This document shows positions 1 through 44,453 of a DNA stretch of 44,453 nucleotides, in pieces. The notes beneath the pieces are model-generated. The model saw only the letters and a list, made by a program, of their open reading frames with translations. It was not told the origin of the DNA and did no database searches. Position 1 is the first letter of the stretch. Every line of letters begins with the position of its first letter. Both the position numbers and the translations under genes were made by a program. The stretch spans positions 1 through 44,453 of the forward strand of contig NZ_LHZA01000136.1 in the NCBI RefSeq assembly GCF_001580535.1, written 5' to 3'. Source of the stretch: Acetobacter cerevisiae. GTDB lineage: Bacteria > Pseudomonadota > Alphaproteobacteria > Acetobacterales > Acetobacteraceae.

Positions 1-579
1 ATTCCGCTTTCTGTGCTGTCTCAGCTTGATGTGCAGGTTAATGCGGGGATGAAAGCCGCTATTGCCGCCGTGCCCTATGCGTCCTCCGTCAAAATGGGGA
101 TGGAGTTCAAGCGCCGCTTCTGGGAGGAAGATGATCAGATTTACGGCGGCATCAGCTTTACCGACCAGGAGATCAGCCAGATTTCCTACCCCAGCAACGG
201 CATTTTCTCAAAAGGTCCCGGCGTTCTGCTGGGAGGCTACATGTTCGGCCCCGCCGCCTACGATTTTGCAGGCATGACGCCGGAAGAACGTATTCAGCGC
301 GCTCTGGATCAGGGGATGGCCATTCATCCTCAGTATCGGAAAGAGTTTTCAAACGGCGTCAGTTTTGCATGGAGCCGCGTACCCTGGACTCTGGGCTGCT
401 GCTCCATGTGGACGGAAGAAGCCCGGAAAACCCATTACAAAACACTGTGCGCCGTGGACAATCGCCTCGTTCTGGCAGGTGAGCATGCCTCTTACGTCGG
501 GTGCTGGCAGGAAGGGGCCATTCTCTCCGCACTGGATGCCGTGACCCGTCTGCACAAACGCGCGCTGGGAGCCGCCTGA
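1..579 (+). CDS. flavin amine oxidase, C-terminal part (5' truncated by window)
   Basis: The reading frame is open from base 1, so the N-terminus with the FAD-binding Rossmann fold lies outside the window. What remains is the C-terminal part of a flavin-containing monoamine oxidase family protein. The signature is the conserved FAD-contacting stretch near the end, LVLAGEHASYVGCWQEGAI, followed by the terminal helix (ALDAVTRLH). These enzymes oxidise a primary or secondary amine to an imine. The stop overlaps the start of the cytochrome c gene (TGATG), and an exported RidA follows, so the electron acceptor may be a cytochrome rather than oxygen; that is inference from context. The substrate cannot be read from the sequence. 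It could also be a nicotine-oxidoreductase-like dehydrogenase of the same fold. Confidence 0.85.
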   Translation: MPLSVLSQLDVQVNAGMKAAIAAVPYASSVKMGMEFKRRFWEEDDQIYGGISFTDQEISQISYPSNGIFSKGPGVLLGGYMFGPAAYDFAGMTPEERIQRALDQGMAIHPQYRKEFSNGVSFAWSRVPWTLGCCSMWTEEARKTHYKTLCAVDNRLVLAGEHASYVGCWQEGAILSALDAVTRLHKRALGAA

Positions 580-1013
580 TGCGTAAATTTCTGCTTGTAA
601 CGTCTCTCTGCCTTACCGCAGGCCTTGCCTCCCCTGCCCTCGCCCCGGTTGCAGCCCATGCGGACAGCGCGAGTGCCGTGGCCGGTAAAATGCAGGTTCT
701 GCCGGATGGAGAGGCCATTTATCATCACGTCTGCCAGAGCTGCCATATGCCAGACGGCAAAGGCGCTGTGGGAGCCGGGGCCCAGTTCCCGGCTCTGGCC
801 GGCAACCCCAAACTGAAAAGTGCCGAGTATCCGGCTTATGTGGTGCTGAACGGCTTTGGCGGCATGCCCTGGTTTGCCGGGCTGCTGAATGACCAACAGG
901 TGGCCAATGTCGTCAATTACGTTCGCACACATTTCGGGAACCATTATACTGATGCACTGAAACCAGAAGACGTTTCTGAAATGCGTCCCCATCTGTCAGT
1001 AGAGGAAGAATAA
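579..1013 (+). CDS. exported class I c-type cytochrome
   Basis: A 144-aa protein. The ATG overlaps the stop of the amine oxidase by one base, which fixes the start and implies translational coupling. A signal peptide (MRKFLLVTSLCLTAGLASPA, cut near residue 28) sends it to the periplasm. Haem attachment motif CQSCH is at residues 52-56, and the likely axial Met is M96 in the GFGGMPW loop. The size fits a small monohaem cytochrome of the alcohol-dehydrogenase subunit/cytochrome c4-c5 type. Between an amine oxidase and RidA its likely role is to accept electrons from the flavin enzyme and pass them to the respiratory chain; this is inferred from position. Confidence 0.9.
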   Translation: MRKFLLVTSLCLTAGLASPALAPVAAHADSASAVAGKMQVLPDGEAIYHHVCQSCHMPDGKGAVGAGAQFPALAGNPKLKSAEYPAYVVLNGFGGMPWFAGLLNDQQVANVVNYVRTHFGNHYTDALKPEDVSEMRPHLSVEEE

Positions 1014-1014
1014 C

Positions 1015-1524
1015 GTGCGCCTTTTTAAAAGCCTGATCCCCGCCGCAGCCCTGACGGCTCTGGCTGCCTTCCCTGCTCTGGCGCATGCTGAGGGCGGTGT
1101 GATCCGTCATGGTGAGGGGAAATTCCCCATCTCCACCGCTGTGGAAGTCCCCGCCGGGGCCACCACCATTTATCTCAGCGGCATGGGGGCTCCGGTGCAG
1201 GACAAAACCGCACCGCCCAAAAGCCTTGAGGCCTATGGCGACACCCGTGCCCAGACCCTCGCCTCCCTCCAGCGCATTGAAGGCGAGCTGAAAAAGCTGA
1301 ACCTGACCATGGGGGATATCGTGCAGATGCACATCTATATGGTTGCGGACCCGCGCACAAAGCAGCTGGATTTTGATGGCATGATGAAGGCCTACACCCA
1401 GTATTTCGGCACGGAAAAGCAGCCCAACCTGCCGGTGCGCTCCGCTTTTGCCGTGGCCCAGCTCGCCAACCCCGGCTGGCTGATTGAAATTGAAGTGACA
1501 GCTGTTCGGACGCCTAAGAAATAA
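1015..1524 (+). CDS. RidA family imine deaminase with signal peptide
   Basis: A 169-aa protein starting at GTG, one base after the cytochrome stop. Unlike cytosolic RidA it carries a signal peptide (MRLFKSLIPAAALTALAAFP, cut after ALAHA at about residue 25), so it is probably periplasmic. The RidA/YjgF/YER057c fold is recognisable by the closing motif PVRSAFAV with the conserved Arg142 that binds the substrate carboxylate, then the IEIEVTAV strand. RidA proteins hydrolyse reactive imines and enamines to ketones and ammonia. An imine is the direct product of a flavin amine oxidase, so this gene fits as the second step of the same pathway. The 40-residue stretch before the core is longer than in housekeeping RidA. 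Confidence 0.88.
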   Translation: MRLFKSLIPAAALTALAAFPALAHAEGGVIRHGEGKFPISTAVEVPAGATTIYLSGMGAPVQDKTAPPKSLEAYGDTRAQTLASLQRIEGELKKLNLTMGDIVQMHIYMVADPRTKQLDFDGMMKAYTQYFGTEKQPNLPVRSAFAVAQLANPGWLIEIEVTAVRTPKK

Positions 1525-1655
1525 GGCCTGTTGTCTGGCAAAGAATTCCCCAGTCCATCGCTTTTCAAACCAAAAGACAAGCGGGGGATCTGGGGAAACA
1601 GCATCCCGCCCCACACATTTGCAAGTCTCGTCATACACAGCCATCTAAAAGCGTA

Positions 1656-1681
1656 GGGCATCTTGTTATAACAAGATGCCC
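1656..1681. repeat. 26-bp perfect palindrome upstream of the hydrolase gene
   Basis: Each half reads GGGCATCTTGTTA and the next 13 bases are its exact reverse complement; there is no unpaired centre. It sits 30 bp before the chosen ATG of the hydrolase. No T-run follows on either strand, so an intrinsic terminator is unlikely. A dyad of this length close to a start is typical of an operator for a dimeric repressor. No regulator gene is adjacent, so the binding protein is unknown. An upstream in-frame ATG at 1676 lies inside the palindrome. Confidence 0.7.
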
Positions 1682-1711
1682 ACAACACGCTCTTTTACGA
1701 GGCCTGACGAT

Positions 1712-2521
1712 ATGACTGAGCATTTAACAAAACGCTGGCAAACCCTACCTGCCACCCCGGCCCCTCTGGCCTCCTTTAAAGGACAGCACGCCCCCATTAA
1801 CGGATGCTCGCTCTATTATACGGAAGGCGGCACAGGGGACGATGTCATCATCATGCTGCATGGCGGCATGGCGAACTCTGATTACTGGGGCGTACAGGCT
1901 GCGTATCTTGCCAAAACGCACCGTATCATCCTCGTGGATAGCCGAGGGCATGGCCGCAGCACGTTAGGGAATAAACCCCTTAGCTACGCCCAGATGGCCG
2001 ACGATATCATTCACCTGATGAACCATCTGGAAATCCCGAATGCCAGTCTCGTCGGGTGGAGCGATGGCGGTGTGCAGAGCATCATTCTGGCCTCTGAACA
2101 CCCGGACCGCATCAAACGCATCTTTGCTTATGGGGCGCATATGTCCGCCTCCGGCCTTAATCTGGCCTGTAGCGGAGATAAGGTGGTCAACGCTTTTGTA
2201 AAACGCGCAACAGAAGACTACCGCAAGCTTTCCCCGACCCCGGATGAATTTGATGTCTTTTCAAAAACCGTCTGGGGCCTGTGGAAATGGGAGCATGATG
2301 CCGAATTTACGGAAGACCGCCTGAACGCTATCCGCTGTCCTGCGTGGATTGTAGACGGGGACCGGGACGAGATGATTCATCGCCCCCATCTGGAATATCT
2401 GATGGCGCATATTCCGGACAGTTCTTACATGATCCTGCCGGAGACCAGCCATTTTGCCTTCCTGCAAGCCCCGCTTCTGTTTAACGAAGCTCTGGCTGAT
2501 TTCCTGTCCGTCAAAGCCTGA
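1712..2521 (+). CDS. alpha/beta hydrolase
   Basis: A 269-aa alpha/beta-hydrolase-fold protein. The start at 1712 is preferred over the in-frame ATG at 1676 because GAGG lies 9 bases upstream of it and the earlier ATG falls inside the 26-bp palindrome. The nucleophile elbow GWSDGG places Ser117, the acid is Asp217 in IVDGDRD and the base is His247 in ETSHF. The oxyanion segment is MLHGGMANSDYWG. There is no signal peptide, so it is cytoplasmic. The family includes esterases, haloperoxidase-like enzymes, C-C hydrolases and lactonases; the substrate cannot be told. It stands alone between the RidA operon and a terminator. Confidence 0.85.
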   Translation: MTEHLTKRWQTLPATPAPLASFKGQHAPINGCSLYYTEGGTGDDVIIMLHGGMANSDYWGVQAAYLAKTHRIILVDSRGHGRSTLGNKPLSYAQMADDIIHLMNHLEIPNASLVGWSDGGVQSIILASEHPDRIKRIFAYGAHMSASGLNLACSGDKVVNAFVKRATEDYRKLSPTPDEFDVFSKTVWGLWKWEHDAEFTEDRLNAIRCPAWIVDGDRDEMIHRPHLEYLMAHIPDSSYMILPETSHFAFLQAPLLFNEALADFLSVKA

Positions 2522-2537
2522 CGGTCAGGGCGAGAAG

Positions 2538-2575
2538 GGTTCAGCTCTTATAACGGGCTGAACCTCTTCTTATTT
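2538..2575 (+). terminator. intrinsic terminator after the hydrolase
   Basis: GGTTCAGC (2538-2545) pairs with GCTGAACC (2557-2564) around an 11-nt loop and is followed by the T-rich TCTTCTTATTTT. It ends the hydrolase transcript and overlaps the stop codon of the convergent gene at 2570. Confidence 0.75.
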
Positions 2576-2854
2576 TCCGTCTGTTCTCTCAAGTTCGCCG
2601 TCAGCATCATCCGGCAGAAAGAAATCTTCCGGGTCTTCAGGCACAGGCAGAGACAGCAGGAAAAACCCCGCCGCTACCGTGATCGCACCCGTCGCAACGG
2701 GCAGCCAGCGCAGGGCTGTCACCAGCGCGGAGTCCTGCGTGCTGCCGTTGACAACAAGCGCCCAGCCACTCACGCACAGCAGCGCAAAACCACCCACAAA
2801 ACAGGCCACAATCCAGAGCAGCCGACGCACATAAGGAGACGAAGACTTGCTCAT
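2570..2854 (-). CDS. small two-helix membrane protein of unknown function
   Basis: A 94-aa protein with two predicted membrane helices (about residues 11-33 and 47-68) and an acidic C-terminal tail (PEDPEDFFLPDDADGELE). AAGG lies about 7 bases before the ATG. It begins 16 bp after the outer-membrane lipoprotein gene and is the last gene of the minus-strand efflux operon, so it may be an accessory of that system. I do not recognise a family. The length and clean start support a real gene. Confidence 0.7.
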   Translation of the reverse strand: MSKSSSPYVRRLLWIVACFVGGFALLCVSGWALVVNGSTQDSALVTALRWLPVATGAITVAAGFFLLSLPVPEDPEDFFLPDDADGELERTDGK

Positions 2855-2870
2855 GATGTGACCTTTCAGA

Positions 2871-4397
2871 TCATTGCTTGAAGGCCCGCGCTAGCACGTT
2901 TTGTGTTTCGAGGGAAACCGGCAGGGTGGAATTGGTCAGCGCCACACCTTTCCAGCCTGCGCCCAATGCCGTGTACAGATTCACAGCATCACGCAGACGT
3001 TCCAGACGAGCCAGAGCTTCCATGTTCTGCGCATTCAGGGTGGTGCGCTCGGTTGTCAGCACTTCCAGGAAGCCGACCAGACCAGCACCATACAACCGCC
3101 GTGCCCGCTCACTGGCCGTAGCACTGTCTTCTGCCGCTTTATGCAACTGCTCGGCATATTCAATATCATCGTGCCAGGCCGCCATGGCGTCTTCAACTTC
3201 TTTGAAGCCGTTCAGCACGGACTGGCGATAGGTCAGACGCGCTGCTTCCGCCGAGGCCTGAGCCGCCCGGACTTCAGACGTCATCTTGCCACCGTGCATC
3301 AGCGGCAGGCTCGCCATCATCAGGAACTGCCAGCTCATCGCATTGACCTGAAACAGCTGATACATGGCCGAGGCGTTTGGGTTGAAGGTCAGCGGAATGA
3401 CAAAGTGCGGATACAGGTTGGCCACAGCCACGCCAATCTGCGCCGTCGCCAGTGCGTACTGCCGTTCTGCCATACGGATATCCGGGCGGTTGGCAATCAC
3501 GACAGACGGCAGGGTCGCGGGAAATTCCGGCACGGTCGGCAGGGGCCGGGGCACCTTCAGTTCATCTTCCAGAGAACCCGGCATCTGCCCCAGCAGCACG
3601 GCAATAGCGTGCGTTACCTGAGAGACACGGGTTTTCAGCGGTTCACGCGCTGCAATCTGCGTATCCAGCTCGGCCTGAGCCTGCGCAATCTGCAGGGTGT
3701 TCCCCACGCCTTCCAGATACAGCTTGTTGGTCAGATCCACCGCATTTTTGGCAACGCGGATATTGTCCGTAGCAATTTTGATCTGCAACTGCGTGACGCG
3801 CAGCAACATATAGTCAGATGCCAGTTCGGACAGCATCGTCATCAGGAGCGCACGGCGGCCTTCAATGGAGGCTTCCACTGCGCGCTCATGCGCTTCCACA
3901 TCACGGCGGATACGCCCGAATACGTCCACTTCCCACGTCGCCATTGCGCCATAGGTCAGCATGGAAGCTTCCGGGCGGTTCTGCGGGTTACCGGGACGGA
4001 TCGGCCAGTTATCAATGTTCAGGGAATACCGCACATCCCCGCCACCGATATTGGCATCCATCTGCGGATACCACTGCGAGGCAGACCGGTCACGAATGGC
4101 GCGTTCGGCCAGAATCCGCTGCCCGGCAATCTGGAGATCATAGTTCCCCTTGATCGCCTGCTCGACCAGACCGGTCAGCACCGGGTCCTTGAACGCCGCC
4201 CACCACTCGGTCATTTCCTTGTTGGTGCGGTCAATTTCTTCCTGGGTTGCAGGGTGCTCTTCCGCTGCTTCCTTGAACTGGGCCGGCACCTTCATGCGCT
4301 CTGCCTGATAGTTCGGCCCGACAGTACAGGCCGAAAGCATCAGGGAAGACGCCATGAAAAGGCCGAGGCGACGATGAACCTTCATCTTATGTTCCAT
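2871..4397 (-). CDS. NodT-type outer-membrane efflux lipoprotein
   Basis: A 508-aa TolC/OprM-like channel lipoprotein. The signal peptide ends in the lipobox LSAC, followed by TVGPNYQ, the classic start of mature NodT-family proteins. Two OEP repeats follow; the second contains the usual ANRPDIRMAERQYALATAQIGVA segment in part. The protein would form the outer-membrane duct of a tripartite pump. Starts at 4397 and 4385 (MKVHRR) are both possible; the first has GAGAG nearby, the second GGAA six bases upstream. It begins 7 bp downstream of the HlyD adaptor stop, with which it must be cotranscribed. Confidence 0.92.
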   Translation of the reverse strand: MEHKMKVHRRLGLFMASSLMLSACTVGPNYQAERMKVPAQFKEAAEEHPATQEEIDRTNKEMTEWWAAFKDPVLTGLVEQAIKGNYDLQIAGQRILAERAIRDRSASQWYPQMDANIGGGDVRYSLNIDNWPIRPGNPQNRPEASMLTYGAMATWEVDVFGRIRRDVEAHERAVEASIEGRRALLMTMLSELASDYMLLRVTQLQIKIATDNIRVAKNAVDLTNKLYLEGVGNTLQIAQAQAELDTQIAAREPLKTRVSQVTHAIAVLLGQMPGSLEDELKVPRPLPTVPEFPATLPSVVIANRPDIRMAERQYALATAQIGVAVANLYPHFVIPLTFNPNASAMYQLFQVNAMSWQFLMMASLPLMHGGKMTSEVRAAQASAEAARLTYRQSVLNGFKEVEDAMAAWHDDIEYAEQLHKAAEDSATASERARRLYGAGLVGFLEVLTTERTTLNAQNMEALARLERLRDAVNLYTALGAGWKGVALTNSTLPVSLETQNVLARAFKQ

Positions 4398-4404
4398 GCC
4401 GCTC

Positions 4405-5316
4405 TCAGAGATGATCTTGCAGCCAGGTGGTCATCTTGCCCCGTCGGCCACGTGGCTCCGGCCCAACGCTGACAGTCGCTGTCATGCCGGCGGCCAGTGT
4501 CACGCTGTCCGGCACGTGGTCAAGATGGATACGCACCGGGATACGCTGGGCCAGACGCACCCAGGTAAAGATGGGGTTCACATCCTGCAGGCCCAGCTTG
4601 TCGGGGGTACCGTTGGTATCGTTAATACCGCGGGCAATGCTCACCACATGACCGGTCAGGATGGGCTTGTAGCCCATCAGCTTGACGCGGGCTTCGTCAC
4701 CCACATGCACGCCCCACATCTTGGTTTCTTCAAAGTAGCCGTAAACCCAGTAGGAGTCGGCATCAATCACGGCCAGACGGGCCTGCCCGGAGGATGCGTA
4801 ATCGCCCACCCGCAGGTTAAGGTTGGTCACGTAACCATTAACCGGGGAATACAGCACGGAACGCTGAAGGTTCAGCTTGGCCACGTCCAGCGCGGCGCGG
4901 GCTGCATCCACCGCGGCAATCTGCGTTGCCACATTGGAGTTAAAGACTTCCTGTTCTTCCGCCGAGACAATGCCACCCAGCCCCATACGGCGGCGGGCAT
5001 CATTGCGCTTGAGCTTCAAATCTTCCAGCGCGCCATCCAGCCGGGCCTGTGCCTCACGGATCGCCAGACGGAAACGTACGGGGTCCAGCACAAACAGCGG
5101 GTCACCCTTGTGCACAAACTGGTTATCCACCACCGGGATCTGCACCACAGTGCCCGAGACTTCAGGAGCCACGTCCACAACATATACACGCACACGACCA
5201 TCACGGGTCCATGGAGCGATCATGTAGACGTTCCAGAGGGTCACCCCCAGCACAATGGCCAGAGAGACAACCGCCAGGGTCAGAATAACTCGTATCAGGG
5301 TGCGCAGAAGGGGCAT
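4405..5316 (-). CDS. HlyD/AaeA-type membrane fusion protein of efflux pump
   Basis: A 303-aa periplasmic adaptor with one N-terminal membrane anchor (about residues 8-30). The first biotinyl-lipoyl half contains VAPEVSGTVVQIPV, the second VLYSPVNGYVTNLNLRVGDY, separated by a short alpha-hairpin (about 80-140). The compact size and the MIAPWTRDGRVR motif after the anchor match AaeA/EmrA-like adaptors that work with FUSC aromatic-acid exporters. It lies between the DUF1656 gene (28 bp upstream) and the outer-membrane channel (7 bp downstream). The usual FUSC permease is absent from this operon. Confidence 0.9.
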   Translation of the reverse strand: MPLLRTLIRVILTLAVVSLAIVLGVTLWNVYMIAPWTRDGRVRVYVVDVAPEVSGTVVQIPVVDNQFVHKGDPLFVLDPVRFRLAIREAQARLDGALEDLKLKRNDARRRMGLGGIVSAEEQEVFNSNVATQIAAVDAARAALDVAKLNLQRSVLYSPVNGYVTNLNLRVGDYASSGQARLAVIDADSYWVYGYFEETKMWGVHVGDEARVKLMGYKPILTGHVVSIARGINDTNGTPDKLGLQDVNPIFTWVRLAQRIPVRIHLDHVPDSVTLAAGMTATVSVGPEPRGRRGKMTTWLQDHL

Positions 5317-5344
5317 TGCGGAGACTCAAAAGCCTTTTCAGGGG

Positions 5345-5539
5345 TCAGACGTACAAAATGAGCAGGCAGAGGATACAAACGTAGAGCGAAACTTCGAACA
5401 GAGCGATGTGCCAGAACCAGCCCAGCAGGCCGCTCCACCACAGCACGAAACGAACACACATGGTAAGGGGCAGCGCCGCCAGTGCGTAGACGACGATCGG
5501 TGCCATGAAGACACCAAAGAGATTGAATTCCGTCAGCAT
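5345..5539 (-). CDS. DUF1656 (AaeX-like) small membrane protein
   Basis: A 64-aa protein beginning MLTEFNLFGVFMAPIV with two hydrophobic helices, typical of DUF1656 proteins that accompany FUSC-type aromatic-acid exporters (AaeX of E. coli is about this length). A longer frame extends upstream to 5632, but the family starts at the MLTE methionine and GAGAA lies 6-7 bases before it. It sits 22 bp after marR and 28 bp before the HlyD gene. Its molecular role is not established. Confidence 0.85.
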   Translation of the reverse strand: MLTEFNLFGVFMAPIVVYALAALPLTMCVRFVLWWSGLLGWFWHIALFEVSLYVCILCLLILYV

Positions 5540-5561
5540 GACGCCATTCTCGTAGCAACTC

Positions 5562-6056
5562 TCATCGTGCGTGTGCCCGCTCTGACCCGGCCAGATCTTT
5601 CTGCCCGGACGCGGCCTGTTCAACCCGGTCAAGAATCCCGCAGCACTGCTCCAGTTCCTGCGGGGTTACATGTTCGGTCAGGCGTGTTGCCACATCGTCT
5701 GCCGCATGGCTGACAAGTGCGGCAACTTTCCGGCCTTCTTCCGTAATGCTGACAAGCTTGGAACGGCGGTCTTCCTCATCAATTTCCCGGACAATAAAGC
5801 CGCGCTTTTCCAGCACATCCAGCAGCCGCACGAGAGACGGCGCCTCTAGTGAGAGAGAACGGGCCAGATCTGTCTGTCTGACAGGCTGTTCAGAAAAATT
5901 GAGATAATAGATGGGCCGCCAGGTTGCGTCCGTCAGGCTGAACCGGCGCAAATCCGCATCAATCTCGCGCCGCCAGATGGCCGCAAGGCGAGCCAGCCGG
6001 TGCCCGAAGGACCGGCGGGTTTCGATGCTATTATCAGGATAACGCGGAGGTTCCAT
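5562..6056 (-). CDS. MarR family transcriptional regulator
   Basis: A 164-aa winged-helix regulator. The recognition helix region is QTDLARSLSLEAPSLVRLLDVLE and the wing is GFIVREIDEEDRRSKLVSIT with the characteristic DxRSK Arg-Asp pattern of MarR proteins. It is the first gene of the minus-strand efflux operon, with 22 bp to the DUF1656 gene. MarR proteins usually repress their own operon and release DNA on binding phenolic or other aromatic acids, which fits a FUSC-class pump. The 135-bp upstream region carries the promoter but no convincing dyad was found. Confidence 0.92.
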   Translation of the reverse strand: MEPPRYPDNSIETRRSFGHRLARLAAIWRREIDADLRRFSLTDATWRPIYYLNFSEQPVRQTDLARSLSLEAPSLVRLLDVLEKRGFIVREIDEEDRRSKLVSITEEGRKVAALVSHAADDVATRLTEHVTPQELEQCCGILDRVEQAASGQKDLAGSERAHAR

Positions 6057-6125
6057 TATGTGCCCATACTAGCAAGCATACAAACTGTTCGCACGCTCAC
6101 AAAATCGTATGGCAATCATTCCCAG

Positions 6126-6182
6126 AAAAAATCCGCCCCCGCCAATGCAAAATTGGAATGGAACCTATGGGCAAAGGCGGAT
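6126..6182 (-). terminator. intrinsic terminator after the YqjE-like gene
   Basis: Read on the minus strand, ATCCGCC pairs with GGCGGAT (plus positions 6176-6182 and 6131-6137) and is followed at once by a T-run. A nested hairpin CCAAT/ATTGG (6142-6156) fills the loop. It separates the yqjD/yqjE pair from the marR operon. Confidence 0.7.
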
Positions 6183-6191
6183 GGAAAGAAA

Positions 6192-6617
6192 TCAGTTCTT
6201 CTTGCGGCGCACTACGTCCCACACCTTGCGGGTGCCGCTGCGGCCCAGAGACCCTGCCACCGTGGCCGTGACTGCGGCCAGTGTGACGGATTCCCTCATT
6301 TGTGTCGCACAGCGATTACGGGCGATGCGGGCTTCCACTTCTGCGGTCGTCAGGTAAGAGCGACGGCCAAACAGGATACAGATCAGAGCAAAAATCACAT
6401 CCAGCGCAAACACGCCGAATGCGGCCGTCACCGGGCCCCAATGGAAGGTAAACAGGAACAGGGCCCACAGGAGTCCATGCCCGGATATCAGGGCAAAAAA
6501 CCCGAATACCGCGGCGGCAACAAGAAATGCTGCCTGTTTTCCTAACCGGACCGCCATCTGCTGCATGAGATGGGACTGTGCATGCAGGGCGGACCTGCCA
6601 AGTTCAAAAATACGCAT
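6192..6617 (-). CDS. YqjE-like membrane protein (putative holin superfamily III)
   Basis: A 141-aa protein with two close membrane helices (about residues 29-52 and 60-85) and a basic C-terminal tail ending KVWDVVRRKKN. This plan, and its place 38 bp downstream of a DUF883 (YqjD/ElaB) gene, matches the YqjE/Phage_holin_3_6-like family that occurs in yqjD-yqjE pairs. The name holin comes from a superfamily resemblance; there is no phage context here. A role at the inner membrane in stationary phase or envelope stress is inferred from the E. coli pair. Confidence 0.65.
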   Translation of the reverse strand: MRIFELGRSALHAQSHLMQQMAVRLGKQAAFLVAAAVFGFFALISGHGLLWALFLFTFHWGPVTAAFGVFALDVIFALICILFGRRSYLTTAEVEARIARNRCATQMRESVTLAAVTATVAGSLGRSGTRKVWDVVRRKKN

Positions 6618-6655
6618 GGACTCAGGGACTACCTTCGTTCAGATCACGTGAGGCT

Positions 6656-6958
6656 TCAGCGTGACATCCGACCGAGGATAAAGCCCACAACGCCGGAAAT
6701 GGCGATGGACACCCATGACGACTGCGCACGCGTCTGCTTGGAAATATCGCTGCGCGCATGATTGGCCAGTTCACGCGCATTGGCAACTGCTTCTTCAGTC
6801 AAATCACTGGCTTTACCGCCAGCATTCGTCAGCGCGGGCACCACATGCTTGGTGATCAGCCGTTCCAGATGCGCCTTTACGGCTTCAATTTCATCACGGG
6901 CTGTCTCAGCAGCAGACTCACCAGCAGCCTTTACATCCTTGAGTTTATCAGAAGACAT
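6656..6958 (-). CDS. DUF883 (ElaB/YqjD-like) membrane-anchored protein
   Basis: A 100-aa protein: a long amphipathic, charged N-terminal helix (residues 1-75), then one C-terminal helix (SWVSIAISGVVGFILGRMSR) with the glycine-rich GFILGR ending typical of DUF883. The start at the MSSDKLKD methionine is preferred over an upstream in-frame codon at 6994 because the family starts here. E. coli YqjD and ElaB are tail-anchored inner-membrane proteins that bind ribosomes in stationary phase. It is transcribed with the YqjE-like gene and diverges from the ABC gene at 7026. Confidence 0.82.
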   Translation of the reverse strand: MSSDKLKDVKAAGESAAETARDEIEAVKAHLERLITKHVVPALTNAGGKASDLTEEAVANARELANHARSDISKQTRAQSSWVSIAISGVVGFILGRMSR

Positions 6959-7025
6959 GGAACACCCTATTCGCGTTAGATTTATTGACAACACTCTTTT
7001 AACTGATCGCTAAGGATAAGGTTGC

Positions 7026-8147
7026 ATGCATACGGCGCATAGCTCGCCCCCGCCGCTAGCCCTTCACAATCTCGCTTTCCTCCCTCCGCTCCCCGGCCTC
7101 AGCCTGCGGGTGGAGAAAGGCCAGTGCGTGGCCCTGCTGGGAATCGGCACCGAGCATGAGGACCTGTCGCGCCTGACAGACGTGCTGGCCGGACATGCCC
7201 CCAGTTATGGCGGGCAGATCCTGGTTGGCGGGGAAGATGTCACCCATCGCCCGACCGGCTTGCGTGGCCTAGCCACCATCGGGGCCCATGCGCCGCTTTT
7301 CCCGCACCTGACACTGGCGGACAACATTCTGTTCCCCCTCCGGGCTTCCGGGCAGGTCTCCGCTACGGAAAGCGAACGCCGCACAACGGAAACACTCTCT
7401 CTGGTAGGGCTGGATGGCCGGCGCGCCCTTAAACCCGCGAGCCTCACACCAGAGCAAAATCTGCGGGGCCAGCTGGCGCGCGCCCTCGTCATGCGGCCTG
7501 AAGTGCTCGTCCTGAACCGCCCGTTCAGCGCTCTGGACCATACAGCCACGATGCGCGTTATGGCTTTGTTCGAAAAGCTGCAACGCGCGATTGGCCTCAG
7601 CACCCTTCTCCTTACACGGGACCGCACAGAAGCCCTGATGGCCGGAGACACCATCGGCATTCTGGAAAACGGCATCCTGCTCCAGCTTGCCACACCGCCC
7701 GACTTGCTTAACCGGCCCGCGCATGAGCAGGTCGCCATTACATTTGGTGAAGCCAATGTCCTGACCGGCAAGGTGCTGTATGCAGAAGACGACATGGCCG
7801 AACTCCGCCTCCCCACGGGCGAGACGGTGGAGGCCATGGCCGCACCGGGGCTGGAGGAACAGGACCTCGCCAATATCTGCATCGCGCCAGACCGCCTCTC
7901 CGTCATGTTCCCGCGCCAGCTCAGCGGACCGCCTGAAGAAAACGACATGGTGCTCTGCACTCTGGTCTCCGCCCGGCATGTGGGTACAGCCATTCACATG
8001 CGCTTTCGCATGCAGGATGGTGGGGAAATTATTGCCCATCGCCCCCCTGTTCACACCATGCGAGACCTTGAGCCGGGGCGCGTCGCGCTGCTTGCCTGGC
8101 AAACAGCAAACGCCACCGCCTTTCCGATGGACCACAAATCAGGCTAG
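7026..8147 (+). CDS. degenerate PotA-like ABC ATPase lacking all catalytic motifs
   Basis: A 373-aa protein with the full length and layout of a PotA/UgpC-type ABC ATPase: nucleotide-binding domain (about 10-235) then a TOBE-like domain (240-365). Every ATP motif is altered. Walker A reads GIGTEHEDL (39-47) with Glu45 and Asp46 where Lys and Thr/Ser belong. The Q-loop Gln is Ala87. The signature is LTPEQ (140-144) in place of LSGGQ. Walker B is LVLNRPF, so the Asp-Glu pair is Asn164-Arg165. The switch His is Arg198. The D-loop SALD and the LFPHLTL region are kept. The frame is uninterrupted and the TOBE part is well formed, so this looks like a maintained pseudoenzyme rather than decay. It precedes a PotD-like binding protein and a short permease. 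Confidence 0.85.
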   Translation: MHTAHSSPPPLALHNLAFLPPLPGLSLRVEKGQCVALLGIGTEHEDLSRLTDVLAGHAPSYGGQILVGGEDVTHRPTGLRGLATIGAHAPLFPHLTLADNILFPLRASGQVSATESERRTTETLSLVGLDGRRALKPASLTPEQNLRGQLARALVMRPEVLVLNRPFSALDHTATMRVMALFEKLQRAIGLSTLLLTRDRTEALMAGDTIGILENGILLQLATPPDLLNRPAHEQVAITFGEANVLTGKVLYAEDDMAELRLPTGETVEAMAAPGLEEQDLANICIAPDRLSVMFPRQLSGPPEENDMVLCTLVSARHVGTAIHMRFRMQDGGEIIAHRPPVHTMRDLEPGRVALLAWQTANATAFPMDHKSG

Positions 8148-8175
8148 AATTACCTTTGACTTAAGCAGCAACCGC

Positions 8176-9288
8176 GTGAGGCTACCCCTGTCCCTTCTTT
8201 CGTTTCGCGACGCATCCTTCAAAACGCCCCTTCGCCCCCGTGCGCAGAGGCCCTCTGCCCTGTCAGCCTTCTTTCGGCACGGGCTGACGGCGCTCGTTCT
8301 GGCAAGCATGGTGCTGCCTGCTTTTTCGCAGGCTGATGCGCGCTCGATACGCCGGATTCATCGGACCGTGGTGCAGCCGGTACGCATTCTGACGTTTGGG
8401 GGGGCTATTACAGCCACCCAGCAGAAAGTGCTGTTCACGCCCTATGCGCAGCTTATCAAGCATCCTCTTGCGCCCTCCTCATGGGATGGAGAGATCGACT
8501 CTCTTCGCAAGCAGGAAACCGAGTCTCCTCACCGCTGGGCCGCCGTGATGATGGAAACCAGCTCTCTGCAAATCAGTTGCTCTCTTGGCCTGCTGGTGCG
8601 TGACCCGGCTGACCCCTCCCCCAACGGGTGTGGCCAGTCTTCCGCGTCTATTGATTTTGCCATGGCGTGGGACCGTTCCCGCTTTGATACGCCGCCCGAC
8701 TGGTCGGACTTCTGGGATGTTGCGCGTCACCCGGGCCGCCGGAGCCTGCGCCGCGACCCCCGCACCACACTGGAAATTGCCCTGCTGGCCGATGGCGTCT
8801 CTCCTGACGCTCTCTACCGTGTCCTGAACACGCAGGACGGCGTGGAACGGGCCTTCCGTAAGCTCGACCAGTTGCGCCCCTACATTGTCTGGTGGTCCAC
8901 GCCAGAGGAAGCCGCGCGTATTCTTAAAAGTGGTGGTGCGCTGATGGGCAGCGTGCCCACCGGAGAAATTCTCAGCGCCCCACAGGCTGACCGGGATCGT
9001 TTTGGCCTCTACTGGCCGCAGCGCCTGCAGGTTAATTACGCATGGGGCGTGCCAAAAACCTCTGCAGAAGAAAATACGGCGCTGGCCCTAACGGCATGGC
9101 TGGAACACCCCACCCAGAAGCAGGCCTTTGCCAATGCTTGGCCGTCTCTGCCATCTCTGGCGGAAATCAATGCAGGCTCTCCGGACAGCCGCCACATACT
9201 GCCCCCCATCGCAGTGAATGACACGTTCTGGAGTTCGCATCTCTCAACCCTGTCTGCACGCTTTGAACGTTGGGCCGAAGACCGGTGA
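8176..9288 (+). CDS. PotD-like extracellular solute-binding protein
   Basis: A 371-aa protein. The GTG start at 8176 lies 28 bp after the ATPase-like gene and gives a long n-region before the signal core LTALVLASMVLPAFSQADA. The mature part has hallmarks of the polyamine-binding family: DFWDVARHPGRRSLRRDP, TLEIALLADGVSPDALY, AFRKLDQLRPYIVWW and a GALMGSVPTGEI segment. Such proteins capture spermidine, putrescine or related cations in the periplasm. Two Cys (SCS and NGCG) may form a disulfide. The ligand is unknown, and the partner ATPase lacks catalytic residues, so uptake by this set in the normal way is doubtful. Confidence 0.82.
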   Translation: MRLPLSLLSFRDASFKTPLRPRAQRPSALSAFFRHGLTALVLASMVLPAFSQADARSIRRIHRTVVQPVRILTFGGAITATQQKVLFTPYAQLIKHPLAPSSWDGEIDSLRKQETESPHRWAAVMMETSSLQISCSLGLLVRDPADPSPNGCGQSSASIDFAMAWDRSRFDTPPDWSDFWDVARHPGRRSLRRDPRTTLEIALLADGVSPDALYRVLNTQDGVERAFRKLDQLRPYIVWWSTPEEAARILKSGGALMGSVPTGEILSAPQADRDRFGLYWPQRLQVNYAWGVPKTSAEENTALALTAWLEHPTQKQAFANAWPSLPSLAEINAGSPDSRHILPPIAVNDTFWSSHLSTLSARFERWAEDR

Positions 9289-9743
9289 GCCTTCCTGCGT
9301 CCGGCCTTCTGCCTTTTCTCATCACCCACACACTATTCATGGCTCTGACGGGCATCTGTCTGGCAGTGCTGGTGCTCAGTGTGGCCCTTTCAACGCGGCA
9401 GGGCGGTCGACTTTACACGTTGCTCCTGTTGGTTCTGCTGCCCGCCACCGCAGCGGCCCTTACGCTGCCGTTCCTGCTGCCGCTTGACCGCGCAGCTCTG
9501 CTTCTTCCCTTTCTTCAGGGTGTGCTGATCGGACCGGCCATTTCGCTCGCACCGCTTCGCCGCCTCAAAGACGCACCATCAACTTGGGGGCGCACGGCGC
9601 AGGAACTGGGAGCAACGTCCCTCACCCGTATCCGTTTGCTCTGGCTCCCCCTTCTGGGCCGTCCGCTGGCTGGCAGCATCGGTCTGGCTCTGGCACTCAG
9701 CCTGCTGGGTGCTCTGGGAATCAGCAAAGCCCCTCTTTCCTGA
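9285..9743 (+). CDS. short ABC permease (about half normal size)
   Basis: A 152-aa membrane protein starting at GTG overlapping the previous stop by 4 bp (GTGA). It has about four hydrophobic segments and a recognisable EAA-type coupling loop, [20 protein letters not shown], followed by a last helix. Binding-protein-dependent permeases normally have 260-300 residues and six helices, so the N-terminal part is missing. No frameshift remnant is visible upstream, because that DNA codes for the binding protein. Together with the dead ATPase it suggests a reduced or repurposed transporter. Confidence 0.7.
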
Positions 9744-9771
9744 AGCCTTCTGCCGGTTTATCCTGCGCGGC

Positions 9772-10296
9772 ATGACTTCCCCCTCATCCACCGCTCCGTT
9801 CTGGGAAACCACCCCGCTCCAAGAGATGACCACCGCTGAGTGGGAATCCCTGTGTGATGGCTGTGGCCGTTGCTGTCTGCATAAGCTGCGTGACGAAGAT
9901 ACGGACGAAATTCACTATACGTCCGTCGCCTGCCGCCTGCTGGATGTCTCCGACTGTCGCTGCACGGACTACCCGCACCGCCACAGAAAAGTGCAGGACT
10001 GCATCACCCTGACACCGGCAATGGTGTCCGAACTGGACTGGCTTCCGCCCGACTGCGCCTACCGCCGCCTCTCCGAAGGGCGTTCCCTGCCCACATGGCA
10101 TCCGCTTATTACCGGCAATCCGGAAAGCGTGATTGAAGCCGGGGCCTCTGCCGCAGGCCGGTGCATTAGTGAACGACAGGCCGGCGCACTGGAAGACTAT
10201 CTCGTCACATGGCCCGGCCAGCCTGCCCAAAAACCTAAAAAACCCAGCGCGCACAAGCGGCCTTCGGTCCGCCACATCCGTGCCGATACGCCCTGA
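9772..10296 (+). CDS. YcgN-like cysteine-cluster protein (UPF0260)
   Basis: A 174-aa cytoplasmic protein. The start at 9772 ([13 protein letters not shown]) matches the family, which begins with the FWE motif; an upstream in-frame codon at 9709 would overlap the permease. The Cys pattern is [12 protein letters not shown] near residue 29, then [17 protein letters not shown] and later a CAYR Cys. This resembles the YkgJ/YcgN zinc- or iron-sulfur-binding cysteine-cluster domain. Function is not known for the family. It lies 28 bp after the short permease and 55 bp before the YgjP-like gene. Confidence 0.87.
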
Positions 10297-10351
10297 AAAG
10301 CCTGTTCCACGTTCTGAGCGGGGTGCTGCCATAGCCCCCCGCACCAACTCT

Positions 10352-11059
10352 ATGCCACCTACGCAGACGCCGGATCTCATTCAACTCGCTCCGGACTGCC
10401 ACGTGCCCGTCATCTGGAAACCCTCCAGCCGGGCGCGACGGCTCTCCCTCCGGATTGACCCGCGCAGACAGGCCGTGGCGGTCACACTCCCCTCCGGGCT
10501 TTCTACTGCACAGGCTGTGCAGTTTCTCAAAATCCAGAAACACTGGATCACAAAACGCCTGACGGCTCTGCAACAGGCCCCCGCCTTCCGGCCGGGCCGC
10601 ACCATTCCCATTGAGGGAAAGCCGCATACCATTGTGCATCATCCCACTGCGCGTGGCGGCGTCTGGATAGAGGCGGACCAGATTTGTGTGAGCGGTGCTG
10701 AAGAGTTTATCAGCAGGCGGATTACAGATTTTTTGAAAAACCATGCTCGCCAGATATTAAGTCAGGAACTCCGCGCGCAGGCCCAGACTTCCGGCTTGCG
10801 TCCCACACGGCTTGATATCCGCGATACCTCCAGCCGATGGGGTAGCTGCTCGTCCTCTGGCCGCATCATGCTGTCCTGGCGTCTGGTGATGGCTCCTACT
10901 GCCGTCAGACATTATCTGATTGCGCATGAACTGGCCCACTTACGCCACATGAACCATGCTCCAGCATTCTGGACTCTGGTAGACCAGCTCACCCCCCACC
11001 GACACCATGCCGAAGCATGGTTGAAACACCACGGCTCAGCCCTGTTAGGCGCACACTAA
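10352..11059 (+). CDS. YgjP-like M48-type metallopeptidase (DUF45)
   Basis: A 235-aa protein of the YgjP/DUF45 family. The zinc-binding motif HELAHLRHMNH is near residue 190, followed by the family pattern FWTLVDQLTP. The upstream RWGSCSSSGRIMLSWRLVMAP block is also diagnostic. The start at 10352 (MPPTQTPD) is the only reasonable Met; the open frame upstream overlaps the YcgN-like gene. No signal peptide is present. The substrate of the family is not established. It is followed by tRNA-Leu. Confidence 0.87.
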   Translation: MPPTQTPDLIQLAPDCHVPVIWKPSSRARRLSLRIDPRRQAVAVTLPSGLSTAQAVQFLKIQKHWITKRLTALQQAPAFRPGRTIPIEGKPHTIVHHPTARGGVWIEADQICVSGAEEFISRRITDFLKNHARQILSQELRAQAQTSGLRPTRLDIRDTSSRWGSCSSSGRIMLSWRLVMAPTAVRHYLIAHELAHLRHMNHAPAFWTLVDQLTPHRHHAEAWLKHHGSALLGAH

Positions 11060-11166
11060 ACACACACACCCGCTATAGAAACGCTTGCCGCCACGGCCCA
11101 ACATGCTAAAACCCGCCGTAACACAGTAAAACGCCCTGTATGGCTGACAAAAACAGTCCACCTTAT

Positions 11167-11252
11167 GCGAACTTGGCGGAATGGTAGACGCAGGAGACTT
11201 AAAATCTCCAGCCCGTAAGGGCGTGCGGGTTCGAGTCCCGCAGTTCGCACCA
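11167..11252 (+). tRNA. tRNA-Leu (anticodon UAA)
   Basis: An 86-nt class II tRNA with encoded CCA. The acceptor stem GCGAACT (11167-11173) pairs with AGTTCGC (11242-11248). The anticodon stem is GGAGA/TCTCC around the loop CTTAAAA, giving anticodon TAA. A long variable arm (CAGCCCGTAAGGGCGT region) and the T arm GCGGGTTCGAGTCCCGC follow. Leucine identity agrees with the discriminator A and the long variable arm. Confidence 0.97.
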
Positions 11253-11444
11253 CCAACCATTTGAAATATAACAGCAAAATGAGAATTTGACGGTCTGCGG
11301 GATTTTTCCGTTTGTCTTCCCATAATGGGAACTCGTCATGCGCCGCCTTAGAGGCCCGCACTCTTACCTCCCTCGCCTCACTTGCTCTCATCCTGTAACA
11401 AGGCCTTTTTGGCATCCGGGGCGGAGCACTAGAGGCGGGCGCAG

Positions 11445-12920
11445 ATGAAGCTTGATTTCACAACTCTCAACAGCATGCGCCAGCATAATCCGGCCTGGCG
11501 CCTGTTATGCTCGGACCATGCCCCCCTTATTCTCAGCTTTTTGCATCAGGCCTTCGTACGCCCCAACGTGCGCAGTCTGGAAGCCGAGAGCATGGCGGAA
11601 GCGCTGGAGGACACGCTCTATGCTTTGCGCCAGCAGCTGGATGAAAACGCATTTCCCAGAACCGCCCGGGAGTATCTGGAAGACTGGGCGTCTCCCGACA
11701 AAGGCTGGCTGAGAAAATTCTATCAGCTCGGCACAGACAACGCCGTGTTCGACATGACCCCGGCTACCGAAAAAGCACTTTCATGGCTGGAGCAGTTGGC
11801 AGAGCGCAGCTTTGTCGGCACAGAATCCCGTCTGCGGACCCTGTTCGACCTCCTGCGTCAGATGAATGAAGGCACCCAGAGCGACCCGGACCAGCGCCTT
11901 GCCGACCTGCACCAGCGCCGGGATGAAATTGACGCCGAAATTGCCCGCATTCAGAGCGGGGATCTTAGCCTGATGGATGATACCGGCATCAAGGAACGCT
12001 TCTCCCAGTTCACCCGCATGGCGCGCGATCTTCTCGCCGACTTCCGTGAAGTAGAACATAATTTTCGCCGTCTGGACCGCGCGGTGCGGGAACGCGTTGC
12101 TCTATGGGATGGCACCAAAGGCGCTTTGCTGGATGAAATTCTGGCCCAGCATGATCTGATTAATGAATCCGATCAGGGCCGCAGTTTTCAGGCCTTTTGG
12201 AACTTCCTCATGTCCAGCCGCAGACAGGAAGAACTTTCCCAACAGCTGGAACATATTCTCTCCCTGCCCGTCATTGCGGCGCAGAACCCGGACCCACGCC
12301 TGCGCCGTATTCATTATGACTGGCTGGAAGCGGGCGACCACACACAGCGCACCGTCGCACAGTTGTCCCACCGCCTGCGTCAGTTTCTGGATGACCAGAG
12401 CCGGCAGGAAACCCGGCGCATTATGGAAATCCTGCATAATATCGAGGCCCACGCCATCGCCGCACGCCCGTACTTGTCCGACTGCCCGCCCGATGAGGCG
12501 CTGACGGATCTGGACGCCATGGCCGCCTCCCCTGACCTTATTATGGAACGGCCTCTTTATTCGCCCCCGCTCCCCACGATCCTGACGGTTGACCCGCTGC
12601 CGGAAGACACGGGGGACGATGTGGACCCCATAGCCCTTTATGAACAGGTCGTGGTGGACCGCGTGCGCCTGACCGAAAACATTCAGCAGGCGCTGGCGGA
12701 AGCCCCGCAAATCAGCCTTGCTGCGCTGCTGCGTCGCCACCCGCTGGAACAGGGCCTGTCTGAACTCGTGGCCTATCTTCAGCTCAGCAGTGAGCGCTTT
12801 GAGAGCCTCATTGATGAAAAGATAAACGATCATGTAAACTGGGACATTATGACAACGGATGGGTCCATCATAACGCGCCACGCCACCCTGCAACGCGTAA
12901 TTTTTGTGAGGTCGGCATGA
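11445..12920 (+). CDS. jetA: JetA/MksF-type kleisin subunit (DUF3375) of a Wadjet-like condensin
   Basis: A 491-aa DUF3375 protein, the kleisin of type I Wadjet (JetA) and related to MksF. It starts MKLDFTTLNSMRQHNPAWRLL, as these proteins usually do, and contains the conserved AREYLEDWASPDKGWLRKFY and FWNFLMSSRRQEELS segments. The N-terminal winged-helix and helical part (about 1-280) is followed by a linker and a C-terminal winged-helix segment (QQALAEAPQISLAALLRRHPLEQGLSELVAYL in part). In the complex it bridges the SMC heads and the KITE dimer. A GAGG lies about 9 bases upstream of the ATG. It overlaps jetB by 4 bp (ATGA). No jetD gene is adjacent. Confidence 0.9.
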   Translation: MKLDFTTLNSMRQHNPAWRLLCSDHAPLILSFLHQAFVRPNVRSLEAESMAEALEDTLYALRQQLDENAFPRTAREYLEDWASPDKGWLRKFYQLGTDNAVFDMTPATEKALSWLEQLAERSFVGTESRLRTLFDLLRQMNEGTQSDPDQRLADLHQRRDEIDAEIARIQSGDLSLMDDTGIKERFSQFTRMARDLLADFREVEHNFRRLDRAVRERVALWDGTKGALLDEILAQHDLINESDQGRSFQAFWNFLMSSRRQEELSQQLEHILSLPVIAAQNPDPRLRRIHYDWLEAGDHTQRTVAQLSHRLRQFLDDQSRQETRRIMEILHNIEAHAIAARPYLSDCPPDEALTDLDAMAASPDLIMERPLYSPPLPTILTVDPLPEDTGDDVDPIALYEQVVVDRVRLTENIQQALAEAPQISLAALLRRHPLEQGLSELVAYLQLSSERFESLIDEKINDHVNWDIMTTDGSIITRHATLQRVIFVRSA

Positions 12921-13675
12921 GCCAGACGGTCAATATCCCAGAGGACACAGAGGCTTCGGCTCACGGGCCAGCTTCTCTCTCCACGCTCGCCATTACGCTC
13001 TTAAAAAGCGTGATCTACCGGGAGGAAGATGAAGGCTTGTGGGGACATCTGCTCCGCCTTCAAAATCAGGTGCGGGATTATGTCGTCGTTTTGGGGCTGG
13101 TTCTGATTATCGACCCCGCCGAGGGCTATGCGTATCTGCGCAGCGCACCGCAGCCGGAAGAGGAAGAAGGCGCATCCCGCATGCTCCGTCTGATTGCGCG
13201 GCGTCCGCTCTCCTTCCATGTCAGTCTGCTTTTAGCCCTGCTCCGCCAGCAACTGGTCCGGTTTGATGCCATGGGCGGCGAGACCCGCCTTATCCTCAGC
13301 CGCGATGATATCGCCTCCATGCTTCAGACCTTTCTGCCAGAAAGTAGCAATGAAGTCCGGCAACTCGCGCAGATTGAAACCTATATCCGCCGCGTGGCCG
13401 AACTTGGCTTTCTGCGCCCCCTCCCCCCCACCAGTGCAGATGCCCCCAACGCCCCGCCTCGCTACGAGGTGCGGCGCATCCTGAAGGCCTATATTGATGC
13501 GGAATGGCTGGCGACGCTGGATGAACGGCTGGAAGCCTATCTGGCGCATGCCCGTAGCCTTGAGCAGACGGACCTGCCCCTTACAGGCGTACCCGCCACG
13601 CCAGAACAGAACACCACAGCTGAATCGCAGCTTTTTCCTGACCATGCCGATACAGGACTGACCGACCGTGACTGA
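12917..13675 (+). CDS. jetB: JetB/MksE-type KITE subunit (DUF4194)
   Basis: A 252-aa DUF4194 protein, the KITE subunit of Wadjet (JetB), related to MksE. Two winged-helix domains are predicted; the [22 protein letters not shown] opening and the [21 protein letters not shown] block are typical. The C-terminal 50 residues are Pro/Glu-rich and probably disordered. It starts inside the jetA stop (ATGA) and overlaps jetC by 8 bp, so the three proteins are likely made in fixed proportion. KITE dimers bind DNA and kleisin and hold the SMC heads in place. Confidence 0.9.
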
Positions 13676-16600
13676 CACCCAGCAAGCCCCGCTCGACTTT
13701 GCCGTGGATGATCGTCTGGCCGGGTTCCGTCTGCATCGTCTGGAAGTGCTGAACTGGGGCACGTTTGACAAGCGGATCTGGCGCTTTGACCTCAACGGTC
13801 GGAACGCGCTGCTGACCGGTAATATTGGCTCGGGCAAATCCACACTGGTGGATGCCATCACCACCCTGCTCGTTCCCGCACAGCGCATTGTTTATAACAA
13901 AGCTGCTGGGGCTGATACGCGTGAGCGCTCCCTGCGCTCCTACGTGACCGGCCATTATAAATCCGAACGCAACGACGCAACCGGTTCCACTAAATCAGTT
14001 AGCCTGCGTGACACACAAAGCTACACGGTTATTCTAGGTGTTTTCAAAAACGAAGGGTATCTGCAAACCGTCACACTGGCGCAGGTTTTCTGGATAAAAA
14101 AACAGCAGGTGCAGCTTGCACGCTTCTTTGTGTGCGCGGAAAAAGAACTGTCCATTCAGGAGCATTTTACCGGGTTCGGGACGGATATCCTGCAACTGCG
14201 TAAAAACCTGCGTGCGCAGGGTGCGGAAGTAGAAGACAGCTTTAACCGCTATGCCGCATGGTTCCGTCGCCGCTTCGGGATTGAAAACGAGCAGGCTTTA
14301 GATCTGTTTCTGCAAACTGTTTCCATGAAGTCTGTTGATAATATCACAGACTTTGTTCGGGAAAACATGCTGGCACAGTTTGACGCCACTGAACGCATCC
14401 ATGCCCTGATTTCTCATTTTGAAGATCTGGATGACTCGCATCAGGCTGTCCTGAAAGCGCAGAAGCAGATCAGCCTGCTCACGCCCTTGACAGAAGACCT
14501 CACCGCCCACACGGAAAGTAAAAACCGGCATGACACGCTCAAAGCCTGCCGTCAGGCTTTGCCGGGTTATTTTGCCAGCCAGAAAGCCACCCTGCTTGAG
14601 CAGAAAATTGCCAAAGAGCAGGATGTTGCCGCAACCAATCAGCAGCAGCTGACTGAACAGGATGCCGTACGCACCACCAGCAAGCAGCAGCTGGACGAGA
14701 TCAAGCAAGCTATTTATGCCAACGGGGGCGACAGGCTTGAGCAACTAGCCATCGCCATCCAGCAAGCCGAAAAGACCAGTGAAGACCGGCGCAAAAATGC
14801 CGCGCATTACGCAATACTTGTTGAAAAACTAAATGAAAAACCTTCTAACTCTGCTGAAGGCTTTCTGGAGCTTACGCAGCATCTCAGGAAGCAGAAAGGT
14901 GAGTGGAAAAAGCAGGATACCTGGCTTGCAAAGGATCTGACCGAGCAGAGCATTCTGTTCCACGAAGAAAAAAACCAGCACGCCGAGATTATCACCGAAC
15001 TGGACAGCTTGCGGAAACGCCAGAGTAATATTGACGAACGGCAGATCCGCATGCGCGCCATGCTATGTGATGCGCTGGATGTGTCTGCGGAGGATCTGCC
15101 GTTTGCCGGGGAACTTATCCGGGTGCGCGATGACGCGCGGGAATGGGAAGGCGCTGCGGAACGTCTGCTGCATAATTTTGCATTATCACTGCTTGTGCCG
15201 GACCATCTCTATGCACAGGTGGTGGACTGGGTTGACCGCACGCAGCTAAAAGGGCGTCTGGTTTACTACCACATTCAGCAACACCGCTCAGGTTCCCATG
15301 CCGGTCGCCATCCCAATACACTGGCCCAGAAACTGGAAGTCCATCCGGACTCCCCCATGCGGCTCTGGGTGGAAAACGAACTGGCACACCGCTTCAGCTT
15401 TACCTGCTGCGAAACTCAGGACGATTTCCGCCGCTCCAGCAAAGCCGTTACCCGGTCTGGTCAGGTCAAGGAACCGGGCGGTCGGCATGAAAAAGATGAC
15501 CGCCACCGGATTGATGACCGGAGCCGCTATGTTCTGGGCTGGAACAACGCCATCAAGATTGCAGCTCTTGAAGAGCGGCAGCGGGAGCAGGAAGCGCTGA
15601 TCCAGAAACATGCTGGTGAAATTGCGCAGGCCGAAAATACCCGTAAAATGCTGCAGGAACGCTTTGAAACGCTAACCCGGCTGGAGCGCTACCCCGATTA
15701 CACCCAGTTGGACTGGCAGAGTGCCGCACAAACAGCAGCTCAACTGACAGCCGAACGGGAAGCTCTAACAGCAACATCCGATGTTCTGCGTGAACTCAAA
15801 CAGCAGAAAGAGCATGCAGAACAGGCGCTACGGCAGGCTGAAGCGGAGTATATGATCCTGTTTAAAAAGCAGGCACTTCTGGATCAGTCTGTTGAAACTC
15901 TTCAGGCCCGCCTGCAACATTGCCAGACGGTTCTGAACGAGTACACGCTTACCCCACAGCATGAGCAGGAACTCACCCAGCTTCAAACACAGTTAAATGG
16001 CGCAGACCTTGCCAGCCTTGACGCCTGCGAGGTTGCTGAGACGCAACTGCGAGACCAGCTGGACACACAGATTGACCAGCAACAGCGCACACTGGACTGC
16101 CTGCGCGACAGTATTCTGAAGGATATGCGGGAGTTCCGGACAACATATCCGGTCGAAGCGCAGGACATGGACGATCATCTGGATGCCGGCCCTGAGTATT
16201 GCGCGTTGCTGGCACAACTCAAAAAAGATGACCTTCCGCGCTTTGTCAGTCGCTTTAAAAACCTTCTGACAGTCAATACAATTAACGAAATTGCCAATTT
16301 CAATGCGCATCTGGCGCAGGAACGGGAGATTATCAAGGAACGAATTGCCGTCATCAATACGTCCCTGACCCAGATTGACTATAACCCGGACCGCTACATC
16401 CGGCTTGAAGCCCACCAGACGCAGGACGCGGAAATCCGCGATTTTCAGGCCTCCCTCCGTGCCTGCACCGAAAATGCTGTTTCCGGGGATGATACCGAAC
16501 AGTATTCCGAGCAGCGCTTTTATCTGGTGAAAACCATGATCGAACGCTTCCGCGGGCGTGAAGGCCTTGCGGAACAGGATCGCCGCTGGACGGCAAAAGT

Positions 16601-17036
16601 CACTGATGTACGCAACTGGTTTTCCTTCGCGGCCAGTGAGCGCTGGCGCGCGAATGAGACCGAGTTCGACCATTATACAGATTCCGGGGGCAAATCTGGC
16701 GGCCAGAAGGAAAAGCTGGCCTATACCATTCTGGCTGCCGGCCTGGCGTATCAGTTCGGACTGGAATGGGGCGAAGTACGCTCGCGCTCCTTCCGCTTTG
16801 TGGTGATTGATGAAGCCTTTGGCCGTGGGTCTGATGACTCCACCCAATACGGCCTGCGGCTGTTCCAGCAACTCAACATGCAGCTTCTTATTATTACACC
16901 TTTACAAAAAATCCATATTATTGAACCTTTTGTTTCAAGTGTGGGCTTTGTGGACAATAAGGATGGAAATTACTCGCGCCTGCGTGTTCTGAGTATAGAG
17001 GAGCATTTTGCCAACAAGGTATCCCAATCTGCATAG
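13668..17036 (+). CDS. jetC: JetC/MksB-type SMC-like ATPase
   Basis: A 1122-aa SMC-like ATPase starting at GTG 13668. The N-terminal head has Walker [10 protein letters not shown] at 51-59. Coiled-coil arms run about 270-470 and 630-890, separated by a hinge-like segment (about 490-620) with the family block [18 protein letters not shown]. The C-terminal head has the signature [12 protein letters not shown] (from residue 1006) and Walker B FVVIDEA with Asp1048 and Glu1049. All catalytic residues are present, so it should hydrolyse ATP and extrude DNA loops. In Wadjet the motor halts on small circular DNA and JetD cuts it. Here the next gene is a Sel1-repeat protein under its own Fur box. Compared with neighbours the coding is visibly richer in A and T, which could mean horizontal acquisition. 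Confidence 0.92.
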
Positions 17037-17077
17037 CCACCCCTCGCTCCCCGCAATTGCCACCCGCCCCCTACTTT

Positions 17078-17096
17078 GATAATGATAATCCTTCTC
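17078..17096 (+). promoter_or_regulatory. Fur box
   Basis: GATAATGATAATCCTTCTC matches the classic 19-bp Fur consensus GATAATGATAATCATTATC at 17 of 19 positions by eye. It ends 18 bp before the ATG of the Sel1-repeat gene, so Fe-Fur would block its promoter. This implies transcription separate from the jet operon. Confidence 0.8.
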
Positions 17097-17114
17097 AAAT
17101 AAGGAGTGGAGATC

Positions 17115-17897
17115 ATGTCAGGGCCGGGCGTATGGCAGCAGTTGTTTTCACGGCCACATAAAAACAAAAAGCCTGCCCAGACCCCTTTGCCGGAGCAAAT
17201 AGACGCCATTCGTCAACGCGCGGAACGGGGCCATCACCTGGATCAGGTTTTATGGGGGAAAGTGCTGCTGAATAGTGCCTATGTCGCGCCTGATCACTCT
17301 AAGGCCCTAGTCTGGTTCACTATGGCCGCCAATGCCGGATACGGCCCTGCACACAATATGATAGGCCGGTGCCACCATTTTGGGTGGGGATGCAAGAAGG
17401 ACCTGCAACAGGCCGCTCACCATTATGAAACTGCTGCCAGCCTCGGCGATGAATGGGGCCGTTATAATCTTGGCATTCTGACCATGCGTGGCCTTGGCAT
17501 TCCGCGTGACATGAAAAAGGCGCTCGGGCTTTTTACAACAGCGGCACACAACGGGCACGCCAAGTCCATGAACCTTCTGGCACGCTTTTTGGAAGAAGGC
17601 TGGGAGACACCTCAGGATAAAGAGGCGGCTTTAGTCTGGTATCGCAAATCCGCTGAAGGCGGTGATTATCGCGGCTGCCATAACTACGCCACAGCTCTGG
17701 CTGACGCCGGACATGTGGATGATGCCCTACACTGGTGGCGGCAAGCCCTCCCGGATGCCACGTCAGATATTCTTCTCGCCATGGATCGGGCTTTGACCAG
17801 TCTGGGCGAGGCAGGAGATCCCACGCTTTACACAGCCTTGCAGGAACGCCTGCAAACCCTCCCGCCACACACCCAATCAACTTCCGTCACACCCTGA
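17115..17897 (+). CDS. Sel1-repeat (TPR-like) protein, predicted Fur-regulated
   Basis: A 260-aa cytoplasmic protein. The start is ATG 17115, with AAGGAG eight bases before it; an in-frame GTG at 17106 overlaps that ribosome-binding site. Four to five Sel1-like repeats occupy about residues 45-215, with the recurring pattern ALVWFTMAANAGYGPAHNMIG and GRYNLGILTMRGLGIPRDMKKAL. Such solenoids act as protein-protein adaptors. No signal peptide or catalytic domain is present. A Fur box directly upstream and bacterioferritin downstream suggest a role tied to iron status. It occupies the position where jetD is expected in a Wadjet locus, but nothing in it looks like a nuclease. Confidence 0.85.
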   Translation: MSGPGVWQQLFSRPHKNKKPAQTPLPEQIDAIRQRAERGHHLDQVLWGKVLLNSAYVAPDHSKALVWFTMAANAGYGPAHNMIGRCHHFGWGCKKDLQQAAHHYETAASLGDEWGRYNLGILTMRGLGIPRDMKKALGLFTTAAHNGHAKSMNLLARFLEEGWETPQDKEAALVWYRKSAEGGDYRGCHNYATALADAGHVDDALHWWRQALPDATSDILLAMDRALTSLGEAGDPTLYTALQERLQTLPPHTQSTSVTP

Positions 17898-18006
17898 CGC
17901 GTCTGCCCTCCTCAGGCAGCGCTGCGAGCACTCCTGAGACCACTCACATCTCCGTGACCTGGAAAACATCACTTTTGCAGAAGTATCTGATAAGAAATAC
18001 CTCTTG

Positions 18007-18035
18007 TTGATAGTGAGACTTAATTCCTATATTCT
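18007..18035 (+). promoter_or_regulatory. possible sigma70 promoter of bfr
   Basis: TTGATA (18007-18012) and TATTCT (18030-18035) are separated by 17 bp in an AT-rich stretch about 90 bp before the bfr start. A second TATAAA lies at 18041. The match is moderate and was found by eye. Confidence 0.35.
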
Positions 18036-18126
18036 ATTGATATAAAAGCGTTTTTTATTTGCCTTCTATAAAAGGTTGCGTTACATGCTGGCCCTAAGTT
18101 CTCAACTTGAACAGAAAGTCCGCATC

Positions 18127-18612
18127 ATGGTTAAAGACGCAAAAGTTATCGAACATCTGAACACCCAGCTCACAAACGAGCTGACGGCCATCAACCAGTA
18201 TTTCCTGCATGCCCGCACCCTGCGCCACTGGGGCGTGACCCTGCTGGGCAAGAAGGAATATGAAGAATCCATCGAAGAAATGCGCCACGCCGACTGGCTG
18301 ATTGAACGCATCCTCTTCCTGGGTGGCCTGCCGAACGTCCAGCGCCTGAACACCATCCTGATTGGTCAGGACGTGAAGGAAATTCTGGAATGCGACCTGA
18401 AGCTTGAAGAAAAGGCAATTGGCGACCTGCGTGAAGGCATTGCCTATTGCGAAAGCGTGCGGGATTACGTTTCTCGTGACCTGCTGCTGAAAATCCTGAC
18501 GAACGAAGAAGAACATGAAGACTTCCTCGATCGCCAGTTCGATCTGATCAAGCAGGTTGGCATTGAGCGCTACATCCACCTGAACTCTGCTGCTGCCCCT
18601 GATCAGGACTAA
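18127..18612 (+). CDS. bfr: bacterioferritin
   Basis: A 161-aa haem-containing ferritin subunit. The start at 18127 (MVKDAKVIEHLN) matches the family; the open frame runs upstream to 18076 but adds non-conserved residues. With this start the ferroxidase ligands fall at the textbook numbers: Glu18, Glu51, His54, Glu94, Glu127 and His130, and the haem ligand is Met52. Twenty-four subunits form a shell that oxidises Fe(II) and stores ferric mineral. Its neighbour upstream is the Fur-boxed Sel1 gene; no clear Fur box was seen directly before bfr. A GC-rich hairpin follows the stop. Confidence 0.96.
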   Translation: MVKDAKVIEHLNTQLTNELTAINQYFLHARTLRHWGVTLLGKKEYEESIEEMRHADWLIERILFLGGLPNVQRLNTILIGQDVKEILECDLKLEEKAIGDLREGIAYCESVRDYVSRDLLLKILTNEEEHEDFLDRQFDLIKQVGIERYIHLNSAAAPDQD

Positions 18613-18624
18613 TCCTGTTCTCCT

Positions 18625-18653
18625 CTACCCCCGGCTTTTCTCGCCGGGGGTAG
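18625..18653. terminator. GC-rich hairpin between convergent bfr and ArsC-like genes
   Basis: CTACCCCCGGC (18625-18635) pairs perfectly with GCCGGGGGTAG (18643-18653) around a 7-nt loop. No good T-run follows in either direction, so it may stop transcription weakly from both sides or protect the 3' ends. Confidence 0.55.
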
Positions 18654-18662
18654 TCGGCGCTC

Positions 18663-19019
18663 CTAGCGCGCCGCAAATGTCTGAGCGTAAAGTTCCGGCT
18701 TAAATCCCACCACAACAGAACCAGCCTCCAGAACGGGTCGTTTGATCATCGATGGCTGAGCCCGCATCAACGCCAGAGCTTTGGTGGCATCCAGATTGGT
18801 TTTCTGGTCTTCCGGCAGTTTGCGGAAGGTTGTTCCCGCACGGTTGAGCAGCGTTTCCCACCCCACCACATCCATCCATTTTTTCAGATGCGCGGCGTCA
18901 ATGCCCTGACTTTTATAGTCATGGAACTGATAGGCCACACCGTGCTCGTCCAGCCACTTCCGGGCCTTACGCATGGTGTCACAACTCTTGATCCCGTAAA
19001 TCACGACTGGTGTTGTCAT
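18663..19019 (-). CDS. ArsC/Spx-family reductase (YffB-like)
   Basis: A 118-aa thioredoxin-fold protein. The N-terminal motif YGIKSCDTMRKARKWLDE carries the single active Cys13 and matches YffB-type ArsC-family proteins; RPVLE with the downstream GFKPE segment is also typical. There is no ars operon nearby, so arsenate reduction is not implied. YffB-like proteins are thought to be glutathione-dependent thiol reductases. The gene is monocistronic, convergent with bfr and divergent from ytcA. Confidence 0.88.
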   Translation of the reverse strand: MTTPVVIYGIKSCDTMRKARKWLDEHGVAYQFHDYKSQGIDAAHLKKWMDVVGWETLLNRAGTTFRKLPEDQKTNLDATKALALMRAQPSMIKRPVLEAGSVVVGFKPELYAQTFAAR

Positions 19020-19071
19020 CTACCGTCCTCCCATCCTTTCACTATGAGCTTCTTGCCTCTGGCTGAACTGA

Positions 19072-19087
19072 TTGACAGACTTGTCAA
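19072..19087. promoter_or_regulatory. inverted repeat upstream of ytcA, possible operator
   Basis: TTGACA (19072-19077) and TGTCAA (19082-19087) form a perfect 6-bp dyad with a 4-bp spacer, 20 bp before the ytcA start in the divergent region. TATACC follows at 19091. It could be an operator overlapping the efflux-operon promoter. The regulator is unknown. Confidence 0.4.
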
Positions 19088-19107
19088 AATTATACCACTT
19101 TGCAGCC

Positions 19108-19380
19108 ATGCTTCGTTTGTCCATCCGCCCATTTGGCATCAGTTCTGCTCTTCTGCTTGGCGGATGCACAGTACAGGGCGCCCCCTCTTTTTCACTGGTC
19201 GGTGCGTATTTTCCAGACTGGATGCTGTGCGGCATGATCGGCATTGCCGCTGCTGTCAGCCTGCGCGTGGTTTTTGTGCTGACTGGCGTTGATGCCATAC
19301 TGAGCCTGCGCCTGTTTACCTACCTGTCCCTCGGGGTTATCACCGCCTTGCTGACATGGCTCCTCTGGTTTGGACCGTAG
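19108..19380 (+). CDS. ytcA: YtcA-like small lipoprotein of the MdtNOP efflux operon
   Basis: A 90-aa membrane lipoprotein. After the signal segment the lipobox LLGGC is followed by a conserved GAYFPDWMLC block and two membrane helices, as in E. coli YtcA, which is encoded directly upstream of mdtN. The start at 19108 is the Met that gives a proper lipoprotein signal; an upstream TTG at 19072 is unlikely. It ends 3 bp before mdtN. Its function in the pump is unknown. Confidence 0.8.
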   Translation: MLRLSIRPFGISSALLLGGCTVQGAPSFSLVGAYFPDWMLCGMIGIAAAVSLRVVFVLTGVDAILSLRLFTYLSLGVITALLTWLLWFGP

Positions 19381-19383
19381 AGT

Positions 19384-20433
19384 ATGAAGAAAGTCTCTCT
19401 TTCCACAACCAGCCCCATCGGGCTTGCCATTGCTGCGGTTTGCATTCTGGGTGCCATTGGTCTGGGCGTGTACGTCTCGCGTCAGGACAGCGCCTATCCC
19501 TCGTCCGATAGTGGCTCCATTGATGCCGAAGTGGTGCATATGGCTTCCACGGTCGGCGGCCGCCTGATTGCATTACCTGTGCACGTGAATCAGGCCGTTA
19601 AAAAGGGAGACCTCCTCTACCGTCTTGACCCGGAACCGTACGAACTAGCCGTGCATCAGGCAGAAGCCAATCTGGCCTTGGCAGCCGCGGAAGTGGAAAA
19701 CCAGAAACGCCTGCTGGCTGTCAAAACTGCCAATGCGGCTGTTGCTGAGGATCAGGCGACCCGTGCGCAGACCAATCATGATCTGGCAGCCCGCACAGTG
19801 GAACGCCTTAAACCTTTGGCCGGCCACGCCTATATCCCCTGGCAGCAATATGATCAGGCTCGAGTGGCGTTGAATGATGCCGCCATTTCTCTCTCCCAGA
19901 GCCATCAGCAGGCCGATGCCGCGCAGATTGCCATCGGGGATCTGAAAAGCTCTCTTGCCGCCCAGCAGGCTGCACAGGCCATGCTGGATCAGGCCCGTTA
20001 CGCCCTGCGCCAGACAACCGTCGTCGCCCCGACCGATGGCTACGTCACCAGTCTGCGCGTCAAGGAAGGGGAAATTCTGGCTCCCTCTCAGGTTCTTTTC
20101 ACACTGATTGCCAATGACGCCTGGTACGCCAGCGCCAATATTCGGGAAATCACCCTGCCGGCCATCACGCCGGGAGACTGTGCAACAGTCTATTCCATGA
20201 TTGACCGCCGCACGCCCCTGCGCGGCCATGTGGAAAGCATTGGCTGGGGTGTCGCTTCATTAGAGTCCGCCGGTCTCGCCCGGGGGCTGCCATTGGTCCC
20301 CCGAGAGATGGACTGGGTGCATGTGGCGCAGCGCTTCCCCGTGCGCATCCGGCTGGACCCGGCGGACCCACGCCTGCTGCGGCTTGGCGCCACAGCCACA
20401 GTCGAGATCCGGCATGGCGAAGCCTGCCACTAA
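19384..20433 (+). CDS. mdtN: HlyD-family membrane fusion protein (MdtN-like)
   Basis: A 349-aa periplasmic adaptor. One N-terminal anchor (about 12-32) is followed by the first lipoyl half (VHMASTVGGRLIALPVHVNQ), an alpha-hairpin (about 90-205) with many Ala/Gln, the second half (VVAPTDGYVTSLRVKEGEI) and a beta-barrel domain. It connects the MdtO-like inner-membrane permease to the MdtP-like channel. It follows ytcA by 3 bp and overlaps mdtO by 20 bp. MdtNOP in E. coli has been linked to export of sulfonamide-like and other toxic compounds; the substrate here is unknown. Confidence 0.9.
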   Translation: MKKVSLSTTSPIGLAIAAVCILGAIGLGVYVSRQDSAYPSSDSGSIDAEVVHMASTVGGRLIALPVHVNQAVKKGDLLYRLDPEPYELAVHQAEANLALAAAEVENQKRLLAVKTANAAVAEDQATRAQTNHDLAARTVERLKPLAGHAYIPWQQYDQARVALNDAAISLSQSHQQADAAQIAIGDLKSSLAAQQAAQAMLDQARYALRQTTVVAPTDGYVTSLRVKEGEILAPSQVLFTLIANDAWYASANIREITLPAITPGDCATVYSMIDRRTPLRGHVESIGWGVASLESAGLARGLPLVPREMDWVHVAQRFPVRIRLDPADPRLLRLGATATVEIRHGEACH

Positions 20434-22231
20434 CAAACCACCACTGACGGCGGCCCGCCTCTGGCAGCTTGTCACGGAGCGTGCGCCCGGCCGGGGCTGC
20501 AACGCATTGCGGGTTGCGGCGGCCTGCACCACAACTGTGCTGGTGGGGGAGATCTGGCAAGTGCCGGACATTGCCGTGCCCGCCCTTGTCACCATGGCCC
20601 TGTGGCAAAAAGACCGTGTGACCAATGTGCTGGCCGGGCTGGCCGTTAACATCCTGTTTGGCGTCATCATCCTCATGATGTTCGGGCTGATGCACCTGAC
20701 ACTGGACCACCCGATGGGCCTTGTCATCGCTACAGCCGTTTTATCTTTCGGGTTCTTTTTCCTCGGCTCCGCCAGCAAGCTGAAGCCAGTAGCCTACATG
20801 CTGGGGCTGGTTGTGGTGTATGCCATGATCGCCATCGGGAATGTGCCCTTTGGAGAACTGGCAACCCGCGCCCTGCTTTATGCCGACCTGTTTATTCTGG
20901 TGCCGGGTGCTGTCATGGTGTGCCTAGCCCCCTTTATCTGCCCGTCTCCCAAAACCATTCTGACCCGCACCCTTGCCCACCATCTGCGCCTGAGTGCTGC
21001 CCTGCTGCGCAACCCTAAAGATGAGCAGACGCGTGATCAGGCCGAAGCCCTGCTGCGCGACGGGACAAAAGGCATGATGATGTCCCTGAAAATGGCTGGG
21101 CTGGAAAAACTATGGCGCAAGCAGGATCTTGCCAGTCTGAAACAGGCTATTCCGCGGAGTGTCGGTGTACTGGCCCTCGCCCATGCTGCTGCGTGTGAGG
21201 CAACAAACGCATCTGACACGTACCCTCACGCACCAGAAGCCCTGATTGAAACCCTGCTTGAAATGGCAGATATTTTTCAGAGCGGAGGCTATCCAACCGA
21301 TATCGGGCAACCTCCTGTGCCTTACACCTCTCCGGCTCTTGCACAGATCGCTGCGTTGCTGCCAGATTTTACGAAACCGATAGAAGACGAGTCCTCCGAA
21401 AAAGCCAAAAGCAAACCCTCTTCCTCCGGTTTTTTCGCACCGGATGCCTGGACCAACCCGGAACATGTGCGCTTTGCCGTGAAAGGCACAGCAGCTGTGA
21501 TGCTCAGCTATTTTATCTTCAAGATTCTGAACTGGGACGGCATCCACACCTGCATCATCACCTGTTTTATTGTCGCACTCCCCACCATGGGAGAAATGAT
21601 TTCCAAGCTGACCCTGCGTATCAGCGGAGCTCTGGTTGGGGGCGCACTGGGCATCCTCTCCATCATTTTCATCATGCCGCATCTGACCAATATCGCCGCC
21701 TTTCTGGCGCTGATTTTTGCAGGCTCTCTCCTTGCTGCATGGGTTAAATCGGGGGATGAACGGATTGCCTATGCAGGCTTCCAGATTGGTCTGGCTTTTT
21801 TCCTGTCAGACCTGAAGGGCTATGGCCCGACATCGGACATGACAACAGCGCGAGACCGCATTATCGGCATTCTCCTTGGAAACTTCATCACCTATGCCGT
21901 TTTTACCAGCTTCTGGCCATCCAGTGCTTATGATAAAATCCGGGATAAAGTTTCCGCCACTCTGAAGGCGTTGCAGGCGCAGTTCAATGCTTCCTCTGTG
22001 CAGGATGAACTGCAACAGGCCGCCGCCGTGCAAAGTGCGCTGGCACAGGCTGAACGTATGATTGAATTTGCCAGCGTTGAGCCCATCCATTTGTGCGCCA
22101 ACATGGATGAACTCGCCAGCTATCAGGCCATCACCAGCCAGATTTCCTGCCTGACAGAAGACGGTCTGATCCCCGCACGGCGCCCCGCTGCGTCTGCCCA
22201 ACTCGCCTCTCTGGACAAGGTGGTGTCATGA
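20414..22231 (+). CDS. mdtO: FUSC-family efflux permease (MdtO-like)
   Basis: A 605-aa inner-membrane protein with two membrane blocks: about residues 30-165 (LRVAAACTTTVLVGEIWQVPD to the PGAVMVCLAPF segment) and about 355-500 (FAVKGTAAVMLSYFIFKILNWDGIHTCIITCFIVALPT in part), separated by a cytoplasmic helical region, the FUSC plan. The start at 20414 (MAKPATNKPP) overlaps mdtN by 20 bp, and the stop overlaps mdtP by 4 bp. It should be the proton-driven pump of the ytcA-mdtNOP operon. Confidence 0.9.
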   Translation: MAKPATNKPPLTAARLWQLVTERAPGRGCNALRVAAACTTTVLVGEIWQVPDIAVPALVTMALWQKDRVTNVLAGLAVNILFGVIILMMFGLMHLTLDHPMGLVIATAVLSFGFFFLGSASKLKPVAYMLGLVVVYAMIAIGNVPFGELATRALLYADLFILVPGAVMVCLAPFICPSPKTILTRTLAHHLRLSAALLRNPKDEQTRDQAEALLRDGTKGMMMSLKMAGLEKLWRKQDLASLKQAIPRSVGVLALAHAAACEATNASDTYPHAPEALIETLLEMADIFQSGGYPTDIGQPPVPYTSPALAQIAALLPDFTKPIEDESSEKAKSKPSSSGFFAPDAWTNPEHVRFAVKGTAAVMLSYFIFKILNWDGIHTCIITCFIVALPTMGEMISKLTLRISGALVGGALGILSIIFIMPHLTNIAAFLALIFAGSLLAAWVKSGDERIAYAGFQIGLAFFLSDLKGYGPTSDMTTARDRIIGILLGNFITYAVFTSFWPSSAYDKIRDKVSATLKALQAQFNASSVQDELQQAAAVQSALAQAERMIEFASVEPIHLCANMDELASYQAITSQISCLTEDGLIPARRPAASAQLASLDKVVS

Positions 22232-23838
22232 CCCGCTTCTTCCTCCGCTCAGTTCGCCTGACCACAAGCCTGCTTTTTCTGCTGGGAGGTTGCGCAACGG
22301 AAGCTCTGAACAGCGCAACGGATCGGCCAGATGCACCATGGCAGCCCAATGTGTCCGACAAAGACGAACTGCTGCCGGGCAAAAACAAACACGCGCTTGC
22401 TCTGCCTGCGGGTTACACACTGCCTGCCAACGAAACCATTGCCCCGCGCCCGGCAGATGCGGATGTCAGCACAACGCACACCTATTCCCTGCCGGAACTG
22501 ATTGATCTTGCGCAGTCGGCCAACCCCACTACCCGGCAGGCGTGGAACACTGCGCGCGATGCCGCTCTGGCGGTGGGCATTACCCGCACAGCTTATTTGC
22601 CGCATTTAAGTGCGACTGTGGTGGGCGGTTATACGCACCAACACAACAACGGCAACAATCCTACCCTGAGCAATGCCGGGGATATCGGAAACGTTATCAA
22701 TAACGGGATCAATCAGGCGGAATCCCTTGGAGACGGCGTCCGCAATCGCAATTCCGGACATGGCGAAGTGCAGACGCTCAGCATGCAGTGGCTGCTGTTT
22801 GACTTTGGGAAGCGGGAGGCCGTGGTCAACGCCGCCAAACAAACGCAGCTCGCCACCAATATTCTGTTTACGGCGGCGCATCAGAAAATCATCTACGCAG
22901 TGGCACTGGCTTTTTATACCCATGCCGCTGCAGCGGCCCGTGTCACACTGGTTCAGCAGGCTCTGGAAAATGCCAGAAAAGTGCAGGCTGCGGCTGAAAT
23001 GCGCCTTAAACAAGGGCAAGGCACCATTGTGGATGTGACACAAGCCCAGCAGATGACGGCACAGGCAGAACTCCGGCTTGTGCAGGCCCAGAATACCGCA
23101 GAAAATACCTATCTGGACCTGATGACCGCCATGGGGATTTCCCCTAATACACGCCTGCAAACACAGGATATTTCAAACCGCCCGCTGACAATGGCCGACA
23201 TGCGTCTGACAGATGATATGGTCCGACAGGCCGTCGCGCAGCGCCCGGATGTTCTGGCAGCCTATGCTGCGGCAAAAGCCTCACAAAGCAATATTGCCGC
23301 TGCAAAAGCCGAGTTTCTTCCAAAGGTTTTCCTATCCGGCAACGTTGCCTACACCACCGGCCATCTGGCGCTGTCTTCCGTGCCCGGCATTGGTGCAGAT
23401 TCCAACCCAACTCTGAACCTGTCGACCAACAATTTCAGCAGCCTTATTCTGGGTGGCATTACCGTGCCGGTGTTTGATGGTGGCATGCGGGCTGCGATGT
23501 TGCGGCAGGCCAAAAATCAGGCAGATAGTGCTCAGACCCTTCTGCGTAAAACTGTTGATGAGTCCGTAAAACAGATTGTCATGGCAGAAAACAGCCTGCA
23601 TGGCAGCCTGAGCGCCTACACAGCAGCAAGCCGCCTGCAAACCGCAGCGCAAACCAGCTTTAACGCTGCCTTTGCCGCTTATCGGAGCGGGGTCGGATCC
23701 ATCACGCAGGCCACGCTGGCACAAACAGGTCTGCTGGATGCGCAGCTTGGCCATTCAGACACCTATTATGCCGCCCTGATTGCAGCTGCCAGTCTGGCCT
23801 TTGCAACCGGCGCTCTGGGCGATGCACCGCAGAACTAA
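22228..23838 (+). CDS. mdtP: TolC-family outer-membrane efflux lipoprotein (MdtP-like)
   Basis: A 536-aa outer-membrane channel protein. The signal peptide ends in lipobox LLGGC (Cys22), so it is lipid-anchored. Two OEP repeats follow; the segments MQWLLFDFGKREAVVNAAK and LILGGITVPVFDGGMRAAMLRQAK are the paired sites typical of this family. Long Ala/Gln-rich helices form the periplasmic tunnel. It overlaps mdtO by 4 bp (ATGA) and closes the operon; no T-run terminator is obvious before the porin gene. Confidence 0.92.
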   Translation: MTRFFLRSVRLTTSLLFLLGGCATEALNSATDRPDAPWQPNVSDKDELLPGKNKHALALPAGYTLPANETIAPRPADADVSTTHTYSLPELIDLAQSANPTTRQAWNTARDAALAVGITRTAYLPHLSATVVGGYTHQHNNGNNPTLSNAGDIGNVINNGINQAESLGDGVRNRNSGHGEVQTLSMQWLLFDFGKREAVVNAAKQTQLATNILFTAAHQKIIYAVALAFYTHAAAAARVTLVQQALENARKVQAAAEMRLKQGQGTIVDVTQAQQMTAQAELRLVQAQNTAENTYLDLMTAMGISPNTRLQTQDISNRPLTMADMRLTDDMVRQAVAQRPDVLAAYAAAKASQSNIAAAKAEFLPKVFLSGNVAYTTGHLALSSVPGIGADSNPTLNLSTNNFSSLILGGITVPVFDGGMRAAMLRQAKNQADSAQTLLRKTVDESVKQIVMAENSLHGSLSAYTAASRLQTAAQTSFNAAFAAYRSGVGSITQATLAQTGLLDAQLGHSDTYYAALIAAASLAFATGALGDAPQN

Positions 23839-23988
23839 CACCCTCCTCCTCTTCACACACAACCCGCCCATGGTCCGGCAGGACCGCAAGAAACTTTGAC
23901 CTCAGAGGGCAGGGCAGTAGAATGGCAAAAACTGTCATCGCAAACAGGAGTGTTGTTTAGAACGCCTCCCACAGGAAACCAGTGCATT

Positions 23989-25599
23989 ATGCGGGCCGCC
24001 TTTCTGACCAGCCTCCCGGGGCATACAGAGCAGCGTTTCAGGCGGCCTCGCCTTGCATCCCGGACTCTTCTGTCCCTTCTGGCCTGCCTGCTCCCGGCAA
24101 CCGGACTGGCACAAAGCCCGGTGGATGATCAGGCCGAGCGGGACCAGCAAAGTCTGGGAAACTCGGCCCCGTTCATGAACCAGTCCGCCATGGGCATCGG
24201 CATCAATGCTTTGCATCTGCCGCGCGCCAGCAAAACCGGCAATGATGATCTGGACACCAGTGACAACCTGCTGGGCACGATGGGCGGCCTGCGAACGTGG
24301 TTGTATAAATACGGCATCACGTTTGAGATGGAAGATGTGGAAGAACTGTGGGGCAACACCTCCGGCGGGGCTCCCAGCACCATGGATGCCCACAGCGGGA
24401 AAGGCTCCGGCCCGGCCTATGATGCCATCACGGCCCCGACCCTGACCGTTGATCTGGAAAAACTGATTGGCCTGAAAGGCGGGATCTTTACCATTAGTGC
24501 CCTACAGACCCGCGGACGTTCCATCACGCAGGACCATCTGGCCAACTTTAACCCCGTCAGCAGTTATGAAGCCGACCGCTCTACGCGCCTGTTTGAACTC
24601 TGGTACCGGCAGCTGTTCTTTAACGGCAAACTTGGCGTCAGGATCGGGCAGCAGAATCTGGAATCGGAATTCATGCTGACTGAATATGGCGGTCTGTTTC
24701 TAAATTCCAATTTCGGCTGGCCCATGGCGCCTTCTGTCAATTTGTATAGTGGCGGACCCTCATGGCCTTTGTCATCCCCGGCTCTGCGTGTCCGTTATCA
24801 CCTGACCCATGCCTGGACCCTTCTGGCGGCCGTTGCGGATGATAACCCTCCGGGCAGCCGCTATAACGCCTTCAACATCCAGAATGGCGGCAATGCAGCG
24901 GACCCCACCAATCAGGTCACGCATGATGGCAGCGGCACGCGATTTAATACCGGCACCGGCGCGTTGCTGATCGGGGAATTGCATTACACGCTCAACCGTC
25001 AGCCGGAAGACCTCTCGGACGCCACCAAAGATCCCGGCCTGCCCGGCATTTATAAGCTGGGCGGTTTTTACGACACCGCGAATTTTCCGGATTATCGTTA
25101 CAATACGCACGACCAGCTGATGGGGAAAAACGGCGGCTCCCCACGCTGGGACCGGGGAAACTGGATGGTCTATGGCGTTATTGACCAGATGGTCTGGCGG
25201 CCTTCCTATAAATCCGATCGCTCTCTGGGTCTGTTTGCCCGCGCCACGGGAAATAGCGGGGACCGCAATCTGGTGAGTTTTGCGGCGGATGCCGGGTTGA
25301 ACCTTAAAGCGCCTTTCCTGAGCCGCCCGAACGATACATTTGGCGTTGGCTGGGGCATTGGCCGCTCCAGCTCTGGCTGGCGTCAATATAACCGGAACGC
25401 AGGCAGCCTTATCCCCGGCAATGAAAACCATCTGGAAGTGACCTATCAGGCGGAAGTCCAGCCCTGGCTGGTTATCCAGCCGGATTTTCAGGAAATCTGG
25501 AACCCAATGGGCGGCAAAGCCGACCCGCGTTATCCCTCTACGGGGCGCCGCATTGGCAATGAGACGGTTTTCGGGCTGCATACAAGCGTGACGTTCTAA
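23989..25599 (+). CDS. OprB-type carbohydrate porin
   Basis: A 536-aa outer-membrane protein. The start at 23989 (MRAAFLTSLPG) has AGGAAA upstream and gives a signal peptide whose core is TLLSLLACLLPATGLAQ; the open frame extends upstream to 23896 without sense. The mature part has the OprB pattern: GIGINALHLPRA, LFELWYRQLFFNGKLGVRIGQQ, a GGPSWPLSSPALRVRYHL strand and the terminal VFGLHTSVTF with C-terminal Phe needed for barrel assembly. These 16-strand porins admit sugars such as glucose and are abundant in acetic acid bacteria that oxidise sugars in the periplasm. Confidence 0.9.
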   Translation: MRAAFLTSLPGHTEQRFRRPRLASRTLLSLLACLLPATGLAQSPVDDQAERDQQSLGNSAPFMNQSAMGIGINALHLPRASKTGNDDLDTSDNLLGTMGGLRTWLYKYGITFEMEDVEELWGNTSGGAPSTMDAHSGKGSGPAYDAITAPTLTVDLEKLIGLKGGIFTISALQTRGRSITQDHLANFNPVSSYEADRSTRLFELWYRQLFFNGKLGVRIGQQNLESEFMLTEYGGLFLNSNFGWPMAPSVNLYSGGPSWPLSSPALRVRYHLTHAWTLLAAVADDNPPGSRYNAFNIQNGGNAADPTNQVTHDGSGTRFNTGTGALLIGELHYTLNRQPEDLSDATKDPGLPGIYKLGGFYDTANFPDYRYNTHDQLMGKNGGSPRWDRGNWMVYGVIDQMVWRPSYKSDRSLGLFARATGNSGDRNLVSFAADAGLNLKAPFLSRPNDTFGVGWGIGRSSSGWRQYNRNAGSLIPGNENHLEVTYQAEVQPWLVIQPDFQEIWNPMGGKADPRYPSTGRRIGNETVFGLHTSVTF

Positions 25600-25930
25600 G
25601 CGTCTCGCTGTCCCTGTTGAAGTGCAGGCCAGAATATGAGATGAGTATGTTATAACGTATAATTTCAGAGGATCAGTGTGCCCGAACATCTTTTGGCCTG
25701 ATACGCCGTTTCGTGGCGACACCCCGGACTCACCACCCGCCTGCCCTGCGTGCGGTGTCCTCTCGCATCAAGGGCTTTTCTCTTCCAGCATTTCCTATCC
25801 TGCAGAATGACCACATCCCGGTGTGGTCTGCTTTTTTGCTTGCAGAAAACGCCCCTCTCTCCGGCATGATGGCGGACGGCGCACTGCCTCTGCCCTCCTC
25901 CGTCCTTCCACCCTTCAGCCTTAACTGTCC
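25600..25930. other. 331-bp intergenic region before the orphan FUSC gene
   Basis: It lies between the porin stop and the FUSC start. It holds an AT-rich spot with the inverted repeat TTATA-ACG-TATAA (25650-25662), which may mark a promoter or operator; TATAAT begins at 25658. The same 8-bp core GTTATAAC occurs in the palindrome at 1656. A 73-codon frame from GTG 25713 ends in an ATGA overlap with the FUSC start but has no recognisable features. Nothing else is seen. Confidence 0.5.
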
Positions 25931-28015
25931 ATGAAAACAAACCTGCCTCTTTCTCTGCCCGGAAAACAGACTTTCATGCGTGCGGCCTCTCGCACCCTGA
26001 TGCCCTCCGCCATTGCACACTGGCTGGGTGTGCGGGCCATTGCCATTGCACCGGAACAGGTGGCCGTGCGGGAAGGGCTGCGCGCGGGGGTAGCTGTTGG
26101 CACCGTCATGCTGCTGGCGCTGTACCTGCACATGCCCCTTATGGCATGGTCCGCCTTTGCTGCGTTCTGGACCTGCCTTGTAGACCCCGGCGGCCTGCTG
26201 CGCTCCCGGCTGGAAACCATGCTTAAATTTGCAGCACTTGGCACGGTGATTAGTGGGTCCGTCTCCGCAGCCGCAGGGTTTGGGATGCTCCCCGCCTTTG
26301 TGGCACTCGGCGTGAGCGTTCTGGGCTGTGCGCTCCTCCGCCTACGCGGGGCAACAGCCACGCAAATTGGTGTTCTGGCAGCCATCGTCGCTGTGGTAGC
26401 GGTCTGTTATCCCTTTCCGCCAGAAGTAGCCGTGCGGCTGTCCGGCCTGTTTGCGCTGGGGGCCATCTGGGCCACTTTGATCTGCGTTCTGGCATGGCCG
26501 GTAGACCCGTATATGCCCCTGCGGCTGGCCTGTTCCGCCGTACTGCGGGAAGAAGAACGCATGACGCGCCGTCTGCTGGACTACATGACGCCCGGCGCTC
26601 CAGATATGGAGCAGGAAAGTGCGTCCATCGGGGCGTTCCGGCGGGAAATCCGCAGCCGGATTGAACGGACACGTGGCCGCATTGAGATTTTGTCCGCTGA
26701 CGCCATCAGCAGCAGAACCCGCGCCACCCTTCTCCCGGCTATTGAAGCCTGTGACCGGATTTTTATCGCGCTGATCGCCTTTGAACATGCCGTCTTATCG
26801 GGCGAGACCTCCCACGCAGCCCGCCGCACGGTGCGCGTTGTCACCACAACATTGCACCGTATGGCCCGAGAGGCCCAGCGCCCGGAACCCCGCCCCGAGC
26901 GCCTGCATCGCCAGCAGCGTCTTCTGGCCCGCATTGCGGAACAGGATGCAGATCTGTTTGGTAAAGGGGCGCATGTCTGCGCGCGGGCTGTGCAGGACCT
27001 GATTACCGCCTGGCAGACCCTCTCCACGTCACACGCTCAGCCTGCCGGGCAGACGCAACGCGGCGCACCCCGCCCTGCTGCCGTACCACGGGCGCAAGGC
27101 GTGCGACACGCTGCGCGGCTCTGTGTTTCGGTGCTGATAGCGTATGCCATTTCTCTCAAACTGGACCTGCCTTACGCCTACTGGGCGATGATGGCCGTCG
27201 TTGTTGTCACGCAGCCCAGCGTAACAACTACCCTCCCCCGCACGATTGAGCGCGTTATTGGCAGTATTGCAGGCGGCCTGCTGGCGGCGGTGATGGGCGT
27301 ACTCCTGCCCGTCTGGAGCATCCTGCTGCTGATCTTCCCGCTGGCAGCGGCAACTATTGCGCTGCGGAGCGTCAATTACACCTTGTGCGTGATGTTCATG
27401 ACCCAGCTCTTCGTGCTGGTGACGGATCTGGTCAGCCCCGGTCTGGGGTGGGATGTGGCGCTGGCGCGCGCCATCAACAACATTATCGGCAGTCTGGTTG
27501 GACTTGCGGGTTGCTTCCTGCTCTGGCCAGAACGACGTGGTGCCCCTCTGGCCGCACAGGTAGCCGATGCGTTCCGGGCCAATATTCGTTACGCAGCACT
27601 TGCCACAGGTCCGGAAATCCTGAGCTGGCACCAGATTGAAAGCGCACGCCGCAAGGCTGGCACGACCAGCACCGTTGCAGAAATTCAGTGCCAGACTGCA
27701 CGGCTGGAAGGGCTCCGCCGCTCCGACCAGATCGGCAAAGCAAGAGAAATTCTCTTTTTGTTACGGAAGCTGGCTGGAGCAGCCAGTGTCTGGTGGATGG
27801 AAAAAACACCCGAGCCGACACAGGCGGTCCTCCAGCGGGCAGACCTGTATAGCCGTCTGGCGGAACGCTTTGACCCGACAGATCAGTCCTCGTCTAATGC
27901 TGCACCACTGGCGGACGCCAGGCTGGATGATCTGCTCACATTGTTACGGAAACTGGATCTGGCGGATCTGGACGACGAACACATTAAGGCTGTCAGTCAG
28001 GGGCACCCCCTCTGA
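25931..28015 (+). CDS. orphan FUSC-family (AaeB/YccS-like) membrane transporter
   Basis: A 694-aa protein of full AaeB/YccS length. It has two membrane blocks of about six helices (residues 45-200 and 385-530) each followed by a cytoplasmic helical domain. The second block opens with RLCVSVLIAYAISLKLDLPYAYW and TQPSVTTTLPRTIERVIGSIAGG, characteristic of FUSC permeases. It stands alone: no adaptor or channel gene follows. The minus-strand operon at 2570-6056 has DUF1656, adaptor and channel but no permease, so this protein might complete that pump; that is inference. A 13-bp-stem hairpin overlaps its stop codon. Confidence 0.9.
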   Translation: MKTNLPLSLPGKQTFMRAASRTLMPSAIAHWLGVRAIAIAPEQVAVREGLRAGVAVGTVMLLALYLHMPLMAWSAFAAFWTCLVDPGGLLRSRLETMLKFAALGTVISGSVSAAAGFGMLPAFVALGVSVLGCALLRLRGATATQIGVLAAIVAVVAVCYPFPPEVAVRLSGLFALGAIWATLICVLAWPVDPYMPLRLACSAVLREEERMTRRLLDYMTPGAPDMEQESASIGAFRREIRSRIERTRGRIEILSADAISSRTRATLLPAIEACDRIFIALIAFEHAVLSGETSHAARRTVRVVTTTLHRMAREAQRPEPRPERLHRQQRLLARIAEQDADLFGKGAHVCARAVQDLITAWQTLSTSHAQPAGQTQRGAPRPAAVPRAQGVRHAARLCVSVLIAYAISLKLDLPYAYWAMMAVVVVTQPSVTTTLPRTIERVIGSIAGGLLAAVMGVLLPVWSILLLIFPLAAATIALRSVNYTLCVMFMTQLFVLVTDLVSPGLGWDVALARAINNIIGSLVGLAGCFLLWPERRGAPLAAQVADAFRANIRYAALATGPEILSWHQIESARRKAGTTSTVAEIQCQTARLEGLRRSDQIGKAREILFLLRKLAGAASVWWMEKTPEPTQAVLQRADLYSRLAERFDPTDQSSSNAAPLADARLDDLLTLLRKLDLADLDDEHIKAVSQGHPL

Positions 28016-28024
28016 CTGACAGCC
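27988..28024. terminator. 13-bp-stem hairpin between convergent genes
   Basis: GGCTGTCAGTCAG (27988-28000) pairs perfectly with CTGACTGACAGCC (28012-28024) across an 11-nt loop. It overlaps the end of the FUSC gene and lies 4 bp from the stop of the convergent 68-aa gene. A short TGTTT follows on the plus strand. It is probably a bidirectional terminator. Confidence 0.7.
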
Positions 28025-28028
28025 CTGT

Positions 28029-28235
28029 TTACGCGGCGTAAGAAACAGCCTGATTTTGGCGGAACGTCTGCGCGACCTGACGAGCCAGCATCGCTACATC
28101 AGGCTTAATGGCGTTGTGCAGCGCACGCACACTCTCATGAGCCGCATAAAAGCGCTGCCCCTGATCACCACTAAGCTGAATAGCTGTTCCCAGAAAAACG
28201 CCGTCTATTTCGATAATTTTTGAAGTACGTATCAT
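28029..28235 (-). CDS. 68-aa protein of unknown function
   Basis: A small protein beginning MIRTSKIIEIDGVFLGTAIQ. The start at 28235 has GAGG six bases upstream; a further Met at 28253 lies within the terminator T-run and is unlikely. No signal peptide or membrane helix is visible. The first half looks like a small beta-barrel or beta-hairpin (FLGTAIQLSGDQGQRFYAAHE), the second is helical. I do not recognise a family. It is preceded by a chain of stem-loops ending in an intrinsic terminator only 12 bases before the start, so its expression may depend on read-through. Confidence 0.65.
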   Translation of the reverse strand: MIRTSKIIEIDGVFLGTAIQLSGDQGQRFYAAHESVRALHNAIKPDVAMLARQVAQTFRQNQAVSYAA

Positions 28236-28246
28236 GACTGACCTCG

Positions 28247-28268
28247 AAAACAAAACCCCTTGAGGGGT
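28247..28268 (-). terminator. intrinsic terminator or attenuator just before the 68-aa gene
   Basis: Read on the minus strand, ACCCC pairs with GGGGT (28255-28268) around a short TCAA loop and is followed by TTTTGTTTT (28247-28255). The T-run ends just before GAGG, the ribosome-binding site of the 68-aa gene. Confidence 0.65.
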
Positions 28269-28433
28269 GTCTCCGCCGGCAGTTTCACTCCCGGCGGATT
28301 ATAGAGTGTGCCTGTTCTGCACACTGTGACCTTTGATCTGCTGCATTCGCATGCAACATCGCGGGTCCCTGCACATTCGCAGCGTCATCAAAACCGCTCC
28401 CTGATTTCATTACTGCCTCACGGTGGTGAGGTG
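28247..28433 (-). ncRNA. candidate structured RNA (small RNA or leader) with five consecutive stem-loops
   Basis: On the minus strand a possible promoter (28440-28468) would start an RNA of about 187 nt. It contains in order: CCTCAC/GTGAGG with a 4-nt loop (28416-28431), TGCAT/ATGCA with a 4-nt loop (28342-28355), AGTGTGC/GCACACT with a 7-nt loop (28305-28325), TCCGCCGG/CCGGCGGA with an 11-nt loop (28272-28298), then the terminator hairpin (28255-28268) and T-run. No ORF explains this stretch. It may be a free small RNA, or a 5' leader with attenuator for the 68-aa gene. It matches no riboswitch or 6S pattern that I recognise. Confidence 0.4.
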
Positions 28434-28439
28434 AGCCCG

Positions 28440-28468
28440 ACCCTATGAGCAAAAATGCGGCTCGTCAA
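28440..28468 (-). promoter_or_regulatory. possible promoter of the structured RNA
   Basis: On the minus strand, TTGACG (28468-28463) and TAGGGT (28445-28440) are 17 bp apart, with AT-rich DNA upstream. The -35 matches at five of six positions; the -10 is weak. Found by eye. Confidence 0.35.
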
Positions 28469-28693
28469 TAAAAACACGATTATAATAGTTGTTATTTTTC
28501 TATTTTATTAAATTTAGACGATTGAGATTTGTGGATATTTTCTTATTGTTTTTCAATGTATTAAGGCTTTTCACGCCAACAAAAACCCAAAATCCCCGTT
28601 GAGAATGCGACCTATCCATCCACCTCAGAGACTTCACATTTTTGCGAGACTCGGAGTTCAACTGCCTTTAATCGTATTTAACACCAAGCCGAT
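28469..28693. other. AT-rich intergenic stretch without genes
   Basis: About 225 bp between the putative RNA promoter and the tag stop. Positions 28480-28560 are strongly A+T-rich against the surrounding GC-rich DNA. A single 8-of-9 match to a DnaA box lies at 28530-28538. No ORF or repeat was seen. It may act as an UP-element or nucleoid-protein site. Confidence 0.5.
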
Positions 28694-29281
28694 TTAACTC
28701 TCGGCATCATACCGGAAACAGGCGGGGTCATGATCCACCACCATGCCCACCGCCTGCATCCACGCGTAAACAATCACAGGACCAACAAACTTGAAGCCAC
28801 GCTGCTTCAGGGCTTTCGAGAGAGCCTGAGACGCAGGCGACTGCGCCAGCACCTGCCCTGTTGTATTGACCACCGGCGCACCGGGAACCATTCCCCAGCA
28901 GAACGCAGAAAAATCCTCGCCCTGCTCCTGCATGGCCAGATAGGCCCGCGCATTCCCGATTGTCGCCTGAATTTTGGCCCGCGCCCGAATAATGCCGGGG
29001 TCCTGCATCAGACGCTCGACATCGGCTTCATCAAAGCGCGCCACCTGCTCAGGATCAAACGCAGCAAAAGCTTTCCGAAAACCCTCGCGCCGCCGCAGAA
29101 CCGTCAGCCAGGATAAGCCCGCCTGAAACCCCTCCAGCATCAGCATTTCCCACAGCATGCGGCTATCATGCACAGGGACGCCCCATTCTTCGTCATGATA
29201 GGTGCGCAAAAGCGGGTTTGTCTCCGCCCAGCGGCAGCGTGTGACAGGAGCGGTGGAGGAGGACGGACTGTGACTTTTCAT
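28694..29281 (-). CDS. tag: DNA-3-methyladenine glycosylase I
   Basis: A 195-aa base-excision enzyme that removes 3-methyladenine from alkylated DNA. The opening TRCRWAETNPLLRTYHDEEWG and the LMLEGFQAGLSWLTVLRRRE block are diagnostic of Tag. The zinc ligands are visible: Cys in TRCRW, His in YHDEEWG, and His and Cys in DHDPACFRY near the C-terminus. It has a short non-conserved N-terminal Ser-rich extension. It lies 39 bp after the cupin gene and may be the last gene of the MDR-cupin-tag unit. Confidence 0.95.
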   Translation of the reverse strand: MKSHSPSSSTAPVTRCRWAETNPLLRTYHDEEWGVPVHDSRMLWEMLMLEGFQAGLSWLTVLRRREGFRKAFAAFDPEQVARFDEADVERLMQDPGIIRARAKIQATIGNARAYLAMQEQGEDFSAFCWGMVPGAPVVNTTGQVLAQSPASQALSKALKQRGFKFVGPVIVYAWMQAVGMVVDHDPACFRYDAES

Positions 29282-29320
29282 ATTGTCTTTCTATATGGTC
29301 CTGCTGCCAGCGTCATGCCT

Positions 29321-29734
29321 TCAGAGACTTTTGATAAAACCCACAGGCGTGCCATCCGCAGGATTGATAAAAACCACATCATCCGGTGCCCGACGGGGTG
29401 TATCGATGGCCAGAAAAATGACCGGATCACGCAGAATACGCGGCAGGGCATGCACGGCCCGCCGCGGGAACACCAGCAGGTGCCCCGGTGCAAACGGCGC
29501 CTCATCTGCCGGATCATCAATCCAGAATGTCCCCTCCCCGGAGAGGACATGGAGCACTTCATCACACTGGGTATGATAATGAGGCGGAATATCCCGATAA
29601 ATCCGAAACACTCTGATACTGGCTTCAGGTTTATCCGTCAGATAGGTATCCAGAAGCATGGTCTCGGCAGTTTCCGGGAAAGCCGCGGCAATTTTAGTGA
29701 GGTCAAACCGTCCGCCACTGCGGTTTAAGGCCAT
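29321..29734 (-). CDS. single-domain cupin protein
   Basis: A 137-aa cupin. The start at 29734 (MALNRSGGRFDL) has AGAAG about 10 bases upstream; a longer frame reaches 29860 but overlaps the MDR gene. Cupin motif 1 is PPHYHTQCDEVLHVLSGEGTF with two His and a Glu as metal ligands. Motif 2 is APGHLLVFPRRAVHAL, with one more His. The fold may act as an isomerase, dioxygenase or sensor; the substrate is unknown. It lies between an electrophile-responsive oxidoreductase and tag. Confidence 0.85.
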   Translation of the reverse strand: MALNRSGGRFDLTKIAAAFPETAETMLLDTYLTDKPEASIRVFRIYRDIPPHYHTQCDEVLHVLSGEGTFWIDDPADEAPFAPGHLLVFPRRAVHALPRILRDPVIFLAIDTPRRAPDDVVFINPADGTPVGFIKSL

Positions 29735-29807
29735 CACATGTTCTTCTTTAATCACGAACGTTTTCTCCAACTCTGAGCAGTTTCTGCAAAACGGTTTTAT
29801 CCGGACC

Positions 29808-30827
29808 TCAGGCCGGAAAGCCTTCAAGCACAATCTTCCCTTTTGCCTGACCGCTCTCAATCACTGCATGCGCCTCGCGCAAGTTGGCCGCTGTGATTTT
29901 GCCGAAATTTTTACCAAGTGTCGTGCAAAGACGCCCTTCATCCACAAGACGGGCTACGTCGTTCAGCAGTTTTCCCTGTTTGCCAATATCTGCTGTTCCA
30001 AACAGTGAGCGGGTAAACATGAGTTCCCAGTGCAGGGAGAGGCTTTTCTTTTTGAAGGGCACGGCATCAAGGGTAGCCGGGTCATCAATCAGACCGAAGT
30101 GGCCTTGAGGCGCAAGCAAGTCCACAATATCTGCCACATGCTGATCGGTCTGCGTCGTGGAAAAAACGAAGCCGGGGCTACCGGTTGGCAGTGCAGCAAC
30201 CTGCGCAGCCAGAGGCTTGCTGTGATCAACCACAAAATGTGCCCCAAGGGATTTCACCCATTCCTGCGTTTCAGGGCGGGACGCTGTAGCAATAATCGTA
30301 ATATCCGTCAGGACTCTCGCCAGTTGTATGGCCATAGAACTAACCCCGCCTCCGCCACCAATGATCAGAAGAGACGGCTTCACACCGGGAACGGACCGCC
30401 GGATATCAAGGCGATCAAAAAGCATCTCCCAGGCTGTAATGGCTGTCAGCGGCAGGGCCGCCGCTTCAGCCCAGTTCAAAGAACGAGGTTTACGACCGAC
30501 AATCCGCTCATCAACGAGATGGAACTCCGCATTGGTCCCCGGTCGATCGAGAGCACCTGCATAAAAAACCTCATCCCCAATAGAGAAGTCCGTAACATCA
30601 GGCCCGGTCGCAACAACAATCCCGGCAGCATCCCAGCCCAGAACCCGCCATTGACCGTCCTCCGGCGTTGCGCTGCGACGGACTTTTGTATCGACGGGAT
30701 TGACCGAAACAGCCTTGATTTCCACCAGAAGGTTTCGTCCGGCAGGAACAGGCTTTGGCAGATTGATGTCCTGCAAAGAAGCCGGATTTTCGATGGGAAG
30801 AGGTGTCTGATAACCGATGGCGCGCAT
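29808..30827 (-). CDS. zinc-independent MDR oxidoreductase (TIGR02817-type)
   Basis: A 339-aa medium-chain dehydrogenase/reductase. The N-terminus (MRAIGYQTPLPIENPASL, then VSVNPVDTKVR and LGWDAAGIVVATGPDV) matches the zinc-binding alcohol dehydrogenase family type 1, which despite its name lacks the structural zinc Cys and catalytic Cys, as here. The NADPH site is IIGGGGGVSSMAIQLAR. Such enzymes reduce quinones or reactive enals and enones. AGAGGAG lies before the ATG. The gene diverges from an HxlR regulator 100 bp away, a common arrangement for quinone/electrophile defence. Confidence 0.9.
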   Translation of the reverse strand: MRAIGYQTPLPIENPASLQDINLPKPVPAGRNLLVEIKAVSVNPVDTKVRRSATPEDGQWRVLGWDAAGIVVATGPDVTDFSIGDEVFYAGALDRPGTNAEFHLVDERIVGRKPRSLNWAEAAALPLTAITAWEMLFDRLDIRRSVPGVKPSLLIIGGGGGVSSMAIQLARVLTDITIIATASRPETQEWVKSLGAHFVVDHSKPLAAQVAALPTGSPGFVFSTTQTDQHVADIVDLLAPQGHFGLIDDPATLDAVPFKKKSLSLHWELMFTRSLFGTADIGKQGKLLNDVARLVDEGRLCTTLGKNFGKITAANLREAHAVIESGQAKGKIVLEGFPA

Positions 30828-30907
30828 GAGTTCTGCTCCTCTGTTGAGTCAGGAACACCGTGAGCGCTATGCTCTTGCCACACAAGAACGCACTTTTAAC
30901 GCCCATA

Positions 30908-30923
30908 GTATCGGAAATGATAC
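30908..30923. promoter_or_regulatory. inverted repeat between MDR and hxlR genes, likely operator
   Basis: GTATC (30908-30912) and GATAC (30919-30923) form a dyad with a 6-bp spacer in the divergent promoter region, 4 bp before the hxlR start. Position and form suit HxlR autoregulation. Confidence 0.5.
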
Positions 30924-30927
30924 CGTC

Positions 30928-31281
30928 ATGACCCGTATTCGTCATAAATCACTTGCGTGCAGCCCCGGCTGTGCTGTTGAGGCGACGCTTCAATATATCG
31001 ACGGAAAATGGAAAGGGGTGATCCTGTATCACCTGCTTCAGGGAACGCTGCGCTTCAACGAAATCCGCAAGCGCCTGCCCAATATCACCCAGCGGATGCT
31101 GACAACGCAGCTGCGCGAACTGGAGCATGACGGATTTGTTCTACGAACGGTTTATCCAGAAGTTCCCCCGAAGGTGGAATACAGCCTGACCGAACGCGGG
31201 CGTACGCTGGAGCCCGTGATCGTGGCGCTCAAAAAATGGGGAGATGAAAATACCGAGTTCGGGCAGAACACACCACCATAA
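30928..31281 (+). CDS. HxlR family transcriptional regulator
   Basis: A 117-aa winged-helix protein. The start at 30928 (MTRIRHKSLAC) places the family Cys residues at 11 and 15 (CSPGC). The core reads ATLQYIDGKWKGVILYHLL, RFNEIRKRLPNITQRMLTTQLRELE and DGFVLRTVYPEVPPKVEYSLTERG, all typical HxlR segments. Many HxlR proteins (YodB, HypR, QorR) sense quinones, aldehydes or disulfide stress through the N-terminal Cys and repress an adjacent oxidoreductase. Here the divergent MDR gene is the obvious target. Confidence 0.93.
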   Translation: MTRIRHKSLACSPGCAVEATLQYIDGKWKGVILYHLLQGTLRFNEIRKRLPNITQRMLTTQLRELEHDGFVLRTVYPEVPPKVEYSLTERGRTLEPVIVALKKWGDENTEFGQNTPP

Positions 31282-31374
31282 CCCGGGCAGAAACGACCAG
31301 ACAATCATTTCAGCATGGCACAAAACCCTGTAGAGTCCGCGCAGAGAGCGACGAAAAACAATTTGCGACAGGTT

Positions 31375-33408
31375 ATGAACAGGTTTTTTTCCAGAATAAC
31401 CACCAGAAAACTGGTGTTCAGCGCAGCCTTTCTGTTTGTGTCCGGATGCGCTTCTCCTGTTTCCGTCGCTCCGCTTTCCCTCCGGCAGGCCTATCAGGAA
31501 CACAGCCAAAGTGCACTCAGTGGCAGCAGGCTCAGCAATACCACTCATACGGTTCTCCAACTGCAAAACCTGCTGAGCGCGTGGGAAAACCACCCTAAAG
31601 AGACCATCGCCACCCTCCGCAGTCTGACACAGGCTCATTTTTATGCGCAGGGTCTGGCTGACCAGCTTTTTGCCCTCGCTGAACTCAGCTACATGCACGC
31701 CCACCGGCATGCAGACCGGGCCGAATTCATGGCATCCGCCCTGTATGCTTACGCGTATCTCAACCCCAATGGCCCGGAAAACGAACGGCCAAAAGCGTAC
31801 GACCTGCATGTCCGGCAGACCTGTGACCTCTATATGCTGGCGCTGACAGAAGCCTTTGGCAGCCCCGTCAGCCTCACACCCCAACGCTGGACGTTACCGT
31901 TCGGCACGCTGGATCTGAGTACGACGCCCAGCCAGTTGGTATGGCATGACCATGTGTTGCAGGATATTCGCCCCATGGCCCGGCTTTCCGTCCGGGGGCT
32001 GGAAAATGTTTACAGCCATACCGGACTTGGCGAACCCGTCGGCGCACTCCCTCACATGGACCACCCGGAAAGCCGCTCTTTCCAGATTACGGAAAAACTG
32101 AGGGTACCGCTTAACCTTCTCCTGTCACTCGATCATCCACGCCAGCAGGTTTTGACCAGCGCCCTGCGCGGCAGGCTGGATCTGACAGCTATTGATGAAG
32201 ACCTGAGCGAACATACAACACCCACCACTCCGGCAGCGCCACAACCGGTCCCCTTACAATATGATCAGACAGCAGCCCGCGCGCTCAGCCTGAGTGATGC
32301 AATGGACTGGTCCTCGGAATATAAAGGGTTTCTGGACGGTCGTTTTTTTGACAATGGCCGTACACCACAACTGGCCACCATAGAACCGCATCAGGTCGGG
32401 CGGATGCCAGTCGTACTCATCCACGGCACCGCTTCAAGCCCGGCCCGCTGGGCCAATATGGTGAATGACCTGCTGGAAGACCGGGACATTCGCAAACATT
32501 ACGAATTCTGGTTTTTCTCCTACGCCACCGGAAACCCAATCCCCTATTCCGCTCTGCAACTCCGCAACGCCATTACGCAGGCTGTGGCGGACCTTGGCGG
32601 GACAAAGGCGGACCCGGCACTGGGGAACATCACGCTCATTGGCCACAGTCAGGGCGGATTACTGGCCAAGATGCTGGTTATTAACACCGGAGATACGCTG
32701 TGGAACGGCCTGATCCCCCGCCCGCTGTCATCCCTGAAGCTGACGCCGGATGCCAGGACGTTGCTGCAGGACGCTCTGTTTCCCACACCTCTGCCGGAAG
32801 CAAAGGAGGTCGTGTTTATCTCCACCCCGCAGCACGGCAGTTACATGGCCAATTTCTCTCTGGCGCGCCTTGTCGGGCGGATGGTGAGCTTTCCGCTCAC
32901 GGTGCGTGAAGTCACCAAACAGGTTCTGGTCAGTGACCCGAATGTCGCTCGGCTCAACATGAATCCCTGGCGGGTGGGAAGTGTGTACGGCATGTCTCCC
33001 CATAGTCTCTTCATCCAGTCTCTGGCCTCCATTCCTGTGGTGCCGGATGTGCGCACCCATTCCATTATTCCTGTTCTGGGCAATAAAAGTCTGAAAAATT
33101 CTGATGATGGCGTTGTGAAGTATGAAAGCGCGCATGTACCGGATGTGGACTCTGAACTGGTCGTCCGCCATTCCGGCCACTCCACACAGTCCAACCCGAT
33201 TACCATTGCTGAAATCCGCCGTATCCTCCGCAACCATCTGGCCCGCACGCAGGGCGGCACTCTGGAAGGCGGATTGATAAGCCAGAGTGATATTACCGCC
33301 ATTGGCGGCCAGTTTGTCCCCACACACGGCAACGGCCCCGGCACAGCCGAAACGCCCGATGGCATCCTGCCTTCTATTCCGCCAGTGCCCGCACAGGTGA
33401 GCCACTAA
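31375..33408 (+). CDS. alpha/beta hydrolase lipoprotein (esterase/lipase-like)
   Basis: A 677-aa exported lipoprotein. The start at 31375 gives a signal peptide of usual length (MNRFFSRITTRKLVFSAAFL) ending in lipobox VSGC; an in-frame ATG at 31315 would put 44 residues before the Cys. The N-terminal half (about 30-330) is helical and unassigned. The hydrolase domain begins PVVLIHGTASSPARW, has nucleophile elbow GHSQGG, and a late HSGH segment that may supply the catalytic His. It resembles triacylglycerol-lipase-like GPI-inositol-deacylase/PGAP1 folds. Its stop overlaps the start of the next gene by one base. Confidence 0.8.
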   Translation: MNRFFSRITTRKLVFSAAFLFVSGCASPVSVAPLSLRQAYQEHSQSALSGSRLSNTTHTVLQLQNLLSAWENHPKETIATLRSLTQAHFYAQGLADQLFALAELSYMHAHRHADRAEFMASALYAYAYLNPNGPENERPKAYDLHVRQTCDLYMLALTEAFGSPVSLTPQRWTLPFGTLDLSTTPSQLVWHDHVLQDIRPMARLSVRGLENVYSHTGLGEPVGALPHMDHPESRSFQITEKLRVPLNLLLSLDHPRQQVLTSALRGRLDLTAIDEDLSEHTTPTTPAAPQPVPLQYDQTAARALSLSDAMDWSSEYKGFLDGRFFDNGRTPQLATIEPHQVGRMPVVLIHGTASSPARWANMVNDLLEDRDIRKHYEFWFFSYATGNPIPYSALQLRNAITQAVADLGGTKADPALGNITLIGHSQGGLLAKMLVINTGDTLWNGLIPRPLSSLKLTPDARTLLQDALFPTPLPEAKEVVFISTPQHGSYMANFSLARLVGRMVSFPLTVREVTKQVLVSDPNVARLNMNPWRVGSVYGMSPHSLFIQSLASIPVVPDVRTHSIIPVLGNKSLKNSDDGVVKYESAHVPDVDSELVVRHSGHSTQSNPITIAEIRRILRNHLARTQGGTLEGGLISQSDITAIGGQFVPTHGNGPGTAETPDGILPSIPPVPAQVSH

Positions 33409-34430
33409 TGCCGCGGACGTCCAACAAACCCGCACATAACAGACGCTGGGCCCACTGGTTTGCAGGCTGTGCCACCTTCCTGCTGGGAGCGTTTGGCACA
33501 CCGGCTCTCTATTATTCCACGTTGGAGCCGGATGCACTACGGCTGGGGCTGACCTGCCTGTTTCCGCTGGTTCTGGGCGCAGCGTTCTTCCTGCGCACGC
33601 ACCAGACGGCCCGGCTGGCGCTGGCTGGCGTGAGTGCCGCGTTTGCCGTCTGGTATGTGACGGACCCACCGAAAAACAACCGGGACTGGGCCGGAGAATA
33701 TGCGGTGCCAGCCAGTGTTTCACTGGAGGGGCGGACAGTACATCTGCACCACGTCCGCAACTTCATCTACAAAACACCCAGCGACTATACACCCCGCTAT
33801 TATGATGCGGATTATGCGCTGGATGACCTCTCTTCCGTCGATCTGGTTACGTCCTACTGGGCAGGGGAAAGCATTGCGCATGTCTTCCTCAGCTTCGGCT
33901 TCAGGGACGGGCGGCATGTGGCGATGTCCATTGAAACGCGCCGCCAGAAAAAGTTTCCCTATTCCGCCATTGCCGGCTTCTTCCACCATTATGAACTGTT
34001 TTACGTTGTGGCCGATGAGCGGGATCTGATTGGTGTGCGGACAGACGTACGCAAGGAACGTGTCTATCTGTATCGGCTCCTTCTCTCACCAGCAGCCAGA
34101 GAACGCCTGTTCAAAAGCTATCTGCAGGAAGTCGATCACCTGTCCCACACGCCGGAGTGGTATAATACCCTCACATCAAACTGCACCACGGGCATTTTGA
34201 CACGCGCGCAGGCCAGCTTCCGTTACCGACTGGACTGGCGGATTCTGCTCAGCGGCTATACGGCCTCTCTCGCCTACAAGCTGGGCCTGCTGGATACCCA
34301 TCTGGACTTCCGCACGTTGCATAACCGCAGCCGGATTCAGCGGCCAGAGGGTGCCACGCCCGGCCCGGACTATTCCACTCAAATCCGGCAGACTCTGCCT
34401 CTGGAAACAGATCTGTCTTCCAACAGATAA
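33408..34430 (+). CDS. Lnb-type periplasmic domain (DUF4105) membrane protein
   Basis: A 340-aa protein with three N-terminal hydrophobic segments (about 14-36, 44-60 and 66-84) and a periplasmic DUF4105 domain. Typical blocks are RNFIYKTPSDYTPRYYDADY, HVFLSFGFRDGRHVAMSIE, YELFYVVADERDLIGVR and WYNTLTSNCTTGI; the Cys of NCTT is highly conserved in the family. DUF4105 is now often named the Lnb N-terminal periplasmic domain after a lipoprotein N-acyltransferase, but that function is not shown for this subfamily. It overlaps the lipase-like lipoprotein gene by one base. Confidence 0.82.
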   Translation: MPRTSNKPAHNRRWAHWFAGCATFLLGAFGTPALYYSTLEPDALRLGLTCLFPLVLGAAFFLRTHQTARLALAGVSAAFAVWYVTDPPKNNRDWAGEYAVPASVSLEGRTVHLHHVRNFIYKTPSDYTPRYYDADYALDDLSSVDLVTSYWAGESIAHVFLSFGFRDGRHVAMSIETRRQKKFPYSAIAGFFHHYELFYVVADERDLIGVRTDVRKERVYLYRLLLSPAARERLFKSYLQEVDHLSHTPEWYNTLTSNCTTGILTRAQASFRYRLDWRILLSGYTASLAYKLGLLDTHLDFRTLHNRSRIQRPEGATPGPDYSTQIRQTLPLETDLSSNR

Positions 34431-34580
34431 AGCCGGGAGCCGGATTTCCGGAAAAACGATACCTTTCCGAAACAGGCTATCTTTGAGTGCTGCATCATTC
34501 ATGCCACAATAGCGTCCACCTCATAAGAGTGCTGGCTTCACTTCTGCTGACGGGGCCAGACGTTAAAAGACTGAAGTTGG

Positions 34581-35831
34581 ATGGTGTGCATGAATCAGCC
34601 TGAGTCACGGGACGAAGCCTCTCCAAGTGCCGCCTCTCCGGGCGGTCCTGCTGGCTGGATAGAGCATCGGCTGCCGGTTTTTTCCGCATTCCGTAAGGAA
34701 TATGTGGTCTTCCCCATGCCCCGGAACCTGAACTGGCTGTGGAATTTTGGCGCCATTCTGGTGGTTGTGCTGCTGCTGATGCTGGCAACCGGCACCTTTC
34801 TGGCCATGAACTACACCCCGACCAGTGCCGAGGCTTTCTTTTCAGTTGAAGCCATAGACCGTCAGCTTTCTGGCGGCTGGCTGCTGCGCGGCATGCATAT
34901 GACCGGGGCCAACCTGTTTCTGGCCGCGCTCTATATTCATCTGTTCCGCGGGCTTTATTACGGCTCCTACAAAGCACCGCGGGAAATGCTCTGGCTCAGT
35001 GGCCTTGTGCTGCTGGTCATGGTGATGGCGACAGCATTTGCAGGCTACATCCTGCCGTGGGGCCAGATGTCCTACTGGGGGGCTGACGTCATTACCAAAG
35101 CCGTCGGGGCCGTGCCGGTTATTGGCGGCACGCTGGAACATGTGCTGACCGGCAGTGACCATCTGGGCGACATCTTCCTGCACCGCTTTTTTGTGCTGCA
35201 TTTCCTGATGGCGTTTCTGGTCGTCGCTGTTGTGGGGCTGCACGTGGCCTGCGTGCATGTGACCAAATCCAACAACCCGGTGGGCGTGGAACCCAAAACC
35301 CCAAAAGACACACTTCCCTTCCATCCTTATTACACCAGCAAGGATCTGATCGGGCTGATTGTCTTCGCCATGGTCTTTTGTGCGCTGCTGTTTTTCTGGC
35401 CAGGCCTGCTGACAGAGCCGGACAATTACGCCCCGGCGGACCCACTACACACGCCCGCCAATATTGAGCCGGAATGGTATTTCCTGCCGTTCTACGGGTT
35501 GCTTCAGTCTGTGCCCTCCAAATTTGGCGGGCTTCTGGCGGCAGCAGGCTCCCTGCTTGTGCTGTTTGCCCTGCCCTGGCTGGACCGTTCCCCCGTGCGC
35601 TCCGCCCGCTTCCGCCCAATCTGCCGCCCGGCTCTGCTGGGGCTGGTGATCTCCTTTGTGCTGCTCGCACTGGTGGGCAAGCATCACGCCACCGGGACAT
35701 GGATGCTTATCGGGCGGCTGTCTGCGCTTTACTATTTTGGGTATTTTCTGGTGATCCTGCCGCTGGCCGCACGGTTTGAAAAACCGAGACAGCTCCCCAC
35801 CTCCCTTGCCTCTGCCAAAGGAGATGCCTGA
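34581..35831 (+). CDS. petB: cytochrome b subunit of the bc1 complex
   Basis: A 416-aa inner-membrane cytochrome b. Four haem-ligand His are seen in RGMHMTGANLFLAALYIHL and in HRFFVLHFLMAFLVVAVVGLH. The Qo-site motifs are GYILPWGQMSYWGA (cd1 helix) and EPEWYFLPFYG (PEWY). About eight membrane helices are expected. It moves electrons from ubiquinol across the membrane. The start may be 34581 or ATG 34590. It is the first gene of the operon; its stop overlaps petC (TGATG). The usual alphaproteobacterial order has the Rieske gene first; here it is last. Confidence 0.96.
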   Translation: MVCMNQPESRDEASPSAASPGGPAGWIEHRLPVFSAFRKEYVVFPMPRNLNWLWNFGAILVVVLLLMLATGTFLAMNYTPTSAEAFFSVEAIDRQLSGGWLLRGMHMTGANLFLAALYIHLFRGLYYGSYKAPREMLWLSGLVLLVMVMATAFAGYILPWGQMSYWGADVITKAVGAVPVIGGTLEHVLTGSDHLGDIFLHRFFVLHFLMAFLVVAVVGLHVACVHVTKSNNPVGVEPKTPKDTLPFHPYYTSKDLIGLIVFAMVFCALLFFWPGLLTEPDNYAPADPLHTPANIEPEWYFLPFYGLLQSVPSKFGGLLAAAGSLLVLFALPWLDRSPVRSARFRPICRPALLGLVISFVLLALVGKHHATGTWMLIGRLSALYYFGYFLVILPLAARFEKPRQLPTSLASAKGDA

Positions 35832-36643
35832 TGGTCCGGCTTTCCCTTTCGCGCACAGCAGCATTTGGCACAGCGCTGCTGGCCAGCCTGCCGCTTGTCG
35901 CCCATGCGGCCCCTGCCGCGCTCACTCCGCCTGTGCCGCCGCATCAGAAATGGAGCTTTGACGGGCCCTTAGGCCAGTTCGACCAGAAGAGCCTGCAACG
36001 CGGCTTTGTCGTGTTCAATGAAATCTGTTCGTCCTGCCACGGCATGCGCAGCGTGACGTATAATGACCTCAGCGGGATCGGACTTTCCCAGCAGGCCATC
36101 AGGGATCTGGCGCATGCCAAACAGGTTCCCGGGCCGCTGGACGCCGCAGGCCACCCCACCATGCGCCCCGGCCTGCCAGATGACCATCTGCGCTCCCCCT
36201 TCCCCAGTGAGGCCGCAGCCGCTGCCATGATGGGCGGCGTTGCCCCGCCGGACCAGTCCCGGCTGGCGGCCATTCAGCCCCATGGTGCAGACTGGCTGTA
36301 CGCATTTCTGACCGGCTACCATATGCCACCGCCGCCCGGTGCCCCGGTGGTGCCAGGCAAATTCTACAATGACTGGGCAGACGGGCATCTGGTGGGCATG
36401 CCACCCCCGCTGATGGACGACGCGGTCGAATTTCCGGATGGCACGCCTGCCACCGCCACCCAACAGGCACGGGATGTGACGACCTTTCTGGTCTGGGCCT
36501 CTGACCCGCATCGGAATGACAGGCACCGCACAGGCCTGTATGTTTTTGCCTATCTGAGTGGCCTGCTGGTACTGGCCATTGCCTGGAAGAGAAAAATCTG
36601 GAAACGCGGCACCACCCGGAACGCACAGGACGCAGACGACTGA
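35831..36643 (+). CDS. petC: cytochrome c1 subunit of the bc1 complex
   Basis: A 270-aa membrane-anchored cytochrome. A signal peptide (cut after AHA, about residue 26) is followed by haem motif CSSCH at 66-70. The axial Met is Met190 in [12 protein letters not shown]-terminal anchor (about 236-254) ends in basic residues. It accepts electrons from the Rieske centre and passes them to soluble or membrane cytochrome c. It overlaps both neighbours by one base. Confidence 0.95.
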
Positions 36644-37290
36644 TGACAAACCCCGCAGACAACACCCCACCCAACGGGCAGGATCAGGACAACGGCGCTG
36701 GACGTCGTGATTTTCTTGGTATGGTCACCACGGCTGGCACGGTCACAGGACTGGCAGCCTGCGCCATCCCGTTTGTCGCTAGCCTGAAACCGCAGGACAG
36801 CGCCGCAGCCCATCAGCCGGTGGAAATTGACCTGTCCAAACTGGCACCGGGCCAGCAGATGACGGCCGTATGGCAGGGCAAGCCCATTTTCATTCTGCGC
36901 CGCACGCCGGAAGACCTCGCCAGGCTACAAAGCCCGACCCTGGTGAACGAACTGCGGGACGCACAGTCTGACGCGCTGCAACAACCCACCTACGCCCGCA
37001 ACTGGCACCGCTCACTTGTGCCGGAATATGGTGTGTATGTTGGCATCTGCACGCATCTGGGCTGTGTGCCGGCCTACACGGCCCCGGCCGCAGCACCTGA
37101 CCAGACAGGCCGCTACGCCTGCCCCTGCCATGGCTCGCAGTTTGACCTGGCCGGCCGCGTGTTTAAAGGCGCGCCTGCCCCTTATAATCTGCCGGTCCCC
37201 CCCTATGTCATGCCCACCCCCACAACACTGCGACTGGGTGAGAACCCCAAGGGAGAAAGCTTCGACTTTTCCACCATTGAACAGATCTGA
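36643..37290 (+). CDS. petA: Rieske iron-sulfur subunit of the bc1 complex
   Basis: A 215-aa Rieske protein. A Tat-type signal RRDFLG (21-26) precedes the single membrane anchor. The [2Fe-2S] ligands are Cys136 and His138 in CTHLGC and Cys160 and His163 in CPCHGS; Cys141 and Cys162 form the disulfide. An insert before CPCHGS ([15 protein letters not shown]) is usual for the family. It starts within the petC stop (TGATG) and is the last gene of the operon. Confidence 0.96.
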
Positions 37291-37370
37291 AAAACACGGC
37301 GTGTTGCCTGATGCCGGCGTTTGGCGGATAAGTCCCTCTCACGCGGCTGGCCATAAAAGGAGCGAAGGCT

Positions 37371-37583
37371 ATGACAAAGACAGAAACATTCATTGTTGAA
37401 GGCATGTCCTGCAATGGCTGCTCCAGCAAACTGAAAAAAGCGCTTGAAGCCCTGAAGGGTATGTCCGAAGCAGACGTGGTTCTGGAAGGTGGCACAGTAA
37501 CCGTGCAGTATGACCCTGCCCTGGTAACGCCTGCCCAGTTTTCTGAAGTGGTGGACGATCTGGGGTTTGATCTGGCCTCCTGA
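37371..37583 (+). CDS. copZ: heavy-metal-associated (CopZ-like) chaperone
   Basis: A 70-aa single HMA domain with metal-binding GMSCNGC (Cys14, Cys17) and the ferredoxin-like beta-alpha-beta pattern. AAGGAG lies about 9 bases upstream. Such proteins carry Cu(I) in the cytosol and pass it to CopA, encoded on the other strand 4 kb away. The Asn between the Cys (CNGC) in place of the common CxHC/CAAC is a minor variation. It precedes the TonB receptor by 50 bp and may share its transcript. Confidence 0.9.
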   Translation: MTKTETFIVEGMSCNGCSSKLKKALEALKGMSEADVVLEGGTVTVQYDPALVTPAQFSEVVDDLGFDLAS

Positions 37584-37633
37584 GTGCCTGCTGACAAAAC
37601 TGTGTCTTTTGCCCTCCTGCCGGGGTGCCCATC

Positions 37634-39964
37634 ATGAAACAGTCTGGCCGTCGCGCGCGTCATTTTGCCAGTGTTTCACAATGCGCTCTGATTTTAAGCG
37701 GGATTCTGACCGGCCTCTGGGCTCCTGTATCTGCCGAAGCAGAAGGCCAGAGGCGTTTGAGTCCTCTGCCCTCATCCCATAAAACCAAACGCATGATGTG
37801 CATCCGGCCCTTGTGCCATCCTATGGTGCACAAAAAAGCACAAACGCCCCCACCCCATACTGTAGCACCACCCATGTGCGCTCCTGCGCCTGCCTCGCCC
37901 GGTCAGGTAGAATGCATGACAGAAGAAAAGATCGAGGTTGTTGGGAGTGGTCATTCCTATACAACGCCGACCGCAGAAGCTTGGGGAAAAACACCTGTTG
38001 CGCTGAAGGATATCCCGCAATCCGTTTCTGTTCTGACACAGCAGCGCATGCAGGATTCCAACATGCTGACCATGACGGACGCCATGCGCCAGATTAACGG
38101 CATCCGCGTTCTGCCCGGCTCGACCGCAAATTCCAATTTCTATTCTCGCGGTTATCAAATGACGACCTCGGTTGACAACACGCCGGGATCCGCTGGCACT
38201 TTGAATAATGCCAGCTTTGATCTTTCAATGTACGATCGGATTGAAGTCTTGCGCGGTTCTGCCGGCCTGCTGCAGGGCGGTGGCTCGCCGGGGGGCGTGG
38301 TCAATCAGGTGACCAAAAAACCCGGTATGGATTTTTCCGTCAATGGTGCGGCGACCGTTGGCAGTTTCAACAATTATCGCGCGGATATTGACCTTTCCAC
38401 CCCCCTGAATGCCTCCAAGACCCTGCGTTTCCGCACGGCGGATCTGTTTCAGGATAATGATTATTTCTATAAATATGCCCATTCGCGCAAATGGCAGGCT
38501 TATGGTGCGCTGGAATGGGATATTACACCCTCCACTACCTTTATTGTCTCACACGCCGCCCAGCAGCAGGATATTACGGCTCCTTATTACGGGCTGCCTG
38601 TCACGACAGAAAAGACCCTCTGGTATGGAGGCCGCAGTGCCAATCCATCCCAGAAATGGGGATACAGCAATTACATGACGCAGCAGACCATCGCCTCTCT
38701 GTCTCAAAAACTTTGGGGCGACTGGAAACTGACGGCCCGCGGCACCTTTTATGACCAGAGCTACAATACGCTTTATAATGAACCCTGGACGCAGATTGAT
38801 GCGCAGACCGGCACCATGCAGTATCAGGATGCAGGTATTGTCGCTATGCGTGGCACCAACAGCGCACGCTCAGCCGATATTTACGCCAATGGCAGCTTTC
38901 GTTTTCTGAACCGTACCCATTACGCCCTGTTCGGCTTCAATTACAATTCCTACAATCAGGTGACGCGTTACGGCAATATTCTGAGCGATAACATTTATAA
39001 TGGTGTGAACATCAACAACACCAATAGTGTGCCACGCCCTCCCGCAGGCAGTATCAGTTATCAGGAAGACCCGGACGGATATGGCACACGGGATAATGCG
39101 ACCCAGTGGGGCTTTTACGGGCAACTTCGTCTTGAAATTATCAAGAATCTCTCCCTGATTCTTGGTGGGCGCGTCTCACGCTTTTCCGAGCGGATGCGAT
39201 ATATCTCGCCCGGACCGACCAGCAGCTGGCAGCCGGAAGCCAATATTCATGGAGAGCTCACGCCGTATCTGGGCACAGTGTATCAGATCACACCCAACAT
39301 CTCCTGGTACGCCAGCTATTCCAGCATTTTCACACCCTCTGTTGGGAACATGTCCTACCACGGCGGAGGGCTGAAGCCGCAACACGGCAATCAGGTGGAA
39401 ACGGGTTTCAAAGCCGAATATTTCAATGGACGTCTGAATCTTTCAACTGCGCTGTTCAGAATGGAAAACGTCAATCAGCCGGTGCAGGACCCGGACCATT
39501 CCCAGTTTTATATAACAACCGACCCCATCCGCCGTCAGGGCTGGGAAGCGCAGATTGACGGCAACATCCTACCCGACCTTAATGTTTCTCTTGGTTATAC
39601 CTATCTGGATACAAAAGTTTCCAATCCCAGCACCCCGGATTTTGGTGGCGTTTTTTCTCCGCGGCACATGTTTAAATCCTGGGTACACTATACCGTCCCG
39701 CGCGGGCGGCTGCGCACTTTGAGCTTTGGGGTTGGACTGGACGCCAACAGCACTCTGCGCGGCAGCTACCCGACAACAGTGCAGGGCGGATACATGACGC
39801 TGGACAGCATGATCGGCTATCATGTGACACCGCATCTGAAGATCCAGCTGAATGCCAGCAACCTGACAAACCGCTATTATTATGAACGGGCAAGCGGTGT
39901 CTGGCAGTTCAATTTCCCCGCAGCCCCCCGCAGCTTTATGGCCACACTTCGTGCAAACTACTGA
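37634..39964 (+). CDS. TonB-dependent receptor with Cys/His/Met-rich N-terminal segment
   Basis: A 776-aa outer-membrane receptor of the siderophore type. The ATG at 37634 is preferred to an in-frame GTG at 37625. After the signal peptide (about 1-35) comes an unusual stretch of about 60 residues with Cys56, Cys61, Cys82, Cys94, His49, His62, His66, His75 and Met54, 55, 64, 81, 95, rich in Pro. Then a TonB-box-like EEKIEVVGSG, the plug (PQSVSVLTQQRMQD, MYDRIEVLRGSAGLLQGGGSPGGVVN) and the 22-strand barrel ending in a C-terminal aromatic (RANY). The STN domain is absent. The segment could bind metal; with copZ upstream and copA downstream, copper or a copper-loaded chelator is a possible cargo. 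Ferric siderophore uptake remains the default. Confidence 0.88.
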   Translation: MKQSGRRARHFASVSQCALILSGILTGLWAPVSAEAEGQRRLSPLPSSHKTKRMMCIRPLCHPMVHKKAQTPPPHTVAPPMCAPAPASPGQVECMTEEKIEVVGSGHSYTTPTAEAWGKTPVALKDIPQSVSVLTQQRMQDSNMLTMTDAMRQINGIRVLPGSTANSNFYSRGYQMTTSVDNTPGSAGTLNNASFDLSMYDRIEVLRGSAGLLQGGGSPGGVVNQVTKKPGMDFSVNGAATVGSFNNYRADIDLSTPLNASKTLRFRTADLFQDNDYFYKYAHSRKWQAYGALEWDITPSTTFIVSHAAQQQDITAPYYGLPVTTEKTLWYGGRSANPSQKWGYSNYMTQQTIASLSQKLWGDWKLTARGTFYDQSYNTLYNEPWTQIDAQTGTMQYQDAGIVAMRGTNSARSADIYANGSFRFLNRTHYALFGFNYNSYNQVTRYGNILSDNIYNGVNINNTNSVPRPPAGSISYQEDPDGYGTRDNATQWGFYGQLRLEIIKNLSLILGGRVSRFSERMRYISPGPTSSWQPEANIHGELTPYLGTVYQITPNISWYASYSSIFTPSVGNMSYHGGGLKPQHGNQVETGFKAEYFNGRLNLSTALFRMENVNQPVQDPDHSQFYITTDPIRRQGWEAQIDGNILPDLNVSLGYTYLDTKVSNPSTPDFGGVFSPRHMFKSWVHYTVPRGRLRTLSFGVGLDANSTLRGSYPTTVQGGYMTLDSMIGYHVTPHLKIQLNASNLTNRYYYERASGVWQFNFPAAPRSFMATLRANY

Positions 39965-39968
39965 GAAA

Positions 39969-41704
39969 ATGCCCCCTCATTCCCTTTCAGACTGGAAGGT
40001 CATTCTCCCCTACTGGCTTTCAGAAGAAAAATGGCGGGCCTTTGCCATGCTGGGAGGGATTATTGGTCTGTCATTTCTCTATGTCCGCACGGCAGTGTGG
40101 TTTGGAAAATGGAACCAGTCCTTTTTTGATGCCATGTTTGCGTTTCGCGCGCAGGACTGCCTTTCCCTGCTGCCATCTTATCTTCTTATGGCCACTCTTT
40201 CTTCTGCCATTTATGTTTTTCAGGTTTATCTGACACAGGTTTTATCCATGCGCTGGCGGCTGTGGAATACACGTGTCTATCTGCGCCAGTATCTTTCAAA
40301 CGAGACCTATTACCGGCTGGAGCATGGCCAGGAACAGGCAGACAACCCGGACCAGCGTATTGCGGACGATCTGTCTCAAATGACAATCTGGACGCTCAAG
40401 CTGGGACTGGACGCCATTCAGGCTGTGACCACCCTAATCTCTTTTTCCATCGTGCTGTGGGACATGGCGGCACACTGTCCTTCAGCTGGCATGGCCATGC
40501 CATTCATATTCCCGGCTATCTGTTTCTCGGCACTGTTCTGGCAACCCTGTTTACGTCTTTAGTGCTGGAACGGTTTGGTGGCCCGCTGGTGGGCGCCAAT
40601 TACCGTCAGCAGCATTATGACGCGGACCTGCGTGCAGGCCTGATGGACGTGCGCCGCAACTCTGAACAAATTGCCTTTTATGGTGGAGAGGAAGCCGAAA
40701 ACCTACGTTTTTCACGCTATCTTGCGCATATTGCTACTAACTGGCGCAGCGTTGTGACCTACACATGGCGCGCTAATTTCATTACCAATTTTTTTCATGA
40801 AACAGCGTCCTGCCTGCTCTGGGTTATGCTCATCCCCAAACTTCTGGCTCATACGCTGACAGTCGGCCTATATTCCCGCACCAATGCCGCCTTCATGCAG
40901 GCCCGCAACAGCCTGCAATGGTTTATTGATAACTACACGGACCTCGCCACATTGCGCTCCATCCTGCAACGTCTGAACGAGTTTGAACGCATTGTGAGGC
41001 ATCCTTTTGAAAAAGGGATTACCCGCCACACGCTCTCTTCCGGGGATGTGCAGATTGAAAATCTTGTCCTCAAACGGCCGGACGGTTCTGTTCTGACCAG
41101 CCTGCCCAACCTGACTCTGTACACTGGCGAACGCTGGATGATCAGCGGCCCGTCTGGTGTTGGTAAAAGCACGCTCCTGCGTGCGCTGGCGGGTTTGTGG
41201 GGCTATGGCAGTGGCACACTTGCCTTTGACACACAGCATGCCATGTTTGTCCCGCAGCGGCCTTATGTGCCCGATGGTACGTCTCTCCGGCAGGTTCTCA
41301 GCTACCCGGCCACACCGGACCATTATGACACGCAGGCTTATGAGAGCGTTCTGAAAAGTGTCAATTTGGCATGCTATATTTCTCGCCTTGATGACGTTGC
41401 AGACTGGAGCCAGATTTTCTCCCCCGGTGAGGAACAGCGCCTTGCCATCGCCCGCGTGCTGCTCTTCCGCCCGCGTGTGGTATTTCTGGATGAAGCAACA
41501 TCGGCGCTGGATGAAGAGAATGAAACCCTGCTTTATAGTGTGCTGACAATACACCTTCCGCAGGCCACACTTGTCAGTGTGGCGCACCACGCCAACCTGC
41601 GCCGCTTCCATCAGCACGAAATTCTGCTGTCCCCAAAAGGCGCACTCGTTCAGACTATCAGCGAGACTGCGGCCGCCAGCGGTTCAGCAACAGCGAGTTA
41701 CTGA
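39969..41704 (+). pseudogene. YddA-type ABC transporter, split by a one-base frameshift
   Basis: It encodes a fused ABC_membrane_2 plus ATPase protein. Frame A (39969-40562) holds the start LPYWLSEEKWRAFAMLGG, QVLSMRWRLWNTRVYLRQYL and DNPDQRIADDL. Frame B continues from about 40469 with GTLSFSWHGHAIHIPGYL, then Walker A GPSGVGKST, signature FSPGEEQRLAIARVLL and Walker B VVFLDEATSALDE, to 41704. The join at 40467-40471 (gcggc) is explained by loss of one G from gcgggc, giving LWDMAGTLSF. Each half alone would be non-functional. All ATPase motifs are intact, so the lesion is recent, a sequencing error, or bypassed. It starts 4 bp after the TonB receptor. Relatives export or import peptides and siderophore-like compounds. 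The 3' end overlaps copA by 47 bp. Confidence 0.85.
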
Positions 41705-44027
41705 CAACCGAGACGGAACTCATCGCCATGGCTGCCCCGGCCACAATCGGGTTCAGCAAACCGCAGGCTGCCAGCGGCAGACCAAGGATGTTGTAGATAA
41801 AGGCAAAGAATAGATTTTGCCTGATCTTGGCCAGTGTTGCGCGGGAGAGTGAAATCGCGTCCAGCACACTGGTCAGATCACTTTTCATCAGCACAACATC
41901 CGCCGTATCCAGCGCAATGGCAGACCCGGCCCCAATCGCAAAGCCGACATCAGCAGCAGCCAGTGCCGGGGCGTCATTAATGCCATCCCCCACCATGCCA
42001 ACAAGGCTGCCAGCCGCACGATATTTTTCAACAGCATCCGCTTTATGGCCGGGGAGAACACCGGCCATATACTCATCCACGCCAACCTGCGCCGCCACAA
42101 CAGAGGCGGTGCGCTGGTTATCGCCCGTGAGCATCACGACCTTGATGCCGGATTTTTTCAAAGCGCTAACTGTTGCAATTGCATCGGGCCGCAGGCGGTC
42201 AGACAGGGCGATATAACCCAAAAGCTGATCGCCAAGTGTCACACCAACAACTGTTTTGCCTTCGCTCTCAAGAAGTTCAATCACAGCATGATCCAGCGTC
42301 ACACCTGCATCCGTCAGAAAACGCGGGGCCCCCAGACGGGCCAGCGCCTCACCCATCTGCGCCGTAACGCCCATGCCCGGAACGGCCTGGAATGCGCTGA
42401 CTACAGGAGCCTGCACACTGTGGGCCATGGCGTAGTCTACAACAGTGCGAGCCAGTGGATGCTCGGAATCCTTTTCCAGCGCATAAGCAACTGCCAGAAG
42501 ATGCGCAGTCTCAACCTCCGGGGCTGGCTGCACATCACTGACAGTCGGCTTACCTTCTGTCAGGGTGCCAGTCTTATCGACAATGATGGTGGTCAGTTTT
42601 TCCGCCTGTTCCAGTGCATCGGCATTGCGGAACAGAATACCGCAGCGCGCGCCCAGCCCGGTGCCCACCATGATGGCTGTAGGCGTTGCAAGCCCCAGAG
42701 AACAGGGGCAGGCAATAACCAGCACGGAGACCGCAGAAACAAGGCTCCATGAGGCATTGCCGGTGATCAGCCAACTGACCAGAAACGTCACCAGCGCCAG
42801 ACTGACCACGGCAGGCACAAAGATACTGGAAACCTTGTCCGCCAGCCGCTGCACATTGGCTTTAGAGCCCTGTGCCTGTTCAACCATTTTCACAATACGG
42901 GAGAGCGCGGTATCTGCCCCCACGCCGGTGGCTTTTACGCGCAGGACGCCATTGGCGTTCATTGTGCCACCAAACACCTGAGCGTCCGCCTGCTTGAGCA
43001 CGGGCAAACTCTCACCCGTCAGCATAGCTTCATTCACCTCAGAGGTGCCGTCCACCACCACGCCGTCCACAGGCACGCTCTCGCCGGGGCGCACCACCAG
43101 CATATCCCCGACATGCACCTCCGCCACAGGGCGATCCAGCACGTCTGCACCGCTTTCCACATGAGCAATTTGCGGCTGAAGCTGGAGAAGGCCTTCAATC
43201 CCGGCGCTGGTCTTGTTCTTCGCGCGGGTTTCCATCAGCTTGCCAAGAGAAATCAGCGTGATGATAGATACGCTGGCTTCAAAATAAACTGGCTGATGCA
43301 AGTGGAATAGTACCACGGCAGCACTGAAAAAATACGCAATGCTTGTACCCAGCACCACGAGCACATCCATGTTGGCTGAGCCACCCCGCACCGCATTCCA
43401 TGCACGCTGGTACAAATGGCGCGCGCAGAAAAACTGGACGGGTGTGGCCAGCAGGAGTTGCATCCAGTCGGGCATCATGTGCATTGAGCCGAAGACCATG
43501 CCGACCATCTGCACAAAGAACGGCAGAGACAGGAGTGCTGTCAGAAGGAAGCGATTACGTTCCGTCTGCCAGATAGCGATACGCCGGGCATTGGGATCTT
43601 CCCGAACCCCATCATCCAGCCGCTTCGCGCCAAAACCGGCTTTTTCAATACGGGCAATAAAGGTTTCCGGTTCCACAACACCGGGCACATAAACAATATG
43701 CGCCTTTTCCGCTGCAAAATTCACGCTGGCCTGCGTCATGGGCAGTTTGTTGAGGATTTTTTCAATCCGGGCCGCGCAGGCGGCACAGGTCATGCCTGAG
43801 AGGGAGAGGTCGATGCTTCTCTCATCCACAGTAAAACCCGCTTTGCGGACTGCACCAACAACAGTCTCGATAGAAGTTTCTGGCCCGTCCATCTGCACCT
43901 GAGCACGTTCCGAGGCAAAATTGACCGTTGCCTGCACACCATCCTGACGGTTCAGAACTTTTTCAATACGCGCTGCACAGGCTGCGCAGGTCATGCCACC
44001 AACGGGGAAACTGACGGTCTGTGACAC
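41658..44027 (-). CDS. copA: Cu(I)-exporting P1B-type ATPase
   Basis: A 789-aa copper pump. Two HMA domains carry CAAC at 14-17 and 81-84. The membrane copper site is CPC at 440-442, the phosphorylated residue is Asp484 in DKTGT, and GDGINDAPALAAADVG is near residue 680. An in-frame ATG exists at 44051, but GTG 44027 has AAGGAG six bases upstream and the ATG has none. It transports Cu(I) from the cytosol to the periplasm. The operator-like repeat at 44059-44077 lies 32 bp before the start. The stop falls inside the 3' end of the convergent ABC gene. Confidence 0.95.
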   Translation of the reverse strand: MSQTVSFPVGGMTCAACAARIEKVLNRQDGVQATVNFASERAQVQMDGPETSIETVVGAVRKAGFTVDERSIDLSLSGMTCAACAARIEKILNKLPMTQASVNFAAEKAHIVYVPGVVEPETFIARIEKAGFGAKRLDDGVREDPNARRIAIWQTERNRFLLTALLSLPFFVQMVGMVFGSMHMMPDWMQLLLATPVQFFCARHLYQRAWNAVRGGSANMDVLVVLGTSIAYFFSAAVVLFHLHQPVYFEASVSIITLISLGKLMETRAKNKTSAGIEGLLQLQPQIAHVESGADVLDRPVAEVHVGDMLVVRPGESVPVDGVVVDGTSEVNEAMLTGESLPVLKQADAQVFGGTMNANGVLRVKATGVGADTALSRIVKMVEQAQGSKANVQRLADKVSSIFVPAVVSLALVTFLVSWLITGNASWSLVSAVSVLVIACPCSLGLATPTAIMVGTGLGARCGILFRNADALEQAEKLTTIIVDKTGTLTEGKPTVSDVQPAPEVETAHLLAVAYALEKDSEHPLARTVVDYAMAHSVQAPVVSAFQAVPGMGVTAQMGEALARLGAPRFLTDAGVTLDHAVIELLESEGKTVVGVTLGDQLLGYIALSDRLRPDAIATVSALKKSGIKVVMLTGDNQRTASVVAAQVGVDEYMAGVLPGHKADAVEKYRAAGSLVGMVGDGINDAPALAAADVGFAIGAGSAIALDTADVVLMKSDLTSVLDAISLSRATLAKIRQNLFFAFIYNILGLPLAACGLLNPIVAGAAMAMSSVSVVSNSLLLNRWRPQSR

Positions 44028-44058
44028 AGAGGACTCCTTAGGGGATTTCATTGTATTT

Positions 44059-44077
44059 TATACCCCATACCGGTATA
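44059..44077 (-). promoter_or_regulatory. CsoR-like operator upstream of copA
   Basis: TATACC (44059-44064) and GGTATA (44072-44077) are a perfect inverted repeat with a 7-bp spacer; the left half reads TATACCCC, as in CsoR-type copper operators (consensus like TATACCCC-GGGGTATA). On the minus strand TATAAA follows at once and may be the copA -10 box. No csoR gene is in the window. Confidence 0.55.
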
Positions 44078-44222
44078 AAAAAGAAAGAAAACCTGCATGC
44101 AAAGCGCGTGCCCTGTCAGGGAACAGCCTTATATGACCAGCACGGCCTTCCCCCTCAACCCCGGCAGAACTCCCGGTCATGCCGTCGCGGCTTCCTGCGG
44201 AACAGCATCCTTTCTTGAGACC

Positions 44223-44240
44223 ATACCCTCGTCGGGGTAT
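44223..44240 (+). promoter_or_regulatory. second CsoR-like operator, upstream of the exported protein at 44290
   Basis: ATACCC (44223-44228) and GGGTAT (44235-44240) are a perfect inverted repeat with a 6-bp spacer, close to known CsoR sites such as that of Bacillus copZA. It lies 50 bp before the ATG at 44290 and suggests that gene is copper-regulated too. Confidence 0.55.
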
Positions 44241-44289
44241 CAGGTTGCTCCGGCCCTGCTTTTCTGCGCCCCCTCATTTGTCTGAGCTC

Positions 44290-44453
44290 ATGCCTGTTCT
44301 TCTGCTTCGTATCCTGCCCGGCAGACCGTTTGCATCGTCACGATCCCTGCGCCTCATCGCGCCAACGGTTCTGGCCGGTGGCCTTGGTCTGGTCAGTGCG
44401 ACAGAGCCTGCGCTGGCGCAATCAGCAACCAGCACCAGCACCAGCACCAGCAC
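44290..44453 (+). CDS. exported protein, N-terminal fragment (runs off the window)
   Basis: The frame from ATG 44290 is open to the end (54 codons). It encodes a signal peptide: basic n-region (RILPGRPFASSRSLR), hydrophobic core (LIAPTVLAGGLGLVSA) and cleavage after ALA, followed by QSATSTSTS. The Thr-Ser repeat after the cleavage site is low-complexity. The start codon lacks a strong ribosome-binding site (GAGCTC is adjacent). Family cannot be told; a long n-region like this is frequent in outer-membrane receptors of acetic acid bacteria. A CsoR-like box lies upstream. Confidence 0.65.
   Translation, partial: MPVLLLRILPGRPFASSRSLRLIAPTVLAGGLGLVSATEPALAQSATSTSTSTS
44428..44453 (+). repeat. 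in-frame ACCAGC hexanucleotide repeat
   Basis: Four full ACCAGC units and part of a fifth run to the window edge, encoding alternating Thr and Ser just after the signal peptide. Being six bases long, copy changes would keep the frame and only alter linker length. The total copy number is not visible. Confidence 0.8.

Follow-up and report, generated by a model that had tools for sequence, protein, structure and literature searches.

Does a condensin operon that is found without its nuclease gene belong to a defence system with some other effector, to a machine that organises chromosomes, or to a Wadjet system from which one gene has been removed? This question is raised by a locus of Acetobacter cerevisiae lying in the window, which denotes here the whole stretch of 44,453 nucleotides that was analysed. 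Positions 11445-17036 of its plus strand carry three overlapping and intact genes, namely jetA-jetB-jetC of type I Wadjet, and the evidence assembled below indicates that the operon is very probably a type I Wadjet whose nuclease gene was lost by a deletion of ~1.3 kb between 5-bp repeats.

The operon and the missing nuclease gene

The three genes and the ATPase motifs of JetC are located as follows:

11445..12920, plus strand: jetA, 491 aa, kleisin subunit with DUF3375 (Pfam E 3e-144; PADLOC JetA1, 691 bits)
12917..13675, plus strand: jetB, 252 aa, KITE subunit with DUF4194 (Pfam E 4e-40; PADLOC JetB1, 285 bits)
13668..17036, plus strand: jetC, 1122 aa, GTG start, SMC-type ATPase (Pfam AAA_29 and SbcC_Walker_B; PADLOC JetC1, 1534 bits)
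13818..13844, plus strand: Walker A of JetC, GNIGSGKST (aa 51-59)
16695..16715, plus strand: ABC signature of JetC, SGGQKEK (aa 1010-1016)
16797..16823, plus strand: Walker B of JetC, FVVIDEAFG (aa 1044-1052)

The first two genes overlap by 4 bp and the last two by 8 bp, and all three ATPase motifs are complete. The preliminary description had listed the same reading frames, overlaps, domains and JetC motifs, and Pfam and PADLOC bear it out. Features of type I Wadjet found in the window are JetA with DUF3375, JetB with DUF4194 and JetC with Walker A, signature and Walker B, whereas the JetD nuclease (DUF3322 and JetD_C) is not found beside jetC. Sequence matches to solved JetABCD complexes were obtained for JetC (8as8, E 1e-56) and JetA (8dk1, E 6e-26); among the profile models and solved structures compared, JetC fits JetC1 models and solved JetC chains best, and JetB additionally matches Pfam MksE (E 3e-10). 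DUF3375 occurs a single time in the window genome. A promoter and terminator scan listed no promoter-like site between the upstream tRNA-Leu(TAA) and jetA.

The absence of jetD beside the operon, already pointed out in the preliminary description, extends to the whole genome: the JetD_C profile (PF09983) gave no match in the entire window assembly (3.09 Mb, 157 contigs, 99.99% complete), and the JetD protein of A. malorum, used as a query against the same assembly, gave none at E<=1. An absent nuclease gene (JetD/MksG family searched) is a feature of MksBEF-type systems that the window shares.

Two close relatives, A. malorum LMG 1746 and A. persici, encode a JetD of 393 aa whose gene overlaps the stop codon of jetC; DUF3322 and JetD_C are matched by the former protein and listed for the latter. 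JetABC of the window is 96.7% identical to that of A. malorum LMG 1746, in which one copy of ATCCC lies inside the end of jetC and another after jetD. The window holds one copy, with jetC homology on its left and post-jetD homology on its right:

17021..17025, plus strand: jetD deletion junction, single ATCCC (two copies ~1309 bp apart in A. malorum LMG 1746)

The window JetC ends in VSQSA in place of the usual tail and is 13 residues shorter than the 1135-aa A. malorum form. Compared with A. malorum, the window has lost ~1.3 kb, jetD and the jetC end included; a deletion between the two 5-bp ATCCC repeats, inside the jetC end and downstream of jetD, is very probably how jetD disappeared. The preliminary description thus stands as regards the missing JetD and gives way as regards a separate system designed without it: jetD adjoins the operon in the two relatives, a finding which that description had itself named as refuting, and the locus represents a type I Wadjet from which the gene was lost.

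The operon is flanked by the following features:

11167..11252, plus strand: tRNA-Leu(TAA), upstream of the operon
17106..17897, plus strand: Sel1-repeat protein gene, right-hand edge of the variable locus and outside the system

The next genes downstream of the window operon encode this Sel1-repeat protein and a ferritin-like protein. Both also lie downstream in A. malorum DsW_057, in the Acetobacter genome G010 and in the JetD-bearing loci, A. orientalis having other neighbours, and a query made of the two genes found an at least partial match in 47 of the 49 Acetobacter genomes. A GATAATGATAATC-type motif, presumably resembling a Fur box, is situated at window 17075-17100, just before the Sel1-repeat gene, and is seen in relatives as well. 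From its sequence context, the tRNA-Leu(TAA) gene ahead of jetA has the appearance of an integration hotspot. Of seven relative loci scanned with ARAGORN, none yielded a complete tRNA. Short copies of the tRNA-Leu(TAA) 3' end flank variable DNA in L003 (2887-5560) and L052 (1-5667), for comparison with window 11167-11445, and a phage-type integrase is encoded at L003 2965-4374.

Presence and loss of jetD in Acetobacter and beyond

JetC is present in six of the 49 Acetobacter genomes and JetD_C in two. The six carriers are the window genome, A. malorum LMG 1746 (G016, L002), A. malorum DsW_057 (G017, L003), A. orientalis (G023, L005), A. persici (G030, L004 and L055) and G010; the genus was sampled via JetC, and losses that removed jetC too are invisible to this count. 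The four loci without JetD bear different scars, that of the window being a clean deletion. In DsW_057 there remains a jetD stub of ~120 nt, which contains an indel that breaks the frame and gives way to foreign DNA; it is too short for dating the loss. In G010, jetC ends without a jetD behind it, and its stop codon leads directly into a stretch whose transposase-like ORFs may resemble IS630. A. orientalis has no jetD remnant, and its downstream neighbourhood differs. Within the foreign DNA that replaces most of jetD in DsW_057, a 331-aa minus-strand protein without a Pfam match is encoded (L003 11629-12624).

In a nucleotide tree of jetABC, A. malorum is the partner of the window and A. persici that of G010 (the latter pair with 80% support), and these pairings imply four terminal losses of jetD. 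In the JetC protein tree, the window, DsW_057 and A. malorum show no well-supported branching order, and the branches that do have good support require no more than two changes of the JetD label. The JetC of A. orientalis has an altered tail in common with a second protein record that is 99.4% identical; being common to two records, this tail suggests that the loss there is not brand new. In one A. persici assembly (JCM 25330; L055, reverse strand, ~499-500), a frameshift near codon 86 splits jetA while jetD is intact, possibly through a draft sequencing error. Given this frameshift in a locus that has kept jetD, inactivation may strike any gene of the operon.

Two more related lineages seem to keep JetD. 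In the protein database, JetC clusters P0002 (Gluconacetobacter sp. 1b LMG 1731) and P0006 pair with JetD clusters P0122 and P0125, the longest contigs of paired clusters having the same length. JetC cluster P0003, which resembles the A. orientalis protein and comprises 50 member sequences, had no assignable JetD cluster; as JetD clusters P0124 and P0126 come without species, this is a hint only. P0126 is a 312-aa JetD from an unplaced contig that ends abruptly in the toprim region, possibly a broken jetD or a contig edge.

Beyond the genus, the DUF3375 cut-off was passed by 38 of 398 Pseudomonadota genomes, the window genome included. Among the other 37 carriers, JetD_C was found somewhere in the genome in 30 (one with an internal stop), lying within 10 kb of jetA in 23, ~18 kb off in one and on another contig in six. 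The seven without JetD_C comprise four from one Stenotrophomonas-like genus and three loci cut short by a contig end, which are not judgeable. With that genus and the three cut loci excluded, JetD is lacking in 4/6 Acetobacter carriers against 0/30 others (Fisher p 0.00025); the contrast becomes 4/6 against 4/34 with the Stenotrophomonas-like genus included (p 0.0095) and 4/8 against 0/30 with the P0002 and P0006 lineages counted as carriers (p 0.00095), all three values being descriptive, as the genomes are non-independent. In Alphaproteobacteria, one of 385 genomes exceeded the DUF3375 cut-off, namely the window's own, and in a family sample of 299 genomes (the window genome and G010 included) full-length DUF3375 occurred only in the window genome, G010 and G251, a fourth match being a fragment. 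E. coli genomes, taken as a base-rate sample, gave no DNA match, and viral contigs gave one pattern match and no relative. A plasmid-borne origin was considered and rejected: tblastn with JetC against 72,556 plasmid records returned 18, all below 60% identity and none from Acetobacter (records near the window genome may be left out).

Selection on JetABC and the readings of its persistence

Selection was assessed with a branch codon model (custom script, 1883 codons, one fixed topology, one genome per species). Omega is 0.072 on the four terminal branches that lost JetD and 0.091 on the remaining branches, with lnL -19675.2 for two omegas, -19677.7 for a single omega and -19640.6 for a free omega per branch. 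The free model fits far better, and in it omega is high both for A. persici, which kept JetD, and for G010, which lost it. Estimates (95% intervals) for branches without JetD are 0.060 (0.039-0.089) for the window, 0.050 (0.034-0.072) for DsW_057, 0.054 (0.044-0.064) for A. orientalis and 0.123 (0.102-0.148) for G010; those for JetD-bearing branches are 0.048 (0.033-0.069) for A. malorum and 0.111 (0.089-0.139) for A. persici. The spread of omega therefore tracks lineage rather than JetD status. Per gene, lost branches compare with the rest as 0.067 vs 0.068 (jetA), 0.109 vs 0.197 (jetB) and 0.065 vs 0.078 (jetC). JetABC is under strong purifying selection in the branches that lost JetD, without a sign of relaxation. 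Measured against A. malorum (A. persici in the case of G010), the upper limits leave room for a neutral share of 2-4% of each terminal branch, or of 3-7% if the baseline is set at its lower limit. The low omega is compatible with a JetD-independent role as well as with very recent losses, and does not separate the two.

Even without JetD, the complex would be expected to trap DNA and to extrude it by means of the JetC ATPase, because JetD is described, in the available text of PMC12647877, as activated after extrusion by JetABC. Small circular plasmids would in that case go uncut, and plasmid restriction would therefore be off. Between a JetABC that still serves some purpose merely by extruding DNA and losses of very recent date, we regard the balance as about even. 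It is quite possible, at somewhat below an even chance, that JetABC is now a nuclease-free loop extruder which organises the chromosome or plasmids and is kept for that, as proposed for MksBEF of P. aeruginosa. Such a role is in keeping with jetA, jetB and jetC remaining intact and unrelaxed after the loss; with the altered JetC tail of A. orientalis, whose recurrence in the second record suggests, without proof, an older loss; with the Stenotrophomonas-like genus that keeps JetABC without JetD (JetC in 53/61 genomes; JetD absent in 4/4 checked); and with the likely origin of P. aeruginosa MksBEF by loss of JetD, as stated in the available part of PMC10586767. Nevertheless, omega cannot tell a kept function from a recent loss, the available text of PMC7083940 has the nuclease-bearing MksBEFG of C. 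glutamicum not folding the chromosome, and that of PMC11680222 calls the JetD-less Wadjet I of S. maltophilia probably inactive.

Close to an even chance is given to a loss of jetD that was recent and transient, by which a costly defence was shed, e.g. after the gain of useful plasmids, JetABC being an undecayed passenger. The clean junction in the window, the retention of jetD in its nearest relative A. malorum, the patchiness of type I Wadjet in the family (the three full-length DUF3375 genomes) and the low omega expected of young losses all accord with it, but it requires the loss in each of four lineages to fall in roughly the final 2-6% of its terminal branch (upper limits; baseline A. 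malorum or A. persici), and all four losses strike jetD and leave jetABC open, as sampled by JetC. A different or distant effector paired with JetABC in the window genome, as suggested in the preliminary description, is very improbable: the intact JetABC is the sole point for it, and neither the JetD_C profile, run over the whole genome, nor the neighbours of the operon yielded a candidate, the Sel1 and ferritin genes behind it being common to JetD-bearing loci and to genomes that lack jetABC (47/49 of the genus matched, as against 6/49 for JetC). Least credible of all is that jetD was merely dropped from a 157-contig draft assembly, as the junction is internal to a 44-kb contig, its flanking genes are seen in relatives, the repeats measure just 5 bp and three other species are also without jetD.

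On the preferred account, in which a type I Wadjet was deprived of its nuclease gene, a broader proposition may be put forward tentatively, as one that we hold to be less probable than its opposite: that a Wadjet I which Acetobacter probably received from outside its class is repeatedly being turned there into a loop extruder without a nuclease, through independent removals of jetD, JetABC being kept by selection for a JetD-independent task. If true, it would show the path that has been proposed from plasmid defence to an MksBEF-like condensin, taken in several parallel steps and with nuclease-bearing sisters as controls. Natural pairs for testing the role of the motor without the nuclease are provided by close Acetobacter species that differ in the presence of jetD and whose JetABC is up to 96.7% identical, and the parallel losses are useful for testing what JetABC does alone.

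Comparison with known systems

The window resembles type I Wadjet (JetABCD) in carrying JetA, JetB and JetC in the same order and with the same overlaps, followed by jetD in two close relatives, and differs in that this defining nuclease gene has been deleted. The MksBEF of P. aeruginosa, compared here by description only, likewise consists of SMC, kleisin and KITE subunits without a nuclease, and a 2023 review (PMC10586767, available part) holds that it likely arose through JetD loss; unlike it, JetA and JetC of the window score with type I Wadjet models, and the loss occurred within one genus. The MksBEFG of C. glutamicum shares the same three condensin subunits, whereas it has retained its MksG nuclease, has plasmids as its target and does not fold the chromosome (PMC10123090 and PMC7083940, available text).

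The closest precedent in gene content is found in the defence islands of S. maltophilia, where, according to the available text of PMC11680222, the commonest Wadjet I variant is without jetD and has highly conserved jetABC, and a complete variant occurs in another island in four related strains. Here, as in the window, jetABC is conserved without jetD; the surveyed S. maltophilia strains, however, share one conserved island (PMC11680222, available text), whereas carriage in Acetobacter is patchy and marked by several separate scars. JetA and JetC of the Stenotrophomonas-like genus are ~29% identical to those of the window in alignments. In agreement with the published survey, a JetD profile (120 proteins) found none in 30 of the 53 JetC loci of this genus (1.5 kb flanks) nor in four longer ones; the same profile recovered five JetD-bearing controls (two inside the profile) and, weakly, the DsW_057 stub. 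One genome of that genus encodes an additional JetC that shares 54% identity with the query (G1081:C1:3487928-3491251).

In the literature on Acetobacter and Wadjet, as far as it was accessible in part (preprints outside the scope, few subscription papers), no report of this operon was found, and the passage on Acetobacter in the available text of PMC12647877 concerns its Smc protein. JetD-less Wadjet I as such is already published for S. maltophilia, and the Acetobacter case is a new example of it.
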